From Verrucomicrobia bacterium S94 (GTDB taxonomy: Bacteria > Verrucomicrobiota > Kiritimatiellia > Kiritimatiellales > Pontiellaceae): a DNA stretch of 64,000 nt. Where the stretch lies: positions 3,968,001-4,032,000 of the forward strand of contig CP036201.1 of assembly GCA_004299845.1 (NCBI GenBank), given 5' to 3'. Within the stretch, counting starts at the first letter, position 1. Each line of letters starts with the position of its first letter. Below, one piece after another: positions 1-64,000 of this stretch. The translations under genes and the position numbers were made by a program. The notes below the pieces were generated by a model. That model was not told where the DNA came from and did not search any database. It saw only the letters and a program-made list of their open reading frames with translations.

Positions 1-125
1 AGATTATGCTGCGCTGCGAGCATACCGTGAAAATGACCAAGCCGATCCGCTATGTGCAAAGCCGGATGCGTTTGCCGAAAGGGGTGGCAGTGAGTATCGA
101 TGTGGATGCGCTGTCACTGCTGTAG
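1..125 (+). CDS. priA: C-terminal end of probable primosomal helicase PriA (partial)
   Basis: An open frame (codons starting at base 3) enters from the left edge and stops with TAG at 123-125, giving 40 residues. The tail ends in VSIDVDALSLL, which resembles the conserved C-terminal strand of PriA, where bacterial homologues end in an IDVxP/IDVD segment. PriA is a replication-restart helicase that loads DnaB at stalled forks. Only the last strand is present, with no helicase or zinc motif, so the call rests on a short match plus the stop position. The frame has no competing stop, so it is very likely the end of a real gene. Confidence 0.5.
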   Translation, partial: IMLRCEHTVKMTKPIRYVQSRMRLPKGVAVSIDVDALSLL

Positions 126-218
126 TTTGCTGTGTTCCATTTTTCAGCGTCTGCCGGAGGCTTTAAAGTTCGAATTTCCGCACCCCGGTTTCCGGCAATG
201 AGTTCACCGGGCTGGCTG

Positions 219-596
219 ATACCAAACGTTAAAACTATCCGGTATAAATTTGATCCCGCGCAGAGGCGCTGAGAACGCAGAGAAATTCAGTCATAAACGG
301 CTCCACACTCTCTGCGCCTTGTAGGTTTCTCCTGACATCATTTGAGCTTTTCCCCTTTCGAGAATGGGAACCATTACTCGTCGGAGAAAAGGGAGGAAAA
401 AAGCTCCTCAGTTAAGTAAGCTCAGGAGCACCAGGGAACCGCCGAGCTTTTGACGAAAAGCTCGGCGGGGTTTCGGAAGAGATCATTCTGCGTCCAGAAT
501 CTGCCGGAGGCAGAGTTCATCGCAGAGCAGGGATCCTCCGAAGCTCTGCGCGGAATAACGCTGTCGTTAAGACCGGAATGTTTTAGTAAATGGTAT
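219..596 (-). repeat. MITE-like dispersed repeat, copy 1 (split by about 230 bp)
   Basis: Read on the minus strand, the segment begins with ATACCATTTACT and ends with ACGTTTGGTAT, like the copies at 39365-39501 and 48627-48777. The two halves (about 537-596 and 219-310) flank roughly 230 bp not present in the other copies. That inserted part is hairpin-rich and contains no gene. The element termini form an imperfect inverted repeat of about 25-30 bases (ATACCA ... TCCGGT at both ends). Confidence 0.7.
439..468. repeat. Perfect 13-bp hairpin with GACG loop
   Basis: Bases 439-451 are exactly complementary to 456-468, with loop GACG at 452-455. It lies inside the extra sequence of repeat copy 1. 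There is no U-tract beyond the stem on either strand, so it is not a standard intrinsic terminator. Confidence 0.75.
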
Positions 597-739
597 GAGT
601 TCGGGTTTTCGGATCGGCTCAGTGATTTTCCACCAGTATGAGCGGCAGGTTTCATAGCTGTCTTTACCGATCTGCTTGGTAAGCGGGTATTTGTTTCATG
701 ACTCAAAATACAGATATATTGGCCATATGGTTGCGGTCT

Positions 740-1654
740 TTATATTCTGCACATCTCTTTGAACTCCGCAACGCGGATTTCGATCTGATCGCGGTCGAGT
801 TCGATGAGCCGTTCCAGGCTGAATTTTTCGACACCGAAGGAGGCGGTGATACTGCCGTATACCATGGCCTGGCGTATACTTTCCTTGTCGGTTTTTCCAG
901 AAGCGCAGAGGGCGCCCATCAGTCCGCCGGCGAAGGTGTCACCCGCTCCGGTGGGATCCTTGAAGCTGTCGAGGGGATAGGCGTGCAACAGGAATGTATC
1001 CTCTTTTGTGAAGAGCATGGATCCGTTTCCGCCCTTTTTGATGAGTACGTATTCAGTGCCTAAATCGAACAGCTTTTTAGCCGCCTGCGTCAGTGCGTGT
1101 TCTCCGGTGAAAAGCTGCGCTTCATACTCATTGAGGGTCAGCATGGTGCATTTGCTGATGACTTTTTCGAGATCGTCTTTGGCAATGTTGATCCACAGAT
1201 CCATGGTGTCGATCAGTACAAATTCGGGTTTTTTGACCTGTTCGAGTACGTGGAGCTGCAGGGCGGGGTGAATATTGCCGAGAAAGAGGTAGGGGGCTTC
1301 TTTGTAACTTTCCGGCAGTTCGGGGGAGAAGGTTTCAAAAACGCCAAGATCGGTGAAGAGCGTGTCGCGGCTGTCCATGTTATCATGGTATTTTCCGCCC
1401 CAGCTGAAGGTTTTACCTTCGACAGTCTGGAGCCCTTCGAGATCGATATTCATGTTACTCCAGGTATCGCGGAATTCCCGGGGAAAATCAGTGCCGACCA
1501 CACCGACCATTCCGGTATGGGAAAAGAAAGAGGCGGCAGCACAGGCATAGCTGACAGAGCCGCCGAGGAGGCCTTTACGTTTTTCTGCGGGGGTTTCGAT
1601 GTCATCGATTCCGATTGAACCGACGATGATGAGGTCAACAGCGGGTTTGGTCAT
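740..1654 (-). CDS. PfkB-family carbohydrate kinase
   Basis: A 304-residue ribokinase-fold enzyme predicted to phosphorylate a sugar or nucleoside with ATP in the cytoplasm; the substrate cannot be read from sequence. The N-terminal GGS segment (about residue 30) and the C-terminal signature DPTGAGDTFAGG, which carries the anion hole and catalytic Asp, are both intact. The frame is open further upstream, but the ATG at 1652-1654 is preceded by GGAG at normal spacing and by the conserved N-terminal strand, so I place the start there. It follows the UbiA/HAD gene by 13 bases and is the last gene of an apparent operon. The link with the prenyltransferase suggests, without proving, supply of a phosphorylated sugar. 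Confidence 0.85.
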   Translation of the reverse strand: MTKPAVDLIIVGSIGIDDIETPAEKRKGLLGGSVSYACAAASFFSHTGMVGVVGTDFPREFRDTWSNMNIDLEGLQTVEGKTFSWGGKYHDNMDSRDTLFTDLGVFETFSPELPESYKEAPYLFLGNIHPALQLHVLEQVKKPEFVLIDTMDLWINIAKDDLEKVISKCTMLTLNEYEAQLFTGEHALTQAAKKLFDLGTEYVLIKKGGNGSMLFTKEDTFLLHAYPLDSFKDPTGAGDTFAGGLMGALCASGKTDKESIRQAMVYGSITASFGVEKFSLERLIELDRDQIEIRVAEFKEMCRI

Positions 1655-1667
1655 ATTTTTCTCCGTA

Positions 1668-3089
1668 TTAAATAGCATAAAGCATAGCGGCCAGGCCGAT
1701 CGAGCCCAGCACGTAGGTCTGGAGATCGCGAGCGGCAAAGGCCAGCGGGTCGTCGTCAATTTCTCCCCGCCAGGCGAGGTGCCAGATGCGGGTAATCCAG
1801 TAGAGGAGCAGTGGGCAGAAAATCCAGAGCAGCTGGGGGGAGGTGTAAAGTTCCGCCACTTTGGCGCTGCCGAGATACATGGTAAACACCAGTACCGAAA
1901 TATAGCCGGCCGAAGAGCCGAACCCGAGCAACAGCGGAAGGTCGTCCACACGGTAACCGCGCTCGCGCATGGCCTGGGCCTCTGCGCCGGCTTCTTTGAT
2001 TTCCCGGAGTTCGGATACCCGCTTCACGATGGCCAGGCTCAGAAAAAGGAAAATGGCAAATTCAATAAACCATCCCGAGGCTGGCGTTCCGGTCGCCACA
2101 GCTCCGGCAAAAATGCGGCACGTAAACAGCAGAGCCAGCGTCAGAACATCGGCGATCGGAACCTGCTTGAGCCGCCAGGAATAAATGGTGGTGATGAGAT
2201 AGTAGGCAATCAGAACATAGACGAAATTCAGAGGAAGCAGCAGGCTGAGCAGCAGGCTGACTGTAACCAGTACGGGGGCCATGAGTGCTCCGGTTGTTAT
2301 TGGAAGATCGCCGGAGGCAAAAGGCCGTTTCCGTTTGCGCGGATGATGCTGGTCGGCACTGAGATCAAACAGATCGTTCAGCAGATAAATTGATGAGGCG
2401 GCCAGGCTGAAGGAAAAAAATGCAATCACTGCCTGGATGACTGCGGAAATATCCGTAAAGCGGTGAGCAAGCAGTATGGGCGTGAAAATCAGGATATTTT
2501 TCAGCCACTGCTGGGGGCGCATCGCTTTGGCCATGCAGTAAAAACAGCCGGGATGGTCCATAAAGATATGATGCGCTTTGACGGCATAGCCCTTCCTGGA
2601 GAGTGGACAGGGGTTGACCAGAATAACTTCAGCGGCGGCATCCCAGATCGGGAAGTCGGAACGGTCGTTTCCGGCATATCCAAAGATCGGAAATCTTTTC
2701 TGTATGGCCTCCAGCTTGTTGTTATGGCGCAGGTTGTTTTCTTCGTTACTGGCAAGGATTTCGTCGAAAATGCCGAGGTATCCGGCGATGGCCCGGGCTG
2801 TACGGTAATTCGAGGCCGTGGCCAGAATAAGTTTCCGACCGTTGCGGTGTTCTTTTCTGAGCCATTCGAGCAACGGACCGTTATAGGGGAGTACGGAAGG
2901 GTCAAGTTCTACACGCTGCATGACCTGATCTTTGAAATACGCCTTGCCCTTGAGCAGCCAGCCGGCAAACCGGAATATACATGCGGGATCCCGGCGGAGC
3001 AGCAGGAACAGCGCCTGATGCAGGGTGTCGAGCTTGACGAGCGTTCCATCAAGGTCGACGCATAACGGAATACTTTGGTCTGAGCTCAT
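1668..3089 (-). CDS. HAD phosphatase fused to UbiA-family prenyltransferase
   Basis: About 473 residues. The N-terminal part (about 1-190) is a HAD-type phosphatase with DLDGTL motif I. The C-terminal part (about 200-473) is an integral-membrane UbiA prenyltransferase with many hydrophobic segments and the Mg-diphosphate motif NDLFD followed by HPRKRKRPFASG. HAD-UbiA fusions of this type are related to enzymes that transfer 5-phosphoribose to a polyprenyl phosphate (mycobacterial Rv3806c family), with the HAD part removing a phosphate. The frame continues upstream to a TTG at 3128 beside the previous stop, but the ATG at 3087-3089 has a GGAAGAG site and begins the conserved domain. The true acceptor and donor are unknown. 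Confidence 0.8.
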   Translation of the reverse strand: MSSDQSIPLCVDLDGTLVKLDTLHQALFLLLRRDPACIFRFAGWLLKGKAYFKDQVMQRVELDPSVLPYNGPLLEWLRKEHRNGRKLILATASNYRTARAIAGYLGIFDEILASNEENNLRHNNKLEAIQKRFPIFGYAGNDRSDFPIWDAAAEVILVNPCPLSRKGYAVKAHHIFMDHPGCFYCMAKAMRPQQWLKNILIFTPILLAHRFTDISAVIQAVIAFFSFSLAASSIYLLNDLFDLSADQHHPRKRKRPFASGDLPITTGALMAPVLVTVSLLLSLLLPLNFVYVLIAYYLITTIYSWRLKQVPIADVLTLALLFTCRIFAGAVATGTPASGWFIEFAIFLFLSLAIVKRVSELREIKEAGAEAQAMRERGYRVDDLPLLLGFGSSAGYISVLVFTMYLGSAKVAELYTSPQLLWIFCPLLLYWITRIWHLAWRGEIDDDPLAFAARDLQTYVLGSIGLAAMLYAI

Positions 3090-3128
3090 ATCTCTTCCAC
3101 ACCCGGGAAAAATGCCGCCCGATTTCAA

Positions 3129-3542
3129 TCATTTGAAATCGTTCCGGCGGTTCACATTAATCTGTATGTAGCCGTTGCGCATGCCGTGCTCCAGCTTTTT
3201 ACGCAACCAAAACCGAATCTGTTGTCGAATAAAGGGAATAAGGAGAGCAAAACCGGCAGTGTCGGTGATGAGTCCGGGCGTCACCAGAAAGGCACCGGCC
3301 AGCAGAATCATGACGCCATCTATCATCTGGGGCGCAGGCAGATTACCCTGCACCATTTCCTGCCGGATTTTAAAAAGAATATTCACGCCCTGGCGTCGCA
3401 CCAGCCATGCGCCGATAACTCCGGTGAGAAAGACCAGCAGAACGGTAGGGACAAAGCCGACTATGCCGTGCAGTTTAATGAGCAGAGCTAGCTCAAGGAC
3501 GGGTAATCCTATGAAAAGGACTAGCAGATAATGCAGCGGCAT
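3129..3542 (-). CDS. fxsA: FxsA-family inner-membrane protein
   Basis: A 137-residue protein with the FxsA pattern: a hydrophobic N-terminus with the family's PVLELALLI stretch, a second membrane segment around 30-50, a conserved WLVRRQG motif, and a third hydrophobic segment near 80-100 followed by a basic tail. E. coli FxsA modulates phage T7 exclusion by F; its general role is unknown. It lies between the SurA/PpiD-like gene (13 bases upstream) and HAD-UbiA (39 bases downstream), so co-transcription is likely. Confidence 0.8.
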   Translation of the reverse strand: MPLHYLLVLFIGLPVLELALLIKLHGIVGFVPTVLLVFLTGVIGAWLVRRQGVNILFKIRQEMVQGNLPAPQMIDGVMILLAGAFLVTPGLITDTAGFALLIPFIRQQIRFWLRKKLEHGMRNGYIQINVNRRNDFK

Positions 3543-3555
3543 AGGCGGGGGTCAA

Positions 3556-5241
3556 TTAGGATTCCGCCGAGTCGGCGGTTTCATTTTTTTTGCTGAGATC
3601 TTCAAAGCCGGCTTCGTCGAGAAGCGATTCCTGCCAGGCCTGGGCGAGGCGGGCCGCTTTTTCCTGACGGATTCCTGCGGCGAGCTGATCGCGCATACCC
3701 GGAAGGGTCTGTTCTTCGTCTGCGGCGGCTCTTTCAGCCACATAGGCCACAATGAACTCATCCACTGTGCTGATCAGGTCCGTGACTGTACCTTTATCAA
3801 GCTGAATGGTGGCACCCATGATTTCACGGCTGAATTGGCCTTCAAGCGGCGAGGAGATGCTGAAAGGTTCCGTCGTCTGGACTTCAAGGTTGAATTTGGA
3901 GGCTGCATCGGCAAATGCGATACCGTTTTTAACGGATTCCTGCAGGTCTTTGTGAATTTCTTCCGCCTTTTCAATATAGGCTTTGTCTGCGGCGGCAATG
4001 CGTGCGGATTCGGTTGCGTCGGCCTCAACCACTTCGAAAGCAGGAAGGAAATCGGACAGTTCCTTCTGGAGAGCCAGTACATAGACGGTATCGCGGCCGG
4101 CAACGACGTCGCTGTAATAACGCGAAGGGGTCAGCTCCCGGGTGAAGGCGGCCTGCGCAAAAGGAGCGGTCGGGTCGATGCCGCGCGGACGGTCGGCCTG
4201 CGCGAATGCCGGCAGGTTTTTCATGATGGTTTTCCCGGCTTTTTCTGCTTCGGCTTCAAAGGTGGTGCTTTCATCGGCGAGTGCCGCCACGAGTTCGTCA
4301 GCGGCACTGACCGCAGCCTGCTGGGCCAGTCCGCGGGTAAGGATCTCGACGATTTCGTCTTTTACCTCTTCGAGCGGGAGGTATTCCGGAACTTCGTTGG
4401 TTGCGGTTTCCGGTTTAATGTAGCGTTGCAGATTCTGTTCGTATACCTGAGCTACCTGCTCATCCGTCACCGAAACAGTGTTGGTGTAGTCGTCGACCTC
4501 GTAGGCTACATAGTGAACGATTCGTTTTTTCGGAAGACGGAATTCGTCGGGATTCTGTTCGTAATACGCTTTGGCGTCATCCTGCGTCACTTCAACGGTA
4601 CCGACCAGGCTGCGCGGCAGAAATGCGTAGTTTACAGTAACCAGATCATTATAAAGGTGGAATGCTTTCAGGATTTCATCATCGGTCACCAGAGCACCCT
4701 GTGCAGCGGAAGCAGCCGCTTTTTCAATCAGTACGTTTTCCGCCATCATCTGTTCAAATCCTTTGGCGGTCATTCCGGCGCGCGGCAGAAAGCCCTGAAC
4801 AAACATGTTGTACATGTTGGGATCATACTGACCGGTTTGCTGGTTCTGGAAAATCGGCTGTGATTTAATCATCTGTATCGTCTGATCGGCGGTGACCGTC
4901 AGGCCCATATCGTCGGCTTTCCTGAGGGTAGCCAGGCGCTGCCAGGCGCGCATACGCACGGCTTCTTCAATTTCGTCGTTCATGCTCAGCGGACGGCCGA
5001 CCATCATGGAATACATGACATAGGTGTTGCGATAGGCCTTCCCATACTCCGCTGCCGTAATATCCTTGCCCCACAGGCGACCGACAACTTCGTTTGCGGC
5101 TTTTTGGGCCTCTTTGGCCCCTGTGCCGGCTTTTCCGCCGGTATATACCATCACAAAGGCCACGCTGATGAAGATCGCGAAGATCAACCATACGGTCCTG
5201 TTATGGATCAGTTTATTAAATTTAGAAATCATCATTGCCAT
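3556..5241 (-). CDS. SurA/PpiD-like membrane-anchored periplasmic chaperone
   Basis: A 561-residue protein with an uncleaved N-terminal membrane anchor (about residues 14-34) followed by a long helical periplasmic region. The order of a SurA_N-like segment (about 60-190), a central acidic region and a C-terminal helical segment resembles PpiD/SurA proteins that assist folding of exported proteins. I do not see a clear parvulin catalytic motif, so chaperone activity is better supported than prolyl isomerase activity. GAGAGAGG sits ahead of the ATG at 5239-5241. It starts the run of minus-strand genes 5241 to 740, which are closely spaced. Confidence 0.7.
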   Translation of the reverse strand: MAMMISKFNKLIHNRTVWLIFAIFISVAFVMVYTGGKAGTGAKEAQKAANEVVGRLWGKDITAAEYGKAYRNTYVMYSMMVGRPLSMNDEIEEAVRMRAWQRLATLRKADDMGLTVTADQTIQMIKSQPIFQNQQTGQYDPNMYNMFVQGFLPRAGMTAKGFEQMMAENVLIEKAAASAAQGALVTDDEILKAFHLYNDLVTVNYAFLPRSLVGTVEVTQDDAKAYYEQNPDEFRLPKKRIVHYVAYEVDDYTNTVSVTDEQVAQVYEQNLQRYIKPETATNEVPEYLPLEEVKDEIVEILTRGLAQQAAVSAADELVAALADESTTFEAEAEKAGKTIMKNLPAFAQADRPRGIDPTAPFAQAAFTRELTPSRYYSDVVAGRDTVYVLALQKELSDFLPAFEVVEADATESARIAAADKAYIEKAEEIHKDLQESVKNGIAFADAASKFNLEVQTTEPFSISSPLEGQFSREIMGATIQLDKGTVTDLISTVDEFIVAYVAERAAADEEQTLPGMRDQLAAGIRQEKAARLAQAWQESLLDEAGFEDLSKKNETADSAES

Positions 5242-5375
5242 GGGTGTACCTCTCTCCTGTCCAGAATGTGTAAAAAGAACCCGCGAACCCTACCGATTGC
5301 GTTTTTCGGGGTCAATCGGTAAGTCACGTGTTTCAACCTGCATGCGTTTCCGTTTTTCAGAGGGCTGTGACGGCC

Positions 5376-6350
5376 TTAAAGAATTTTTAATTTTGGCATA
5401 TCCTGAATGTCGACGGCGCCGAGAACGCGGTTTCTATCATCGACAACAATCAGATCGTCGATGTTGAATTCTTCATAAATATTGAGAATATCGATGGCCA
5501 GCTGATCTTTTTTCAGCGTTTTCGGGTTGGTGGTCATGACTTCATCTACCGGTTTTTCGATCAGGTTCGGTGTTTCGATCAGATGACGCCGCAGGTCGCC
5601 GTCAGTCATGATGCCGGCGAGGGTGTTGTCGGGGTGAACAACGGCCACGCAGCCGGCTTTGGCGCCGGTCATGGCAATCAGTGCCTCCTTCACGGGACTG
5701 CCGACCGGAACAGTGGCGCTGCGTTTTCCGGTACGCATTACATCCTCCACACGAAGGAGGAGGGTACGGCCGATTGCACCGCCGGGGTGGCGCTGGGCAT
5801 AATCTTCCACTTTAAAGCCGCGAGCATCCAGCAGCACCATGGCCATGGCGTCTCCAAGGGCGAGCGTGGCGGTGGTGCTGGTGGTGGGGGCCATGCCGAA
5901 GGGGCAGGCTTCCTTATCCACTTTTACCGAAACAATGATGTCGGCATATTCGCCCAGCGGGGAATGCGGTTGGCCGGTGAGTGCAATGATTTTGACCCCC
6001 ATACGTTTGACCGGCTGAAGAACAGCGATCAGTTCATCCGACGCACCCGAATAGCTCATGGCCAGCACGATATCGCGCTCGGACAGAATGCCGAAGTCGC
6101 CGTGCATGGCTTCGATCGGGTGCATGGCCACAGCCGGGGTGCCGGTACTGGTGAAGGTGGCGGCCATTTTGTTGCCGATGTGCCAGTTTTTCCCGACTCC
6201 ACAGATCACAACTTTGCCGGCACCGTCTTTAATGGTGGCCAGAATGGCGTCGATGGCCTGTACGAATCCATCATCGAGATCCGCCTGTACCCGTTTCATG
6301 CCGTTGAGCTCAATATCAAAAACTTCGCGCGCGCGCTCTAAATAATCCAA
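5376..6350 (-). CDS. kdsD: D-arabinose 5-phosphate isomerase (KpsF/GutQ/KdsD)
   Basis: A 324-residue protein with an N-terminal SIS domain (about 30-175, GVGKNWHIGNK and MHPIEAMHGDFG) and two C-terminal CBS domains (about 205-320). It interconverts ribulose 5-phosphate and arabinose 5-phosphate, the first committed step to Kdo, and so implies an LPS outer membrane. The start codon is TTG at 6348-6350, with GGAGTG at good spacing; the next ATG is 17 codons in and would cut the first conserved helix. Asn replaces Ser in the usual GVGKSG-type motif. Confidence 0.9.
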   Translation of the reverse strand: MDYLERAREVFDIELNGMKRVQADLDDGFVQAIDAILATIKDGAGKVVICGVGKNWHIGNKMAATFTSTGTPAVAMHPIEAMHGDFGILSERDIVLAMSYSGASDELIAVLQPVKRMGVKIIALTGQPHSPLGEYADIIVSVKVDKEACPFGMAPTTSTTATLALGDAMAMVLLDARGFKVEDYAQRHPGGAIGRTLLLRVEDVMRTGKRSATVPVGSPVKEALIAMTGAKAGCVAVVHPDNTLAGIMTDGDLRRHLIETPNLIEKPVDEVMTTNPKTLKKDQLAIDILNIYEEFNIDDLIVVDDRNRVLGAVDIQDMPKLKIL

Positions 6351-6534
6351 CTTTTCACTCCGTTTTCCAATGAATGGAAGTTTTACCCCAGGTTCCGCTG
6401 TACCTGCAAGCCGCAGCTGCGGCTACCTGCCGCTTCGTGAGACGGCTGTTTTCCAACCACTGGAAATTATTGGTTCAAATCGTCGCGGTGCTGGGCTATG
6501 GTTCAGAATAAATTGGAAAAACGGAGTGGAATGG
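6351..6534. other. Divergent intergenic region kdsD/sppA
   Basis: Contains two imperfect inverted motifs of the form TTTCCAA-TGGAA (around 6364-6378 and 6453-6468) separated by a GC-rich repeat of short CTGC units. They are probably intergenic repeat sequence; I see no convincing promoter. Confidence 0.4.
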
Positions 6535-7530
6535 ATGTCGTCGAGTAACGGTGCAAAAGTAGGATTATGGATTGTCATTGCCATTCTGGCGTTGATGCTT
6601 TTTGGGAGTTTTCTGGCGAATGTAGGGCTGACTGCGGCGCTGGTTTCGGGGAAAGGCGGTTCGGCGGATTTTGATCAGCCGCAGGATCAATATCCCGAAT
6701 TCACTGAAGTCTGGTCGTACGGTTATGGGGAAAAAAAAGTGGTCCGGATCGGTCTGCAGGGCGTCATTATGCGCGGCCGGCAGGAGCGTCTGCTGGGCTC
6801 TGATCCGGATATGGTGGAGCAGATTCTGTCCGAAATCCGCGCGGCTACGCTGGATGAAGAGGTGATGGGGATTGTGCTGGAGGTGGATTCGCCTGGGGGC
6901 GGTGTGACCCCCAGTGATGAAATTTATGCAGCGCTCGAAAATTTCAAGCGTGCTGATGAGGAGCGTGTTATTCTGGTTTTTGTTCGCGATCTGTGTGCTT
7001 CGGGTGGATATTATGCGTCCATGGCGGGTGACTATATTATGGCTGAGCCGACTGCCATCGTGGGATCGGTCGGGGTGATTATGCAGACCATGAATATGAA
7101 AGGACTGGGGGACAAGATCGGCCTCAGTTCCGTGACGATTGCGTCCGGAGAAAATAAAGACATGCTCAACCCCTTTGAAGAGGTGAATCCTGAGCATTTG
7201 GCCCTGCTGCAGGAACTGGTTGACTCAATGCAGGATCGTTTTTCTTCGATTGTGATGAGTTCGCGGGGGCTTGAAAATGATGATTTGCTGGATGGACGTG
7301 TCTTCAATGTCGGTCAGGCACTGGAGGAAAATCTGATCGATGGGGTCGGTTATTGGGAGGACGCCGTGGATAAAATGTGCGAACTGCTGGATGTGGATGA
7401 TCTCTATATGGTCCGTTACGTTCGGGAAATGGGGTTCTGGGACAGTCTGTTCGCGTCGAAAACCCCGCATGTCCCCAGCTTTAATGCGACATTGAACCCT
7501 CCCCGTTTTATGTATCTTTGGAAACCCTGA
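6535..7530 (+). CDS. sppA: Signal peptide peptidase SppA, short S49 type
   Basis: A 331-residue serine protease of family S49 that degrades cleaved signal peptides at the inner membrane. An N-terminal membrane anchor (about 10-30) is followed by the protease domain. The nucleophile is Ser156 in CASGGYYAS and the general base is Lys208; the 52-residue spacing equals that of the Bacillus Ser147/Lys199 dyad. The frame is open from 6370, but the ATG at 6535 has GGAG 8 bases upstream and begins right before the membrane anchor, so the longer version is rejected. The LysM lipoprotein follows by 21 bases. Confidence 0.9.
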   Translation: MSSSNGAKVGLWIVIAILALMLFGSFLANVGLTAALVSGKGGSADFDQPQDQYPEFTEVWSYGYGEKKVVRIGLQGVIMRGRQERLLGSDPDMVEQILSEIRAATLDEEVMGIVLEVDSPGGGVTPSDEIYAALENFKRADEERVILVFVRDLCASGGYYASMAGDYIMAEPTAIVGSVGVIMQTMNMKGLGDKIGLSSVTIASGENKDMLNPFEEVNPEHLALLQELVDSMQDRFSSIVMSSRGLENDDLLDGRVFNVGQALEENLIDGVGYWEDAVDKMCELLDVDDLYMVRYVREMGFWDSLFASKTPHVPSFNATLNPPRFMYLWKP

Positions 7531-7551
7531 TTCAATAGGAGTTGTGTGAAA

Positions 7552-8082
7552 ATGAAGAAATCTTTTTTGTTTGTGGTTCCGGCCCTTGCCGTTTTGACCG
7601 GTTGCGAAACGCTTCAGACGCCGCAGCAGCGTCGTGCTGTGCAGGCGCGCGAGCAGGCTGCCGCCCGCCAGACTGAAGAGCGCATGTATCGCATGCAGGG
7701 TACGGTAGAGGCGGTCGAAATGGAAAATGCCCGGCTGATGAAAGAGCTTCAGTCGCTGCGCAGTCAGGTGAATGCGATGAACGGTCAGATCAGCTCGCTC
7801 AACAGTAAAATGAATGCACTGGATGCGCGGCAGAAAAAAGAGATGGCCAATCTTATTCAGGAAGTGAAGGCGCTGTTGCGTAAAACTGCCGCCAGCCATT
7901 CTTCATCTTCCAGCAGTTCCTCCGTGCATCGCGGTCCCGGACGTGAGCATATTGTGGAATCCGGTCACACCCTGTCTGCAATTGCGCAGGCCTACGGAAC
8001 AACGGTTAAGGCCATTAAGCAGGCGAATAATCTGAAATCCGATCAGATCCGGGTCGGCCAGAAGCTGTTTATTCCGGAATAA
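7552..8082 (+). CDS. LysM-domain lipoprotein
   Basis: A 176-residue lipoprotein precursor. The signal peptide ends in a lipobox (LTGC, near residue 19). The mature part has a Gln/Arg-rich coiled coil (about 30-105), a Ser-rich linker (about 115-130) and one C-terminal LysM domain (about 135-176) beginning [13 protein letters not shown], which binds peptidoglycan GlcNAc. It is probably an outer-membrane-anchored wall-binding protein. The ATG at 7552 is preferred over the GTG at 7546 because AGGAG lies about 10 bases upstream of it. It ends 23 bases from the convergent sugar dehydrogenase gene. Confidence 0.85.
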
Positions 8083-8105
8083 AAACTACAGCGTTCCGTA
8101 ACGAA

Positions 8106-10745
8106 TCAGGGCTCTTCCACTTTGAGCCGGAAATAACGGGCCGGGCTGTTGTCGGTTGGTCCCTGTTTCAGTACCGGTGAATTTGTGGCCGGGAATGAGG
8201 TCGGCGTGGGGGCCCATTCGGTCCACACTGTCAGATTGGTGCTGGTTTCGATGTCGAAGTTCAGTCCGGCAAGATGGGTGTAGGAGAAAGACAGGGTATT
8301 GTCTTCCGCCTGGAAGGTGTACTGCAGCCGATCTTCCGGATTGTTCGGATCGGTGCGGGTAATCCGTTCCCGGTCGTTGCTGACTCCGTCGCCGTCCGGA
8401 TCCTCATCAGGTCCGCCGGGATCGGAGGACTGCCGGGCACGCCACTCTTCATAGGTCGGGTACAGATGAAGTTCCTGTTCAATCCAGTCGCTGATCACCT
8501 GCTCGGCAACCTCGTCGCGGAGATTTGTTCCAATGGGCGGCATACGTTGAAACGGCGCTGTCCCGGCCATACGGTGAAGAACCACGGAGTTGGCAGGATC
8601 TCCCGGAACAGCAAAACAGGCATTGGTGTTGCCGTTATCAAAACTGATAGAGCCGTTGTAGATTTCCGCATTTACAAACGGGTCTGACATCAGACCGTTC
8701 CAGGCCGATGGAGCTGAGCCATCCGGGCGATGGCAGTAAGAGCAGTTTACGTCGAAATAAGAACGCACACGTGCGTGCAGGCTCTGGCTTTCATCATCGA
8801 TCGGGACGATGCGGGGAAGTGATGTGACCTCTTCGACGGTATTGCTGAAGTAACCGGCCAGTTCGAGTTGTGCGATCTGATTATCCGTTATATTTCCGAA
8901 TGTATAGTCGCGGTTCAGTTGCCGGGTATTGAAAGAGAGTGCATAGCCGCCGGCTTTGGTGTGACATTGCAGGCACTGGCTTCGGCTGGGATAACTCCAG
9001 GTCTGCAGGGAGGTACTGTTGTCGGGCCGGGTGATGGTATAGGTTTCATTGGTTCCCTCAGGAGGAACCAGGAAGGCTTCTGTGCCGGCTTCGTTCCATT
9101 TATAGGTTATGCCGTAGATTCCGTCATCGGTTTTTACAATAAAGCGGGTTTCCAGTCTTTTCCAGGCGCCGGGCTCTCTGTAGTCCGTCCGGAGATCGAA
9201 GTGTTTGATCCATACTGCACCGGTTGGAAGTTTCCAATTATCGTCCCGGGCCCAGCCGGCGCGATCATTGGGATCGGGGAACGAAAACCAGCGTTGTTTT
9301 TCAGCGTTATCGGACCAGAGGTCGGCATTCGTATCGTATGCAACGAAGCCGGGATTCGGCGTGAGCGATGCCACATCGGAAAAAGCGCCGGTTTCCGTCA
9401 GGGTTTCCGGCAGATTACCGCTTACCGGACCGCTTGCAGAAAGCTGTTTGATCTTTCCCTCGTCATAATCAGCCGCGAGAATTTCCTGTGTCGCGGGATG
9501 TTCGCCGAAGGCTACGAGAAAGGATTCTGTGGCGATCACTTCTTCGGTGAAGACGCCGGAGCCTTCTTCCGTTTCGGTCAGTGCCCATACGCGGCCATCA
9601 TACATTTCGGAAAAGATATATTTCCCGAACAGCTGAGGAAGACTTTCTCCGCGATACATGCGACCGCCGATAACACTGTATGAACCGGATTCATGAGGGT
9701 ATTCAAAAATGGGATCAACCGGGTTGAATCCGGCCGGGGGTGTCGGTGCTCCGGGCCTGTCGATGGTGCCTTCCAGATAATCCCACCCGCAGTTGTCACC
9801 TTTATTAACCAGATGGATCTCTTCCCGTGAGTTTTCGCCGACGTCTCCGACAAATAACCGTCCGGTGAGTGGGTCGAAACCCATGCGCCAAGGGCTGCGC
9901 AGGCCGGTGGCCCAGAATTCAGTTCGGACATTTCCTGTCAGTGGAATTCCATTATAATGCGTTGCACCTACAAAAGGGTTATCCGGCGGAATGCTGTAAC
10001 GGGCGATGCCGTTATCGCGGATAACAGCATCCGTTCCCTGATCATCGTGCGGATTGGGTTCGAGGCTTCCCGGTTTTTTATCGACATCAATCCGGATGAT
10101 TCCCGAGAAAAAATTCAATTCAATATTCTGGCTGTTTTCATAGCGGTCATCTACTTCGCCTTCATCACCGAGGGGGACATAAAGGTAGCCGTCCTCCGGT
10201 CCGAAATGCAGGTCTCCTCCATTATGGTTGGGGCTGTCATCCGGTTGGTCGATAAGAACGTATTCGGTTGAAAGATCTACGGTTCCGGAACCATCCCAGT
10301 CGACGGGGGCGGTAAATCGGCTCAGTCTGTCCCGGCGAGGCAAAGAGGTGGTGTAGAAAACATAGAAATAACGATTGCTTTGAAAGTTCGGATGAAAAGC
10401 AAGTCCAAGAAGACCTTGATCGTAAGAGATGCCAATTCGGCTGGAAAGGTCTGCAAATGTCGATTTCTGCGGTGTGCCATTCAGATCGGTGATGCGTATG
10501 ATTTTTCCTTTCTGCTGAACAACGAAAAGCATATTGGTTTCGCCGGGCGGGCTGACAATGGCAACGGGTTGTTCAAACGGGGAGAGCGTAGGAAAGGCAT
10601 CGGTAAACGTGAAGTTATTGTATTGAGGGGCTTCTGCCGGCAGGTTCAGCGTGGTATTGGCTTCGCGCACAAGCTGTGCGGCAGCATCTCCGGTGCAGAT
10701 ACCGATCAGGATAAGCAACAGTATTGATCTGTTGGGGATATTCAT
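8106..10745 (-). CDS. PQQ-type sugar dehydrogenase propeller fused to c-haem region
   Basis: An 879-residue exported protein. After a signal peptide (1-24) comes a glucose/sorbosone dehydrogenase beta-propeller (about 40-430, with LGDEGEVDDRYENSQN and GDVGENSREEI). A second region contains two c-haem sites: CLQCH at 591-595 and CSYCH at 668-672. The tail has a calcium-binding DPDGDGVSND repeat (about 785) and a beta-rich end domain. It is predicted to oxidise a sugar in the periplasm and pass electrons to haem c; PQQ use is known for the family, not shown here. The two halves are usually separate proteins. A TGAGG site precedes the ATG at 10743-10745. Confidence 0.85.
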   Translation of the reverse strand: MNIPNRSILLLILIGICTGDAAAQLVREANTTLNLPAEAPQYNNFTFTDAFPTLSPFEQPVAIVSPPGETNMLFVVQQKGKIIRITDLNGTPQKSTFADLSSRIGISYDQGLLGLAFHPNFQSNRYFYVFYTTSLPRRDRLSRFTAPVDWDGSGTVDLSTEYVLIDQPDDSPNHNGGDLHFGPEDGYLYVPLGDEGEVDDRYENSQNIELNFFSGIIRIDVDKKPGSLEPNPHDDQGTDAVIRDNGIARYSIPPDNPFVGATHYNGIPLTGNVRTEFWATGLRSPWRMGFDPLTGRLFVGDVGENSREEIHLVNKGDNCGWDYLEGTIDRPGAPTPPAGFNPVDPIFEYPHESGSYSVIGGRMYRGESLPQLFGKYIFSEMYDGRVWALTETEEGSGVFTEEVIATESFLVAFGEHPATQEILAADYDEGKIKQLSASGPVSGNLPETLTETGAFSDVASLTPNPGFVAYDTNADLWSDNAEKQRWFSFPDPNDRAGWARDDNWKLPTGAVWIKHFDLRTDYREPGAWKRLETRFIVKTDDGIYGITYKWNEAGTEAFLVPPEGTNETYTITRPDNSTSLQTWSYPSRSQCLQCHTKAGGYALSFNTRQLNRDYTFGNITDNQIAQLELAGYFSNTVEEVTSLPRIVPIDDESQSLHARVRSYFDVNCSYCHRPDGSAPSAWNGLMSDPFVNAEIYNGSISFDNGNTNACFAVPGDPANSVVLHRMAGTAPFQRMPPIGTNLRDEVAEQVISDWIEQELHLYPTYEEWRARQSSDPGGPDEDPDGDGVSNDRERITRTDPNNPEDRLQYTFQAEDNTLSFSYTHLAGLNFDIETSTNLTVWTEWAPTPTSFPATNSPVLKQGPTDNSPARYFRLKVEEP

Positions 10746-10777
10746 GGTGTGCCTCAGGAGTTTGTTGATGTTCGTGA

Positions 10778-11734
10778 TTAAATGGCCCAGGCGAGCAGAA
10801 GCGGAATGGTGATAACACCTGCAATGTGAGTGACGAGCAGCGTGGAGGCAATGAAGTCGGAATCACCTCCGAAACGTTCACTGAAAATCAGACTGGTGAC
10901 GGCGGCGGGCATTGTGGCGATGACGCAGAGAATGCCGTAGGCGGTTTCTTCCATCGGAATCATTTTCAGAATCAGGATAAAGAGCACCGGTGTCACAATC
11001 AGGCGCAGGACAGACAGCAGGCCGACATGCCAGTCAAATGCGGCTTTGGAATTAAGGGCGGCGATGCGGCTTCCCGACGCTACCATGGAGACTGCGACGG
11101 CGGCCCTGCCGATGGTTTCAGCTCCGAAATAAATCAGCTCCAGCGTACGATGCAGCAGGTCGGAGACTATTCCGGCATCCGGAAGTTCCGGCTGAAGGAG
11201 GTCGCGGATGCAGACCCAGCCAACAGAGAACAGCAGAACGATCAGTGGCGGACCGAACATCATGCGGATTCCGTCAGTGAGCCGACTGGAACGGTTAAAC
11301 AGAAAAACGCCGACGGTCCAGACGGTCAGTTCGAACCCCATGGAGGCAAAAACGAGCAGTGCCACGCCTTTTTCGCCCCAGGCGAGCATGACGAGCGGCA
11401 GGGGAAGGAACAGATAGTTGTTGATGGTATTCTGAAAAAGGAAGGCATTGGCCCGCTGACGGTTGATGCCTTTGATGCATTTCATAGCGAGCAGACCAAG
11501 TGCCAGACCGGTTCCGGCAATGGCGAGTGCCATCACCGGCATAATCCAGTTAGCGGCGAGTTCCTGTGCATGCAGTTTGGTGACGGAAGAGAAAATCAGG
11601 CAGGGATAGATTACGGAGATCAGCACCCGTACCATTTCGGATGTGCCTACTGCGCTGATCATACCGCGTTTCCGGACGATAAAGCCGATCAGCATAAGAA
11701 TCAGGATAAATATAATCTGGAGGACGTAATTCAT
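10778..11734 (-). CDS. AEC-family (auxin efflux carrier-like) transporter
   Basis: A 318-residue membrane protein with about ten hydrophobic segments and the two inverted-repeat halves of the AEC/BASS fold. The N-terminal segment LILMLIGFIVRKRGMIS is typical of AEC carriers. Bacterial members often export or import small carboxylates such as malate or malonate; substrate unknown. It lies 32 bases upstream of the sugar dehydrogenase gene on the same strand and may be co-transcribed with it. Confidence 0.8.
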   Translation of the reverse strand: MNYVLQIIFILILMLIGFIVRKRGMISAVGTSEMVRVLISVIYPCLIFSSVTKLHAQELAANWIMPVMALAIAGTGLALGLLAMKCIKGINRQRANAFLFQNTINNYLFLPLPLVMLAWGEKGVALLVFASMGFELTVWTVGVFLFNRSSRLTDGIRMMFGPPLIVLLFSVGWVCIRDLLQPELPDAGIVSDLLHRTLELIYFGAETIGRAAVAVSMVASGSRIAALNSKAAFDWHVGLLSVLRLIVTPVLFILILKMIPMEETAYGILCVIATMPAAVTSLIFSERFGGDSDFIASTLLVTHIAGVITIPLLLAWAI

Positions 11735-11877
11735 ATTTTTAATATTTCCGAGGCGGATTCGGCGCCGCTGCGTGATAAGCGATAACGGATAACCGTGATT
11801 TGGGAAGCCTCATTTTTGTTTTTTATCGTTAAAAGGGTTCGAAGCGGTGCATCTGATCCGGTAGATGAAGCATCATT

Positions 11878-12876
11878 ATGAAGATCGCATTTTTCAGTAC
11901 AAAATCCTACGACAGGAAATTTTTTGATCTATGTAACGCGGATTACGGCCATGAGATCGTCTATTTCGAAACCCGTCTCGTCCGGGAAACGGTCAGACTT
12001 GCTGAAGGTTTTGAATGTGTCTGCGTTTTTGTGAATGACCGTGTGGATGCCTCGGTGCTGATTGCGTTGGCGGCGCAGGGAACCCGTCTGGTGGCGCTGC
12101 GCTGTGCCGGGTTTAATAATGTCGACATCAACAGTGCGAAGGAGCTGGGTGTAACTGTTATGCGTGTTCCGGCCTATTCGCCGTATGCTGTGGCGGAGCA
12201 CACCGTTGGGCTGATGCTGGCGCTGAACCGTAAAATCTACTGGGCTAATTCGCGGATCAAAGAAGGTAATTTTTCGTTGGACGGACTTTTGGGGTTTGAT
12301 ATGCGCCGTCGCACAGTGGGCCTGATCGGAACCGGAAAGATCGGGGAGCGCGTGGCGAGTGTGCTTTCGGGGTTCGGTTGTCGTATTATTGCTTACGACA
12401 AGGTCGAAAATCCGGTCTGCAGAGAACAGTTCGGGGTGGAATATGTCGGCCTTGATGAGCTTTTCCGCACCTCGGACATCATTTCGCTGCACTGCCCGCT
12501 CTTCAAAGAAACCATGCATCTGATCAACGGCGAGACCATCGCTATGATGAAAAAAGGGGTTATGATTATCAATACCAGCCGTGGCGCACTGATTGATGCC
12601 AAGGCGGCGATCGAGGGGTTGAAAAGTGAAAAAATCGGTTATCTGGGTATTGATGTTTATGAAGAGGAGGAGGATCTCTTTTTCGAGGATAAAACCTTTG
12701 AAATCCGCACTGATGATGTATTTGCGCGCCTTACAACTTTCCCGAATGTGGTGATTACCGGCCACCAGGCGTATTTTACGCAGGAAGCAGTTACCGCCAT
12801 TTCGAAGACCACACTCGAAAATATCACGGCTTACGAAAACGGCGGCGAGCTGATCAATGTTGTAAATCCGGACTGA
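11878..12876 (+). CDS. ldhA: D-lactate dehydrogenase-type 2-hydroxyacid dehydrogenase
   Basis: A 332-residue NAD-dependent D-2-hydroxyacid dehydrogenase, probably fermentative D-lactate dehydrogenase reducing pyruvate. The nucleotide-binding motif GLIGTGKIGERVA lies near 143-155, the substrate Arg in NTSRGALID near 235, and the catalytic His in TGHQAYFTQEA near 297. The YSPYAVAEHTVGLML helix is typical of the LdhA branch. The ATG at 11878 begins the conserved first strand; its ribosome-binding site is weak. Confidence 0.85.
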   Translation: MKIAFFSTKSYDRKFFDLCNADYGHEIVYFETRLVRETVRLAEGFECVCVFVNDRVDASVLIALAAQGTRLVALRCAGFNNVDINSAKELGVTVMRVPAYSPYAVAEHTVGLMLALNRKIYWANSRIKEGNFSLDGLLGFDMRRRTVGLIGTGKIGERVASVLSGFGCRIIAYDKVENPVCREQFGVEYVGLDELFRTSDIISLHCPLFKETMHLINGETIAMMKKGVMIINTSRGALIDAKAAIEGLKSEKIGYLGIDVYEEEEDLFFEDKTFEIRTDDVFARLTTFPNVVITGHQAYFTQEAVTAISKTTLENITAYENGGELINVVNPD

Positions 12877-12938
12877 TTCCCGCTTTCCGGGCTCTGGAAA
12901 CGCGGTTTATCAACCCGTGGAAAAAAGGGAATTACCGC

Positions 12939-12966
12939 TTGCATGAGAGCAGGATACGTCTATTAT
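12939..12966 (+). promoter_or_regulatory. Sigma70-type promoter upstream of rpsA
   Basis: TTGCAT (12939-12944), 16 bases, TATTAT (12961-12966). It would give a leader of roughly 100 bases before rpsA, room for the autogenous translational control known for S1. Confidence 0.6.
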
Positions 12967-13067
12967 GGCGCGCTCGTTCATGGGAGAGGTGTGTTTCGGC
13001 CGAAGGGTCGGCATTTCGACCATGGTTTATAAATTAAAAATCATAACAAAAAGGTCAGGGCGCGGGT

Positions 13068-14807
13068 GTGCCCGCTTTAAACATGGAATCAACAACTAAC
13101 AAAGACCTGGGTGCGGATAACGCAGCCATGGAAGCAATGTACGACGAAACGCTGAAAAACTTCACAGAAGGTTCGATCGTACCCGGAAAAATCCTGAGCG
13201 TAATTGACGGCGATGTACTCATTGACATCGGATACAAATCCGAAGGTATCGTTCCGGTTCAGGAATTCAAGGATCTCGACGAAGATCCGGTTGGTCAGGA
13301 AACAGAAGTTTTCCTTGAGCAACTCGAAGACAAAGACGGCATGATCGTCATTTCCAAACGCCGTGCGGAACAGCAGCGTGCATGGGACTATGTCGTTAAC
13401 GAATGCGAAGAAGGCAGCATCGTTGAAGGTACCATTAAAAACATCGTTAAAGGCGGCTTCATTGTTGATGTCGGTGTGGATGCGTTCCTTCCGGGCTCCC
13501 AGCTCGATGTCACCCCGGTTCGTAATCCCGACGAACACATGGGTAAAACCTACCAGTTCCGCATCCTCAAGATTAACCTTGAGCGTAAAAACATTGTTGT
13601 ATCCCGTCGTGAACTCATCGAAGAGTCCCGTCGCGAGTCCCGCCGTAAGATTCTGGCCGAGATTCAGGTTGGTCAGGTGCGTCCGGGTGTGGTCAAAAAT
13701 ATCACCGACTTCGGGGCCTTTGTTGACCTCGACGGTATTGACGGTCTGCTCCACGTCACCGACATGACCTGGGGCCGTATCAACCATCCGTCCGAACTGC
13801 TGAAAGTCGGCGACGAGCTGAATGTGATGATTCTCGATATTGACCTCGAGAAAGAACGCATCAGCCTCGGCCTCAAGCAGACCATGGACAATCCGTGGGA
13901 AGAAATTGAAGCCCGCTACCCGATCGGCGGCCGTGTACACGGTAAAGTGGTCAACCTCGCTCCGTACGGTGCGTTCGTTGAACTTGAAGAGGGTGTTGAA
14001 GGTCTCGTTCACGTTTCTGAAATGTCCTGGACCAAACGCATCCAGCGTGCGGCGGATGTACTGAACGTCGGCGATGAAGTGGATGCGGTTGTTCTGGCGG
14101 TTTCTACGGAAGACAAGAAGATCTCTCTCGGCATGCGTCAGACCGAAGAAAACCCGTGGGAAGTGGTTGCCGGCAAATACCCGATCGGTTCGCTGGTTGA
14201 AGGTAAAGTCCGTAACTTTACCTCATACGGTGCATTTGTTGAGCTCGAAGAAGGTGTTGACGGCATGATCCATGTGTCCGACATGTCCTGGACACGCAAG
14301 GTCAACCATCCGTCTGAAGTCCTCAAGAAGGGCGAAGAAGTTCAGACCGTGGTTCTCGAAATCGATTCCACCAATCAGCGTATCAGCCTCGGCCTCAAAC
14401 AGGCTCAGGACGATCCGTGGGCCGGTATTGTTGACCGCTACCCGATCGGTGCGAAAGTCAGCGGAATCGTTACAAAGATCTCGTCCTTCGGCGCCTTCGT
14501 TGAAATCGAAGAAGGTATCGACGGCCTGGTACATATCAGCCAGATCTCCGATGATCACGTGGAGAAGGTTAAAGATGTTCTGAATGTCGGCGACACCATT
14601 GAAGCCCGCGTGGTTAAAGTGGATCCGGTTGAACACCGCATCGGCCTGAGTGTTAAAGCCGCCAAGGTTAAAGATGACGAATTCGAAGTTCAGGAAGACA
14701 TGCTCGAAGGACTGCAGTCCGGCGAAGAGCTGGTTGACCTCGGCTCCGCGTTTGATAACGCCTTCGGTGATGCCCTCGAAGAGTGGCACCCCGGTGACAA
14801 GAAATAA
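13068..14807 (+). CDS. rpsA: 30S ribosomal protein S1
   Basis: Up to 579 residues with six consecutive S1/OB repeats (about 34-100, 120-185, 205-275, 290-360, 375-445, 460-530), each with the GAFV-type core and the last four with LVHxSxMSW-like ends. S1 binds mRNA on the 30S subunit and aids initiation on structured leaders. The start is either GTG at 13068 or ATG at 13083; neither has a strong Shine-Dalgarno, common for rpsA. Codon use is strikingly biased to C-ending codons, unlike neighbouring genes and like the aldolase gene, consistent with high expression. Confidence 0.95.
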   Translation: MPALNMESTTNKDLGADNAAMEAMYDETLKNFTEGSIVPGKILSVIDGDVLIDIGYKSEGIVPVQEFKDLDEDPVGQETEVFLEQLEDKDGMIVISKRRAEQQRAWDYVVNECEEGSIVEGTIKNIVKGGFIVDVGVDAFLPGSQLDVTPVRNPDEHMGKTYQFRILKINLERKNIVVSRRELIEESRRESRRKILAEIQVGQVRPGVVKNITDFGAFVDLDGIDGLLHVTDMTWGRINHPSELLKVGDELNVMILDIDLEKERISLGLKQTMDNPWEEIEARYPIGGRVHGKVVNLAPYGAFVELEEGVEGLVHVSEMSWTKRIQRAADVLNVGDEVDAVVLAVSTEDKKISLGMRQTEENPWEVVAGKYPIGSLVEGKVRNFTSYGAFVELEEGVDGMIHVSDMSWTRKVNHPSEVLKKGEEVQTVVLEIDSTNQRISLGLKQAQDDPWAGIVDRYPIGAKVSGIVTKISSFGAFVEIEEGIDGLVHISQISDDHVEKVKDVLNVGDTIEARVVKVDPVEHRIGLSVKAAKVKDDEFEVQEDMLEGLQSGEELVDLGSAFDNAFGDALEEWHPGDKK

Positions 14808-14828
14808 TCCTCTTGCGCTGAATGTTGA

Positions 14829-14858
14829 AAACCTGCCCGGATTCGGGCGGGTTTTTTT
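14829..14858 (+). terminator. Intrinsic terminator after rpsA
   Basis: A GC-rich stem (CCTGCCCG with CGGGCGGG, GATT loop) is followed by a run of seven T, just downstream of the rpsA stop. Confidence 0.85.
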
Positions 14859-14933
14859 GTGACTTTCGTGCGTGTTTGTGGCTAAATGCGCCCTCTATTT
14901 TTCTGAAACGAATAAACCGGTTTGAGCAAACAC

Positions 14934-16139
14934 ATGAATATTGAAGAGCAAGTTGATTTCCTGACGGCGCGGTCGGTGGACTTTGTCAGCCGCGATGAGT
15001 TGAAAAAGAAACTCGAAAAATGCGCCGCCGAAGGCCGAGGCCTGCGGGTGAAATACGGGGCCGATCCGTCCGCACCGGACATTCATCTCGGTCATGTGGT
15101 GGGGCTGAATAAACTGCGCGAATTCCAGGACGCCGGCCATACTGTTGTTTTTATCATAGGCGACTTTACCGGAATGATCGGTGATCCGTCCGGAAAATCG
15201 GCGACCCGCCCGGCTCTTTCCAGAGAGCAGGTGGCGAAAAATGCCGAGAGTTATAAGGAACAGGTCTTTAAAATCCTTGATCCGGAAAAAACCGAGGTCC
15301 GCTTTAATTCGGAATGGCTCGGCGAAATGAAATTTGAAGATGTAATCCGGCTGACCGCCCATGTGACGGTGGCCCAGATGCTGGCACGCGATGATTTTTC
15401 CAAGCGCTATGCGGAAAACCGTCCGATTTCGCTGGTGGAATTCCTTTATCCGCTGGTGCAGGCCTATGATTCTGTGATGATCGAAGCCGACATTGAACTC
15501 GGCGGAACCGATCAGCTCTTTAATCTGCTGCTCGGCCGGGAACTGCAGAAGGTGATGGGTCAGGAACCGCAGTGTGTGATGACGTTACCGCTGATCGAAG
15601 GGCTCGACGGTGTGCAGAAGATGTCGAAATCGCTCAATAATTATGTAGGTGTCGATGAAGAGCCGCGGGACATGTACGGTAAGCTGATGAGTGTACCGGA
15701 CGATCTGATGTGGAAATATTTTGAATACATCCTGTGCTGGCCGGCTGAAAAAGTGGCGGCAACCAAAGCGGGGGTGGAAAGCGGAGAGCTGCATCCGCGT
15801 GCGGTGAAGGATATGCTCGGACAGAGTGTGGTGGCACGTTTTATCGGCGAAGCGGAAGGGAAAGCTGCCGCCGAGGAATTTACGCGTGTTTTTGCGCAGA
15901 AGGAACTGCCGGACGATATTCCGGAAGTCGTGGTTCCGGCGGAGGAAATCGGGCTGCTCAGTCTGATGGTGCAGGCCGGGCTCTGTAAAAGTAATGGCGA
16001 AGCGCGCCGTCTGGTTAAGCAGGGGGCGGTAAAAATTAACGACGAAAAAGTAACAGACGAACGCGCTCGGATTATCCCGGAAGACGGAATGATTATCCGT
16101 TCCGGCAAGCGCGGTTTTGCTCAGGTGAAAATTGGATAG
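14934..16139 (+). CDS. tyrS: Tyrosyl-tRNA synthetase
   Basis: A 401-residue class I synthetase that charges tRNA-Tyr. The HIGH-like motif is HLGH (near 51-54), the tyrosine-binding region contains GGTDQLFN, and KMSKS appears as VQKMSKSLNN. A C-terminal S4 RNA-binding domain (about 335-400) is present. The frame also has a TTG at 14922, but the ATG at 14934 matches the usual family start; neither has a strong ribosome-binding site. yebC follows after 15 bases, so the two are probably co-transcribed. Confidence 0.93.
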   Translation: MNIEEQVDFLTARSVDFVSRDELKKKLEKCAAEGRGLRVKYGADPSAPDIHLGHVVGLNKLREFQDAGHTVVFIIGDFTGMIGDPSGKSATRPALSREQVAKNAESYKEQVFKILDPEKTEVRFNSEWLGEMKFEDVIRLTAHVTVAQMLARDDFSKRYAENRPISLVEFLYPLVQAYDSVMIEADIELGGTDQLFNLLLGRELQKVMGQEPQCVMTLPLIEGLDGVQKMSKSLNNYVGVDEEPRDMYGKLMSVPDDLMWKYFEYILCWPAEKVAATKAGVESGELHPRAVKDMLGQSVVARFIGEAEGKAAAEEFTRVFAQKELPDDIPEVVVPAEEIGLLSLMVQAGLCKSNGEARRLVKQGAVKINDEKVTDERARIIPEDGMIIRSGKRGFAQVKIG

Positions 16140-16154
16140 TGGAGGTTAAAGACG

Positions 16155-16910
16155 ATGGCGGGTCATAGTAAATGGGCGAACATTAAGCATAAAAAAGCGG
16201 CGGCGGATGCGGCGCGCGGAAAAATTTTCAGTAAAATCGCCAAAGAGATTATCGTGGCAGCGGCCGCGGGCGGCGGAAATGTGGACGACAATATTCAGTT
16301 GCGTGCTCTGGTGCAGAAAGCCAAAAGCGTTTCTATGCCGAAGGACAACATTGAACGTGCCATTAAAAAGGGTACCGGTGAGCTCGAAGGCGGTGCGCTG
16401 GAAGAGGGGTCCTACGAATGCTATGCGGCCGGCGGAATTGCTGTGGTGGTGAAAGTGCTGACCGATAATAAAAACCGGTCGGCATCTGAAGTGCGCCATG
16501 CTTTTACTAAAGCCGGAACGGAACTGGCTCCGCCGGGATCGGTCAGCCGTATGTTCCAGCGCAAGGGACAGATCTTTATTGATAAGGATAAAACGGACGA
16601 AGATACGCTGATGGATGTGGCGCTCGAAGCCGGAGCGGAAGATCTGAAAACCGATGGTGATCAGTTTGAAGTGATCACGGAGCCTAATGATTTTGATAAT
16701 GTGTCCGATGCGATCACCAAAGCGGGCATCGAAATGGCGGAATCTGAAATCACAATGATTCCGGATCTTGTGACGGAAGTGACCGATGTGGAGCAGGCCA
16801 AGAAGATCATGAACTTTATTGAGGCGCTGGAAGCCCTTGATGATGTTCAGGATGTTTATTCCAACTTCGATATTTCCGACGAAATTGCGGCACAGCTCGA
16901 AGCGGAATAA
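16155..16910 (+). CDS. yebC: YebC/PmpR-family protein
   Basis: A 251-residue protein with the diagnostic N-terminus AGHSKWANIKHKKAAADA and full family length. YebC proteins bind DNA as regulators in some bacteria, and relatives assist translation of proline-rich stretches; the role here is not determined. A GGAGG site lies 9 bases before the ATG. The tyrS-yebC-ruvC neighbourhood fits the frequent yebC-ruvC pairing. Confidence 0.93.
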   Translation: MAGHSKWANIKHKKAAADAARGKIFSKIAKEIIVAAAAGGGNVDDNIQLRALVQKAKSVSMPKDNIERAIKKGTGELEGGALEEGSYECYAAGGIAVVVKVLTDNKNRSASEVRHAFTKAGTELAPPGSVSRMFQRKGQIFIDKDKTDEDTLMDVALEAGAEDLKTDGDQFEVITEPNDFDNVSDAITKAGIEMAESEITMIPDLVTEVTDVEQAKKIMNFIEALEALDDVQDVYSNFDISDEIAAQLEAE

Positions 16911-16931
16911 ATCCGTTCAGATAACCGTATT

Positions 16932-16962
16932 GAAGGCGCGAATTTTGTTTCGCGCCTTTTTT
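16932..16962 (+). terminator. Intrinsic terminator after yebC
   Basis: The stem AAGGCGCG/CGCGCCTT closes an A/T-rich loop and is followed by six T. It lies between the convergent yebC and the membrane protein gene. Confidence 0.85.
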
Positions 16963-16979
16963 GTATCGGCATCCGGAGC

Positions 16980-17414
16980 TTAAATCAGGAGTCCGTAAAA
17001 TGCGATAAGCACCGTAACTTTGATCAGCTCCAGCAGTATGAACAGCAGGTGAAGTTTTGACGGCGGGGGTGTGCTGCCCTGAATAATCTCTGTTGCACGC
17101 CGGGTAAGCCGCGGAGTCAGCCAGAAGGTTTCAAGGGTCATGATCATGGTGAGCGCCCAAAGAAGCAGGCCGGGCGTGGATGAGGGAAGCCGCGGTAATT
17201 CCGGTGTGGAAAATACGACGATCCAGACCAGCGCCAGAAAAACGATTTCCACTTTATTCAGGGACGTGAAAATGAGTTTTCCTATCCGCAGTCCGGTTTC
17301 GCGCGTAATGCCCTCTGCGCGGAATTTAAGCCAGGCCTCAAAAAAACTGATGGCACTGACGAAACCGGCCCAGAATAAAACAACCGGTATGAGCATATAT
17401 TTTAAAACATTCAT
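16980..17414 (-). CDS. Small four-helix membrane protein, unknown function
   Basis: About 144 residues with four hydrophobic segments (roughly 5-25, 48-68, 80-98 and 120-142). No catalytic motif is recognised. An ARAC-like charged stretch SFFEAWLKFRAEGITRETGLRIGK sits between the first two helices and is likely cytoplasmic. The frame is open to 17474, but the ATG at 17412-17414 starts immediately before the first helix. No good ribosome-binding site is seen. It is alone on the minus strand between yebC and ruvC. Confidence 0.6.
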   Translation of the reverse strand: MNVLKYMLIPVVLFWAGFVSAISFFEAWLKFRAEGITRETGLRIGKLIFTSLNKVEIVFLALVWIVVFSTPELPRLPSSTPGLLLWALTMIMTLETFWLTPRLTRRATEIIQGSTPPPSKLHLLFILLELIKVTVLIAFYGLLI

Positions 17415-17527
17415 ATTTGAAGACAGTTTAAAATGAATGTTTATAGAGGGTTTGTCTGCTCCGGACAACTCCAATGCGGCGGCTTCTTTTTGCTTTCCAA
17501 TGATGGGGCGGGCGGTAGTCTGTACAC

Positions 17528-18034
17528 ATGGATAGCGTCAGAATACTGGGAATTGATACGTCGCTGCGATCGACGGGGGTAGGGATTATTGAAGTGCACG
17601 GCCAGAAGATGCGTGCGCTGGCTTACGGGAGAATTTATAATAAGCCCAAGTTGCCGCATTCGGAGTGTCTGGAAAATATCTATAAAACGATTTCCGATCT
17701 GATTGAGGATCACCGTCCGGACTGTGCGGCGATTGAAGGGGCTTTTTTTGCCAAGAATCCTAAAACCGCGATGGTGCTGGGGCAGGCGCGCGGAGCGGCT
17801 ATTGCGGCCTGTGCCGTGCAGCAGCTTACGATTACAGAACATACGCCGCGAAAAGTTAAATCCTCGGTCGTCGGAACCGGAACGGCTGATAAATCGCAGG
17901 TGGCCCGGATGGTGATGAGGCTGCTGAATCTGAAAGAAGAGCCTCAGGAGGATGCGGCCGATGCGCTGGCCATTGCAATCTGTCATCACCATCAGCTGGC
18001 ACTTCCCGAAGAGATGCAGGCAAAGACGATTTAA
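17528..18034 (+). CDS. ruvC: Holliday junction resolvase RuvC
   Basis: A 168-residue endonuclease that cuts Holliday junctions with RuvAB during recombination. The acidic metal-binding residues are visible in GIDTSLRSTG (Asp near 9), AIEGAFF (Glu near 69) and the C-terminal EDAADALAIAICHHH cluster. The length is normal for the family. No ruvA or ruvB is in the window; the neighbouring yebC is a common partner. The start ATG is supported by the conserved first strand. Confidence 0.93.
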   Translation: MDSVRILGIDTSLRSTGVGIIEVHGQKMRALAYGRIYNKPKLPHSECLENIYKTISDLIEDHRPDCAAIEGAFFAKNPKTAMVLGQARGAAIAACAVQQLTITEHTPRKVKSSVVGTGTADKSQVARMVMRLLNLKEEPQEDAADALAIAICHHHQLALPEEMQAKTI

Positions 18035-18124
18035 AATGATCATTTCAACCCCGCAGAGATCGACAGGAAATCAAGATAGTCACGTTCGGTGGATGCGGTG
18101 TGGTCCAGTGAAGCAGGTGGTAGA

Positions 18125-18856
18125 ATGATGAAGGATATCTGGGAAACCGTATTTGAAATCCGTTCGTATGATGTGGATACAAACTGCACCGCGCGGGTGC
18201 CGGTTTTCTGCAGATTCATGCAGGAAGCGGCCTATTTGCACGCTGAACATTTCGGAGTGGGACACACGAATCTGTCATCTCAGAATATGGCCTGGGTGCT
18301 CAGTCGGATGCGGTTGGAAATCAAACGGCTGCCGAAATGGGGGGAACAGGTGACTCTCCGAACCTGGCCCTCCGGAAAAGACCGACTGTTCTATTACCGC
18401 GATTTCGAATTTAAAGATGAAGCCGGGAAGATTCTGCTGCAGGCAAGTACAGCCTGGTTTATCATTGATTATAAAAAGCGCGAACGTATTACGCCGGATT
18501 GGTGGACAACGCGTTCGCTTCCGATTGGACCGAAGGTTTTTGAAGAGAAGCTTGGGCGGCTGAAGCGTTCTGAATATGAAGAAAGGGTGGATATTACGGT
18601 GAATTATGGCGATCTCGACCAGAATGGCCATGTGAGCAATATCCGTTATGTGGAGTGGATTATGAATAATCTGCCGCTCGAATTTCACCGGAAACACCGG
18701 ATTCAGTCTTTGGAGGTTAATTTTCTTTTCGAAGCTGTATATGGGCGGAAAGTGTCCATTGGTCAGGAACAGCGCGGTTTAATTATTAACCACGGAATCG
18801 AAGCGGACGGAGAAGATCTGCTCCGCGCACGCTCAGCGTGGAAACGAAAGGAATAA
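18125..18856 (+). CDS. Acyl-ACP thioesterase (FatA/FatB-like)
   Basis: A 243-residue double hot-dog protein. The first half (about 1-130) has the helix CRFMQEAAYLHAEHF; the second half carries the catalytic-type segment NYGDLDQNGHVSNIRYVEW (about 165-183). Members hydrolyse acyl-ACP to release fatty acid, setting chain length or scavenging stalled ACP. The ATG at 18125 is chosen because AGGTGG lies just upstream; the open frame reaches back to 18089 without support. The next gene begins 14 bases downstream. Confidence 0.8.
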   Translation: MMKDIWETVFEIRSYDVDTNCTARVPVFCRFMQEAAYLHAEHFGVGHTNLSSQNMAWVLSRMRLEIKRLPKWGEQVTLRTWPSGKDRLFYYRDFEFKDEAGKILLQASTAWFIIDYKKRERITPDWWTTRSLPIGPKVFEEKLGRLKRSEYEERVDITVNYGDLDQNGHVSNIRYVEWIMNNLPLEFHRKHRIQSLEVNFLFEAVYGRKVSIGQEQRGLIINHGIEADGEDLLRARSAWKRKE

Positions 18857-18870
18857 CCAAGGAGAAGACT

Positions 18871-19779
18871 ATGAACCGTAAACAGTTTATCACTTCCATG
18901 GCGGCCGTATCCGGCAGTATGGCTTTTGCCGGGGGGCGCCAGCCGAAACCGGCATTCAGTATTTCTCTCGCACAGTGGTCGGTTCGTAAATTGCACTGGG
19001 GAAAAGAGGACGGAGTGGAACCGCTGGATCCGCTCGATTTTGCGGATTATGCAAAAAACACCTGCGGTATCGGAGGACTGGAATATGTGAATTCCTTCTA
19101 TTTCGGAAAAGAGGGTAATACCGCCTATTTTAACGAATTGAAAAAAAGGGCCGATGACCAGGGGGGTAAGAATCTGCTGATTATGTGCGACCGCTGCGGG
19201 CGCGTGGGTGATCCGAAAGAAGCCGGCCGCATTGAAACGGTGGAAAAACATAAACCCTGGATGGAGGCGGCTGCACAGCTGGGCTGTCATTCTATCCGGG
19301 TGAATGCCGGAAGTGCCGGCACGTTTGAAGAACAGCAGAAGCTGGCGGCCGATGGCTTGACCCGGCTGGCGGAAGCGGCCAAACCTTACGGCCTGAATGT
19401 TCTCGTTGAAAATCATGGCGGACTTTCCAGCAACGGGGCCTGGCTGGCCGGTGTGATGAAAATGGTTGATCTTCCAACGGTTGGAACGCTTCCCGATTTC
19501 GGAAATTTTATGATCAACCGGAAAACCGGTGAGGAATACGATCGCTATAAAGGGATGAAGGAACTGATGCCCTTTGCTAAAAGCGTCAGCGCAAAAAGTC
19601 ATGCGTTCGATGCGGAGGGGAATGAGCAAAACAAAGATTATTACCGCATCATGAAAATCGTGGCCGACTCCGGCTACCGCGGCTATATCGGTGTTGAGTG
19701 GGAAGGAGGATATCCGGGAACGACTGAGGGTATTCTGCTCACCAAAGCACTGATTGAGCGGGCGATTGCTGCCCTGTAA
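18871..19779 (+). CDS. Exported TIM-barrel sugar isomerase/epimerase-like protein
   Basis: A 302-residue protein with an N-terminal export signal (MNRKQFITSMAAVSGSMAFA, only a single Arg, so Sec or Tat-like) and a xylose-isomerase-like TIM barrel (about 30-300). Metal-ligand style residues occur in VLVENHGGLS, GTLPDFGNF, KSHAFD and GVEWEGG. Such proteins, often called hydroxypyruvate isomerase-like, are abundant in Planctomycetes/Verrucomicrobia; substrate unknown. AAGGAG precedes the ATG. A shared terminator separates it from the convergent rubrerythrin gene. Confidence 0.78.
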   Translation: MNRKQFITSMAAVSGSMAFAGGRQPKPAFSISLAQWSVRKLHWGKEDGVEPLDPLDFADYAKNTCGIGGLEYVNSFYFGKEGNTAYFNELKKRADDQGGKNLLIMCDRCGRVGDPKEAGRIETVEKHKPWMEAAAQLGCHSIRVNAGSAGTFEEQQKLAADGLTRLAEAAKPYGLNVLVENHGGLSSNGAWLAGVMKMVDLPTVGTLPDFGNFMINRKTGEEYDRYKGMKELMPFAKSVSAKSHAFDAEGNEQNKDYYRIMKIVADSGYRGYIGVEWEGGYPGTTEGILLTKALIERAIAAL

Positions 19780-19836
19780 AGCTGTAGGGACAGCATCTTC
19801 ACTGAATACGGACGGTGGGTTTTTGCCCCGCAAAAA

Positions 19837-19863
19837 AGGCCGAGGTCAACAACCCCGGCCTTT
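19837..19863. terminator. Bidirectional terminator between epimerase and rubrerythrin genes
   Basis: AAAGGCCG-GG pairs with CC-CGGCCTTT around a short loop, with A-run on the left and T-run on the right, so it can serve both convergent genes. Confidence 0.75.
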
Positions 19864-19885
19864 CTGCGTTCAATGAGAAACTGAA

Positions 19886-20461
19886 TTACCAGTTTTCGCC
19901 CAGCACTTCGAAGTATGCCTGCGGATGTGCACAGGCCGGGCACATTTTCGGTGCTTCTGCCGCTTCGTGAATGTAGCCGCAGTTCCGGCACTGCCAGATG
20001 ATTACGCCATCTTTCTTAAAGACCTTTCCGGCTTCCAGATTGGCCAGCAGATCGCGGTATTGTTTTTCGTGCTGTTTTTCGGCGATGGAAATTTTCTCCC
20101 AGATTACAGCGGCGGCTTCAAAGCCTTCTTCGCGGGCTTTGGCTGCGAAGGCCGGATAGAGTTCGGACCACTCTTCATTTTCCCCCTCTGCAGCCGCTTT
20201 CAGGTTTTCAGCTGTTGTGCCGATAACGCCGGCCGGGAACGTGGCGGTAATTTCAACGCCGCCGCCTTCAAGCTGTTTGAAGAAGCGCTTGGCATGTTCT
20301 TTTTCCTGGTCAGCGGTTTTGGCGAACATGGCTGAGATCTGTTCCAGACCTTCCTTTTTCGCAGCAGATGCAAAGTAGGTATAGCGCATGCGTGCCTGGG
20401 ATTCCCCTGCGAACGATTTGAGCAGGTTTTTTTCTGTTTCTGTACCTTTCAGGCTTTTCAT
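19886..20461 (-). CDS. rbr: Rubrerythrin
   Basis: A 191-residue non-haem iron peroxidase. The N-terminal four-helix ferritin-like domain (about 1-145) carries the di-iron glutamates in ESQARMRYTYFA, DQEKEHAKRFF and EKQHEKQY. A C-terminal rubredoxin (about 155-188) has CRNCG and CPAC iron ligands. It reduces hydrogen peroxide using electrons passed through rubredoxin. It lies 22 bases downstream of the Fur/PerR gene on the same strand, so the regulator and its likely target form one operon. Confidence 0.93.
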   Translation of the reverse strand: MKSLKGTETEKNLLKSFAGESQARMRYTYFASAAKKEGLEQISAMFAKTADQEKEHAKRFFKQLEGGGVEITATFPAGVIGTTAENLKAAAEGENEEWSELYPAFAAKAREEGFEAAAVIWEKISIAEKQHEKQYRDLLANLEAGKVFKKDGVIIWQCRNCGYIHEAAEAPKMCPACAHPQAYFEVLGENW

Positions 20462-20483
20462 GATGTGTACTCCTTGTTGTTAG

Positions 20484-20927
20484 TTAACTTGATTTACAGT
20501 TTCGGCAGATGCCGTGAACCTGCAGATGCAGGGAAACGACCTCGCCCAGATTTTCAATGCCCTCCGGAAGTGCGGGAAAGGCATCCAGATAGATGTCGGT
20601 AATCTTTCCGCACCGGGTGCAGATATAATGGTGATGCTCGTCGGTATTGGCATCAAACCGCGCACGGCCGCAGGTGGGATCCACCCGGCTGATCAGTCCG
20701 GTGTCTTCCAGCGAGGCGAGCGTGCGGTAGACGGTATCGTGCGAAATGGTCGGCAGGCGTTTGCGCACCCGTTTGAAAATGCTGTCGGCATCGGGGTGCT
20801 CGCCAGTGCAGGCGACCTCGCGGAAAACTTCCATCCGCTGATGCGTCATCCGCAGGCCGTTGGCGCGGCATACTTCGGTCAGCCGCTCAAGGCGCTGTTT
20901 AACTTCCGCTGGATCAATTTTATGCAT
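20484..20927 (-). CDS. Fur/PerR-family metalloregulator
   Basis: About 147 residues: N-terminal winged helix (ISHDTVYRTLASLEDTGL) and C-terminal dimerisation domain with HHHYICTRCG and the second pair CRNC, giving a four-Cys structural zinc site. Fur-family proteins sense Fe/Mn or peroxide. The location ahead of rubrerythrin suggests a PerR-type role. The ATG at 20925-20927 overlaps the stop of the upstream flavoprotein gene by 8 bases, and no Shine-Dalgarno is seen, so translational coupling is likely. Fur versus PerR cannot be settled by sequence alone. Confidence 0.88.
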   Translation of the reverse strand: MHKIDPAEVKQRLERLTEVCRANGLRMTHQRMEVFREVACTGEHPDADSIFKRVRKRLPTISHDTVYRTLASLEDTGLISRVDPTCGRARFDANTDEHHHYICTRCGKITDIYLDAFPALPEGIENLGEVVSLHLQVHGICRNCKSS

Positions 20928-22320
20928 GTTCAATATCGGTGTGTGCCGAAATCTCCGAGTTGGTGGTGATCAGTGTCCTGGGACTCAGCCCGTGCACATC
21001 GGCATTTCCTGTGATGCGTGCAAAGGTTTTCAGTTCTTCGGTACAGACGTTCAGGTAATTGGCCAGGCGCTGCGCGGATACATCGATGTCGAAGTGCCGG
21101 CGCAGTTCCGGATTCTGTGTGGCAATACCGACCGGGCATCTTCCGCTGTTACACATGCGATACTGCTGGCAGCCGATCGCCATCATCGCCGCACTGGCTA
21201 CCGCAACAGCATCAGCCCCCATGGCCAGTGCCTTGGCCATATCAGAGGAAACACGAAAGCCGCCGGTGATGATCAGCGCCACGTCTGCATTTACTGAATC
21301 GAGATATTTCCGTGCGCGGTAAAGCGCATAAACGGTCGGGATAGAGGTGGCATTTTTAATGAATTTCGGAGCGGAACCCGTTGCTCCGGCCCGTCCATCG
21401 ATGGTGATAAAATCGGGCTGTGCTGTCAGGGCGAAAGCCAGATCGTCCTCAATATTGCCGGCCGCCATTTTAACGCCGATCGGACGTCCGCCGGAGATTT
21501 CGCGCAGCTCGTCCACTTTAGCCTTTAAATCTTCAGCGGTTTTAATGTCATCGAACGTGGAGGGGCTGATGATGTCCTCGCCTTTGGTCCGCCCGCGGAC
21601 GTTTGCAATTTCATCGGTCACTTTGTCGCCCGGAAGGTGTCCGCCCATGCCGGGTTTGGCCGACTGGCCGATTTTTATTTCAATGGCATCCGCCCGCTGC
21701 AGGTTTTCCGGGGTTGCGCTGTAACGGTTCGGGACATATTCAAAAATATATTTGCGGGCAGCTCCGATGCTCTCCTCCAGAATGCCGCCCTCGCCGGAGC
21801 ACATGCCGGCACCGGCCATAGCACTGCCTTTCGCCAGCGCCGTTTTGGCCTCTTTTGAAAGGGCGCCGTACGACATATGGGAAACCAGCAGCGGGGTTTC
21901 CAGCGTCATTGGTTTTGCGGCATTTTTCCCGATGACCGTCCGGGTGAAAATATCGGCATCGTGCGCCAGCGGCATCGGATTCAGCTGGGCCCCTTTGATC
22001 AGAATATCATTCCAGGAAACCACCGGAAGCTTTGTGCGCATGGGCTCGTGGATCGGGCGACCGGTTTTTGCCATGGTATGGATGTCTTTCATCCAGTCTT
22101 CGGTATCATCGGAAGCGCGCTCCCACTCTTTCAGATAGGATTCTGCATCCGACGCCGTTTCATTTTCAGAGGAGGGCGTCTTAGGACTGTGCCCGGCGGA
22201 TTCTCCTTCTTCCGGTTTTTTATTAAAGAGCCCCGCATCTGCACCGCAGACCGGGCAGGTATCAGGCGGTTCGGGGCCTTCATGTTCATAACCGCAAACG
22301 GTGCAAATATAAGTCGTCAT
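20920..22320 (-). CDS. Rubredoxin-glutamate synthase-like FMN flavoprotein fusion
   Basis: A 466-residue protein. Residues 1-35 are a rubredoxin-like module with Cys6, Cys9, Cys22 and Cys25. From about residue 90 on it is a GltB-type FMN barrel, with GEGGILEESIG, KIGQSAKPGMGGHLPG, ITIDGRAGATGSAP and the iron-sulfur segment CNSGRCPVGIATQ. The glutaminase domain of true glutamate synthase is absent, so classical glutamate synthesis is unlikely; this architecture is a stand-alone FMN/Fe-S oxidoreductase with built-in rubredoxin. It is translationally linked to the downstream PerR-like gene, placing it in the peroxide-response operon. Confidence 0.85.
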   Translation of the reverse strand: MTTYICTVCGYEHEGPEPPDTCPVCGADAGLFNKKPEEGESAGHSPKTPSSENETASDAESYLKEWERASDDTEDWMKDIHTMAKTGRPIHEPMRTKLPVVSWNDILIKGAQLNPMPLAHDADIFTRTVIGKNAAKPMTLETPLLVSHMSYGALSKEAKTALAKGSAMAGAGMCSGEGGILEESIGAARKYIFEYVPNRYSATPENLQRADAIEIKIGQSAKPGMGGHLPGDKVTDEIANVRGRTKGEDIISPSTFDDIKTAEDLKAKVDELREISGGRPIGVKMAAGNIEDDLAFALTAQPDFITIDGRAGATGSAPKFIKNATSIPTVYALYRARKYLDSVNADVALIITGGFRVSSDMAKALAMGADAVAVASAAMMAIGCQQYRMCNSGRCPVGIATQNPELRRHFDIDVSAQRLANYLNVCTEELKTFARITGNADVHGLSPRTLITTNSEISAHTDIEHA

Positions 22321-22423
22321 ATTCTCTCTTCCCTGGGTATCGATTAAAGTTCTATCGACTCTGCCAGTAAGTCCCTGTTCATTTATCCGCCTATTTAGGA
22401 TTTAATCCTGTTAGAGTTGTTTC
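22321..22423. promoter_or_regulatory. Intergenic with AGGATTTAATCCT palindrome
   Basis: An odd-centred palindrome at 22397-22409 lies between the ThDP-enzyme stop and the flavoprotein start. It could be an operator for the flavoprotein-perR-rubrerythrin transcript. No clear promoter hexamers were found. Confidence 0.35.
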
Positions 22424-24298
22424 TTAAATCAGTTCCGGGTCACACATGATCTCGACCAGAGCCGGGCCGTCATGATCCAGCGCGGCCTGCACGGCCTCGG
22501 TGATGGCGTCGACCTTTTCTACGCGGAATCCTTTTGCGCCGCAGATTTCGGCGTAGGCTGAAAAATCCGGGTTGTGCAGGCCGGTTTCCCAGACATTCAT
22601 TTCAGCCATGCGCTGTTCACTTGAAATTTTTCCGAGTTCATTGTTGTTGATCAGGATATGAGTGATGTTCATGCCGTATTTTACAGCGGTGCAGAGTTCC
22701 CCCATATACTGTCCGAACCCGCCGTCGCCCGTCAGGGCAATAATCGGCCGTTCCGGTTCCGCAGTCCAGGCGCCCATGGCGGCGGGATAGCCGAATCCGA
22801 TTGAGCCGAGATAGCCCGACATCAGAACCGGCTGCCCCTTACTCTCAAAATAACGTCCGAAGGAGTAGGTGTTGTTACCCACGTCAACGGCAATCACGGC
22901 CTCTTCCGGAATCAGTCCGCTCAGTGCGGCAAAAACCGTAGCTGCATTCAGGCCGTTGCCCTGGTCTTTGGCCGCGCGGATTTCCTTTTCCTTTTTCCAT
23001 TCGGCTTTCTTTCCGGCGATTTCGCTCCGCCGGTCCTGCGCCGCCGGATGGTCCAGTCCCTGTAAAAGAAGGCCGGCCGTGATGCCGATTTCTCCAACCA
23101 CCGGAACTTTAACGGAATGAAATTTTCCCAGAGTGAGCGGATCTCGGTCCACCTGAATGGTCGGAATGTCGGGCGTGATTCCGGTATGAGCGGCAAACGA
23201 GGCTCCGAAGACCAGCAGCAGATCTGCGCTGTTCATAAAGTGGGCTGAAACCGGTGTGCCGCTGCGGCCGAGTACGCCGCAGCCCAGTTCATCGTCATCG
23301 CGGATCAGCCCTTTGCCTTTAAAGGTAGTGATGACCGGACAGTTGAGTTTTTCCGCCAGTTTTTTGACGGCAGGCATTTCAAAGCGTGCGCCGTGGCCGA
23401 CGATGATGACCGGGTGTCTGGCCTGATTCAAATGTTCCAGGGCCAGAGAAAGGGCGGATGCAGGCGGGGAGATTTCAAGATCCGGAAGCCGGCCCTCCGG
23501 TGTTCCGGCCCGTTGTTCCGGAGCGGAACGGGTTTGGACTTCGTTCGGGAAAATCAGATGGCCGACATTGCGTTGAAGCTGAGCATTTTTCAGTGCCAGA
23601 TTCATCAGCTCCGCATGGTGACTGTTTTTCAGTACGGTCTGGCTCCAGCACGCTACGCTGGAAAAAGCTTCCGCGAGATCAACTTCCTGGAAGGCTCCGG
23701 GGCCGAGGACCTGGGTATCGATCTGGCCGGTCAGGGCGAGGATGGGGACCCGGTCCATACGGGCATCCCAGAGTCCGGTCAGCAGATTGGTGGCACCGGG
23801 GCCGGCAATCGACAGACAGGCGGCCGGTTTACCGGTGAGTTTCCCATAGGCGGAGGCGGCAAATGCGGCGGCTCCCTCGTGCCGGATACCGATATAGGTC
23901 AGTCTGCCTGCTTCGCATTGTTTACGGATGGCATCGGCAAGCCCGAGATTGGAGTGGCCCACCATGCCGAACACGGTTGTCACGCCCCAGTTGATCATCG
24001 TTTCAACCATCACGTCGGAAACGGTCGAATCTTCAGCCGGCATTTTTTCTGTTTTCGGTGTGTCTGCAGAGACTTCAGAAAATTCAGAGGCCGGCACGCC
24101 GCAGACCGGACAGGTTTCCGGCGGTTCCGGGCCTTCGTGTTCGTAGCCGCAGACCGTGCATTTCCAGATTTTTACCGTCGAAGTGCCGGTTGGTGCTTCC
24201 TGTTCAAACGCCGATGCTGCCGCATTGCATACCGGGCAGGTGTCCGGGGCTTCATCGCCTTCGTGGATGTATCCGCAAACCGTGCATTTCCATGTCAT
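22424..24298 (-). CDS. Double rubredoxin-ThDP enzyme fusion (pyruvate oxidase/acetolactate synthase-like)
   Basis: A 624-residue protein. Two rubredoxin-like modules come first (Cys5, 8, 21, 24 and Cys47, 50, 63, 66). From about 90 a full three-domain ThDP-dependent enzyme follows: the activating Glu in IRHEGAAAFAASAY, a central domain, and the GDGGFGQYMGE ... NNNELGK diphosphate-Mg motif. The relatives are pyruvate oxidase, acetolactate synthase and similar decarboxylases; the substrate is not evident. The second module is almost identical to that of the neighbouring flavoprotein. GGAG lies 8 bases before the ATG. Direct electron transfer from the ThDP reaction to rubredoxin iron is an inference. 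Confidence 0.82.
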   Translation of the reverse strand: MTWKCTVCGYIHEGDEAPDTCPVCNAAASAFEQEAPTGTSTVKIWKCTVCGYEHEGPEPPETCPVCGVPASEFSEVSADTPKTEKMPAEDSTVSDVMVETMINWGVTTVFGMVGHSNLGLADAIRKQCEAGRLTYIGIRHEGAAAFAASAYGKLTGKPAACLSIAGPGATNLLTGLWDARMDRVPILALTGQIDTQVLGPGAFQEVDLAEAFSSVACWSQTVLKNSHHAELMNLALKNAQLQRNVGHLIFPNEVQTRSAPEQRAGTPEGRLPDLEISPPASALSLALEHLNQARHPVIIVGHGARFEMPAVKKLAEKLNCPVITTFKGKGLIRDDDELGCGVLGRSGTPVSAHFMNSADLLLVFGASFAAHTGITPDIPTIQVDRDPLTLGKFHSVKVPVVGEIGITAGLLLQGLDHPAAQDRRSEIAGKKAEWKKEKEIRAAKDQGNGLNAATVFAALSGLIPEEAVIAVDVGNNTYSFGRYFESKGQPVLMSGYLGSIGFGYPAAMGAWTAEPERPIIALTGDGGFGQYMGELCTAVKYGMNITHILINNNELGKISSEQRMAEMNVWETGLHNPDFSAYAEICGAKGFRVEKVDAITEAVQAALDHDGPALVEIMCDPELI

Positions 24299-24499
24299 GT
24301 ACCCAATCTCCGCAAATAAGAATGATTCCTATATCGGAGATGCATGCAGACAGCTAGGATAAAAATACGGGCTAATTAATAGGTATTTTGTCTAAATAGA
24401 TCTAAGCCTTCCGGGCTGCCGGCATACCGGGCTCTTCAGCATAGATCTTCTGCTTTTTCTGTTGAGGACTTTCGACCGTGCAGTCCCAATGCACGCGGT

Positions 24500-25090
24500 T
24501 TGCTGAATGATATGGGAGAGGAGCTTGACGTATACCGGGAAATCTTTGAGTTGAAATCCGGGGAGGATCTGCGCGCGTGGGTCAGTCTGATTCTGCTTTG
24601 TCATACCCTGGATGGTGTTGAATCGGATCAGGTGGAAGCGAAGTCGGGATCCCTGCTGGATATCGGTGGGGCGCTTCGTTTTCTCGCGCTGGAAAATGTG
24701 CTGGTGAACAACGACGGTTATTGGGCCCGGGCGCTCTATCTGATCCCGGCGGGGAGAAAGGGGGGGCAACATTGGATCCATTAGCGGCCGCCGATCGGGA
24801 CGACCGCCCCTTTGCATCCCGCCTGTTGGCGGTTCCGGAGATTCGGGAACGATATCTGCAGTATGTACACGAGATGGCTGAGCTGTGGCTCGATTCCGAG
24901 GTGCTTGGGTCCCATGATCAGTCGCTACGATAAACTTATTGATGCCGATGTCCGGGAGGATACCTGCAAGCTTGACAGCTACGAGGCCTATGTTGAGCAG
25001 GTGGACCTGGACCCCGAAGGTGATGGAATTCTTGCTTTTGCCGCTGAACGCTGCGCCTTTCTGCTGGATCTGTCGGAGGAGGCGGAGTGA
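24500..25090 (+). pseudogene. Decayed CotH-family protein remnant
   Basis: Three pieces in alternating frames match the C-terminal half of CotH-type proteins: one ending in LALENVLVNNDGYWARA (to about 24735), a second LDPLAAADRDDRPFASRLLAVPE and onward (about 24770-24905), and a third ISRYDKLIDADVREDTCKLDSYEAY (about 24912-25090). One shift occurs at a seven-G run (24760-24766), another near 24910. The N-terminal part and the loop between the first two pieces, which in intact relatives carries the HDANE motif, are gone. Not translatable as one protein. Confidence 0.75.
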
Positions 25091-25176
25091 GTGGATGTGT
25101 GGTGTCCATCTGTGCGGGCTGTCCGGAATCCGCAGGATATTCAGTCCGGCGACTGAAATCAATATGGGTTAAAATA

Positions 25177-25194
25177 CGTATAATATTATACGTG
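25177..25194. promoter_or_regulatory. Perfect 18-bp palindrome upstream of di-haem cytochrome
   Basis: ACGTATAAT/ATTATACGT is a perfect palindrome 146 bases before the cytochrome start. The core TATAAT-ATTATA resembles a PerR box (TATAATnATTATA) but lacks the centre base. It may be an operator; the assignment is inferred. Confidence 0.45.
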
Positions 25195-25339
25195 TATTTA
25201 ATTGACGATCTGTTGATCCCTTGTTAAAAGTACTCAGGCCTTTAGGGGCGGCAGTACTTCATGGAGTTCATGAATGAGATGTGGCCGTTCCCGGGTATCT
25301 GCGAATATCCGCAGGTTATCACAGACAAGGAGGAGGATA

Positions 25340-26734
25340 ATGAGGGAACAATCAAAAGGGTTCACCGGTTTCAGGTGGGCGTTGGTTCTGTCTATCGGGA
25401 TTGCAGGTGAAGTTGCTGCGGAACAGGCAACAAGTTATGCTCCGGTTGCGTTGACCGAAGACTTTGATTCGGTCATGAAACGTATGGCGCAGGAGAAGCC
25501 CCAGGTTATGGAGCGGCAGATGAAATTGCTGGAGGAACGCTACGACCTGAGTGACAAACCGATTCCCGGTGTGGTCAGTTCCGGCCGCGGAAAGCCGGTT
25601 CAGGGCGGTGTGCGCGTAAAGCTTCCCGAAAATATTACGTGGGAGGCCCTGGCCGATATGACGCCGGAGCAGATCAGGGAAAAGGGGGTATGGCCCAAAG
25701 GATTTCTTCCTTTGCCGCATCCGAATCATGCAGAAGGTGGCATGGTGTTTCCTCAATTCCATATCGATGAGATCAACAGGCAGGAAGGGCGCGATCTGAC
25801 CCGATTTGACCTCGATCTGGATTTGCCGGATCATTTTCTGCCGGAATACCCTCCGGCCATCTATCTGACGACCCGTTCGGATCTGGGGGATGTTTCGCAG
25901 GGTCAGGTGGTTACGATCATGAATTACTACGAACTGTTTAACGGCATTCTCAATCCGAAGCAGATTGAGGGACTCCGCCTGCTGGTAACTCCGTTTCCGC
26001 AACAGCAGTTCAACCAGACCGAGGACCGCCGGTCCGCCGAGCCCAGTCGAGGGGTGACCTGTTTCGACTGTCATGTCAACGGTCACGGGAATGCAGCGAC
26101 TCATTTGGTGGGTGATATCCGTCCCCAGGAGCTTCGCCACCGTCTGGATATACCGACATTGCGTGGTGTGAACATTCAGCGGCTCTTCGGATCGCAACGG
26201 GCGCTCAATTCGATAGAGGATTTTTCCGAGTTTGAACAGCGGGCGGCCTATTTCGACGGCGATCATGTTATCGCCGCCAAAAAGGGCGTGAATGTGATTG
26301 ATCGAGGCAGTCAGGCACATTTCATGGCTGAGTTTCAATCCATCCTTGATTTTCCTCCGGCACCCAGTCTGAATCTTTACGGCAAGCTTGATCCTGCCAA
26401 AGCCACAGAGCAGGAATTGCGTGGACAGGATCTTTTTTTCGGGAAGGCGCAATGTTCTGTATGCCATCCCGCGCCATACTACACGGATAATCTCATGCAC
26501 AACCTGAAGGCTGAACGCTTCTTCAGGGAGCAGATGGTCAACGGACGGCTGGCCAGCGCTGACGGGCCGATCAAAACCTTTCCGTTACGCGGCATCAAGG
26601 ACTCACCGCCCTACATGCATGATGGCCGACTGCTCACCCTTGCCGATACAGTTGAATTTTTCAATCTTATCCAGGGGCTGAAACTATCCGAGCAGGAAAA
26701 ACAGGATCTGGTGGCATTCATGCTTTGTCTTTAG
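25340..26734 (+). CDS. Exported di-haem cytochrome c peroxidase-like (MauG-type) protein
   Basis: A 464-residue protein with signal peptide (about 1-29) and two c-haem sites, CFDCH at 241-245 and CSVCH at 372-376. The C-terminal TFPLRGIKDSPPYMHDGR segment is typical of bacterial di-haem cytochrome c peroxidase/MauG proteins. It is expected to act in the periplasm on peroxide or as a MauG-like oxidase. An AAGGAGGAGG site precedes the ATG at 25340; the open frame back to 25274 has no such support. About 170 residues before the first haem are not recognised. Confidence 0.8.
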   Translation: MREQSKGFTGFRWALVLSIGIAGEVAAEQATSYAPVALTEDFDSVMKRMAQEKPQVMERQMKLLEERYDLSDKPIPGVVSSGRGKPVQGGVRVKLPENITWEALADMTPEQIREKGVWPKGFLPLPHPNHAEGGMVFPQFHIDEINRQEGRDLTRFDLDLDLPDHFLPEYPPAIYLTTRSDLGDVSQGQVVTIMNYYELFNGILNPKQIEGLRLLVTPFPQQQFNQTEDRRSAEPSRGVTCFDCHVNGHGNAATHLVGDIRPQELRHRLDIPTLRGVNIQRLFGSQRALNSIEDFSEFEQRAAYFDGDHVIAAKKGVNVIDRGSQAHFMAEFQSILDFPPAPSLNLYGKLDPAKATEQELRGQDLFFGKAQCSVCHPAPYYTDNLMHNLKAERFFREQMVNGRLASADGPIKTFPLRGIKDSPPYMHDGRLLTLADTVEFFNLIQGLKLSEQEKQDLVAFMLCL

Positions 26735-26752
26735 AGTTCGGTTCTGTATTCA

Positions 26753-26785
26753 GGGCAGGCCTACGGCCTGTCCTTTTGTTGTTTT
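26753..26785 (+). terminator. Terminator after di-haem cytochrome
   Basis: The stem GGGCAGGC/GCCTGTCC (one G-T pair) is followed by TTTTGTTGTTTTT. Confidence 0.7.
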
Positions 26786-26853
26786 TGACCATATTATTTT
26801 CCGTGTATGCATTTCCATACGGTGCTGACAAAATGCACGCAGCTCCGGACGGA

Positions 26854-27444
26854 TTAAATCCGTCGGGCGATAAACTGAACCACGGCGGCCTGGCCGTAAT
26901 GTTTTGAGCCTTCATTGACTTCGCGTTCAGTTTGCCGGACATGGAAAATGTCGAGCGATTCGAAATCCTGTTTGAGCATTTTGGCGGAATACATCATTTC
27001 CGGAACCGGAGGACCGCCGGTGCCGGGCATTTCAAGATGCTCGGGGGCGTAGGCTTCGAGGAGGAAAATTCCGTTTCCGGTCAGGGCTTTCGCAGAAGCT
27101 GCATGCACTTTTTTACGCAGAGGCGGCTGCAGATGACAGAAGATGGAGACAATGTTGTCCCAGCAGTTCGGCTCTTCCGCAAAATCATTCAGATCCGCGC
27201 AGATGGTTTTAATTTCCACGTTATTTGCTTCGGCCAGCTTCCGGGCTTTCCGAAGCCCGACTTCGGATTGATCCACAGAGGTGACATCAAATCCCCGTTT
27301 AGCCAGATAAACCCCGTTCCGCCCTTCGCCGTCCGCCAGACAGAGAACACTGCCGGGTTTCAGTAGATCGGCATTTTTCTTTAGAAAGTCATTCGGCTCG
27401 GTGCCGTAAACAAATTCATTGGTTGAGTACGTTTTATTCCACAT
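26854..27444 (-). CDS. Class I SAM-dependent methyltransferase
   Basis: A 196-residue protein with SAM motif I as LCLADGEGRNGVYLA (about 33-47) and motif II VTSVDQS. The order and length resemble TehB/thiopurine-type small-molecule methyltransferases; substrate unknown. GGGAG lies upstream of the ATG at 27442-27444. It converges with the di-haem cytochrome gene. Confidence 0.78.
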   Translation of the reverse strand: MWNKTYSTNEFVYGTEPNDFLKKNADLLKPGSVLCLADGEGRNGVYLAKRGFDVTSVDQSEVGLRKARKLAEANNVEIKTICADLNDFAEEPNCWDNIVSIFCHLQPPLRKKVHAASAKALTGNGIFLLEAYAPEHLEMPGTGGPPVPEMMYSAKMLKQDFESLDIFHVRQTEREVNEGSKHYGQAAVVQFIARRI

Positions 27445-27458
27445 GAAAAGCTCCCGTT

Positions 27459-27514
27459 AACGCAAAGAATACTATGACCGCAATGTTATGCGGAGCGTTG
27501 AGTTTCTTTGCGTT
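27459..27514. repeat. Intergenic inverted repeat
   Basis: AACGCAAAGAA at 27459-27469 pairs with TTCTTTGCGTT at 27504-27514, with CCGCA/TGCGG inside the loop. It lies between the ahpF stop and the methyltransferase start; it may be a REP-like sequence or a weak terminator for ahpF. Confidence 0.6.
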
Positions 27515-27531
27515 CCGGTTCTTTAACGGCG

Positions 27532-29082
27532 TCAGTCCAGCTGTTGGATATTTCCGCGGGCGAAATCTTCAAATGCACTGAGTCCGGCTTTGGCGCCTTC
27601 ACCCATGGCGATGATGATCTGTTTGTAGGGGACGGTGGTTAAATCGCCGGCGGCATAAATGCCTGCTTTATTGGTGCGGCAATGGCCGTCCACGACGATT
27701 TCGCCCATTTGGTTCATTTCAACCAGCTCTTTGAATGGCGCGGTATTCGGGCTCAGTCCGATCTGGACGAAAATACCGTCGGCCTGCACGGTCCGGATCT
27801 CGTTCGATACACGGTCGGTGAATTCAATGCCGGAAACTTTGTCGCCGTTATCGAGTATGCGGGAGGCGGCGGCATTGGTGTGAATGGTTACATTATCGAG
27901 GGATTGGGCTTTGTCTACAAGCACGCCGTCGGCTTTCAGCTGCTCGGAAAATTCAAGCAGGGTGACGTGTGAGCAGATGCCGGCAAGATCAATCGCCGCT
28001 TCAACGCCGGAGTTTCCGCCGCCGACCACGACGACCGGTTTGTCTTTATAGAAGGGGCCGTCGCAGTGCGGGCAGAAGGCTACGCCGCGGCCGATATTTT
28101 CTTTTTCGCCCGGGATGCCGAGCTGTCGCCATTTTGCTCCGGTGGCCAGCACCAGTGCGCCGGTCGTTACAGTTTCGCCACCTTTCATATGCAGCGTTTT
28201 GCGATCGCCATCGTCAATGTGTTCTACGCGGCGGTGTTCCAGGATATCGATCGGATATTCGCTGATATGTTCAAAGAGACTTTGTGCGAGGTGCGGGCCT
28301 TCGGTGTAGGGGATGGAAATCAGATTTTCGATGCCTTTGGTTTCATTGACCTGTCCGCCGATCTTTTCTGCGATAATGGCGGTTTTCAATCCTTTTCGTG
28401 CCGTATAGATCGCGGCCGAGGCACCGGCGGGGCCGCCGCCGATGATGGCCACATCGTATGCCTTGATTTCGCCGGTTTCAACGAGGTTGGCTCCGTAGTG
28501 TTCTTCCAGTTTTTCAAGCAGTTCGGAGAGTTCCGCTTTGCCGGCATGAATTAAGGTGTCATCGGCAAAAACAGCGGGAACCCCCTGGATTTTACGGCTG
28601 GCGATTTCATCCTGGAAATGAGTGCCTTCAACCATCTCATGTTGGAAGTCATCGTGAATCAGAGCCATCTGGTTGAGTGCCTGGACCACATCCGGGCAGT
28701 TGACACACGAGGTGGAAACATAACTGACGAGTTTAATGGGGCCCTTCAGCGCTTTGATGCGTTTTCGGATACCGTCGTCGGGCTGTTTCCCTTTGCCGTC
28801 GGCGTTGAGGATGGCAAGAATGAGGGTGGTGAATTCGTGGCCGCCGGGAATGCCGCGAATAATGATCGGCAGGATGTCGCCGTCTCGTTCGATCTGAAAC
28901 TGCAGGCCTTCGGAATCCTGCTCGACGACGGAAATGCGGTCGGAAGTGGAGGCGACGTCATGGAGCATTTCGAGCAGCTCTTTTTCCGCCGGGTGTCCTT
29001 TGGCGGAAACCCGCAGCCGATAGGTGGATTTGAGGTCGGCGTAAACGGTTTTGAGTTGGTCTTTAACAGCTTGTTCTAACAT
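27532..29082 (-). CDS. ahpF: Alkyl hydroperoxide reductase subunit F
   Basis: A 516-residue flavoprotein that reduces AhpC with NAD(P)H. The N-terminal double thioredoxin-fold region (about 1-195) has the CVNCPD redox pair near 130; the C-terminal thioredoxin-reductase part (about 205-516) has the FAD motif [10 protein letters not shown], the active disulfide CPHC and the NAD motif [16 protein letters not shown] lies 7 bases before the ATG. ahpC lies upstream on the same strand, separated by 232 bases that hold strong hairpins. Confidence 0.95.
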
Positions 29083-29144
29083 GGGTTCTCTCCTGATCGT
29101 TCTGAAAATTGCAGGAGAGCTGCCCGCTCTCCATTCCTGAAGGA

Positions 29145-29173
29145 TGCCCCCCGCTCCGGGGGCGGAGCGGGAG
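29145..29173. repeat. GC-rich hairpin in ahpC-ahpF gap
   Basis: CCCGCTCCG and CGGAGCGGG pair around a GGGG loop. No T-run follows on the minus strand, so it may be an mRNA stability element rather than a terminator. Confidence 0.6.
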
Positions 29174-29200
29174 GACTTTGGGGGATGGTGTGTTTTGGGG

Positions 29201-29300
29201 AATGAAGAATTAAGAAGTCAGAATGAAGAATGCCGTGCTGTTTTTCGTGAAGCTTTCGCAGACCATTCATTCTTCATTCATAAATCTACTTTCTTAATTC
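29201..29300. repeat. Long imperfect inverted repeat in ahpC-ahpF gap
   Basis: GAATGAAGAATG at 29221-29232 pairs perfectly with 29268-29279, and GAATTAAGAA near 29207 pairs with TTCTTAATTC ending at 29300. The combined structure is about 100 bases. It may be a small mobile or REP-type repeat. Confidence 0.65.
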
Positions 29301-29314
29301 AGCAGCTGTGCTGC

Positions 29315-29878
29315 TTAAATTTTGCCTACGAGATCCAGACCCGGAGTCAGGGTGTCGGAACCCGGCTGCCAGTTGGCCGGGCAGACCTGATCACCATGTT
29401 CGTGAACGAACTTGGCTGCTTCAAGCTTGCGCAGCGCTTCAGCCGCAGAGCGGCCGATACCGAGGTCATGGATTTCAGCGGTTTTCAGAACGCCGTCGGG
29501 ATCAATGATGAAGGTGCCGCGAAGGGCCAGTCCTTCTTCTTCGATGTAAACGCCGAACTGTTTGGAAACCGCACCGGTCGGATCGGCACCCATCGGGTAT
29601 TTTACTTTGCCGATGGCTTTGGATTCATCGTGCCAGGCCTTGTGTACGAAAGCCGTATCGGTGGAAACGGAGATCACTTCCGCACCGGCTTCCTGGAACT
29701 TCGGATAGAGGTCCGCCAGTTCTTCGAGTTCGGTCGGGCAGACGAACGTGAAGTCGGCCGGGTAGAAGGCCAGTACGACCCACTTACCTTTGTAATCCGA
29801 CAGCGCAATGTCCTTGATCTCGTCGTTCTGGAAGGCTGCCATTTTGAATTCTTCTACGGGTTGTCCGATTTTAACCAT
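29315..29878 (-). CDS. ahpC: Alkyl hydroperoxide reductase subunit C (peroxiredoxin)
   Basis: A 187-residue typical 2-Cys peroxiredoxin. The peroxidatic Cys47 is in DFTFVCPTE and the resolving Cys166 in GDQVCPANW, matching E. coli AhpC. It reduces hydrogen peroxide and organic peroxides with electrons from AhpF. AGGAG precedes the ATG. It lies 66 bases downstream of dps on the same strand. Confidence 0.96.
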   Translation of the reverse strand: MVKIGQPVEEFKMAAFQNDEIKDIALSDYKGKWVVLAFYPADFTFVCPTELEELADLYPKFQEAGAEVISVSTDTAFVHKAWHDESKAIGKVKYPMGADPTGAVSKQFGVYIEEEGLALRGTFIIDPDGVLKTAEIHDLGIGRSAAEALRKLEAAKFVHEHGDQVCPANWQPGSDTLTPGLDLVGKI

Positions 29879-29944
29879 TTTATTTCTCCTGTTCGTTGGT
29901 TTTCAGTGATTTTAATTAAATTTTAAATCTGCGGTTTTCGGGAT

Positions 29945-30385
29945 TTACTGCTCGAGAAAACTCTTCAGCATCCATACGGTTTTTTCATGAACCTGTATCC
30001 GTGCGATCATCAGATCTTCGGATTCAGAATCGTTTTCTTCTCCTGCACAGTCCCGTGCGTTCTTCAGGTCGCTAAGCAGTTTTTCATGGCATGCAACCAG
30101 GTGAAGGACCATTTCCTGTGCGGAAGCGTTTTCTTTAATTTCCTTCATGCCGGCCATATCGGCCAGGTTGGAAAGACCGCCCGGAGCAAGAGCCCCTTTG
30201 GCCCGCACCCGTTCCGCAATTTCATCCACCGCAGTGAAGAGTTCAGTGTACTGTTCTTCAAAAGCGGTATGCAGCGAGAAAAAGGAAGGGCCGCGAACAT
30301 TCCAGTGGCACAGATGGGTCTGGCCGATCAGGGCATAGGTATCTGCAACAACCAGCCTTAATGCGTCTATTAATTGTTGATTCAT
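29945..30385 (-). CDS. dps: Dps-family ferritin-like protein
   Basis: A 146-residue four-helix protein with the Dps ferroxidase pattern HLCHWNVRG followed by FEEQYTELFTAVDEIAERVRA. Dps dodecamers store iron oxidised by peroxide and may bind DNA. It lacks a long basic N-terminal tail, so DNA binding is uncertain. AAGGAG lies ahead of the ATG. Its start is divergent from oxyR (217-base gap), a frequent OxyR-controlled arrangement. Confidence 0.93.
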   Translation of the reverse strand: MNQQLIDALRLVVADTYALIGQTHLCHWNVRGPSFFSLHTAFEEQYTELFTAVDEIAERVRAKGALAPGGLSNLADMAGMKEIKENASAQEMVLHLVACHEKLLSDLKNARDCAGEENDSESEDLMIARIQVHEKTVWMLKSFLEQ

Positions 30386-30602
30386 TTTCAGCTCCTTTCG
30401 TCAGTTAACTGATATCCCGTTCGATGCGCAATAACCTGATACAGAATTCATATTTTGTAAAATATATAGAATTTACTATAGCGATAACTTTTGTTTATTA
30501 AGTTGAATAACGGATAAACGTACCGTAAATAAACTGCTTTATGGAGATTTCGGTTTCCTTGGATTTCTGTGAGTTTCGTGTATTTCGGAGCAGGAGGATG
30601 GA
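30386..30602. promoter_or_regulatory. Divergent dps/oxyR control region
   Basis: An AT-rich gap containing ATAG-N6-CTAT within ATATAGAATTTACTATAG (around 30468-30485), reminiscent of the ATAG/CTAT half-sites of OxyR operators, though spacing is one short of the E. coli consensus. A promoter for oxyR is listed separately. The 3' part contains a GTATTTCGG/CACGAAA-type repeat-like stretch. Confidence 0.45.
30503..30531 (+). promoter_or_regulatory. Candidate oxyR promoter
   Basis: TTGAAT (30503-30508), 17 bases, TAAATA (30526-30531), upstream of oxyR. Confidence 0.45.
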
Positions 30603-31478
30603 ATGAATTTACAGGCTTTTAAATATCTGCTCGCGCTGGATGAGCATGGCGGATTTCATAAGGCAGCGGAAGCGTGCCACGTCAGCCAGCCGGCACTGAG
30701 CATCCAGATTAAAAAGTTTGAAGAGGAACTGGGTATTTCGCTGCTGGAACGCGGGCATAAGGAATTTATCTTTACGCCGGCCGGCCGGGAAGTGCTGGAG
30801 CGAGCACGCGATATTATGCGGCAGGTGCGGGAGATCGAAGAGTTGTCCAGACTCTGGAACGATCCCTATGCCGGGGAGCTCTCGATCGGTGCATTTCCGA
30901 CATTGGCGCCTTATTATTTTCCACAGATTCTCGATCATTTTATCGACAGCTATCCGGAACTTCACATCAACCTGATCGAAGAAAAAACCCATGTGTTGAT
31001 TGAGCGGTTAAAGGCGGGAACGCTGGATGCGGCCTTTCTGGCGGAGCCGGTCGAGGAACCAGCGCTGGAACATGGAACCATTTTTTCAGAAGAATTTTAC
31101 GTGGGCATTCCGCCGAATCATGCGCTGTCGAAGCGCAAGACCGTTGATCCGGCCAAACTCTCTTCCGAAAAGCTGCTGTTGCTTGAAGAGGGGCACTGTC
31201 TGCGCGGACAGGCGCTGGAATACTGTTCCTCCGCCGGTATGGGCGAGGTATTGAATTTCCGGGCTTCTTCCATGGAGACGCTGCTGCAGATGGTGGCGAT
31301 GGGGCGCGCTATTTCACTGATTCCCGACTGTGTGGCCAAACGAAATCCGCAGATTCATTATGTGAAACTCAAAGGCGGTGGTGCCACGCGGACGATCGGC
31401 CTTTTCTGGCGTAAATCCAGTGTCCGGAAAGATCTTATGCTCGAACTGGTGGATGATCTCAGTCGGGACTACACATAA
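30603..31478 (+). CDS. oxyR: Peroxide-sensing LysR-type regulator OxyR
   Basis: A 291-residue LysR protein: winged helix at 1-60 (FHKAAEACHVSQPALSIQIKKFEEELG) and a periplasmic-binding-type sensor domain. The redox Cys199 and Cys208 in GHCLRGQALEYC fall at exactly the E. coli OxyR numbers, strong evidence for a disulfide peroxide switch. The ATG at 30603 has an AGGAGG site. It is divergent from dps and next to ahpC/ahpF, its classical targets. Confidence 0.95.
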   Translation: MNLQAFKYLLALDEHGGFHKAAEACHVSQPALSIQIKKFEEELGISLLERGHKEFIFTPAGREVLERARDIMRQVREIEELSRLWNDPYAGELSIGAFPTLAPYYFPQILDHFIDSYPELHINLIEEKTHVLIERLKAGTLDAAFLAEPVEEPALEHGTIFSEEFYVGIPPNHALSKRKTVDPAKLSSEKLLLLEEGHCLRGQALEYCSSAGMGEVLNFRASSMETLLQMVAMGRAISLIPDCVAKRNPQIHYVKLKGGGATRTIGLFWRKSSVRKDLMLELVDDLSRDYT

Positions 31479-31544
31479 AACACGTTTTACATTTTCCGCT
31501 TTAATCGGAAGTGTTTCACCCGTATGCGCTGGATTTGGCGGTGT

Positions 31545-32270
31545 TCAGTTCAGAAAAAAGCGGCGACATACCAGGATTCCGCAGCCGAAAAATGATATCA
31601 GGACCAGGGTCACCGGTTCCGGAACCTGGCTGATATCCATATTGTTGAACTGCACGGTTTCGCCAAGCATGCTGGCCAGCGTTTCGGTCTGAAGTTCAAC
31701 GTATAGATCCCCTCCGGAGGTGTCCAATCCGTCGAAGTTAAACGTTGCTGTTTTTGAGCTTCCGAACAGGGTCAGAAAATCAATGATACCTAACAGTCCT
31801 GTTCCTGTGGCCGTCGAGGCCAAAACGGTGTCCGTTATTCCATCGGTAACCCCAATCTCCACCTGAATGGAGCCGAGCAGGCCGACGAGTGCTTCGTTTT
31901 CGGTGCTCAGACTGAAGCTATAGGTTTCTCCGGCCAGAAGAGTTGGTCCGGAGAATACGCGTCGGGCAGTCACTTCTCCGGCGAGGCCGGCTGCGCCGGT
32001 TCCGGAAATTGTAAAGTTGCCGTCACCGGGCATCGCGGCACTCAACGTGTATATCGCTCCAAGAGGAAGTTCTACTGTGGTATTCCACCCTTCTCCGAGT
32101 GTTCCGGTTGCCAGATCTCCGGCTAGGACTTCTGCCGTAGCCGAAACCGGACCGGGAGGAGCACCTGCTCCTGAATAATCAAACACATCGGTTACCAGAG
32201 CGGCAGAACAGGGCTCAGCTATGGTAATTAGAGAAATCGCCGTAATTAAAATCCCGTATTTTAGACTCAT
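31545..32270 (-). CDS. PEP-CTERM sorted exported protein
   Basis: A 241-residue protein with an N-terminal signal peptide (about 1-23) and a C-terminal PEP-CTERM tail: VPEP followed by a hydrophobic stretch and RRF near the end. Such proteins are processed by exosortase and usually attached to exopolysaccharide. The middle is Gly/Thr-rich beta sequence without a recognised domain. GAGG lies 8 bases before the ATG at 32268-32270. No exosortase gene is in the window. Confidence 0.82.
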   Translation of the reverse strand: MSLKYGILITAISLITIAEPCSAALVTDVFDYSGAGAPPGPVSATAEVLAGDLATGTLGEGWNTTVELPLGAIYTLSAAMPGDGNFTISGTGAAGLAGEVTARRVFSGPTLLAGETYSFSLSTENEALVGLLGSIQVEIGVTDGITDTVLASTATGTGLLGIIDFLTLFGSSKTATFNFDGLDTSGGDLYVELQTETLASMLGETVQFNNMDISQVPEPVTLVLISFFGCGILVCRRFFLN

Positions 32271-32456
32271 ATCCTAGGCCTCATTGGTTTTCCGGACTTA
32301 AAAATAATCAGGGATTTGGAAGATGTCAATATTTATATATAAGTTTGTTGATTTGTTTTGTTTGATGTTGTTTTTTGTTGTTTATAAAATTGTGATCAGT
32401 AGGGCATATCTAAAAAACTGCCGTTGCAGATCTGGTACAAAGATGAGCTTATGTTT
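32271..32456. other. AT-rich intergenic region, nothing recognised
   Basis: A T-rich tract with TTGTTG repeats (about 32340-32385) upstream of the PEP-CTERM gene. It may hold its promoter; no reliable hexamers were identified. Confidence 0.4.
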
Positions 32457-32680
32457 ATGAAATACAGAAAGCACAACAGCGACAGCGGATTCTTCGATTA
32501 TCAGGAACGGGTGGAGAAACTCAAACAGCGCACAACTGCGCTCGATAGGTTGAACGAAACGGTGGACTGGGAGCGGTTTCGCCCGGTGCCTGAAAAGCGG
32601 ATGAACTATTCGGATCAGAGCGCCCTCCCTATGATCCGCTGTTTATGTTCAGGGGGATTATGCTTCATAAATACTGCCGC
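32457..32680 (+). pseudogene. IS5-type transposase N-terminal remnant
   Basis: The frame from ATG 32457 (MKYRKHNSDSGFFDYQERVE) matches the start of IS5-family transposases through NYSDQS. A frameshift near 32620 moves similarity to another frame, where PPYDPLFMFRGIML and HKY follow, after which it decays. The catalytic DDE region is absent and no terminal inverted repeats were found, so this is a dead fragment. Confidence 0.65.
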
Positions 32681-32857
32681 CGGACCGGCGGATCAGCGAA
32701 AGACACTGCAATTCAGCCGTCTAGGGCCGGTAATCAGAAGCCTTTCGGGTAGAAAAAAACGGAATTCCATGAGGAGTCAGAGGGAAGCAGGGTTAATGGA
32801 CGTGCCCTACGTTTTAGTTTGACTTGCCCCCGTTTCAACCCCTACACACTCCGAGCT

Positions 32858-33943
32858 ATGTTATACGACGTTCCAGTACATCTTGGCGATCGCTCCTATA
32901 TTATTCATATCGGGGCGGGAATTTTGGATTCGGTCGGCGCGCGCTGCGCCGATGCAGGGCTCAAAGGTAAATGTTTAATCATAACCGACGAAAATGTCGG
33001 CGGACATTATGGCGATGCCGTTTTTCAATCGTTGGAAAACGCCGGTTTTTCCCCGTCGATGGTCACGCTTCCTCCCGGAGAGCAGACAAAATGCGGCGAT
33101 CAGGTATTTGCTTTGTACAGTGAATGCATCAGAGCCGGTCTCGACCGCAAATCGTTCATTGTTGCGCTCGGCGGCGGGGTGATGGGCGATCTCGCAGGTT
33201 TTGTGGCGGCCTCGTTCCTGCGCGGCATTCCGTTTGTGCAGGTGCCGACGTCGCTGCTGGCGATGGTCGACAGTTCGGTCGGCGGAAAAACCGGGATCAA
33301 TATTCCGGAGGGCAAAAACCTTGTCGGGGCGTTTTATCAGCCTGAGCTGGTTATGGCTGATCTTGATACTCTCAAAACACTGCCGCCGCGTGAATATGCC
33401 GCCGGTCTGGCTGAAATTGTGAAATACGGGATCATTTACGATGCGCCGTTTTTCCGGACGCTGGAAGAACAGGTTGAAAATCTGCCCGACGTTGGAAATG
33501 CGGAGCTGCTGGCGAAAATGGTCGGTCGCTCGTGCGAGGTGAAGGCAGAGGTGGTTGCGCAGGATGAACGGGAAGGCGGGCTCCGGGCCATTCTGAATTT
33601 CGGCCATACGGTGGGTCATGCAATTGAGAAAGTGGCGGGCTACGGCGAATATGTGCATGGCGAAGCGGTGGCGATCGGGTCGGTTTATGCGGCACGGGTG
33701 TCGGTGGAACTGACCGGGCTTTCGCCGGCGGATGCCGACCGTATTGAAAGGATTTTTGCGGATTTGAACCTTCCTGTGCGTGCGCCGGGGCTGGAATGGG
33801 GCAAATTGCGGGAGGCGCTTTCGGTCGATAAAAAAACCATCGGCGGTATGCCCAAATTTGTATTGGCTTCTGAGATCGGAAAGGTTTCGTTCGGCAATGA
33901 GGTGCCGGAAGAGCTCATGGAAAAAATCTGGACCAGTTTATAA
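32858..33943 (+). CDS. aroB: 3-dehydroquinate synthase
   Basis: A 361-residue enzyme of the shikimate pathway converting DAHP to 3-dehydroquinate with NAD and a divalent metal. Characteristic segments are GGGVMGDLAGFVA, the Lys/Asp region MVDSSVGGKTGIN, AEIVKYG, and the metal ligands in NFGHTVGHAIE and YGEYVHGEAVAIG. The open frame begins at 32819, but the ATG at 32858 begins the conserved first strand. A hairpin repeat and dprA follow. Confidence 0.95.
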   Translation: MLYDVPVHLGDRSYIIHIGAGILDSVGARCADAGLKGKCLIITDENVGGHYGDAVFQSLENAGFSPSMVTLPPGEQTKCGDQVFALYSECIRAGLDRKSFIVALGGGVMGDLAGFVAASFLRGIPFVQVPTSLLAMVDSSVGGKTGINIPEGKNLVGAFYQPELVMADLDTLKTLPPREYAAGLAEIVKYGIIYDAPFFRTLEEQVENLPDVGNAELLAKMVGRSCEVKAEVVAQDEREGGLRAILNFGHTVGHAIEKVAGYGEYVHGEAVAIGSVYAARVSVELTGLSPADADRIERIFADLNLPVRAPGLEWGKLREALSVDKKTIGGMPKFVLASEIGKVSFGNEVPEELMEKIWTSL

Positions 33944-34005
33944 CCACGGAAAACGCGGGATACACAGAAACTGAAATATTTGTGTTTTCAGTGTATTCCG
34001 CGGAT
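33944..34005. repeat. Hairpin repeat of the CACGGA-GATACACAGAAA type
   Basis: CGCGGGATACAC (33954-33965) pairs imperfectly with GTGTATTCCGCG (33991-34002), with CTGAAA/TTTTCAG in the loop. It resembles short intergenic repeats at 43125-43191 and partial ones at 30541-30595 and 37711-37760. Confidence 0.6.
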
Positions 34006-34010
34006 CACTC

Positions 34011-35138
34011 ATGCAGGAACGGTTGGCATATATTGTTTTGAATATGATCGAGGGGCTGGGGCCGGTAAGTGTCCGGCGGCTCATCGATTGCCTGGGATCG
34101 CCGCGGGCGATTCTGGAAGCCGGTTGCGAAGAGCTGATGAAGGCGCGTGGTGTGGGTGAGAAGCTGGCGTTTAAAATTATCACTCAGCGTGATTCGCTCG
34201 ATGCCGAGGCTGAAATTGATAAAGCGGCGGAGTTGGGGGTACGGCTGATTACCCCGATGGATACGGAATATCCGGAAGCCCTGAAGGCTATTCATGATCC
34301 GCCGCTGGCGCTGTATGTCAGAGGGCGTCTGATTCCGGAGGATGCAAAGGCACTGGCGATTGTCGGTTCGCGTTCGACCTCGCAGTATGGGCTGAAAGCG
34401 GCGGATCGTTTTGCTTTTCAGCTGGGGCAGACCGGGTTTACCGTGGTCAGCGGGCTGGCGCGGGGAACGGATACCGCCGCGCATCGGGGAGCACTGAAAG
34501 GCAACGGGCGGACCGTTGCGGTGCTGGGCGGTGCGATAGACCGGCTTTATCCGCCGGAAAATGCGGAGCTTGCTGAAAAGATAGCAGCACAGGGGGCGGT
34601 GATTTCGGAATATCCGCTGGGGCGTCAGGCCGATCGCATGACGTTTCCGTACCGGAACCGGATTATCAGCGGGTTGAGTATGGGGGTGCTGCTGATTGAG
34701 TCGGATCTCAAGGGCGGTTCGATGCATACGGCCGATGCGGCGATGGAGCAGGGTCGTACTGTTTTTGCGCTACCGGGACGGATTGATACGCCGGGGGCAA
34801 AAGGTCCGCATTTTTTAATTAAGAACGGAGCCAGGCTGGTTCAGTCGCTGGACGATATTTTAGAAGAGTATGAACTGCTGATTCCGCCGGAAGAGCTGGA
34901 GATGCCGGAGGCTGCAACTGCGGCACGCCCGGATGTTCCGCTGTCGGAGCAGGAACGTAACGTGGTGGAAGCTCTGTGGCAGGAGCCGCTGGATGTCGAT
35001 ACGCTGGCACGGGCCGTTGGAATTGCAAGTCATGAATTGAGCGGTCTGCTGCTCGGTCTCGAAATGAAGCGGGTCGTCCGAACACTGCCTGGTAAGGTGG
35101 TTGAATTGGCTGATGATTTAAGAACAGGAAAATTTTAA
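34011..35138 (+). CDS. dprA: DNA processing protein DprA
   Basis: A 375-residue RecA-loading protein for incoming single-stranded DNA in natural transformation. N-terminal helix-hairpin-helix region (about 10-70), Rossmann core with VGSRSTSQYG, VVSGLARGTDTAAH and FPYRNRIISGLS, and a C-terminal winged helix (about 310-370). All core motifs are intact. dprA-topA-xer follow each other with short gaps, a common order. Other competence genes are not in the window. Confidence 0.94.
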   Translation: MQERLAYIVLNMIEGLGPVSVRRLIDCLGSPRAILEAGCEELMKARGVGEKLAFKIITQRDSLDAEAEIDKAAELGVRLITPMDTEYPEALKAIHDPPLALYVRGRLIPEDAKALAIVGSRSTSQYGLKAADRFAFQLGQTGFTVVSGLARGTDTAAHRGALKGNGRTVAVLGGAIDRLYPPENAELAEKIAAQGAVISEYPLGRQADRMTFPYRNRIISGLSMGVLLIESDLKGGSMHTADAAMEQGRTVFALPGRIDTPGAKGPHFLIKNGARLVQSLDDILEEYELLIPPEELEMPEAATAARPDVPLSEQERNVVEALWQEPLDVDTLARAVGIASHELSGLLLGLEMKRVVRTLPGKVVELADDLRTGKF

Positions 35139-35156
35139 TAGCAGGGAAGAGAGAGA

Positions 35157-37709
35157 ATGAGCAAAAATTTAGTGATTGTGGAGTCGCCGGCGAAGGCGAA
35201 GAAGATCAACCAGTTTCTGGGTAAGGATTATTGTGTGATGGCCTCAGTCGGTCATGTGCGCGATCTCCCGGCCAAAAAACTCGGGGTTGATATCGAGAAG
35301 GATTTCGAACCGGAATATGTAAGCACCGCCCGCGGTAAAAAGGTGCTGAAGGAACTGAAGGACGAGGCGAAAAAATGCGAAAAGGTTTATCTCGCACCCG
35401 ACCCGGACCGCGAAGGGGAAGCGATTGCATGGCATCTTTATGAGGCGCTGAAGAAAACGGTCGGCGAAGAAAACTTCTATCGGGTCACCTATAACGAGAT
35501 CACGAAGCCGGCTATTCTGGCGGCTTTTGAACAGCCCGAGCAGATTGATATGGACCGCGTGAATGCGCAGCAGGCACGGCGCATTCTGGACCGGCTGGTC
35601 GGTTTCCAGGGCAGTCCGGTGGTGCGCAAACAGATCCGCGGAGCTCAGAGTGTCGGGCGTGTGCAGACCGTGGCACTGCGGCTGGTTGTGGAGCGCGAAA
35701 ACGAGATTGAAAACTTTAAGCCGGAAACCTATTTCACCGTCGGTGCCCAGGTGCGGAAGCAGGAGCAGCCGCTGGATCCGTTCACAGTGAAGCTGGCCCG
35801 GATTAACAATGAGCCGGTCGGAGTGAAGGACCGCAAACTGCTGCCGGGAGCAGTGAAAACGCAGGAACAGCTTGAGGCCATTCAGAAGGAGCTCGAAAAC
35901 AGCGCGATGAAAGTCAGCGATGTGATCACCAAAGAGGTGACCCGCCGGGCCCGGCCGCCGTTCATTACATCCACGCTGCAGCAGTCAGCCTCCGGTTCGC
36001 TCGGTTTTGCGCCGGCGCGCACGATGGGCCTTGCACAGAAGCTGTATGAAAGCGGACTGATTACCTATATGCGTACCGATTCGTTCAACATTGCGCAGTC
36101 TGCGCAGGAAGAGTGCCGCGAATTTGTGAACAGTCATTATGGTTCGGAATATCTGCCTTCAACACCGAATACCTACCGTTCAAAGGGCGCGGCGCAGGAG
36201 GCTCATGAAGCGATTCGTCCGACGGATGTGACGGTTGAGCCGGGCCGGGAAGGCATTAAGCTGGAGGCGGCGGAGCAGAAGCTTTACCGCCTGATCTGGG
36301 AACGTTTTGTGGCCTCGCAGATGGTGCCTGCAAAAATTGCGCGCCGGACGGTGGAGGTTGAAGCCGGTTCGGAAAATACCTATCTGTTCCGGGCGACGGC
36401 TTCGGAGATTGTATTTCCCGGTTATATGAAAGCATCCGGTATTGAGGCCGCCGCTGACAAACCGAAAGAGGGCGAGGATCATGCTGAGACCGAAAAAATT
36501 CCGCCGCTGACGAAAGGTGAGGGGCTGGATGTGCTGGACTGGCTGACGGAACAGAAGGAAACCAAGCCGGTTGCCCGGTATACGGAGGCTTCGCTGATCC
36601 GCGCTCTGGAGGAAAATGGCGTGGGCCGCCCGTCGACCTATGCGGCGATTATGTCGAAGCTCGACGAGCGCGAATATGTGGTTAAAGAGAAGCGTTCGTT
36701 GATTCCGACAGATCTCGGAAAAGAGCTGGTGACGCTCGTGCTGCGTACGGAAGAAAAACTGAAACACGGAAATAAAATCGACCTTTTTGATGTCCGTTTT
36801 ACGGCCGATATGGAAACCCGGCTTGACGAAGTCGAGGCGGGGAAAATCGAGTGGACGGAGATGATGAAGGAGTTTTATCCGTCGTTGCTGGAATGGATTG
36901 AACATGCCAGGGAGACGGCGGATCCGGCGTTCGTTGAAAAGTGCTTCCGGGCGCTGGAAAACGTTACGGAGTGGGCGCCTGCGGTTAAATCCGGTCGACG
37001 GACCTATGATGATCATAAAACGTTTGAGGATCTTAAGGAGAAGGTCAATGAGGGCGAACTGCTCTCGAAACGGCAGGGTGAAATGCTGCATAAAATGTGC
37101 TGCCGCTATATGAAGCAGGTGCCGGAGGATCTGGTGAAAGCACTGGAGCTGGTTGAGCCGGAGGCGGTTCGTGATGATACTCCGCGTAAACTGCAGCTGC
37201 TGGCTAATGTGAAGTTTGACGAGCCGCAGAAAGTGGGCAAACGAACCTATGATGATAAGAAGTTTGTCACTTCTCTTAGTGATCAGATTACGATGGGTAA
37301 GCGGCTGTCGGATCGGCAGGTTGCTTATCTCGATTCGCTGCTGACCAAGTATTCGGACCAGATCGAAAATTTTGAGGCCGTTAAAGCAGAGCTCAAGCTG
37401 GACGAAAAGGAAAAAGTGGAGGCCGATCCCTCGACTGCGCCGGTGCTGGCCATGATGGAAAATGTGAAGGAATGGGCGGAACCGACCAAGCGCGGAAAGC
37501 GGGAATTTAACGATAAAACATTTTATGAGTCGCTGGCTTCCCAGTTTAAGGGGAAGGGCTCGCTGTCGGAGCGGCAGCTCGCTGCGCTGAAAAAGATGGC
37601 GGCACGTTATGCGGATCAGATTCCGAATTATGCGGAAATGCAGGATCGGTACGGTCTGCCTGCTCCGCGCAAACCCAAACCGAAAAAAGAAGATGCCGCT
37701 GAGGGATAG
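35157..37709 (+). CDS. topA: DNA topoisomerase I with novel C-terminal repeats
   Basis: An 850-residue type IA topoisomerase that relaxes negative supercoils. The Toprim domain (1-115) shows VESPAKAKKI and the DPDREGE metal motif; the active Tyr is in GLITYMRTDSFN (near 305). In place of the usual C-terminal zinc fingers it has three tandem repeats of about 80 residues (599-680, 681-765, 766-830), each with a K/SGKRxYDDK-type motif, then LSxRQ and KYxDQI, and no CxxC pairs. A Lys-rich tail ends the protein. GAGAGAG precedes the ATG. Confidence 0.95.
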   Translation: MSKNLVIVESPAKAKKINQFLGKDYCVMASVGHVRDLPAKKLGVDIEKDFEPEYVSTARGKKVLKELKDEAKKCEKVYLAPDPDREGEAIAWHLYEALKKTVGEENFYRVTYNEITKPAILAAFEQPEQIDMDRVNAQQARRILDRLVGFQGSPVVRKQIRGAQSVGRVQTVALRLVVERENEIENFKPETYFTVGAQVRKQEQPLDPFTVKLARINNEPVGVKDRKLLPGAVKTQEQLEAIQKELENSAMKVSDVITKEVTRRARPPFITSTLQQSASGSLGFAPARTMGLAQKLYESGLITYMRTDSFNIAQSAQEECREFVNSHYGSEYLPSTPNTYRSKGAAQEAHEAIRPTDVTVEPGREGIKLEAAEQKLYRLIWERFVASQMVPAKIARRTVEVEAGSENTYLFRATASEIVFPGYMKASGIEAAADKPKEGEDHAETEKIPPLTKGEGLDVLDWLTEQKETKPVARYTEASLIRALEENGVGRPSTYAAIMSKLDEREYVVKEKRSLIPTDLGKELVTLVLRTEEKLKHGNKIDLFDVRFTADMETRLDEVEAGKIEWTEMMKEFYPSLLEWIEHARETADPAFVEKCFRALENVTEWAPAVKSGRRTYDDHKTFEDLKEKVNEGELLSKRQGEMLHKMCCRYMKQVPEDLVKALELVEPEAVRDDTPRKLQLLANVKFDEPQKVGKRTYDDKKFVTSLSDQITMGKRLSDRQVAYLDSLLTKYSDQIENFEAVKAELKLDEKEKVEADPSTAPVLAMMENVKEWAEPTKRGKREFNDKTFYESLASQFKGKGSLSERQLAALKKMAARYADQIPNYAEMQDRYGLPAPRKPKPKKEDAAEG

Positions 37710-37770
37710 TGAATCCGCTAAGTACACGAAATGTGTCTTTCCATGTATTTAGAGGGTTCCCAGGCTAATT

Positions 37771-38727
37771 ATGATCGATCCGTGCGTTAAGCATTTTATC
37801 CAGTATCTGGAAGCCGAGAAGAATGCCTCGGAGCATACGATCAGCAATTATCTCATTGATATCCGGCAGTTCTGCGAGATTGTCTGGGGTGAGGAGGCGG
37901 CGGCACCGTTCAGGTGGAAGAGTGCCGACCGTTTTGCCGCCCGAAAATTTCTGGTTTTTTTTCAGAAGCTGGAAATGGCACCGACCACGACAGGGAGGAA
38001 GCTTTCCGCATTGCGATCATTTTATAAATTTCTGCTGCGCGAGGAATATGTGGACCAGAATCCGTTCAGCGGCTTGAATCTGCCCAAGAAGGGCAATTAT
38101 CTGCCGCAGATTCTCTCGGTGGATGAAATGGGAAAACTGCTGGATGCGCCGGTTAAATTTGACGAACAGCAGGCGGCCTCTTCGAATCCGAAGATCAGAC
38201 TCTGGCGTGAATACATGGTAGCGCGGGATTCCGCGATTCTGGAAATGCTCTATTCCACCGGCATGCGGATTAATGAACTGGTTCAGCTTCCCGAAGAGTC
38301 CATCGATCTGCTTTCCGGTGTGGCGCGGGTTCGGGGAAAGGGCAAGAAGGAACGGTTGTGTCCGCTGGGTTCTCCGGCTACGCGTGCATTGATGAAAAAT
38401 CTGGAGCTGCGGGAAAATGTCTGGTTGCTGGAGGGTAAAAAAAGTGTGCGCAGTCCGGTTTTCCTGAATAAAAACGGTGGGCCGATCTCGGCGCGGTCGA
38501 TTGAACGCATGATGAAAAAATACGTGTTATTCTGCGGCCTGAACGCCGAGCTTACGCCGCACAGCCTGCGGCACAGCTTTGCCACCCACCTGCTTGATGC
38601 CGGGGCGGATCTGCGCAGTGTACAGGAGTTGCTGGGACACGCTTCACTTTCCACCACACAGATTTACACGCATGTCTCGGTCGAGCGCCTGAAAGAGGTC
38701 TATCAGCTGGCACATCCCCGCGCCTGA
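37771..38727 (+). CDS. xerC: Tyrosine recombinase XerC/XerD
   Basis: A 318-residue recombinase for chromosome dimer resolution at dif. The N-terminal SAM-like DNA-binding domain is at 1-95. Catalytic residues are in YSTGMRINELVQL (Arg), HSLRHSFATHLL (His-x-x-Arg), LGHASLSTTQIYTHV (His and nucleophile Tyr). Sequence alone does not separate XerC from XerD, and a single-Xer system is possible. Confidence 0.9.
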   Translation: MIDPCVKHFIQYLEAEKNASEHTISNYLIDIRQFCEIVWGEEAAAPFRWKSADRFAARKFLVFFQKLEMAPTTTGRKLSALRSFYKFLLREEYVDQNPFSGLNLPKKGNYLPQILSVDEMGKLLDAPVKFDEQQAASSNPKIRLWREYMVARDSAILEMLYSTGMRINELVQLPEESIDLLSGVARVRGKGKKERLCPLGSPATRALMKNLELRENVWLLEGKKSVRSPVFLNKNGGPISARSIERMMKKYVLFCGLNAELTPHSLRHSFATHLLDAGADLRSVQELLGHASLSTTQIYTHVSVERLKEVYQLAHPRA

Positions 38728-38791
38728 TGCTGTATAAAGACTTTGCGGAGCGGAAGTTTTCCGCTGTTTGTAAAAAGTCTGTTTTTCCCGC

Positions 38792-38819
38792 TTGCCATTT
38801 AAACGCGGATTCGTACACT
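38792..38819 (+). promoter_or_regulatory. Promoter of the tRNA-Pro/tRNA-Phe unit
   Basis: TTGCCA (38792-38797), 16 bases, TACACT (38814-38819), about 20 bases upstream of the tRNA. Confidence 0.65.
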
Positions 38820-38839
38820 ACGCTCTTCCTTGGTCAAAA

Positions 38840-38916
38840 CGGGGTGTGGCTCAGTCTGGTAGAGCGCTACGTTCGGGACGTAGAAGTCGCTGGTTCGAAT
38901 CCAGTCACCCCGACCA
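38840..38916 (+). tRNA. tRNA-Pro (anticodon CGG)
   Basis: A 77-base cloverleaf: acceptor CGGGGTG/CACCCCG, anticodon loop TTCGGGA, T-arm GGTTCGAATCC, and encoded CCA. It reads CCG codons. Confidence 0.95.
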
Positions 38917-38969
38917 TATTTTCAGGTTTTCGAACCTGGTTGCCGGAAATCCCGAACCGGTGACACCAA

Positions 38970-39045
38970 GGCGAGATAGCTCAGTCGGTAGAGCAGGGGA
39001 TTGAAAATCCCCGTGTCCCCAGTTCGATTCTGGGTCTCGCCACCA
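38970..39045 (+). tRNA. tRNA-Phe (anticodon GAA)
   Basis: A 76-base cloverleaf: acceptor GGCGAGA/TCTCGCC, anticodon loop TTGAAAA, T-loop TTCGATT, encoded CCA. It is 53 bases after tRNA-Pro and shares its promoter. Confidence 0.95.
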
Positions 39046-39050
39046 CTTTG

Positions 39051-39082
39051 AACCCCTTGTCGCACGATGACGAGGGGTTTTC
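39051..39082 (+). terminator. Terminator after tRNA-Phe
   Basis: AACCCCT-GTC pairs with GAC-AGGGGTT, followed by a short T-run. Confidence 0.75.
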
Positions 39083-39107
39083 TGTATCAGATGATCGGTT
39101 GAAGGGG

Positions 39108-39136
39108 TTGCCATCGAGGAACTTCATCGGTATAAC
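39108..39136 (+). promoter_or_regulatory. tRNA-Leu promoter
   Basis: TTGCCA (39108-39113), 17 bases, TATAAC (39131-39136), 15 bases before the tRNA. It matches the -35 of the tRNA-Pro promoter. Confidence 0.7.
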
Positions 39137-39151
39137 ATTCCGCTCTTCACT

Positions 39152-39239
39152 GCCCGGATGGTGAAATTGGTAGACACAAGGGACTTAAACTCCCTCGGCT
39201 ATTGCAGCTGTGCCGGTTCGAGTCCGGCTCCGGGCACCA
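39152..39239 (+). tRNA. tRNA-Leu (anticodon TAA)
   Basis: An 88-base tRNA with a long variable arm: acceptor GCCCGGA/TCCGGGC, anticodon loop CTTAAAC, T-loop TTCGAGT, encoded CCA. It reads UUA/UUG codons. Confidence 0.95.
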
Positions 39240-39364
39240 CCTTTTTATCGTTTCGGGGGACTGAAGACATTCCAGTCTCTGGAGGGCGATCATCTGTGTT
39301 TCGTGTGCGGAACGATCAGGGTTTTATCGGTCAGGGGGAGGCGCTTTGCCGGATGCCGTGACTG

Positions 39365-39501
39365 ATACCGTTTACTACAACATTCCGGTCTTAACGACAG
39401 CGTTATTCCGCGCAGCGACGCAGAGCGCGCGGAGCCCTTTATGACTGAATTTCTCTGCGTCCTCAGCCAAATTTATACCGGATAGTTTTAACGTTTGGTA
39501 T
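39365..39501 (+). repeat. MITE-like dispersed repeat, copy 2
   Basis: A 137-bp element starting ATACCGTTTACTAC and ending ACGTTTGGTAT, close to copy 3 at 48627-48777 and, reversed, to copy 1. The middle carries an ACGCAGAG-type motif also seen in intergenic repeats of other environmental bacteria. Confidence 0.8.
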
Positions 39502-39533
39502 GAACCCTTTTTTCCGCCTGCAGCTGCCGGAAT

Positions 39534-39561
39534 AAAAAAAGCGCCCGTTTCGGGGCGCTTT
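39534..39561 (-). terminator. Terminator of the 39587-39958 gene
   Basis: On the minus strand AAGCGCCC pairs with GGGCGCTT, followed by seven T. Confidence 0.85.
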
Positions 39562-39586
39562 GTAAGCTGGAAAGGAAGCTGCCGGT

Positions 39587-39958
39587 TTAGATGATAATAT
39601 CGTTTTTTCCGCCGCGCAGTTCGTCGGGCGTGACAATTTTATTGGCCTGTTCCTGCTGCATGCGGATCATATCCTCCTGCAGTTTTTTGACGGCGTCATT
39701 GATGGCTTCCGGGAATTTTGCAACGGCTTCTTCGAGCGTTGTGGCGTCAATCTCGCCGGAAATCGGAAGGGCGCCACCGGGGGTCATAATATTGGTGGTG
39801 GCGGACCAGGAGGCCTGGCGGTTTTCATCTTCTGTACCGTCGATTTTGATCGGGGTCAGTTTACGGATGGAGCCGACCTGCAGGTCGGTGAAGTTTTCTT
39901 CTTTCCAGAGATTGGAACCGTCGATCTGGATATTTTCAAGGGATTGTTCTTCAGCCAT
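39587..39958 (-). CDS. Conserved-looking cytoplasmic protein of unknown function
   Basis: A 123-residue acidic protein without signal peptide or membrane segment. It ends in a helical region (about 78-118) with Gln/Met-rich amphipathic pattern that could form a short coiled coil. The GAAAGG site before the ATG at 39956-39958 and a dedicated terminator make it a real gene. I do not recognise the family. Confidence 0.65.
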   Translation of the reverse strand: MAEEQSLENIQIDGSNLWKEENFTDLQVGSIRKLTPIKIDGTEDENRQASWSATTNIMTPGGALPISGEIDATTLEEAVAKFPEAINDAVKKLQEDMIRMQQEQANKIVTPDELRGGKNDIII

Positions 39959-40182
39959 AGCTACCTTTCATAACGGGAAATATGTATGCCCGCTGTTTGA
40001 TTGATTGAAATTGAAAAACGAACTTTGTCGGGTTTTCGGTTTCAGCGCAAGGTGAAACCGTTGAAAGAGGTCTGGTGGTTGGACTATGCGGGATCGGCAT
40101 GGGTTTTTGCAGGATTCACATTGCGTAAACGGCTGTGGGCGGCGTCTTCTTTACAATTATTTTTAAAAGGGAAAGGTGAATA

Positions 40183-42953
40183 ATGCATTTTATACTTAAA
40201 ATTCTGTGTCTGGTTGTGGCGGTTTTTCCGGTTTTGTGTCCGGCCATTGACAGTATTGAAACCGGGGAAACCCTTATGAAGGTGCGGTCCGCCGCAGCCG
40301 TAAACGGATCGTTTATTGTGGGCAGCAGTTATGATGGCGATCTGCTGGCCTATACATACGATGGTTCCAGACTTTGGAAAACAGCGCTTTCCGGTGGAAT
40401 TATGAATAACGATCTCTGGTGTGCTGATCTGGATGGCGATGGCATTGATGAGGTGCTGGCGGCGAATTCCGACGGATCGGTTTACTGTGTGAATTATAAG
40501 GGTGCTGTACTCTGGCGGTTTCAGCCGAATGAAGTGCCGATGATTTCGGTCTGTACCGTTCGTGATTCATCGGGAGCGGTTTATGTGGCCTGTGGGGGGA
40601 ATGATAAAAATTTTTACTGGCTCTCCGGAGAGGGTACGCTTTTGAAGACCGTGCCGTCGGCGGGATATGACACGGTTATTCAGCCCAATAAAAAGTGGAT
40701 TGATGACGGAACGCTTGAAAAGAATGTGCATGTTGTGAATTTTCTGAGGCCCATCCGGCAGCCGGACGGGTCTGATGTGCTGCTGTTGAATGCTGTGCTG
40801 ACCAATGCGGATCAGAGTTCAATGCTTTTCCGGTTCCGGCCGTTGGCGGTCCGGCCTTTCAGGGCGCGTAAATTGGGGTATGGGTACGGCCCGGTTGCTG
40901 ATTTGCGGGTGAATGGCGGGGAGTTGCTGATCGGTACGTCGGGGATGAATAAAACCGTTGATTTCATTCGTTTTAATCTGGCGTCGGAAAAGGTGAAAAA
41001 ACTGAATCTGCCCTCCACGAAAAAAAGACCGGGGTTTGGTTATCGTGTGGCCCAAGCTGCTCGGCTGCCGGAAGGGAGCGGATTTGCATATCTGGTGAAG
41101 ATCGGATCGGAAATGCTGCTGGTGCCGGATTCGATGGATGTGAAAAAAATCGAAACGATCTCGTGCAAATATTCATTTAATGACTTGTGGAAAGATCCGG
41201 TGACCGGAAAGCTGCTGCTGGCCAGTGCGCAGAGTGGAGGCAGTTGCATTCATGTTATTGATCTGACGGACGGGGATTGGAGAGCTGCCTATGAACAGCT
41301 CGACCCGCCCGGGAAAATTCAGGACATTCTCGACAATACGGCAGAACTGAAAAGGCAGCTGGCGGTATTTGAAAAACCGGAGTGGGAACGCGATCCTGTG
41401 ACGGCCTACCTGATGTCACCGCCGAAGCCGTCGGAAAAGACGAAAGCGTTTCAGGCCAAATATGATAATCCTGTGTTTCTTGGCCATGTATTTATGAGGG
41501 GGCGGAGGACTGGGACCGTTCCGGTCTGGGAAATGCGGCGTTTGAGCAGGCGCGGGATAACCGAAAAACCTATAATCTGTCGCAGGACGAAATCGTGGAG
41601 AAGGCGCTGCGGGGGATGAATGAAAACGGCCTTTGCATGTGGGGCGGGCACGGGGTTGATCCGTTTTACTATAATCCGGAAACCCTGTGGAAAATCATGA
41701 AGGGAACCCGTGGGAAAAAGTCCGTATTCATCTGGCCGGAACTGACCATTCTGCATAAAAAGGAGTTTCCGTTTGCGGTAGAGCATCTCTTTGCACCTTT
41801 TGCAGAACATGCCCGGAAATATAACTCCACATTATACCTTAGAAGTAAGCATAATTTCTGGTTGGGGAACATTTACCGGCCGGAGTGGTCGCGTTTTCTT
41901 TCCGGGGAGTTTGCCGATGTGGCTGTGCCGTCGATGGAGGAGACGCAGGATCAGGCGCAGGATCTCAGTCTAGCCGGACGCCTGGGGCTGTGGAGCAGCG
42001 GGGTGTTCAGCAGCTGGGGAACGCGGTGTGCGCGGGATAATCCGAGTTTTACGCGCAACCGGCAGTTTTCACATCAGGAGCTGCCGAATCATTTTCTGCG
42101 CAATGCGGTGTATCATGTAGCCTATGGGGCCACGTACATTAACAACTTCAGTATCAGTTCGGCTTATTCGGATTACATGAATATTTTGTGGGAGCTGATC
42201 GGCAGCGGAGCGCTTTATATTCCGAAGCGGGAGGAGATCGTCAGTTTTAATCCGGTTCATCTGGGTATGATTACACCGGATGAGCGCTATATGCGTGAAG
42301 CGCATTCAACGACGACCAGCATTCGGTATGATGAAGCGTTTCATCCGGAAAATCCGTATGTTTTCAGCCGGCTTGACGGGGCCTGGTCGGGCGCGAAAGT
42401 GACGGACTGGGATTTTTCAACCTATGCGGCCGGTGTGAAGGACCGTCGCCAGAATTTTCTTGCTCCCTATCCAAACGGTATGGTGCTGATCACACCGCCG
42501 CAAACCGGCGTTTTTGCGGATCCGAATGCGCCGCGCGGCACATTGGCTGAGCATCTCCATCCCATGTATGGAAATCTGCTGAAGGAGCATATCACCAATG
42601 GCCGGCACTATTTTTCTTCCGATGGAAAAGAGACCTTTTCCGCCGATGTCTATGCGGAACGGGTGAGGGCCGAGATTGAGGCCGGGACGGAAAAAATGCC
42701 GCTGACGGTATCCGGCGGTGTCGCCTGGGTGTGTGCTCAGACGGCGCCGCATCATCTGCGTCTGACACTGATTGACAGTGGTTATCTGAACCCGTCGCGC
42801 AAAACGGCGAAGGTGGAGTTTCATGCGGTGAATCCGCTGAAGATTACCGATCTGCTGAGCGGGGAGCAGATTGCTCCGGGGAGAGTGTGTGAGGTGGATG
42901 TTCCCTGCGGTCTTTTCCGTTTCCTGGATATTGAACTGACGCAGCCGCTATAA
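40183..42953 (+). pseudogene. Frameshifted exported beta-propeller plus C-terminal domain protein
   Basis: Two overlapping frames make one protein of about 920 residues. Frame 1 (ATG 40183) has a signal peptide (1-22) and a propeller-like region with WCADLDGDGIDEVLAANSDGSVYCV. It loses sense at about 41493. Frame 2 continues smoothly as EGAEDWDRSGLGNAAF and runs to 42953; adding one T to the TTT at 41491-41493 restores the whole reading frame. The C-terminal half (about 440-920) has GGHGVDPFYYNPETLW and other glycoside-hydrolase-like segments. The propeller-plus-catalytic layout recalls GH150 lambda-carrageenases, but this is a weak resemblance. It could be a sequencing error rather than a pseudogene. 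Confidence 0.65.
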
Positions 42954-42968
42954 ACAGCTGTTCAAAAA

Positions 42969-42994
42969 GAAACCCGCATCGGCTGATGCGGGTT
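42969..42994. terminator. Terminator between propeller protein and tRNA-Arg
   Basis: AAACCCGCATC pairs with GATGCGGGTTT around GGCT; it can act in both directions for the two converging units. Confidence 0.75.
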
Positions 42995-42999
42995 TAAAA

Positions 43000-43074
43000 T
43001 GGTGCGCCCAACAGGAGTCGAACCTGTATCTATGGCTTCGGAGGCCACTATTCTATCCATTGAACTATGGGCGC
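43000..43074 (-). tRNA. tRNA-Arg (anticodon CCG)
   Basis: A 75-base cloverleaf on the minus strand: acceptor GCGCCCA/TGGGCGC, anticodon loop CTCCGAA, T-loop TTCGACT, encoded CCA. It reads CGG codons. Confidence 0.93.
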
Positions 43075-43087
43075 ACGAAAAAACGAA

Positions 43088-43116
43088 TTTATAGGGGGAA
43101 TCCGGAAAACCCGCAA
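43088..43116 (-). promoter_or_regulatory. tRNA-Arg promoter
   Basis: On the minus strand TTGCGG (43111-43116), 17 bases, TATAAA (43088-43093), about 14 bases before the tRNA. Confidence 0.65.
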
Positions 43117-43124
43117 TACTTAAT

Positions 43125-43191
43125 ATCCACAGATTACACGGATTGAGGGGTTGCTATGTTTAATCCGTGAAAATCTGTGAAATCTGTGGAT
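43125..43191. repeat. Hairpin repeat of the CACAGATTACACGGATT type
   Basis: Left arm ATCCACAGATTACACGGATT (43125-43144) pairs with the right arm 43162-43191 (AATCCGTG ... ATCTGTGGAT). It sits just after the serC stop and may also terminate transcription. Confidence 0.7.
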
Positions 43192-43197
43192 TTCGAG

Positions 43198-44271
43198 TTA
43201 GCTGTTCTTCGCTTCGAATTCCTTCATGAAGTCGATCAGCGCATCGATACCTTCTTCCGGGAAGGCGTTGTAAATGGAGGCGCGAATACCGCCGACGGAG
43301 CGGTGGCCTTTGAGTGTTTTCAGGTTTTTCCCGGCGGCTTCTTTGATGAATTGCGCTTCGAGTTCTTCGGTCGGCAGGCGCCAGGTGACGTTCATGGTAG
43401 AACGGAATTCCTTGACGGCGGTGCCTTTGTAGAAGTCGGAGCTGTCGATGCAGTCGTAGAGTTTAGCGGCTTTGGCTTCGTTGATCTTCTGCATGCCTTC
43501 CAGTCCGCCGTTGGCTTTGAGCCAGCGGGTGACGAGGCAGAGGATGTAGACCGGGAAGGTCGGTACCGTGTTGTAAAGGGAATTGTTTTCGATGTGCGTT
43601 TTATACCGCATGATGGTCGGAACGGTTTCCGGGCATTTTTCAGCCAGTTCGTCTTTAATGATGACGAGGGTGATGCCGGCCGGGCCGAGATTTTTCTGTG
43701 CTCCGGCGTAAATGAGGCCGAATTTGGAGATGTCGAGCGGGCGGCTGAGGATGTCGGATGACATATCGGCGATCAGGCAGTCGTGTTCCGGGAATTCTTT
43801 CCACTGCGCACCGGAGATCGTTTCGTTGGAGGTGATGTGCAGATAGGCTGCGCCGTCGGTCAGCTTCAGTTCATCAATGGTGGGTACGCGGGTGGGAATT
43901 TCTTTTCCGCAGTCGGCCGCAATATTCACGTTGCCGAGCATTCTGGCTTCTTTAATGGCTTTGGCCGCCCAGGAGCCGGAGTTGGTGTAGTCGGCGGTTT
44001 CGCCTTTACCGAGCAGATTCATCGGAATCAGCGGAAACTGGGTGGAGGCTCCGCCGGTCATGAAGAGCACACTGTAGCCTTCCGGGATATTGAGCAGTTC
44101 TTTGATATTCGCGATGCATTCATCGTGTACAGCGGAATATTCTTTGCCGCGGTGGCTCATTTCCATAATGGACATGCCGGTTCCCTGGTAATCAACCAGT
44201 TCGGCAGCGGCTTCTTTAAGTACTTCTTCCGGCAGAATGGCCGGCCCGGCGGAAAAGTTATATGCTCTCAT
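43198..44271 (-). CDS. serC: Phosphoserine aminotransferase
   Basis: A 357-residue PLP enzyme that makes O-phosphoserine in serine synthesis. The N-terminal NFSAGPAILPE and GTGMSIMEMSHR are diagnostic, and the PLP Lys lies in YAGAQKNLGPAG (near 195). The length is full. It is transcribed alone on the minus strand. Confidence 0.96.
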   Translation of the reverse strand: MRAYNFSAGPAILPEEVLKEAAAELVDYQGTGMSIMEMSHRGKEYSAVHDECIANIKELLNIPEGYSVLFMTGGASTQFPLIPMNLLGKGETADYTNSGSWAAKAIKEARMLGNVNIAADCGKEIPTRVPTIDELKLTDGAAYLHITSNETISGAQWKEFPEHDCLIADMSSDILSRPLDISKFGLIYAGAQKNLGPAGITLVIIKDELAEKCPETVPTIMRYKTHIENNSLYNTVPTFPVYILCLVTRWLKANGGLEGMQKINEAKAAKLYDCIDSSDFYKGTAVKEFRSTMNVTWRLPTEELEAQFIKEAAGKNLKTLKGHRSVGGIRASIYNAFPEEGIDALIDFMKEFEAKNS

Positions 44272-44390
44272 GAATTCAAGGTTCCTCGTGGTTGAAATTT
44301 ACGAAAGCGCGAACCTAGCAATTCACAGTTTCATGCTCCAACTCAAAATTCGGTATAAATCCATCGAAATAACGGGGTTTTAGCGCGGGT

Positions 44391-45593
44391 TTAGGAAAAA
44401 TGTTGTTTGGCAAGGGTGTCGTAGAGGTGGATTGCGCGAAGGACGTAAGCTCGTTTTTCCACGAAGGGGCGGGGGAAAAAGGAGCGTTTGAAGCCGGCCA
44501 GTACGAGATCGCGGAACTGGCTGTCGGTTAAATCGAGGTGTCTGGAACAGAGCAGCAGTTCGTTGGTGACGCTGGTGTGCGATACAAGCCGGTTGTCGGT
44601 GCTGATACTGACCGATAGACCGTTGTCGATCATGGTTTGTATGGGGTGGCTTTGCAGCGATGAGATTTCGGGAAGGGTCTGGAGGTTGGACGTGGGGCAG
44701 ACCTCGATGGTGATCCGCTGGTTGGCGATGTATTCGCTGAGTTGGGCAATGTACCCTTTTTTGTCTTTGATGGATTTCAGTTTGATGGCTTCTTCGCTGA
44801 AAAGAAAGGTGCCGTGACCGATACGGTTGGCGTGGCATTCGGTGATGGCCTGGAAGATGGATTCCGGACCGTAGGCCTCGCCGGCGTGGACGGTTTTGCG
44901 GAGGAAGTTTTTGTGGGCGTAGTCGAAGGCTTCCTGATGGTGGGCAGCCGGATAGCCGGCCTCTTCGCCGGCGAGATCGAATCCGACGACCGGAAGACCT
45001 TCGTTGCGCAGTCGTACGGCTTCTTTGACCAGCCCGAGGGAGGCGCGGGCGAAGATGTAGCGCTGACCGGAATTTCCGGCGCGGGAAAAGAGACGGGCAT
45101 AGTAGGGCGACATATGGCGGTTAAAATGGCGCATGGCGCAGAGAATGATCCCGAATTCGAAGGGGATGTCGTTTTCGGCAATGGATGCGTTCAGGTGTTT
45201 TTTTGCATTTTCCAGTCCTTGTGAAACGGCGCGGACCACCGGTTCAATTTCCCGTGAACGGGCAATATGCAGCTGCGGGGCGAAGCGGACTTCGATGTAA
45301 CGCACCCCTTCTTCGTAGGCATCTTCGGCCAGCTCGAACGCGGCGCGTTCCAGATTTTCCAATGATTGAAGGACGGCAACGGTATAGGCGAAGCCGGCAA
45401 GGTATTCGCTGAGATTGGCGTATTTATTTTTAAAGATCAGTTCGTTGAGCCCGGTTTCTTCGTAGGAGGGAAGCTCGATGTTTTCCGCACTCGCCATTTC
45501 GATGAGCGAACGGAGCCGGAGAGAGCCGTCGAGATGAAGGTGCAGGTCGGTCTTTGGTATTTTACGAATGAATTGTTCGGAGAACTTTGACAT
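44391..45593 (-). CDS. add: Adenosine deaminase family protein
   Basis: A 400-residue metal-dependent deaminase. The zinc ligands are in the N-terminal TDLHLHLDGS, the HAGE motif (KTVHAGEAYG) and the STDN segment near the C-terminus; the catalytic His is in GHG. Adenosine to inosine is the default; aminofutalosine or adenine deaminase activity is possible in this family. The ATG at 45591-45593 has an AGGG site. Confidence 0.85.
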   Translation of the reverse strand: MSKFSEQFIRKIPKTDLHLHLDGSLRLRSLIEMASAENIELPSYEETGLNELIFKNKYANLSEYLAGFAYTVAVLQSLENLERAAFELAEDAYEEGVRYIEVRFAPQLHIARSREIEPVVRAVSQGLENAKKHLNASIAENDIPFEFGIILCAMRHFNRHMSPYYARLFSRAGNSGQRYIFARASLGLVKEAVRLRNEGLPVVGFDLAGEEAGYPAAHHQEAFDYAHKNFLRKTVHAGEAYGPESIFQAITECHANRIGHGTFLFSEEAIKLKSIKDKKGYIAQLSEYIANQRITIEVCPTSNLQTLPEISSLQSHPIQTMIDNGLSVSISTDNRLVSHTSVTNELLLCSRHLDLTDSQFRDLVLAGFKRSFFPRPFVEKRAYVLRAIHLYDTLAKQHFS

Positions 45594-45654
45594 GTTGAAC
45601 CCTGTTTTGCGCAGAGCTTAATCTCGAAACATATGGAATACACGAAAATTTACG

Positions 45655-46476
45655 ATGCTGATTTTTGAATCTCAGAGTCTGGATGTCTATCGGAATCTTG
45701 CGATGGAGGAATATCTGATGGATCGGGTTCAGGATTGCGGTCCGGTTCTCTATCTGTGGCGCAGTGAATGCGCGGTGGTGATGGGCAAAAACCAGAATCC
45801 CTGGAAAGAGTGCCGGCTTGATCTGATGGAAAAGGAAGGGGTTCCGCTGGCCCGGCGGATTTCGGGAGGAGGCACGGTTTATCATGATGCCGGAAATCTG
45901 AATTATTGCGTGATCACCGGGCGCGAGGAATATTGTGAGTCCGATGCCTATCAGCTGGTTTTTCAGGCACTGGAAACATTCGGTATCCGGGCGGAAAAGA
46001 CGGGGAAGAGTAATCTGAGTGTGAATGGGCGGAAATTTTCCGGCAATGCGTTTGCCTTTCGGAAAGGCCGGGTGATGCACCATGGCACACTGCTGCTGGA
46101 AACGGATCTGAAACGACTGGGGCGGTATCTGGGATCGATGCTGGACGGCATTGAGACGCATGCTATTTCCTCGGTGCCGGCGGAGGTCGCGAATCTGGGC
46201 GTGAGCCGTCATGATCTGGCGGAGGCGTTGAAGGCGGTGTTCCGGAAAAACTATGGTGATGGGCGGGAAATCCAGTGGCTGGAGACTGATTTTGATGAAA
46301 CGGTTTTAAATGAAATTGTAGCGAAACAGGTTTCCGATACCTGGAAGTTTGCTGCAACGCCGACGTTCACGCTTGAGCGGGACGGACAGTTGTATCGTAT
46401 CCGTAAAGGTGAAGTGCAGAACGGGATATATGAAGGGGAGGCATTCAAACGTGTTGCGAATTCGTTTGTCTGCTGA
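45655..46476 (+). CDS. lplA: Lipoate-protein ligase A family
   Basis: A 273-residue ligase with the signature RRISGGGTVYHDAGNLNY (about 63-80) and the catalytic Lys in KSNLSVNGRKFSGNA. It attaches lipoate to E2/GcvH domains, or octanoate if it is LipM-like. It is divergent from adenosine deaminase with a 61-base gap. The C-terminal accessory domain is short. Confidence 0.9.
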   Translation: MLIFESQSLDVYRNLAMEEYLMDRVQDCGPVLYLWRSECAVVMGKNQNPWKECRLDLMEKEGVPLARRISGGGTVYHDAGNLNYCVITGREEYCESDAYQLVFQALETFGIRAEKTGKSNLSVNGRKFSGNAFAFRKGRVMHHGTLLLETDLKRLGRYLGSMLDGIETHAISSVPAEVANLGVSRHDLAEALKAVFRKNYGDGREIQWLETDFDETVLNEIVAKQVSDTWKFAATPTFTLERDGQLYRIRKGEVQNGIYEGEAFKRVANSFVC

Positions 46477-46538
46477 ATTGACTCTGCAGGTTTTAAATTC
46501 TAGCTTATTCAATACAAATCTACCCTGGAGGATATATA

Positions 46539-46955
46539 ATGAAGTTGTTGGCGAAAGTGTTCTGTTCTGTGGCGCTGGTTTCCCTGATTGCCGGTTGTGC
46601 AAGTAATGACAGTGTGTATATCCCGAAAGTGCCTGGAGGTGTCAAGCAGGCTTGGATGGAGTATGAAAAACTTCCGGAAAATAAAGTGTTCATTCTCGCG
46701 GTGGATCCGGGCGGTGATTATGCATATGCATTTGAAGGGGGACAGCCGACGTTGAAGGCCGCGGCGAAGGTTGCCGTTGAAAAAATGGATGTTTCCCGCA
46801 AAGCCAATAATGTCATTTCCCGGCCTTATGTTTATGCTATGAACGATAAAGTGGTCTGGGCCGACACAATTCGTGCAGCGGGCAATGCTCCGGCTGAAAA
46901 AAGCGTAAATGAAGCTTCCGACGAACAGAGCAGCGCAGAAGCTGAAACCATGTAA
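46539..46955 (+). CDS. Small lipoprotein, unknown function
   Basis: A 138-residue lipoprotein precursor: signal peptide with lipobox LIAGC (near 20). The mature part has no known domain; a middle segment VKQAWMEYEKLPENKVFILAVD reads like an alpha/beta fold. The end is Ala/Glu/Ser-rich. GGAGG precedes the ATG, and the HPr gene begins 2 bases after the stop. Confidence 0.75.
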   Translation: MKLLAKVFCSVALVSLIAGCASNDSVYIPKVPGGVKQAWMEYEKLPENKVFILAVDPGGDYAYAFEGGQPTLKAAAKVAVEKMDVSRKANNVISRPYVYAMNDKVVWADTIRAAGNAPAEKSVNEASDEQSSAEAETM

Positions 46956-46957
46956 TA

Positions 46958-47230
46958 ATGTTTGAAGCGAAAGCCACTATTAAAAATGAGGCCGGCATCC
47001 ATTGTCGGCCTTCTGCTATTCTGGTCAAAGAAGGATCCGCCTATCCCGGCAGGATTCTTGTGACCGCTCCTTCCGGGAGCTGTGATCTCACTTCAGCGCT
47101 CGAATGCATTATGCTGGGCCTGGAAAAAGGAACGGAAATTACGATTCAGGTTTCCGGTCCCGACGAAGAGGCCTTTGCCCGGAAGCTGGTTGAGCTCTTT
47201 GAAACGCATTTTGATTTTCCGCCGCAGTAG
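46958..47230 (+). CDS. HPr-family phosphocarrier
   Basis: A 90-residue HPr fold with His15 in GIHCRPS and Arg17 conserved, so phosphotransfer is possible. Ser46 aligns with the regulatory HprK/P site. Cys replaces the usual Ala at 16. The start is 2 bases after the lipoprotein stop with no separate Shine-Dalgarno, implying translational coupling. No EI or EII gene is nearby, so it may be an Npr or Crh-like regulatory carrier. Confidence 0.85.
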   Translation: MFEAKATIKNEAGIHCRPSAILVKEGSAYPGRILVTAPSGSCDLTSALECIMLGLEKGTEITIQVSGPDEEAFARKLVELFETHFDFPPQ

Positions 47231-47351
47231 AAGAATCTGCGGTGCAGGGGGTAGAAGAAATACAGTTCCCGTCCATACTTTTTCCCGGGTTTCCCCGCGC
47301 CTCTCTCCTCTATTCCCGGTTTTATTCGCCGTATTAATCCCTCTGCCGGGG

Positions 47352-47379
47352 TTGACCCCGAATCTGTTACTGGTATAGT
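47352..47379 (+). promoter_or_regulatory. Strong promoter for aldolase gene
   Basis: TTGACC (47352-47357), 16 bases, TATAGT (47374-47379), 71 bases before the ATG. The best sigma70-like match I see in the window. Confidence 0.7.
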
Positions 47380-47450
47380 TCCCGCGAATTTTTGCCAAAT
47401 CATTGGCTTTAAAAGAATAATCGTACCTATAAAACCAGGAAGGAAATATC

Positions 47451-48533
47451 ATGTCAGCTAAGGTTCTTGATGCTGTAAAACCGGGTGTTCTCTTTGGAGA
47501 CGACGTCGCTAAAGTTTTCGAAATTGCAAAGGCAAATAAATTTGCACTTCCGGCTGTAAACGTTGTGGGTTCCGACTCCATCAACGCTGTACTGGAAGCT
47601 GCTGCTGCAGTGAACTCTCCGGTCATCATTCAGTTTTCCAACGGCGGTGCTGCTTTCACAGCCGGTAAAGGACTGAAACTCGAAGGTCAGGACGCTCAGA
47701 TTCTCGGCGCCATCTCCGGTGCGAATCACGTTCATGCCATGGCCGAAGCCTACGGCGTTCCGGTCATTCTGCACACGGACCATGCCGCAAAGAAACTGCT
47801 GCCCTGGATCGACGGTCTGCTGGAAGCCGGTGAAAAGAAATTTGCAGAAGAAGGTCGTCCGCTCTTCTCTTCCCACATGCTCGACCTTTCCGAAGAATCG
47901 CTTGAGGAAAACATTGAAATCTCCGCTAAATATCTCGAACGCATGTCTAAAATCGGCATGACGCTGGAAATCGAACTCGGTTGTACCGGTGGCGAAGAAG
48001 ATGGTGTTGACAACTCCGATATGGATGAGTCCAAGCTCTACACGCAGCCGGAAGATGTGGCCTATGCCTACGAAAAACTGTCTGCTATCAGCCCGAACTT
48101 CACGGTTGCAGCGTCCTTCGGTAATGTGCACGGCGTTTACAAACCGGGTAACGTTAAACTGACTCCGACCATTCTGCGCGATTCCCAGGCATATGTTGCT
48201 GAGAAATTCGGCACCGATTCCGCGCAGCCGCTGAACTTTGTATTCCACGGCGGTTCCGGTTCCTCTCCGGCGGAAATCGAAGAGTCCATCAGCTACGGCG
48301 TTATTAAAATGAACATCGACACCGATACGCAGTGGGCCACCTGGGAAGGTGTACTGAACTTCTATAAGGAAAACGAAGCCTATCTGCAGGGTCAGCTCGG
48401 TAACCCGGAAGGGGCCGACAAGCCGAACAAGAAATTCTACGACCCGCGTGTCTGGCTGCGTAAAGGCCAGGAAGGTATGGTTGAACGTGTGAAAAAGGCG
48501 TTCGCCGATCTAAACGCGATTGGCGTAAACTAA
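47451..48533 (+). CDS. fba: Class II fructose-bisphosphate aldolase
   Basis: A 360-residue zinc aldolase of glycolysis/gluconeogenesis, class IIA. Metal-binding His are in VILHTDHAAKK and ASFGNVHGVYKPG, the substrate loop in FHGGSGSS, and the Glu-rich ELGCTGGEEDGVDNSD is typical. The codon use is as biased as rpsA, indicating high expression. AAGGAAGG lies before the ATG. Confidence 0.96.
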   Translation: MSAKVLDAVKPGVLFGDDVAKVFEIAKANKFALPAVNVVGSDSINAVLEAAAAVNSPVIIQFSNGGAAFTAGKGLKLEGQDAQILGAISGANHVHAMAEAYGVPVILHTDHAAKKLLPWIDGLLEAGEKKFAEEGRPLFSSHMLDLSEESLEENIEISAKYLERMSKIGMTLEIELGCTGGEEDGVDNSDMDESKLYTQPEDVAYAYEKLSAISPNFTVAASFGNVHGVYKPGNVKLTPTILRDSQAYVAEKFGTDSAQPLNFVFHGGSGSSPAEIEESISYGVIKMNIDTDTQWATWEGVLNFYKENEAYLQGQLGNPEGADKPNKKFYDPRVWLRKGQEGMVERVKKAFADLNAIGVN

Positions 48534-48555
48534 GTTTTCGAAGCACTGAAAACTG

Positions 48556-48585
48556 AAAAAGCCGTCCATTCCGGGCGGCTTTTTT
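48556..48585 (+). terminator. Terminator after fba
   Basis: AAAAAGCCG-CC pairs with GG-GGCTTTTT around ATTCCG, followed by T-run. Confidence 0.85.
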
Positions 48586-48626
48586 GATGTATGGACTATT
48601 TCGCGCCGACATTTGCGTGGTGATTT

Positions 48627-48777
48627 ATACCATTTACTACAACATTCCGGTCTTAACGACAGCGTTATTCCGCGCAGAGACGCAGGGAGCGCGGAGCCGT
48701 TTATAACTGAACTTTTCTGCGTCCTCAGGGCCTCTGCGGGGATCAAATTTATACCGGATCGTTTTAACGTTTGGTAT
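48627..48777 (+). repeat. MITE-like dispersed repeat, copy 3
   Basis: A 151-bp element starting ATACCATTTACTAC and ending ACGTTTGGTAT. The end abuts the stop codon of the TPR gene (48777-48779). It shares most of its length with copy 2 and carries about 14 extra bases in the middle. Confidence 0.8.
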
Positions 48778-50372
48778 TACAACTGGAAACCGGGAACGTA
48801 TCGTTCGAACGGATCCAGGCCGCGTCGCATCAGTTCCCGATAGGGATAGGTGCTGGTCCAGCTTTTTTCCTGATACGGAGCAATGCCTCGATAGTACAGT
48901 TTAACCGCCTTCTCCTCTTCGCCAATCAGTTCCATGTATTTTCCTGCCAGAAAGCAGTGGATGGCTTCATAGAGACTGCTTTGGGTTTCGAGCGCAACAA
49001 AGTCCGCATAAAGCTGATCGGTATCCCCGCCGTTTTCATCAAACTGCTGCATGCGCAGGGCGAGATCCAGCATCTGATCTCCGGTAGCACTCCGTTTCTG
49101 TGCGGAGGAATATTTTTTAATCACCGTCGTCAGTGTTTTTTTATAGGAGTCCAGATCCCCCTTATCCCGCTGAACCAGGGCGAGCAGCATGCCGTATTGA
49201 ATGTTCGCCGGCCAGCGGTAGGCTTTCTGATAACAAGCAATGGCCTGATCGTAATCTTTATCGGCCCAATGGTAATAGGCGCTGGCAATCGTGTCGGCCC
49301 TCTTTTTATGTTCCGTCTGTTCCAGTTCGGCCATTGCCTGTTCAGCAATGGGCTGAAACCACGCGGCGTTTGTCGAGATGTTGTACTTCAGACATTTTGT
49401 GTAATGCTGGAGCGGGGTCGTTGTATTTTTGTAACGCGCATATTCCCGGTTCAGGAGTTCTTCGCAGTGTACGTGGTTACCTGCGGCGTAGGCACATTCT
49501 GCAGCGACGGCCAACGCCCACTGCGCTCCGCTGCGGCTTGCGGCTTCGGCATAGGGGACAGCCTGTTCTGTTTTACCGGTTTTCATCAGCTGTTTGACGA
49601 TTTTGCAACGGATTGCGGTGTGCTTCAATCCGTAATCGGGAAAGGTCAGTGTGTGCTCCATGATTTCCAGCCATCGGTCGGTTTGGCCGGTTTTCAGCAG
49701 GCATTGGGCGAGCTGCTCATGGACAGTAATATCATCCAGTTTCAGCAGGGCCTTTTCGTAGTATGGAACAGCCGCTTCCACCTGACCGGCTTGGCGATAT
49801 TGTTCGGCAATGGCCTGATTGATTTCCGGACGGTCGTCTGCTGAATACTCCGGAATCTTTTTTTCCCAGTCGCTACTGTTTTCCAGCCATGCGCGTCCTC
49901 CGTAAGGCGAATAAGGACTGATCTGGAGCAGGCGTTCGGCGATTTCAGCTTTATGCATGCGGTTATCTGTCAGTGCCAGTCTGCGCTGTAAATCGGCGTG
50001 GGTTTCGTCGAGCTGCCGGAGGTAGTTCTTTTTAATTTCGGCTCCTGTGGATGGACCGTATTGTGCTTTGGTGTCGATAAAGTGGGTAAAGAAGAGGTGA
50101 GCTCCTGCAGGCAGATCAGAAATTGGAGTTTGGTTGAGTAGCCGGGCATATTCCTCATTGGCCTCCTGGCTTTTTGCAACATTGGCTTCGAGCAGGGGCA
50201 GATAAAGATGACCGGTCAGAGCGGGGAGTGCCTCCCGGGTAAAGCTGTCGATCGATACCGACCACATGTCGTCCATGAAATGCTGACGCCAGACCACAGC
50301 GGTAAACATATAATCAAGAATGTGATTACCGAGTGCCGCCAGAGAAGGTTCTCCGGTATCGTTTCCGCTCAA
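48777..50372 (-). CDS. TPR-repeat protein, 5' end unclear (possibly joined to 50495-51586)
   Basis: A 531-residue protein rich in helical TPR-like repeats, for example YYEKALLKLDDITVHEQLAQCLLKTGQ and YHWADKDYDQAIACYQKA. The only standard start is a TTG at 50372, yet sensible sequence continues upstream in frame, including AIPLLQQELNRL, which resembles AIPLLQREIARQ near the start of the neighbouring gene. The frame reaches back to a stop near 50524 without ATG or GTG. One extra A in the run at 50503-50505 (minus strand) would join the two into a single protein of about 930 residues. Function unknown. Confidence 0.6.
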   Translation of the reverse strand: MSGNDTGEPSLAALGNHILDYMFTAVVWRQHFMDDMWSVSIDSFTREALPALTGHLYLPLLEANVAKSQEANEEYARLLNQTPISDLPAGAHLFFTHFIDTKAQYGPSTGAEIKKNYLRQLDETHADLQRRLALTDNRMHKAEIAERLLQISPYSPYGGRAWLENSSDWEKKIPEYSADDRPEINQAIAEQYRQAGQVEAAVPYYEKALLKLDDITVHEQLAQCLLKTGQTDRWLEIMEHTLTFPDYGLKHTAIRCKIVKQLMKTGKTEQAVPYAEAASRSGAQWALAVAAECAYAAGNHVHCEELLNREYARYKNTTTPLQHYTKCLKYNISTNAAWFQPIAEQAMAELEQTEHKKRADTIASAYYHWADKDYDQAIACYQKAYRWPANIQYGMLLALVQRDKGDLDSYKKTLTTVIKKYSSAQKRSATGDQMLDLALRMQQFDENGGDTDQLYADFVALETQSSLYEAIHCFLAGKYMELIGEEEKAVKLYYRGIAPYQEKSWTSTYPYRELMRRGLDPFERYVPGFQL

Positions 50373-50494
50373 GGTCAGTCTATTCAGTTCCTGCTGTAAT
50401 AGCGGGATCGCGGTCAGTTCCTTTCCCGTTTCGGAGGGTTGAGAAACTGAAAAAAAGGTGGATAACAGAGCGCTTTTCTGAGGTATGAAATCAC

Positions 50495-51586
50495 TCAGTA
50501 TGTTTGAAGCCGAAGGGGAAGAAGATCATGATTCAGCAGATCATTGCGGAGCATAAGCTTCATCTGCTCCAACCCTTCCATCGTGGTTTTATGCATGGCC
50601 CGAACCCCGCCGGCTTCATTAAGCAGTGCCAACACGCGGAGGTTTTCATCCGGTTTCGTGTTCAGGCGGTCATACGTTTCGAAAATTCGGGAGTCAAAAG
50701 GAGTGTATTCCAGCGTCATCATGGCCATTAACCCAGCCGTAACACATTGAGGGTGCTCACTGTTTGCTGTTTCAATCAGTGCGTCGGTATCGAATTTCAA
50801 CAGACATTCCAATGGTTGCATCCATGAAGGCGGTTCTTTTCGCTGTAGCGCTTTGCCAGCTTCCAGATCGTTGAGCGCCAGCTGATGCAAACCGCATAGT
50901 CCCAGTGCATAAGCGCGGAGATACAGTGCATCGGCCGAATCCGGATGTTCGCGCAGAAAACGCTGAGCATATACGAGAGAACGGGCCTGATATACCTTAC
51001 TGGAAGCGCTCCAGGTGTGGGCGCATCGTTGGCCGAGATGGGCATAGCCGCGTATCAGCAGGGCATAGGAATCAGCGGATGGATTCTGCAGGTGTTCGGC
51101 ATGTGCGGTGCGCAACAGATCAATCAGGTCTGTCAGCCGGGGAGAGTCCGCTGCGGCTTGTCCGGGCAGCTTTTCCGGATATCCTGAAGATTTCCGAGGC
51201 GTTGCCAGGTTTGCGGCTTCTGTGCATGCCTGCTCCAGCAGAAGCAGATAATTTCCGGTTTCCAGTACGGCATTCCAGGTTTCCCTGCCTTTCGGACCGC
51301 CGGTCAGGTTGACTGAAAGACTATGCTCTGAGGGTTGACCGAATTCAAACCGCACGGTGAGGTCGGCGGGAGACTCGGCCGGTGCGCCTAAGGCCCGGTC
51401 CCGGCAGAGATACCCCAGATCGTCCCGGAAAACCTGAGCAACGGCCTGTCTTGCGATTTCGCGCTGGAGCAGCGGAATTGCAGGACCGTCCGTCTGCTGG
51501 TCAAGCAAGAGAACGGGTTGTGGCAGAGCCGCACAGCAGATGTTCAGGGAAATAATAATGGATGCAGTGGTCAGTATGCGTGTCAT
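50495..51586 (-). CDS. Exported TPR-like protein, unknown function
   Basis: A 363-residue protein with a signal peptide (about 1-20) and helical repeats such as YAQRFLREHPDSADALYLRAYALG. The AGGAGG site is 6 bases before the ATG at 51584-51586; the frame further upstream is not supported. It likely belongs with 48777-50372, either as one frameshifted gene or as an operon of paralogues. It is divergent from the thioredoxin gene. Confidence 0.65.
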   Translation of the reverse strand: MTRILTTASIIISLNICCAALPQPVLLLDQQTDGPAIPLLQREIARQAVAQVFRDDLGYLCRDRALGAPAESPADLTVRFEFGQPSEHSLSVNLTGGPKGRETWNAVLETGNYLLLLEQACTEAANLATPRKSSGYPEKLPGQAAADSPRLTDLIDLLRTAHAEHLQNPSADSYALLIRGYAHLGQRCAHTWSASSKVYQARSLVYAQRFLREHPDSADALYLRAYALGLCGLHQLALNDLEAGKALQRKEPPSWMQPLECLLKFDTDALIETANSEHPQCVTAGLMAMMTLEYTPFDSRIFETYDRLNTKPDENLRVLALLNEAGGVRAMHKTTMEGLEQMKLMLRNDLLNHDLLPLRLQTY

Positions 51587-51881
51587 GGCAGTCCTCCTGT
51601 TTTTATAACTTCGCAAGGGATAGATTTTATTAATGAGAGAATATCGATGCATAATAAAGATAAAAAAACAGGACCATCTACCGGTTGAGTGAGAAAGGGA
51701 TGCGCTTCCGGTTTCCGGAAAGCGGGGTATACGGGGTGGATTTCGTATGAAAAACGGAGTCCGTGTGTATTCAGGCAACTTTTTTATGTGGCAAATGAAC
51801 GGTTGCGCAATTAGTCTGTCTCACAGTACGTATGCATTATTTCATGTATGGATAGGAATCTTAAATCCCCCGGAGGGCAGT

Positions 51882-52325
51882 ATGAAGAAATGGTTGATGT
51901 TGGTGACGGCTGTCACCTTGAGTTCTGGCGTATTTGCAGCGGAAGGCTGGCTGACTGACTTTGAAAAAGCTAAAGCGCAGGCTAAAGAAGAAAATAAGCA
52001 TATCCTGATTGATTTCAGTGGTTCCGATTGGTGCGGCTGGTGCATTAAGCTGGATAAGGAAGTGTTCCAGAAGGATGAATTTAAAGCCTATGCCAAAGAC
52101 AATCTGGTGCTCATGATGGCCGACTTTCCGAGCGATAAGTCAAAAATCAGCGCGGAAACCATGAAGCAGAATGAAAAGCTGGCAAAAGAGTTCGGTGTGC
52201 GTGGATTTCCCACGGTATTCGTTCTGGCTCCTGACGGAAGTACGGTTGGAAAAACCGGCTATCAGGCCGGGGGGGCGGAAGCATATGTGGAGCATCTGAA
52301 AAGCATTATTGCTGAAAAGAAATAG
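51882..52325 (+). CDS. Exported thioredoxin-fold protein
   Basis: A 147-residue protein with signal peptide (1-20) and a thioredoxin fold whose active site is WCGWC. The LIDFSGSDWCGWCIKLD and GFPTVFVLAPDG segments resemble DUF255/thioredoxin-7 proteins. Probably a periplasmic thiol oxidoreductase. The frame extends upstream, but CGGAGGG marks the ATG at 51882. Confidence 0.85.
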   Translation: MKKWLMLVTAVTLSSGVFAAEGWLTDFEKAKAQAKEENKHILIDFSGSDWCGWCIKLDKEVFQKDEFKAYAKDNLVLMMADFPSDKSKISAETMKQNEKLAKEFGVRGFPTVFVLAPDGSTVGKTGYQAGGAEAYVEHLKSIIAEKK

Positions 52326-52353
52326 AAGAAGCACGAATCCGTGCCGAAGAAAT

Positions 52354-52383
52354 GGGCTGTCCTGACCGGGGCGGCCTTTTTTA
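52354..52383. terminator. Terminator after thioredoxin gene
   Basis: GGCTGTCC pairs with GGGCGGCC (two G-T pairs) and is followed by six T; it overlaps the end of the convergent IclR gene. Confidence 0.65.
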
Positions 52384-53139
52384 TTTCCCGAACCCCATAT
52401 TGGCTGAAACTTCTGCCGCTGCGGATTTGATTTTCTGCGACATGCTTCGGATTCGGGCTTTGGTAAAGGTGCTGGTGGAGGCGGTGATACCTACAGCGGC
52501 AATGGTTTTGCCGAAGGCGTTGTTTACCGGTGCGGCGATGCAGCGCACGCCGGGAACATATTCCTGCTCGTCCAATGCATAGCCTTTGGAGCGGGTTTCT
52601 TCAATGGCGGCCATCACGGCGGCGGTCGTTGTGCAGGTTTGTTCGGTATGTTTCGTCAGTTCCAGCGTCCGGATGAATTTGGTCGGTTCCGGAATCTGGA
52701 ATGCGAGGAAAACTTTTCCGGTGGCCGAGCAGTGCAGTTCAACCAGTGTGCCGGGGCGTGCGGCGATTCGGACGGGATGCGGGCTGTCGACCACTTCCAC
52801 GAGCATGGAGCGGTCGCCGTTCAGCACGGCCAGGTGGCATGATTCGCCGGTATCCTGCGCCAGTTTACGAAGAACAGGGCGGGCAAAGCCTTTGATATCG
52901 AGATTATCCAGTGCCTTTACACCAATCTGGACCAGAGTGGGGCCAAGGGTCAGGCGGCCTTCATCGGTTTCATCAAGGAAACCGGAGTCCATCAGCGTTC
53001 GACTGATGCGCAGTGCCGTGGTGCGCGGGATGTCCAGGGATTGGACGATGTCTTTCAGCATAAGGCCGCCGGGGGTGTCGGCAATCAGTTGCATGACGTG
53101 GCAGGCTTTTCCGAGATTGGGGATATGATATTTATTCAT
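52381..53139 (-). CDS. IclR-family transcriptional regulator
   Basis: A 252-residue regulator: winged helix at 1-70 (LKDIVQSLDIPRTTALRISRTL) and an IclR effector domain (about 80-250) with LHCSATGKVFLAF. IclR proteins commonly control catabolism of sugars and aromatics. It lies before the AraC gene on the same strand and next to the glycan locus, so it may regulate that locus. Palindromes are found at its start (see separate entry). Confidence 0.88.
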   Translation of the reverse strand: MNKYHIPNLGKACHVMQLIADTPGGLMLKDIVQSLDIPRTTALRISRTLMDSGFLDETDEGRLTLGPTLVQIGVKALDNLDIKGFARPVLRKLAQDTGESCHLAVLNGDRSMLVEVVDSPHPVRIAARPGTLVELHCSATGKVFLAFQIPEPTKFIRTLELTKHTEQTCTTTAAVMAAIEETRSKGYALDEQEYVPGVRCIAAPVNNAFGKTIAAVGITASTSTFTKARIRSMSQKIKSAAAEVSANMGFGK

Positions 53140-53162
53140 GAACTTATTTGTTCATATATGAA
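53135..53162. promoter_or_regulatory. Tandem TTCAT palindromes at the iclR start
   Basis: TTCATGAA (53135-53142) and TTCATATATGAA (53151-53162) are both perfect palindromes 8 bases apart, one over the start codon. They look like an autoregulatory operator. Confidence 0.5.
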
Positions 53163-53201
53163 TCGAAGGGTCAATTTTAAATCCTTTTTTACCCGGCGCG
53201 G

Positions 53202-54083
53202 CTACCAGTGGATGCGGGGCGTGATATCCACCGGAAGGGGATCCGGCGGTGGCGGAGTGCCCTGTTCCACATCTTTCCGGACGGCAGATGGAGCGCGGCC
53301 GAAAATCCGGGTGAAGCGGCGTGAAAAATAGAGCGGGTTTTCGAAGCCGCAGCGCAGAGCAATTTCTTTTACGGAGAGGTTGGAACGGGTCAGGAGCACC
53401 AGAGCCAACTGCATACGCATCAGGGTTCCTGTATATACCGGGGGATAGCCGACGGAGCGGCTGAAGAGTCGGCACAGATGTTTGGATGAGCAGTTTGCTG
53501 AGCGTGCGATTTCGGCAAGGGTAAATTGGGCCAATGGGTTTTCATCAATTTGTTGACGCATCCATTTGAGTGCGCGCCGAACAGGTTCAGGCCGGTCGGG
53601 TTGAAAGCTTTCCCATTCCGCTTTTCCCGATTCAAAGCAGGTATTGATGAGCGATTCGACCAGCATACAGTCGCGATGTCCCGGGGGTTCGGCCGGCCAG
53701 TTCCGATGCTCATAGATATGTTTCATAATGTGCCGGAAAAGACTGACGCTCAGGTCGGGCGGGGTGTGGTGAATGCGCGGCCAGTTTTGCGGCGGAGGCC
53801 AGTCGGAGGGCAGGTGTGAGGCCCCGAAATGAAAAAAGGCGTGGCGGGTGATTTCAACGGGATCCCATTCATAGGTTTCTTCCGTTCCGGGCAGTCCGAA
53901 AATAAGCGAACCCGGGGGAGCCGGGTGGGCCTGACCATTGGCGATATATGTCGCCTGGCCGGAGAGAATGTATACGACTTCAAAATCGGTCAGCACACGG
54001 TTTTCCAGATGTTCTCCCGGCTGATAGAGAATCTCTCCGCCATAAAGGTAGTCCAGTTTTAAGTAGTCCGGTTGGGATTGCAT
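53202..54083 (-). CDS. AraC-family transcriptional regulator
   Basis: About 293 residues: an N-terminal cupin sensor (about 20-130) and two C-terminal helix-turn-helix motifs (about 195-290), with SSKHLCRLFSRSVGYPP and NPLYFSRRFTRIFG. The family typically activates carbohydrate genes. I take the ATG at 54081-54083; the frame could begin at the TTG at 54108. Neither has a clear ribosome-binding site. It is divergent from the UroD-like gene that heads the xylan cluster and is its likely activator. Confidence 0.88.
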   Translation of the reverse strand: MQSQPDYLKLDYLYGGEILYQPGEHLENRVLTDFEVVYILSGQATYIANGQAHPAPPGSLIFGLPGTEETYEWDPVEITRHAFFHFGASHLPSDWPPPQNWPRIHHTPPDLSVSLFRHIMKHIYEHRNWPAEPPGHRDCMLVESLINTCFESGKAEWESFQPDRPEPVRRALKWMRQQIDENPLAQFTLAEIARSANCSSKHLCRLFSRSVGYPPVYTGTLMRMQLALVLLTRSNLSVKEIALRCGFENPLYFSRRFTRIFGRAPSAVRKDVEQGTPPPPDPLPVDITPRIHW

Positions 54084-54183
54084 ATGCGAATATAGTGCAT
54101 GTTTATGCAACTCAGGTCAATGGGCGTAATCCGTAGAACATGTTTAATTATAGTCCACTGAATAATCAGGGGAGTAAATAAAG
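54084..54183. promoter_or_regulatory. Divergent control region araC-type/uroD-like
   Basis: Contains TTGCATATG ... TTATGCAA as an imperfect dyad (about 54078-54110) and a -10-like TATAGT (about 54148-54153) without a good -35, the pattern of an activator-dependent promoter for the plus-strand cluster. Confidence 0.45.
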
Positions 54184-55449
54184 ATGACAGGAAAAGAGCG
54201 GCTTAAGGCGACAATACGACATGTTGAGCCGGATCGGGTTTGTGTCGATTTCGGAAGTAATGCTGTAACAGGCATGCATGTGCGCACGGTGGAGCTGCTG
54301 CGTGGGTTCTACGGTTTGGAAAAGAAGCCGGTGAAAGTGTGTGAGCCGTATCAGATGCTCGGCGAAATTGAAGATGATCTCCGTGAACGGCTGGGAATTG
54401 ATACGGAGCCGCTGGTTGGGCATGGGACCATTTTCGGTTTTCGTAATGAGGATTGGAAGCTGTGGACGGCTCCATGGGGCCAGGACGTGCTGGTGCCGGC
54501 GGATTTTCAGGTTACATGTGATGCCCATGGGGATACGCTGATATTTCCGCAGGGAGACCGTTCTGCGCCGCCCAGTGGCCGGATGCCGGCGACGGGCTAT
54601 TTTTTTGACTGCATTGTACGTCAGCCGGAAATGGATGAGGAGAACCTGAGTCCTGAAGACAATCTGGAAGAATTCAGTGTCTTAGATGAAGAGGCGTTAA
54701 ACTGGTATCAGTCGGAAGCCATTCGGCTGGAGGGGAGTTCCAGAGGGATCGTGGCCTCAACGCCGGGTTCGGCGCTGGGCGATATCGCGCTCGTACCCGG
54801 TCCGTTTCTCAAATATCCCAAGGGAATCCGTGATATTTCTGAATGGTATATATCAACAGTGAGCCGTCAGGATTATATTCATGAGGTATTTCGTCAGCAG
54901 ACGGATATCGCCATTGAAAATATGCGCCTGTTGAAAGAAGTGACGGGGGATCTGATCGATGTGGTCTTTACCTGTGGTACCGACTTCGGAACACAGACAT
55001 CGCAGTTCTGTTCCGCCGATACCTATGAAGAGCTCTGGGCTCCCTATTACCGGCGGATGAATGACTGGATTCATGAAAACACGAGCTGGAAAACCTTCAA
55101 ACACTGCTGCGGCGCGGTTTATCCGCTTATCGCGCATTTTGTTGATTCCGGATTTGATATTCTGAATCCGGTTCAGTGTTCTGCGGCGGATATGGATCCG
55201 CAACGGCTGAAGGATGAATTCGGGGACCGTATTGTTTTCTGGGGCGGGGGTGTGGATACGCAGAAAACGCTTCCGTTCGGAACGCCGGAAGAGGTGTATC
55301 GGGAAGTCCGGGAACGGATTGATATTTTTGCGCCGGGCGGCGGGTTTGTTTTTGATGCTATCCATAACGTACAGGCGAATACCCCGATCGAAAATGTAGT
55401 GGCGATGTTCAAGGCATTGGAGGATGCGCGTTCTCTTGTTTACTTATGA
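54184..55449 (+). CDS. UroD-like (MtaA/CmuA-related) protein
   Basis: A 421-residue TIM-barrel protein of the uroporphyrinogen decarboxylase/corrinoid methyltransferase superfamily. KHCCG carries the His-x-Cys pair used for zinc in methyl-CoM methyltransferase MtaA, but the third ligand (Cys in APGCG of MtaA) is Gly here, in APGGGFVFDAIHN. Such divergent members are common beside glycoside hydrolases, and the reaction is unknown. GGGGAG lies before the ATG. The oxygenase gene starts 4 bases before its stop, so the two are translationally coupled. Confidence 0.78.
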   Translation: MTGKERLKATIRHVEPDRVCVDFGSNAVTGMHVRTVELLRGFYGLEKKPVKVCEPYQMLGEIEDDLRERLGIDTEPLVGHGTIFGFRNEDWKLWTAPWGQDVLVPADFQVTCDAHGDTLIFPQGDRSAPPSGRMPATGYFFDCIVRQPEMDEENLSPEDNLEEFSVLDEEALNWYQSEAIRLEGSSRGIVASTPGSALGDIALVPGPFLKYPKGIRDISEWYISTVSRQDYIHEVFRQQTDIAIENMRLLKEVTGDLIDVVFTCGTDFGTQTSQFCSADTYEELWAPYYRRMNDWIHENTSWKTFKHCCGAVYPLIAHFVDSGFDILNPVQCSAADMDPQRLKDEFGDRIVFWGGGVDTQKTLPFGTPEEVYREVRERIDIFAPGGGFVFDAIHNVQANTPIENVVAMFKALEDARSLVYL

Positions 55450-56513
55450 AATCAGTTCAGGAAATGACATCACGGTTTAACTATGATCTTTGCGGACCTA
55501 ATAGTGAGGCCGCTGTCAGAAAGCGGCTGGCTGAAGCGGTCTGGTATCAGACCCCGGTGGCGCGTGATGCGATGCGTAAATTGCTCGAGCGTCGGAATGG
55601 TCCGGGGATGCGCGATTGCTTCATCTGGTTTGGGCTGATGGCCGGCTGCGCCTGGCTGACGGTTTTCCTTTGGGGCAGCTGGCCGGCGTTTTTTCCGTAT
55701 ATGCTCTATGCGGTTCTTTACGGTTCCACCTCAGACTCACGCTGGCATGAATCGAGCCATGGGACTGTTTTTAAAACCGACTGGTTGAATAATGTGCTTT
55801 ATGAGGTTTCCTCGTTCATGGTTATGCGTGAATCCACCGTCTGGCGCTGGAGTCATACGAGGCATCATTCGGATACGATTGTGGTTGGCCGGGATCCGGA
55901 AATTGCAGTTCCCCGTCCGGTTCAGTTATTCAGGTTTATCCTTAACTTTACCGGGCTGCCCGCTGTATATGCTTATGTTCGTAAAATTCTGAAGCACAGT
56001 ACCGGAAATCTTTTTGATGATGAGCGGACGTATATCCCCGAATATGAGCATGGCCGTATCATTTGGAAAGCACGGGCCGTGCTGCTGATCTATGCGGGAT
56101 GCCTGGGTTGCAGTTGGTATTATCAGACTGTTTTTCCGCTGCTCTTTATCGGGCTTCCGAATCTGGCGGGGGCGTGGCTGATGCCCGTTTACGGTTTAAC
56201 TCAGCATACCGGGCTGGCGGAAAATGTGCTGGATCACCGGAAGAACTGCCGTACGGTACAAATGAATCGCGTTAACCGGTTTCTGTACTGGAACATGAAC
56301 TATCATATTGAACATCACATGTTTCCGCAGGTGCCGTATTACAACCTTCCGAAGCTGCACGAGCTGGTTCGTCACGACATGCCGTCCCCTATACCGGGCT
56401 TTGGGATGCCTGGCGGGAAATCATTCCGGCGGTTATCCGGCAGAGCAGGGATCCCGAATACTATGTTGAGCGGGAGGTTCCTGAGCCGGCGGCTGATAAC
56501 ACGGAATCCATGA
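55446..56513 (+). CDS. Membrane fatty-acid-desaturase-type oxygenase (MocD-like), C-terminus frameshifted
   Basis: A 355-residue di-iron membrane enzyme with all histidine boxes: H101-H105 (RWHESSHG), H137-H140-H141 (HTRHH), His254 and H287-H290-H291 (NYHIEHH). Such enzymes desaturate or hydroxylate; MocD, with the Rieske protein MocE, demethylates a methyl ether in rhizopine breakdown. The last 40 or so residues are out of frame: inserting one C in the CCCC at 56386-56389 gives LWDAWREIIPAVIRQ and then reads directly into the Rieske frame, with no stop between. The true product may be a single fusion of about 470 residues. Confidence 0.78.
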   Translation: MKSVQEMTSRFNYDLCGPNSEAAVRKRLAEAVWYQTPVARDAMRKLLERRNGPGMRDCFIWFGLMAGCAWLTVFLWGSWPAFFPYMLYAVLYGSTSDSRWHESSHGTVFKTDWLNNVLYEVSSFMVMRESTVWRWSHTRHHSDTIVVGRDPEIAVPRPVQLFRFILNFTGLPAVYAYVRKILKHSTGNLFDDERTYIPEYEHGRIIWKARAVLLIYAGCLGCSWYYQTVFPLLFIGLPNLAGAWLMPVYGLTQHTGLAENVLDHRKNCRTVQMNRVNRFLYWNMNYHIEHHMFPQVPYYNLPKLHELVRHDMPSPIPGFGMPGGKSFRRLSGRAGIPNTMLSGRFLSRRLITRNP

Positions 56514-56860
56514 TACGCATAGATTCGAATGAAACACCCGATGAGGAAGGGTGGGTAAAGGTTGGCCATGCGGACCTGCTGTTGCCGGAAGACGTGCTGC
56601 GTTTCGATCATGATGAAAAAACCTATGCGGTATACCGGACGGCTGAGGGTCTGTTTTATGCCAGTCAGGGTATCTGTTCCCATGGTCAGACTCACCTGGC
56701 ATCCGGTAAGGTGATCGGGTGTCAGATCGAGTGCCCAAAACATAATGGACGGTTTGATGTACGCGATGGATCGGTTCAGCGTAAACCGCCGAAAAACAGT
56801 CTGCAAATCTTTCCGGTGAAGTTGGATCAGGGAGACATACATATCAAGGTGACGGGATAA
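56510..56860 (+). CDS. Rieske [2Fe-2S] ferredoxin (MocE-like)
   Basis: A 116-residue Rieske domain with Cys56-x-His58 (CSHG) and Cys75-x-x-His78 (CPKH). It should donate electrons to the preceding membrane oxygenase. The ATG at 56510 overlaps the preceding ORF by 4 bases and has no good ribosome-binding site; the frame is continuous with the corrected C-terminus of the oxygenase, so this may be the C-terminal domain of a fusion. The stop shares a base with the GH120 start. Confidence 0.82.
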
Positions 56861-59073
56861 TGATGAATCAAACTGTAAAAAAAAGAAGTCTGCTGATCAT
56901 GGCGGTTTGTGCCGTATCGGCAGGAAGTGCTGTTGAATACCATGTTGCTAAAGATGGCAGAAATACCAATAGCGGAACATTAAACGAGCCCTTTCTGACG
57001 ATACAGCATGCGGCAGAACAGGCAATGCCGGGCGATATCATTACGGTTCATGAGGGGATTTACCGGGAGGAGATTAATCCTCCGCGGGGCGGAACATCAG
57101 AGGAAACCCGTATCGTCTACCGTGCCGCGAAAGGCGAAGACGTTGTGATTAAAGGTTCGGAAGTCGCCAAAGGCTGGACGCATGTGAAGGGCGATGTATG
57201 GAAACTGGTTATTGCGAATCCCGAGGCGTTTTTCGGTACTTTCAATCCGTTTCGCACCCAGATTTACGGAGACTGGTATAAACATCTGGGCCGACTGAAT
57301 CATGTGGGTCAGGTTTATCTCAACGGGCACTGGCTCACTGAAGCAGCGAGCCTTGAGGACGTCATGAAGCCGACGGGTGAGACGGCTCTTTGGTTTACCA
57401 ATGACAACCGGTATCCCAAAGACCGTTACGGTCCGTCTATCGATCTGCTCGGTTTTACTTTAAATGGTGACAGCGCAGCTTTCATAAAAGCGGTTGATAC
57501 TTCTGAACGGAAGGGGGCCGTAAATGGACATCATAAAGGCAAAGAACAGATCAGAGCCGCCCGTGCCGGCCAGTGGCTTAAATATGAAAACATCAACTTT
57601 GGAAAAGGTTCTTCCCGGATTACATTTCAGGCGCTCACTGAAACCGTAGGCGGTAGAATTGAAGTTCGTCTTGATGGACCGCAGGGTAAGCTTCTCGGAA
57701 CCGGAACCATTGACTGTACAGGCAGCAGCTGGTCGGGCTGGCGGGAGTTTTCCGCTGATATCAAAGAAACCGGCGGAATTCACACCCTCTGCCTGGTTTT
57801 CAAAGACAAGCCCGAACCGGAACCCAATGCGGAGGAAGTGATCATCTGGGCGCAGTTTAAGGACGTGAACCCCAACGAAGAGCTTGTGGAAATCAACGCC
57901 CGCGAAACGGTCTTCTATCCCCGGAAAACAGGCATTAATTATATCACCGTTTCCGGATTTACACTGGAGCAGGCCAGCCCCAACTGGGCTCCGCCCACTG
58001 CGGAGCAGGTTGGACTGATCGGCACGCACTGGAGCAAAGGGTGGATTATTGAAAACAACACGATCCGCTATTCCTCCTGCACCGGCATTACGCTGGGAAA
58101 ATATGGTGATGAAATGGATAACCGGGCGATGTCGGCGGAAGGCTATGTGGGCACCATAAAACGAGCCCACACCAACGGCTGGGCAAAAGGAAATATAGGC
58201 AGTCACATCGTGCGCAACAACAGCGTCTCCTATTGTGAACAGGCCGGGATCGTCGGAAGCATGGGCGCCGCCTTCAGCCGGATTATCGGCAATGAAGTCT
58301 TCCAGATTCACCAACGAGGACTTTTCAGCGGAGCCGAGATGGCCGGCATTAAATTTCATGCGGCGATCGATACGCTCATTGCGGATAATCATGTCTATGC
58401 ATGCAACCGGGGTATGTGGCTCGACTGGATGACGCAGGGCACCCGCGTCAGTCAGAATCTGTTCCACGGAAATATGAGCGAAGATCTCTGGCTTGAAGTC
58501 AACCATGGGCCCTGTGTGATTGACAACAACTTCTTCCTCTCCCGCACCTCGATTAATGACTGGTCGCAGGGCAGTGCATTTATTCACAACTTTTTTGGCG
58601 GAAAGCTGAAACTGGAACCGCAAAGACGTGTAACTCCCTATCATAAAGCACACTCTACAGAGATTGCGGGTATGGATCATGGTTACGGAGGCGACAACCG
58701 TTTCTTCAACAATATTTTTTCCGGGCCCAACGCACTGGATGCATATAAGGACAGTAAACTTCCGATTATTTCGGACAGTAATCTGATGCAGGAGTTCGAT
58801 TACGACATAAAAATAAAAAGAGACCGAGAACAGGTATTCCTCGAAATCACATGGCCGTCCCTTGCAAAGCTGCCCGGAACCTCTGTCGTCACAACCGGAA
58901 AGCTCGGAAATACAGCCATTTCCAAGTTGCCATACAGGAATTTCAACGGATTGGATCTGATTGTGAATAATGATTATTGGGGCAACTCCCGTAAAACCAA
59001 GTCGCCGACCGTCGGCCCGGTTCAAAAGATCAGGACAGGCCGCACCGAACTGAAGGTGTGGCCCAAAAAATAA
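56860..59073 (+). CDS. GH120-type beta-xylosidase with inserted CBM6-like domain, copy 1
   Basis: A 737-residue exported protein: signal peptide (about 1-24), right-handed beta-helix with the XylC-like start EYHVAKDG and [11 protein letters not shown], a CBM6-like insert (about 222-330), then the rest of the helix. The catalytic pair of Thermoanaerobacterium XylC (Asp382, Glu405) is matched by Asp522 in [12 protein letters not shown] and Glu546 in LEVNHGP, one residue further apart. It should release xylose from xylo-oligosaccharides in the periplasm. The family call is from recalled similarity to XylC. The ATG overlaps the Rieske stop by one base. Confidence 0.82.
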
Positions 59074-59227
59074 GCGCTTAGAGTTGAGCTGATACGGTTG
59101 ATGCACGAGACCGGCATGCCTGCCGGGAACGGGAAGAAGGGCGGTTTCGCTGTTGTCGCAGGCTCCGGGCCGGTTCACAGGCTCAACCGTTTCCGCCCTG
59201 TAACACGATACGGAGAGGATACTGAAA
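59074..59227. other. Gap between GH120 copies with hairpin
   Basis: CCGGCA/TGCCGG hairpin at 59111-59126 and a GTTGAGC/GCTCAAC pair flanking it; it may reduce read-through between the two copies. GGAGAGG near 59213 is the ribosome-binding site of copy 2. Confidence 0.45.
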
Positions 59228-61486
59228 ATGATGACCAGACTTAACATCCTGATACTTACCATGATTGCCGCAACAACCTATTCGGCGGAGTATCATGTAT
59301 CTACTCAGGGAAATGATGCTTACTCCGGCACAAAAAGCAGACCCTTCAAAACCATATCAAAAGGAGCGGAAGTTGCTCAGCCGGGAGATACGGTTATCGT
59401 TCATGAAGGCGTCTATCGCGAGGAGATCAATCCTCCGCGCGGCGGTACATCAGATAAGCAACGCATTGTTTATCGGGCCGCCAAAGGTGAAAACGTTGTC
59501 ATCAAAGGATCCGAAGTCGTCAAAGGCTGGACGCATGTGGAAGGCGACGTATGGAAACTTGTCATCGAAAATCCCGAGAGCTTCTTCGGAGCATTCAATC
59601 CGTTTCGTACGCAGATTTATGGCGACTGGTATCGCCATAAAGGTCGATTAAATCATGTGGGACAAGTTTATCTCAATGGTCATTGGTTGAGCGAGGCCTC
59701 AAGCCTGGAGGAGGTTATGAAACCGGCCGGGGAAACCGCTTTGTGGTATACCAATGACCAGCGTTATCCAACCGATCGCTATGGTCCCTCGGTTGACCTG
59801 CTTAAACTCGAATTAAATGGGGAGAAGGCAGCAGCGTTGAATGCGGTGGATTTTACCGATCGAAAAGGCGCATGGACCGGAACGCATAAAGGGGATGATT
59901 ACATTAAAGCCGCCCGGGAGGGGCATTGGCTGAAGTATGAAGAGGTTAATTTCGGAAAAAAGACCTCTCAAATCACTTTTACCTGCATGACCGAATCCAT
60001 CGGTGGACTTATTGAAATCCGTCTTGACAGTCAACAGGGCCAACTGCTTGGAATCTGTCCGGTTGATTATACGGGATCCAGGTGGACAGGCTGGCGGGAG
60101 TTTTCCGCAGACATCAAAGAAACCGGCGGAATTCACACCCTCTGCCTGGTTTTCAAAGACAAGCCCGAACCGGAACCCAATGCGGAGGAAGTGATCATCT
60201 GGGCGCAGTTTAAGGACGTGAACCCCAACGAAGAGCTTGTGGAAATCAACGCTCGCGAAACGGTCTTCTATCCCCGGAAAACAGGCATTAATTACATCAC
60301 CGTTTCCGGATTTACACTGGAGCATGGGAGCCCCAACTGGGCTCCGCCCACTGCGGAGCAGGTTGGACTGATCGGCACGCACTGGAGCAAAGGGTGGATT
60401 ATTGAAAACAACACGATCCGCTATTCCTCCTGCACCGGCATTACGCTGGGAAAATATGGTGATGAAATGGATAACCGGGCGATGTCGGCGGAAGGCTATG
60501 TGGGCACCATAAAACGAGCCCACACCAACGGCTGGGCAAAAGGAAATATAGGCAGTCACATCGTGCGCAACAACAGCGTCTCCTATTGTGAACAGGCCGG
60601 GATCGTCGGAAGCATGGGCGCCGCCTTCAGCCGGATTACCGGCAATGAAGTCTTCCAGATTCATCGCCGGGGGCTTTTCAGCGGAGCCGAGATGGCCGGC
60701 ATTAAATTTCATGCGGCGATCGATACGCTCATTGCGGATAATCATGTCTATGCGTGTAACCGGGGCTTATGGCTTGACTGGATGACGCAGGGCACCCGCG
60801 TCAGTCAGAATCTGTTCCACGGAAATATGAGTGAAGATTTATTTCTGGAGGTTAATCATGGGCCCTGTGTAATCGACAATAACCTGTTCCTGTCCAGCAC
60901 ATCTGTTAGCGACTGGTCGCAGGGCAGTGCTTTCATTCATAACCTGATTGCAGGCAATGTGTGGGTCTCTCCTCAGGAGCGCCAAACGCCCTACCACCCT
61001 GCGCACTCCACCGAACTGGCCGGTCTCGATAAAATATATGGAGGGGATAACCGCTTTTTTAACAACATCTTTGCGGGCCGGGACGCCCTTATAAATTATA
61101 GAAAAGGCGAACTGCCGTTATTCACCGGAGCCAACCTGTTTTTGAATAAAGCCACTCCGCTTGATCCGGAAAAGGACGGTGCGGTGATGGCGGACTTTGA
61201 TCCTCAGATTAATGTCGTGAGAGATGGTAATGATGCATATGTCGAAATGGTTTTTCCGAAAGTAAACGGCTTAAAAACGGAGATCATTACTACGGCTGAT
61301 CTGGGTGAAGCGGCCATCCCGAAACTCCCTTATAAGAATTATGATGAAGCAGACCTCATCGTGAATAATGACTATTGGGGCAACCCGCGTAAAACAAAGG
61401 CGCCTTCGGCTGGTCCCTTTGAAGATTTTAAACCGGGTGCTGTTAAGCTGAAAGTCTGGCCGAAAAATAAAACCATTACGAAATGA
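59228..61486 (+). CDS. GH120-type beta-xylosidase with CBM6-like insert, copy 2
   Basis: A 752-residue protein with signal peptide (about 1-20) and the same layout as copy 1. Catalytic residues are Asp517 and Glu541. The CBM6-like insert is at about 217-325. Between 60089 and 60830 the DNA is colinear with 57736-58477 of copy 1 with roughly 19 differences by my hand count, while the flanks differ much more, a sign of gene conversion. The next gene overlaps the stop if started at 61483. Confidence 0.82.
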
Positions 61487-61512
61487 AAACCTATATTGAC
61501 GGACACTTATGT

Positions 61513-63618
61513 ATGAAATTATTTCGACGGAAATTAATGGTCTTAACGCTGGCCGCTGCTGCGTGCTGCAGCGGGCGTCCTGCCACCGAACAAAAACCTT
61601 TAGCGGATGAGGATGGTTATAAGCTGTGGCTTCGTTATGCCAATCCCGGCGAAGCAGCATCGTCTTATAGAAAACAGGTTAAGCAGCTTCATATTGAAGG
61701 TAACTCGGCGACCAGTAAGATTATTCAAAAGGAGTTGAAGGCTGCCATAAAGTGCATGCTGGGCCATGACGTAAAGCTGTCCGGTGATTCGCTTCTAAGC
61801 GGCTCCGTGCTGATCGGCACCCCTCAAAATTCTTCAGTGATCCGAAATTTAAAATTAACAAAAGAGCTCGAACAACTGGGCGGTGAAGGCTTCATTATCC
61901 GGTCAACAAGCATTAATGAAAAGCGTGTCATCATCATTGCAGCGAACACTGATATCGGAACGCTCTACGGCGGTTACCATTTCCTGCGACTGATGCAGAC
62001 GGGAAAGCCCATTGATTCGCTGGATATTGCCGAGGCCCCCGCGCTTCAGCTGCGGATGATGAACCACTGGGACCGGCTTGATGGCCGTATTGAACGAGGC
62101 TATGCAGGACGCTCGTTGTGGCAGTGGGATGAACTGCCCGATACGTTAAGCCCCCGTTATTCAGACTATGCCCGTGCCTGTGCCTCGATCGGGATCAACG
62201 CAGCGGCCGTCAATAACGTTAACGCCGACCCGCTTATCCTTTCAGAAGAATATCTCGAAAAAGTCGCCGCACTGGCAGATCTTTGGCGGCCGTATGGTGT
62301 GCGGATGTACCTGAGTGTAAACTTTGCTTCGCCCTTGGCGCTGGACGGATTGAAGACGGCCGATCCGCTGGATAAGAACGTTATTGCGTGGTGGAAAAGC
62401 AAGGCTGATGAAATCTACAAGCGTATTCCCGATTTCGGAGGTTTTGTGGTTAAAGCGGATTCTGAGGGACAACCCGGCCCGAAAACCTACGGACGTTCCC
62501 ATGCCGAAGGGGCAAACATGCTGGCCGATGCGCTGGCTCCGCATAACGGTATCGTGCTGTGGCGCGCTTTTATTTACGACACCGAGGTGGATCCGGATCG
62601 TACGAAACGGGCTTATCTTGAGTTTACCCGGCTTGATGGCCGGTTCCGCCCGAATGTCTCGGTTCAGGTAAAAAACGGCACCTTGGACTTCCAACCTCGC
62701 GAACCGTTCCATCCGCTGTTCGGCGGGCTGAAAAAGACATCGGTTATTGCAGAAATCCAGGCGTCTCAGGAATATCTCGGGCAGGCAAAACATCTCGTCT
62801 ATCACGGACCTATATGGAAAGAGTTTTTGGATTCCGATACATATGCCAAAGGAAAAGGATCAACGGTTTCCAAGGTTTTAGCCGGTGAAGTATATCCGAA
62901 CCGCATAACCGGACTGGTATCTGTCACCAACCCCGGACTGGATCCTAACTGGTGCGGGCACCACTTTTCTCAGGCAAACTGGTTTGCTTTCGGCCGTTTG
63001 GCCTGGAACCCCGATTTAACGGCGGAAGCCATTGCGGACGAATGGATCCGTATGACGTTTACGAATGACGATAACGCTGTTTCCGCGATTCGCGATATGA
63101 TGATGGGGTCGTATGAAACCTTTGTCCGATATTCTATGCCCCTCGGACTGAACGGGTTGATCGGCGGCGATCATTACGCTCCGGAGCCCTGGCACAAACA
63201 GGGCGGCATGCCGGCATGGTCGGCGGACTATTATCACAATGCATCCACCGCAGGCATCGGCTATGACCGCACCCGCAGAGGAAATCATGCGGTTGATCAA
63301 TACCATCGGCCGGTCAGTGATCTGTTTAACGACCCGGAAACCTGCCCTGAAAAGTTTCTGCTCTGGTTCCATTACCTGCCATGGGATTACACCATGAAAT
63401 CTGGCAGAACATTATGGGAAGAGCTGCAGTCAACGTATCAGCAAGGAGCTGCAGAAGCTGCTGAAATGCAGAAAGTATGGCAATCGCTGAAAGGAAAGAT
63501 TGACGCACGCAGACATAAAGAAGTGGCCGATCGGCTGGCTGTTCAGGTAGCCGATTCGGCAAAATGGAGAGATAAGGTCTTAGCCTACTTCGGCCGGTTT
63601 GCGGAGCAGGATAAATAA
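61513..63618 (+). CDS. aguA: GH67 alpha-glucuronidase
   Basis: A 701-residue (4-O-methyl)glucuronidase that removes glucuronate from the non-reducing end of xylo-oligosaccharides. Conserved segments include MMNHWDRLDGRIERGYAGRS, LSVNFASP and NWFAFGRLAWNPD. Catalytic candidates are Glu318 (SEGQPG), Asp392 (LDFQPREP) and Glu420 (SQEYLG); the 28-residue Asp-Glu gap equals Cellvibrio D365/E393. An export signal MKLFRRKLMVLTLAAAA favours the ATG at 61513 over 61483. It sits between the GH120 copies. Confidence 0.93.
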   Translation: MKLFRRKLMVLTLAAAACCSGRPATEQKPLADEDGYKLWLRYANPGEAASSYRKQVKQLHIEGNSATSKIIQKELKAAIKCMLGHDVKLSGDSLLSGSVLIGTPQNSSVIRNLKLTKELEQLGGEGFIIRSTSINEKRVIIIAANTDIGTLYGGYHFLRLMQTGKPIDSLDIAEAPALQLRMMNHWDRLDGRIERGYAGRSLWQWDELPDTLSPRYSDYARACASIGINAAAVNNVNADPLILSEEYLEKVAALADLWRPYGVRMYLSVNFASPLALDGLKTADPLDKNVIAWWKSKADEIYKRIPDFGGFVVKADSEGQPGPKTYGRSHAEGANMLADALAPHNGIVLWRAFIYDTEVDPDRTKRAYLEFTRLDGRFRPNVSVQVKNGTLDFQPREPFHPLFGGLKKTSVIAEIQASQEYLGQAKHLVYHGPIWKEFLDSDTYAKGKGSTVSKVLAGEVYPNRITGLVSVTNPGLDPNWCGHHFSQANWFAFGRLAWNPDLTAEAIADEWIRMTFTNDDNAVSAIRDMMMGSYETFVRYSMPLGLNGLIGGDHYAPEPWHKQGGMPAWSADYYHNASTAGIGYDRTRRGNHAVDQYHRPVSDLFNDPETCPEKFLLWFHYLPWDYTMKSGRTLWEELQSTYQQGAAEAAEMQKVWQSLKGKIDARRHKEVADRLAVQVADSAKWRDKVLAYFGRFAEQDK

Positions 63619-63629
63619 TACGGTATACG

Positions 63630-64000
63630 ATGAAAATAAGAAACAGACTTAGAACCGCCTTCACCCTTGCTGTTTGCACAACGGCGACCTTTGCTGCGGA
63701 ATACCACGTCTCTGTAAAAGGGAATGACGCCAACGCCGGATCAATGAGCAAACCTTTCAGAACGATCTCTAAGGGGGCCGAAGCGGCGATGCCGGGAGAT
63801 ACGATTATTGTCCATGATGGCATCTATCGAGAAGAGATTAATCCTCCGCGCGGAGGAACATCAGATAAAAAGCGTATTGTTTATCGTGCAGCAGAAGGTG
63901 AAAAGGTGATCATCAAAGGGTCTGAGATTGCCAGGGGGTGGACGCATGTGGAAGGCGATGTCTGGAAATGGGTCTGCAAGAATCCGGATTCCTTTTTTGG
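63630..64000 (+). CDS. GH120-type beta-xylosidase, copy 3 (cut by window end)
   Basis: The first 123 codons of a third GH120 gene: signal peptide, then [30 protein letters not shown] and [11 protein letters not shown], closest to copy 2 by eye. The start is 11 bases after the GH67 stop. The catalytic residues lie beyond the window. Confidence 0.85.
   Translation, partial: MKIRNRLRTAFTLAVCTTATFAAEYHVSVKGNDANAGSMSKPFRTISKGAEAAMPGDTIIVHDGIYREEINPPRGGTSDKKRIVYRAAEGEKVIIKGSEIARGWTHVEGDVWKWVCKNPDSFF

Follow-up and report, generated by a model that had tools for sequence, protein, structure and literature searches.

A putative methyl-sugar operon with candidate oxygen-dependent and corrinoid-dependent demethylation enzymes under one regulator

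Methyl ethers, frequent decorations of glycans from plants and algae, bar the way into central metabolism. To our knowledge, the P450 route for 6-O-methylgalactose is the only demethylation described within a polysaccharide locus; a literature search likewise returned only this route for polysaccharide loci, and found none for the demethylation of 4-O-methylglucuronate. The locus analysed here, in which a putative oxygenase and a UroD-like protein are encoded together with glycosidases, raises the question of whether it demethylates a glycan-derived sugar, and by which chemistry.

The window, that is the whole stretch of 64,000 nucleotides that we analysed (G000:C1:3968001-4032000), belongs to a genome of 4.1 Mb in a single contig. 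The operon runs on the + strand from 54184 to approximately 65906 in the order UroD, MocD-type oxygenase, Rieske, GH120, GH120, GH67 and GH120, with an AraC gene divergent from it (Table 1), and its genes, all on the + strand, either overlap by 1-4 bases or are separated by gaps of 11-154 bp. All the parts named in the initial annotation (AraC, URO-D, FA_desaturase, Rieske, GH120 and GH67) were recovered by Pfam where it had placed them. The GH120 proteins have the beta-helix and the insertion domain PF21258 at 85-90 bits, and all three Pfam domains of GH67 scored above their cut-offs. As judged from sequence, the GH120 and GH67 proteins carry signal-like N-termini and UroD carries none. The arrangement is not due to chance, as its pairs (UroD-GH120, UroD-MocDE, AraC-UroD and AraC-MocDEF) recur elsewhere. 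Beyond the third GH120 gene lie PL8, GH88, GH43, a sulfatase and a second AraC gene, which resemble other glycan units and are not counted as part of the operon.

Table 1. Features of the operon and its regulator, in window positions
Feature	Position	Strand	Basis and remarks
AraC-family regulator	53202..54110	-	PF12833/PF00165; divergent from operon
UroD-superfamily protein, candidate methyltransferase I of a corrinoid-dependent O-demethylase	54184..55449	+	PF01208, MtaA/CmuA-like
MocD-type membrane di-iron oxygenase	55446..56513	+	PF00487, 139 bits; homologous to relatives until ~56386, out of frame beyond
1-nt frameshift point within the MocD-Rieske fusion	56379..56390	+	joined 471-aa reading aligns with the L091 fusion
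Rieske frame, putatively MocE-type [2Fe-2S], CxH and CxxH ligands	56312..56860 (separate ORF from 56510)	+	PF00355
GH120 beta-xylosidase-like protein with CBM6, signal-like N-terminus	56860..59073	+	PF21258, PF03422
Second GH120 with CBM6	59228..61486	+	PF21258, PF03422; 73% identity to first GH120
GH67 alpha-glucuronidase, N, M and C domains, lipoprotein-like N-terminus	61483..63618	+	PF03648, PF07488 (475 bits), PF07477 (277 bits)
Third GH120, 758 aa, only its start in the window	63630..64000, ends ~65906	+	ORF list; L004:1631-3907; PF21258 match G000:C1:4031936-4032154

The oxygenase and its Rieske domain

We found that the oxygenase is 48-53% identical to rhizobial MocD and 48-67% identical to MocD relatives, and that its histidine boxes (H101/H105, H137/H140/H141 and H287/H290/H291) are invariant. 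In a tree whose inner support was partly low, it fell inside the MocD set on short branches, nearest to L091 (67%), while the acyl-CoA desaturase outgroup stood on a very long branch. MocD relatives were present in 31 of 388 sampled genomes of the phylum, the window genome counted (E<1e-100). In other phyla their neighbours include aldose 1-epimerase (22 loci), RhaT-like transporters (8 loci), sugar dehydrogenases, Gfo/Idh/MocA genes and three groups of xylose-isomerase-like TIM barrels (19, 13 and 9 loci), a gene context that would fit demethylation of methoxy sugars or cyclitols. The mocDEF genes of Alphaproteobacteria lie among PanB-like, formyl-THF deformylase and inositol catabolism genes, a setting that fits release of a C1 unit. 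The MocD-type identity proposed at the outset was thus borne out by identity, tree and neighbourhoods.

The Pfam name FA_desaturase could indicate a lipid desaturase or a carotenoid-type hydroxylase unrelated to the glycosidases, and a PDB fold search with the oxygenase model (pLDDT 70) gave only two weak matches, on which we build no argument. However, the best curated matches were far below cut-off, the acyl-CoA desaturase is remote in the tree, the oxygenase has a Rieske fusion, and sugar genes surround its relatives. We rejected an acyl desaturase on the tree and the curated matches; the placement among lipid desaturases that would have told against the initial annotation was not seen, and a lipid-related function is very improbable.

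The initial annotation read the oxygenase and the Rieske protein as separate, coupled genes. The Rieske frame, however, is free of stops back to 56312, 75 bases before homology to relatives is lost from the oxygenase frame, and a -1 shift near 56387 (TCCCCTATACC), at or close to a short run of C, joins the two frames into a 471-aa MocD-Rieske protein. The joined protein is 62% identical to the intact L091 fusion over 460 aa, linker included. On the open frame and this alignment, we replaced the reading of a separate, translationally coupled Rieske gene by that of one MocD-Rieske gene in which 1 nt is shifted. Elsewhere in the genome ccoN, in a cbb3 oxidase cluster that is otherwise normal, is split by a similar 1-nt shift, and an assembly error is therefore the likely cause. 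Alternatively, the shift may be a real mutation, leaving the gene dead in the host, or a programmed -1 frameshift, although no canonical slippery heptamer was seen by eye at TCCCCTATACC. In this assembly, the O2-dependent route is either broken or mis-sequenced.

Most relatives of the oxygenase are fusions of approximately 760 aa, in which the oxygenase is followed by Rieske and FNR-type reductase domains. The best match of the Rieske domain, which is fused to the oxygenase in relatives, was the MocE-type family TIGR02377, at 103 bits against a cut-off of 136 bits. We found no reductase (FNR) domain after the Rieske domain or elsewhere in the locus, and a genome-wide search for a dedicated MocF gave NqrF, inside the nqr operon, as the sole close homologue of the fused reductase domain. 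Since no MocF-type reductase is encoded, we class the window protein as a MocD-type oxygenase rather than as a complete MocDEF. Two-domain MocDE fusions lacking the reductase exist (L111, L102, L117, L131, L140 and L070).

The UroD-like protein and the corrinoid hub

The initial annotation gave no role to the UroD-like gene, which proved to be a recurrent partner of GH120 and corrinoid genes. The protein matches URO-D (PF01208) and, weakly, the MtaA/CmuA families. Its AlphaFold model (pLDDT 87) had MtaA (4ay7) as the top PDB match (E 1.5e-12), and 4ay7 also ranked first in a profile search, whereas a single-sequence search against PDB gave no match. Half of the MtaA H-x-C...C metal site is present (H307-x-C309, with the third Cys replaced by Gly), and H394 is invariant in the alignment. 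The O-demethylases MtvB, OdmB, VdmB and MtoB belong to the UroD superfamily, and some O-demethylases function without zinc (PMC13222342).

Orthologues of at least 50% identity (50-61%) occur in 34 other genomes. In seven loci (L227-L230 and L233-L235) the orthologue adjoins an MtgC-like corrinoid protein, accompanied in five of the seven by RACo and often by DUF1638 or a second UroD. Six other genomes (G260, G228, G007, G020, G012 and G215) have a GH120 gene no more than 10 kb away from UroD, with a chance estimate of ~4e-9 under simple assumptions, and many other orthologue loci hold AraC and an MFS sugar porter. UroD orthologues (51-60%) also stand near MocDE(F) in four further lineages (L094, L098, L111 and L115), a coincidence far above chance (~2e-7) but, since these loci were found via MocD, no measure of how frequent the pairing is. 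The most probable role of the UroD-like protein is that of methyltransferase in a corrinoid O-demethylase.

The corrinoid protein of the genome is encoded at 0.69 Mb, far away from the operon at 4.02 Mb. It lies in a hub at ~686-698 kb, together with another UroD, DUF1638, RACo (PF14574, 260 bits), formate-THF ligase (FTHFS), an MTHFR/pterin-binding fusion, a FolD-like gene and, by sequence, a formate-channel-like gene; the corrinoid protein is MtgC-like. The hub has no UroD of the window type, which in relatives such as L233 is inside such a cluster. Other UroD paralogues of the genome lie ~8 kb from a GH115-UxuA pair (L187) and within a cluster of UxaC, an NPN hexonate epimerase, a sugar kinase and UxuA (L177). 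The genome encodes two GH67, two GH115, UxaC and UxuA; hexuronate catabolism genes that the initial reading needed are thus in place, and, with glucuronate isomerase (UxaC) and mannonate dehydratase (UxuA) both present, the organism can plausibly use glucuronate.

The explanation that we favour, with only modest confidence, is a methyl-sugar operon in which a single regulator controls two kinds of demethylation, one dependent on O2 and the other on a corrinoid. The operon would serve growth on a methoxylated, xylose-containing glycan, whose oligosaccharides GH120 and GH67 would trim outside the cytoplasm, freeing a methylated sugar. With O2, the MocD-Rieske protein would hydroxylate the O-methyl group of this sugar, giving formaldehyde. 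Without O2, the UroD-like protein would move the methyl group of the same sugar to the corrinoid protein of the distant hub, and the group could then pass to methyl-THF and on to formate. The signal for the divergent AraC-type regulator would be the methyl sugar or an oligosaccharide of it. Against this explanation stand the frameshift, the absence of a nearby reductase, the distance of the corrinoid protein, the half MtaA motif and a GH67 link that is not conserved.

Regulator, oxygen and substrate

Orthologues of the AraC regulator (at least 42% identity) are rare, being found in 7 of 388 genomes, the window genome counted. In four genomes (G260, G228, G003 and G274) they flank a window-type UroD, in G125 a MocDEF fusion, and one more is at a contig end. 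In L091, outside the 388-genome sample, the regulator adjoins MocDEF, while a weaker member (39%) in G211 has other neighbours. COX1 was present in 29 of 29 genomes with MocD (8 of them also with UroD) versus 3 of 24 with UroD only (p 6e-12), and within the window's class in 8 of 8 of the former and 3 of 22 of the latter (p 3e-5), relatedness among the genomes inflating both p values. This split goes in the direction expected of O2-dependent and O2-independent routes, and the window genome itself has heme-copper oxidase genes. It may well be, though we would stop short of calling it probable, that one AraC subfamily presides over two oxygen-matched routes, UroD/corrinoid in anaerobes and MocD(E)(F) in aerobes, and that the window operon has both, which would open methoxy sugars, 4-O-methylglucuronate for example, to use with or without oxygen.

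Since GH67 sits in the operon, 4-O-methylglucuronate is the most natural candidate substrate. The co-occurrence of GH67 and MocD that the initial annotation proposed to check was raised at the genome level only, and modestly: both are present in 7 of 387 other genomes, against an expectation of 2.2 (p 0.003, uncorrected for phylogeny), but no GH67 homologue was found in ~110 other MocD neighbourhoods (up to +-10 kb), and neither MocD nor window-type UroD in 13 fetched GH67 neighbourhoods. We rejected a recurrent GH67-MocD module on these neighbourhoods, and the case for 4-O-methylglucuronate consequently rests on the window operon and on G119, where UroD, GH43 and GH67 share one 32-kb contig, with UroD and GH67 16 kb apart. 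We tentatively keep 4-O-methylglucuronate as the leading candidate. The conserved neighbours, in turn, suggest GH120 and methyl sugars generally; in G122, GH120 lies ~8 kb from a MocDEF.

The substrate may instead be a methylated xylose or a 6-deoxyhexose, and GH67 would then be an independent accessory acting on the same glycan. Such a sugar (2- or 3-O-methylxylose, methylated fucose or methylated rhamnose), which is compatible with the two-route explanation, is a serious possibility that nonetheless falls short of probable. UroD recurs with GH120 rather than GH67, in one case the GH120 gene next to UroD is a fusion with GH29 and has GH97 behind it, and RhaT-type transporters and GalM adjoin MocDEF relatives; against this stand the placement of GH67 between GH120 genes in the window operon, the G119 contig, and the two GH67, two GH115, UxaC and UxuA genes of the genome.

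Other readings give a role to only one of the two enzymes. The UroD/corrinoid route could work alone, with the MocD-Rieske gene an acquired and now frameshifted pseudogene between UroD and GH120. Besides the shift between the domains and the missing reductase, related operons pair UroD with GH120 only, no other sampled genome has MocD (at least 50%) beside UroD and GH120 together, and a more distant paralogue in the genome carries an in-frame stop. The frames are otherwise intact, however, to the extent of the L091 alignment, the ccoN split is of the same kind and points to assembly error, and reductase-less fusions occur in six other loci; we consider this reading unlikely. Less likely still is the version of the initial annotation, in which a GH67-linked module of oxygenase and Rieske protein would demethylate 4-O-methylglucuronate by itself, with an incidental UroD-like protein: the gene order of the window and the genome-level co-occurrence agree with it, but GH67-MocD adjacency is absent from the other genomes examined, and the partner conserved with GH120 and the AraC subfamily, as well as with MocDE(F) in four lineages, is UroD.

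Relation to known demethylation systems

Evidence on the activity of MocDE(F) has to date come from the genetics of rhizopine use. Rhizopine is 3-O-methyl-scyllo-inosamine, and mocDEF is a part of its catabolism (PMC10107442). The window operon shares with rhizobial MocDEF the oxygenase family, a Rieske domain for which MocE is the best-matching family, and a sugar or cyclitol catabolic context; unlike it, the window has a fused, frameshifted oxygenase-Rieske gene, no MocF in the locus, linked glycosidases and UroD, and an AraC regulator instead of LacI or MocR. Porphyran users demethylate 6-O-methylgalactose with a P450 (PMC10033563), likewise by oxidative removal of a methyl ether within a polysaccharide locus, giving formaldehyde, as would the window enzyme. 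Their route differs in using cytochrome P450 and ferredoxin, rather than a membrane di-iron oxygenase and Rieske protein, and in acting on another glycan; in the window, the oxygenase is coupled to a possible O2-independent route.

The UroD-like protein resembles MtvB, OdmB, VdmB and MtoB (PMC13222342) in its fold, in orthologues beside a corrinoid protein and RACo, and in the hub leading to THF. It forms, however, a distinct sequence group, is encoded apart from its likely corrinoid protein, and has a context of sugars rather than methoxylated aromatics. Type 1 mlp clusters (MtaA-like proteins, corrinoid protein and Ram/RACE; PMC10418091) also combine a UroD-superfamily protein, a corrinoid protein and an activator, as in the hub (L178). 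Those clusters, in contrast, are proposed for S- and Se-methyl compounds and have a His-Cys-Cys motif, of which the last Cys is missing from the window UroD.

The UroD-superfamily corrinoid demethylase family has so far been tied mainly to methoxyaromatics and haloalkanes. A corrinoid-dependent sugar O-demethylase, if true, would extend this family to sugars, and anaerobes would gain methyl-THF or formate from the methyl groups of glycans. The proposed exchange of one chemistry for another under the same AraC subfamily, in step with oxygen respiration, can be put to a direct test.

Methyl-group genes and possible indel errors in the host genome

Genes for a corrinoid protein, the corrinoid activator RACo, tetrahydrofolate (THF) and formate metabolism form a compact cluster in the host genome, which also holds DUF1638 and a UroD bearing a thioredoxin-like domain; this cluster is possibly a general methyl-group hub. 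Three MocDEF neighbourhoods (L064, L126 and L142) also contain genes for a corrinoid protein and for a methanol:corrinoid methyltransferase of MtaB-like type. In the host genome, a 1-nt frameshift splits ccoN inside a cbb3 oxidase cluster that is otherwise normal, which suggests that the assembly contains indel errors.

Coordinates of the features
Feature	Locus	Position
Corrinoid/formate cluster	L178	G000:C1:682000-701000
Oxygenase paralogue	L005:9149-10204	G000:C1:1745229
Split ccoN	L277	G000:C1:2575800-2578300
UroD paralogue cluster	L177:6945-16744	
Antisense frame	window	57460-59262 (-)
Downstream glycan genes	L004:4494-18901	

Other membrane oxygenases

A further oxygenase paralogue of the host genome shows 33% identity to MocD of the window; its reading frame is broken by an internal TGA, and it adjoins a TIM-barrel sugar gene. 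In a genome of the same genus (G228, L225), a single run comprises AraC, UroD, a GH120-CBM6-GH29 fusion, GH97 and an FA_desaturase of a second, distant type, and is an independent case of UroD paired with a membrane di-iron oxygenase.

Window surroundings and a UroD paralogue

Antisense to the first GH120 gene runs a 600-aa open frame; UroD orthologues likewise overlie similar frames, and all are probably codon-bias artefacts. Further glycan genes lie downstream of the window, encoding a DUF7402 protein, PL8 lyase, GH43, a second AraC, GH88, BNR_4, a sulfatase-like protein and GH95. A UroD paralogue clusters with GH29, UxaC, an NPN-dependent hexonate epimerase (616 bits), 6PGDH-like and sugar-kinase-like genes and UxuA, and this company hints at UroD roles in uronate use.

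Follow-up and report, generated by a model that had tools for sequence, protein, structure and literature searches.

The window (the whole 64,000-nucleotide stretch of DNA that was analysed) carries a membrane oxygenase and a Rieske ferredoxin that are annotated as two overlapping genes. The features of the locus are as follows:

53202-54110, reverse strand: AraC-type regulator, divergent
54184-55449, forward strand: URO-D/MtaA-CmuA-like gene (Pfam URO-D, 49 bits), with a 4-base overlap with the oxygenase start
55446-56513, forward strand: annotated oxygenase ORF, 355 aa
55446-56389, forward strand: desaturase-type (membrane di-iron) oxygenase part (Pfam FA_desaturase), in the frame of the annotated ORF until the C run
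56386-56389, forward strand: C run, the site of the frame break, one base short compared with relatives
56390-56509, forward strand: conserved C-terminal helix of the oxygenase and linker, readable in the Rieske frame only
56390-56513, forward strand: out-of-frame tail of the annotated ORF, without conservation
56510-56860, forward strand: Rieske [2Fe-2S] ferredoxin domain with the motif C-x-H...C-x-x-H, annotated as a separate ORF of 116 aa
56860-59073 and 59228-61486, forward strand: two GH120-like/beta-helix paralogues
61483-63618, forward strand: GH67 alpha-glucuronidase, which serves as context for the substrate proposed below

Domain searches defined the two parts. The FA_desaturase domain covers residues 78-314 of the annotated ORF (139 bits, cut-off 29.7) and the oxygenase contains three histidine boxes (HESSH, HTRHH and HIEHH), which identifies it as a MocD-like, desaturase-type oxygenase. 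The downstream part belongs to the Rieske family PF00355 (60.3 bits, cut-off 20.3), with the cluster ligands present. Of the NCBIfam models, the MocE family TIGR02377 fits it best, with 102 bits under a cut-off of 136.15, and relatives L004 (120.2) and L009 (114.3) also fall under this cut-off; the domain is therefore termed MocE-like rather than a family member. No AlkB model was among the NCBIfam matches (E 0.001), so membership of the AlkB alkane monooxygenases was rejected. The phage family search matched no phage family, and among the best 50 matches listed in a PDB fold search, good matches were found for the Rieske half only.

The two annotated ORFs share the bases ATGA at their ends (56510-56513), and the Rieske frame is free of stops from 56312 up to its stop codon at 56858-56860. 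From 56390 this frame reads YTGLWDAWREIIPAVIRQSRDPEYYVEREVPEP, followed by the linker and the Rieske domain; it thereby carries into the Rieske domain the family C-terminus that is missing from the annotated ORF past 56386-56389. Over the 33 residues past the break, the fusion frame shares a mean of 15.4/33 positions with fused relatives (range 0-22) and the annotated tail a mean of 2.2/33 with the same relatives (range 1-5), in a comparison that took in the 25 of 36 fused relatives caught by a residue pattern. Of the columns past the break, 21 are invariant in the 36 fused relatives, and the fusion frame keeps every one; the oxygenase part keeps 77 of the 80 covered invariant family columns. 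A forced gapped alignment of the annotated tail matched 7 of 10 covered invariant columns, which was rejected as an artefact of scattered placement. These data bear out a prior sequence-only reading of the locus, in which the annotated frame turned to nonsense after about 56386 while another frame supplied the family C-terminus and ran without a stop into the Rieske ORF. That reading attributed the break to one missing C and a +1 frame; the assembly is indeed one base short, but the fusion frame is -1 (= +2) relative to the annotated ORF.

Structure prediction for the fused relative L017 (mean pLDDT 78.5) shows the segment missing from the annotated ORF as a helix (residues 320-336); after it, a low-confidence linker leads to the Rieske fold. 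An in-frame ATG lies in the linker just 5' of the Rieske domain in the window (56510) and, at a different column, in the same-genus orthologue (G014/L111); it is absent in the two-domain relatives L004 and L017. In the window and G014 this codon could start a free Rieske protein.

To place the gene among its relatives, GTDB genomes were scanned for homologues, and the best 80 of 261 confirmed homologous stretches were kept. Oxygenase and Rieske domain form one in-frame chain in 36 of these 80 loci, which are the closest ones (51-64% identity), as the one-chain homologues looked for on the sequence-only reading. In the other 44 of the best 80 the oxygenase frame stops past the conserved C-terminus, and a Rieske motif ORF follows within 1500 bases in 39 of the 44 (within 300 bases in 37). 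Homologues that end near the equivalent of 56513 with a separate Rieske gene, which the sequence-only reading had named as evidence against a fusion, do occur, but in a more distant, mainly proteobacterial branch and not in the gene's own clade.

The fused relatives were labelled two- or three-domain by tail length. Seven of the 36 have a tail of ∼160-190 residues (two domains) and 29 a longer one; the long tails of L014 and L021 are shorter than the others (264 and 292 residues) and are cut off where the stored DNA stops. In one long-tailed locus, L009 (4001-6259), the third domain was identified as an NqrF-type reductase (TIGR01941, 346 bits, cut-off 295). Many fused relatives appear to carry an NqrF-like reductase as well, and these would probably be self-sufficient enzymes.

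A 71-row tree, built from selected loci together with same-genus paralogues and the partial orthologue from G014, places the window gene inside a 39-row clade with an SH-aLRT support of 100. The other 38 rows of this clade, 30 labelled three-domain and 8 two-domain, are all fused, so the fused state is most simply ancestral for it. By placement the window gene therefore belongs to the one-chain oxygenase-Rieske clade, with its own frame interrupted in the assembly by the base lacking at 56386-56389. Fusion is also seen in eight same-genus paralogues that are more distant (L086, L087, L089, L090, L099, L100, L088 and L091); among minus-strand paralogue loci, L084, L088 and L091 were used and the others left out. 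The two other family members of the genome itself, L002 and L003, are unfused. Fusions were found in records labelled Verrucomicrobiota, Planctomycetota, Acidobacteriota, Bacteroidota and Chloroflexota.

The same-genus orthologue in G014 provides further evidence. It is split over two contig ends, with ∼100 residues in between unseen. Its 5' part is 73% identical to the window gene over 182 residues, and its 3' part runs from HMFPQVPYYNLP via the conserved C-terminus into the Rieske domain in one frame throughout. Because synonymous sites are saturated, pN/pS was calculated as raw proportions. The two stretches compared 5' of the break gave values of 0.22 and 0.25. For the first 33 codons past it, the fusion frame gave 0.26 and the annotated frame, in which G014 has stops, gave 1.0; over 40 codons, which include part of the linker, the fusion frame gave 0.35. 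In the Rieske part, differences between the two genes by codon position number 21, 16 and 65 over 105 codons (third positions 65/102). After the break, selection follows the fusion frame and not the annotated frame. The combination of fused relatives, an entirely fused clade, an orthologue that reads through and selection on the fusion frame establishes that the oxygenase-Rieske fusion is real, ancient and not rare.

It is accordingly highly probable that 55446-56860 is a single two-domain gene of ∼471 residues (a MocD-like membrane di-iron oxygenase, a flexible linker and a C-terminal MocE-like Rieske ferredoxin), cut by the loss of one base in the C run, most likely through a consensus (homopolymer) error. 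The first part of this statement agrees with the single fused gene broken by a one-base loss that had been proposed from the sequence, and is carried by the fused clade, the G014 read-through and the pN/pS contrast.

The origin of the loss was addressed by searching for similar breaks by translated comparison in samples of this genome (464 kb, including the window) and of three same-genus genomes (800, 400 and 400 kb); a break was retained where the frames of the target itself close on either side of it. Over 79.6 kb of comparable sequence in this genome, 7 breaks were flagged and 4 accepted, while none was kept in 118.6, 76.9 and 45.5 kb of the three others (two candidates in the first were traced to the query side). 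The accepted breaks lie at ∼41497 in the window, at 9164 and 19184 in L121 and at 2366 in L132. At each of them a G run has lost one base, in a gene that is 62-90% identical to its relative on both sides, and the case at 56386-56389 is a fifth loss, in a C run. The chance of all four falling in this genome is 0.004, and that of four random losses all lying within G/C runs of at least 3 is 2e-5. For instance, a lambda-carrageenase in the window is cut into 40183-41619 and 41595-42953 by the loss at ∼41497; its relative in G027 is one ORF, with 81-87% identity on both sides of the break. Three of the 7 flagged breaks were dropped by judgement; had they stayed in, the difference between the genomes would only be larger. 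Two of them are in L125, where both ORFs are doubtful and one looks like tRNA antisense. The third, at 18437 in L132, involves two bases, and its first piece seems to precede a start.

According to a passage of PMC8812927, residual homopolymer errors are the commonest error in long-read-only assemblies. The one-contig genome studied here is probably such an assembly. Other assembly statistics were less telling. At 95 per Mb, against 125-192 in the others, this genome has the fewest G/C runs of 6; its GC content is also the lowest, however, which makes this weak evidence. Sampled ORF lengths do not stand out as short (median 322, against 329 and 374), which counts against the error reading. A looser first census of unsorted internal stops gave 17 in this genome, against 11 and 0 in two others, and no weight is placed on these counts. 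Taken together, the one-base loss in the C run is most likely a consensus error rather than a mutation. Assembly error was thus the better of the options offered by the sequence-only reading, given four similar losses here and none in the three same-genus genomes. Single bases seem to go missing from G/C runs in this assembly, and its other 'split' genes should therefore be distrusted.

A real, recent frameshift is judged unlikely. It would have left either a young pseudogene in this strain or a split into an altered-tail oxygenase and a separate Rieske protein starting at the ATG at 56510, for which the ATGA overlap would permit coupled restart. Homopolymers are favoured by real slippage too, and isolates of Pontiella, probably the genus of this bacterium, are O2-intolerant according to a passage of PMC7356697, so that an O2-dependent enzyme could face weak selection. 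A second family member is also disrupted: L002 has an in-frame TGA at 1786 (G000:C1:1745229-1746092) where the same-genus L101 (78% DNA identity) has TGG, which makes two of the three family members of the genome. This TGA is a nonsense substitution, whether error or real, and is no indel; real decay of O2-dependent enzymes in an anaerobe is therefore possible. Against a recent mutation, the window gene shows no decay past the one base, with all 21 invariant columns after the break kept, the segment that would be lost is a structured helix in the L017 prediction, and the same kind of one-base loss occurs in other conserved genes of the assembly.

That the oxygenase and the Rieske protein are truly encoded by two genes, in the manner of rhizobial-type MocD/MocE, is very improbable. 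This organisation does have precedent in the 44 unfused loci among the best 80 of 261; in 39 of the 44 a Rieske motif ORF lies downstream. As annotated, however, the oxygenase would lack a C-terminus that even separate-gene relatives keep and would stand alone in an otherwise wholly fused clade; this reading was rejected because the clade and the pN/pS of 1.0 in the annotated frame contradict it.

Programmed -1 frameshifting that yields a short and a fused product, the other option of the sequence-only reading, is scarcely credible and was rejected: the two frames overlap and a single-tRNA slip on a proline codon is conceivable, but none of the 36 fused relatives shifts there, the G014 orthologue reads straight through, and a canonical two-tRNA slippery heptamer was not seen at the site. 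The downstream fold scored z -1.45, with 13/200 shuffles as good.

Genomic neighborhood analysis provided clues to function for the one-chain enzyme. The overlapping URO-D/MtaA-CmuA-like gene is a probable operon partner of the oxygenase, and homologues of it adjoin fused relatives L015, L011 and L017 at 51-60% identity. More broadly, this gene type recurs by fusions (L015, L011, L017, L025, L086-L089 and L099), at ∼30% identity for the distant same-genus paralogues. The genes next to fused relatives often belong to sugar catabolism: the 126 neighbour proteins collected for the 36 fused loci include the AraC-type HTH_18 domain (14), xylose isomerase-like proteins (7), aldo/keto reductases (6), URO-D (5) and GFO/IDH/MocA (5). 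For the unfused loci, 19 of the 44 were covered, and 11 of their 75 neighbours contain the Reductase_C domain of flavoprotein reductases. In the window, the tandem pair at 56860-59073 and 59228-61486 encodes similar GH120-insertion/CBM6/beta-helix proteins and is followed by the GH67 alpha-glucuronidase. Homologues of the window's GH67 or GH120-like proteins were not found in the flanks that were searched, which counts against a fixed link with xylan.

A likely role is the oxidative demethylation of an O-methylated sugar. An NADH-dependent flavin reductase would pass electrons to the tethered Rieske cluster, which would in turn reduce the histidine-rich di-iron site. This site would then activate O2 and hydroxylate a methyl group, probably an O-methyl on a sugar or inositol derivative, and the group would be released as formaldehyde. 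The two-domain form would need a separate reductase; the one fused in L009 is NqrF-like, and the full NqrF of this genome (1544498-1545706, 618 bits) is a candidate only. The suggestion of 4-O-methylglucuronate as substrate stems from the URO-D/MtaA-like gene upstream and the GH120-like proteins and GH67 alpha-glucuronidase downstream. Pontiella isolates, O2-intolerant as noted, are possibly adapted to low oxygen according to a passage of PMC7356697. A fuller scenario can be put forward, although as a whole it is speculative and rather doubtful. The widespread one-chain di-iron oxygenase-Rieske clade, mostly with an NqrF-like reductase too, would comprise self-sufficient sugar O-demethylases. 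In this genus, the two-domain form would strip the O-methyl of 4-O-methylglucuronic acid freed from xylan by the adjoining GH67, using traces of oxygen although the bacterium is otherwise anaerobic, and the URO-D/MtaA-like partner would deal with the methyl or C1 product. As single-polypeptide enzymes, three-domain members would be handy for testing what MocD-type oxygenases do.

MocD and MocE act, with MocF, in rhizopine catabolism. The window gene resembles this system in pairing a desaturase-type oxygenase with a Rieske ferredoxin whose best NCBIfam model is the MocE family, and flavoprotein reductases occur beside unfused relatives (11 of the 75 neighbour proteins at the 19 loci covered, out of 44). 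It differs in that D and E form one chain and in that the MocE cut-off is missed (102 against 136 bits). The proposed function has a possible parallel in the P450 oxidative demethylase of 6-O-methyl-D-galactose from marine bacteria, which, according to a passage of PMC10033563, is O2-dependent and removes the methyl as formaldehyde; it may do the same job of sugar O-methyl removal, but its family is unrelated to that of the window gene.

Closer in architecture are the AlkB proteins described in a passage of PMC8918992, which are rubredoxin-fused or arranged as ferredoxin reductase-ferredoxin-AlkB. Like these, the window gene is a membrane di-iron oxygenase with a built-in electron donor, but this donor is a C-terminal Rieske ferredoxin and no AlkB model matched. 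The cytochrome b5-fused desaturases covered in the same passage likewise tether an electron carrier to a desaturase, where the window gene has a Rieske [2Fe-2S] domain instead of cytochrome b5. That 2022 review also repeats in a passage, citing a 2001 paper, that no ferredoxin-fused desaturase had been found (PMC8918992). The expectation in the sequence-only reading that a built-in Rieske donor would be unusual fits this statement but is wrong for genomes, with 36 of the best 80 loci and 8 same-genus paralogues fused. Searches of open-licence PMC papers on rhizopine mocD/mocE, 4-O-methylglucuronate demethylation and desaturase-Rieske fusions turned up no description of the Rieske fusion. Built-in donors are already known for AlkB and cytochrome b5 desaturases; what appears to be new here is the Rieske fusion, while the frameshift is most likely an artefact. 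The lasting result is therefore a desaturase-type oxygenase with a built-in Rieske donor, many relatives of which probably have a built-in reductase too.
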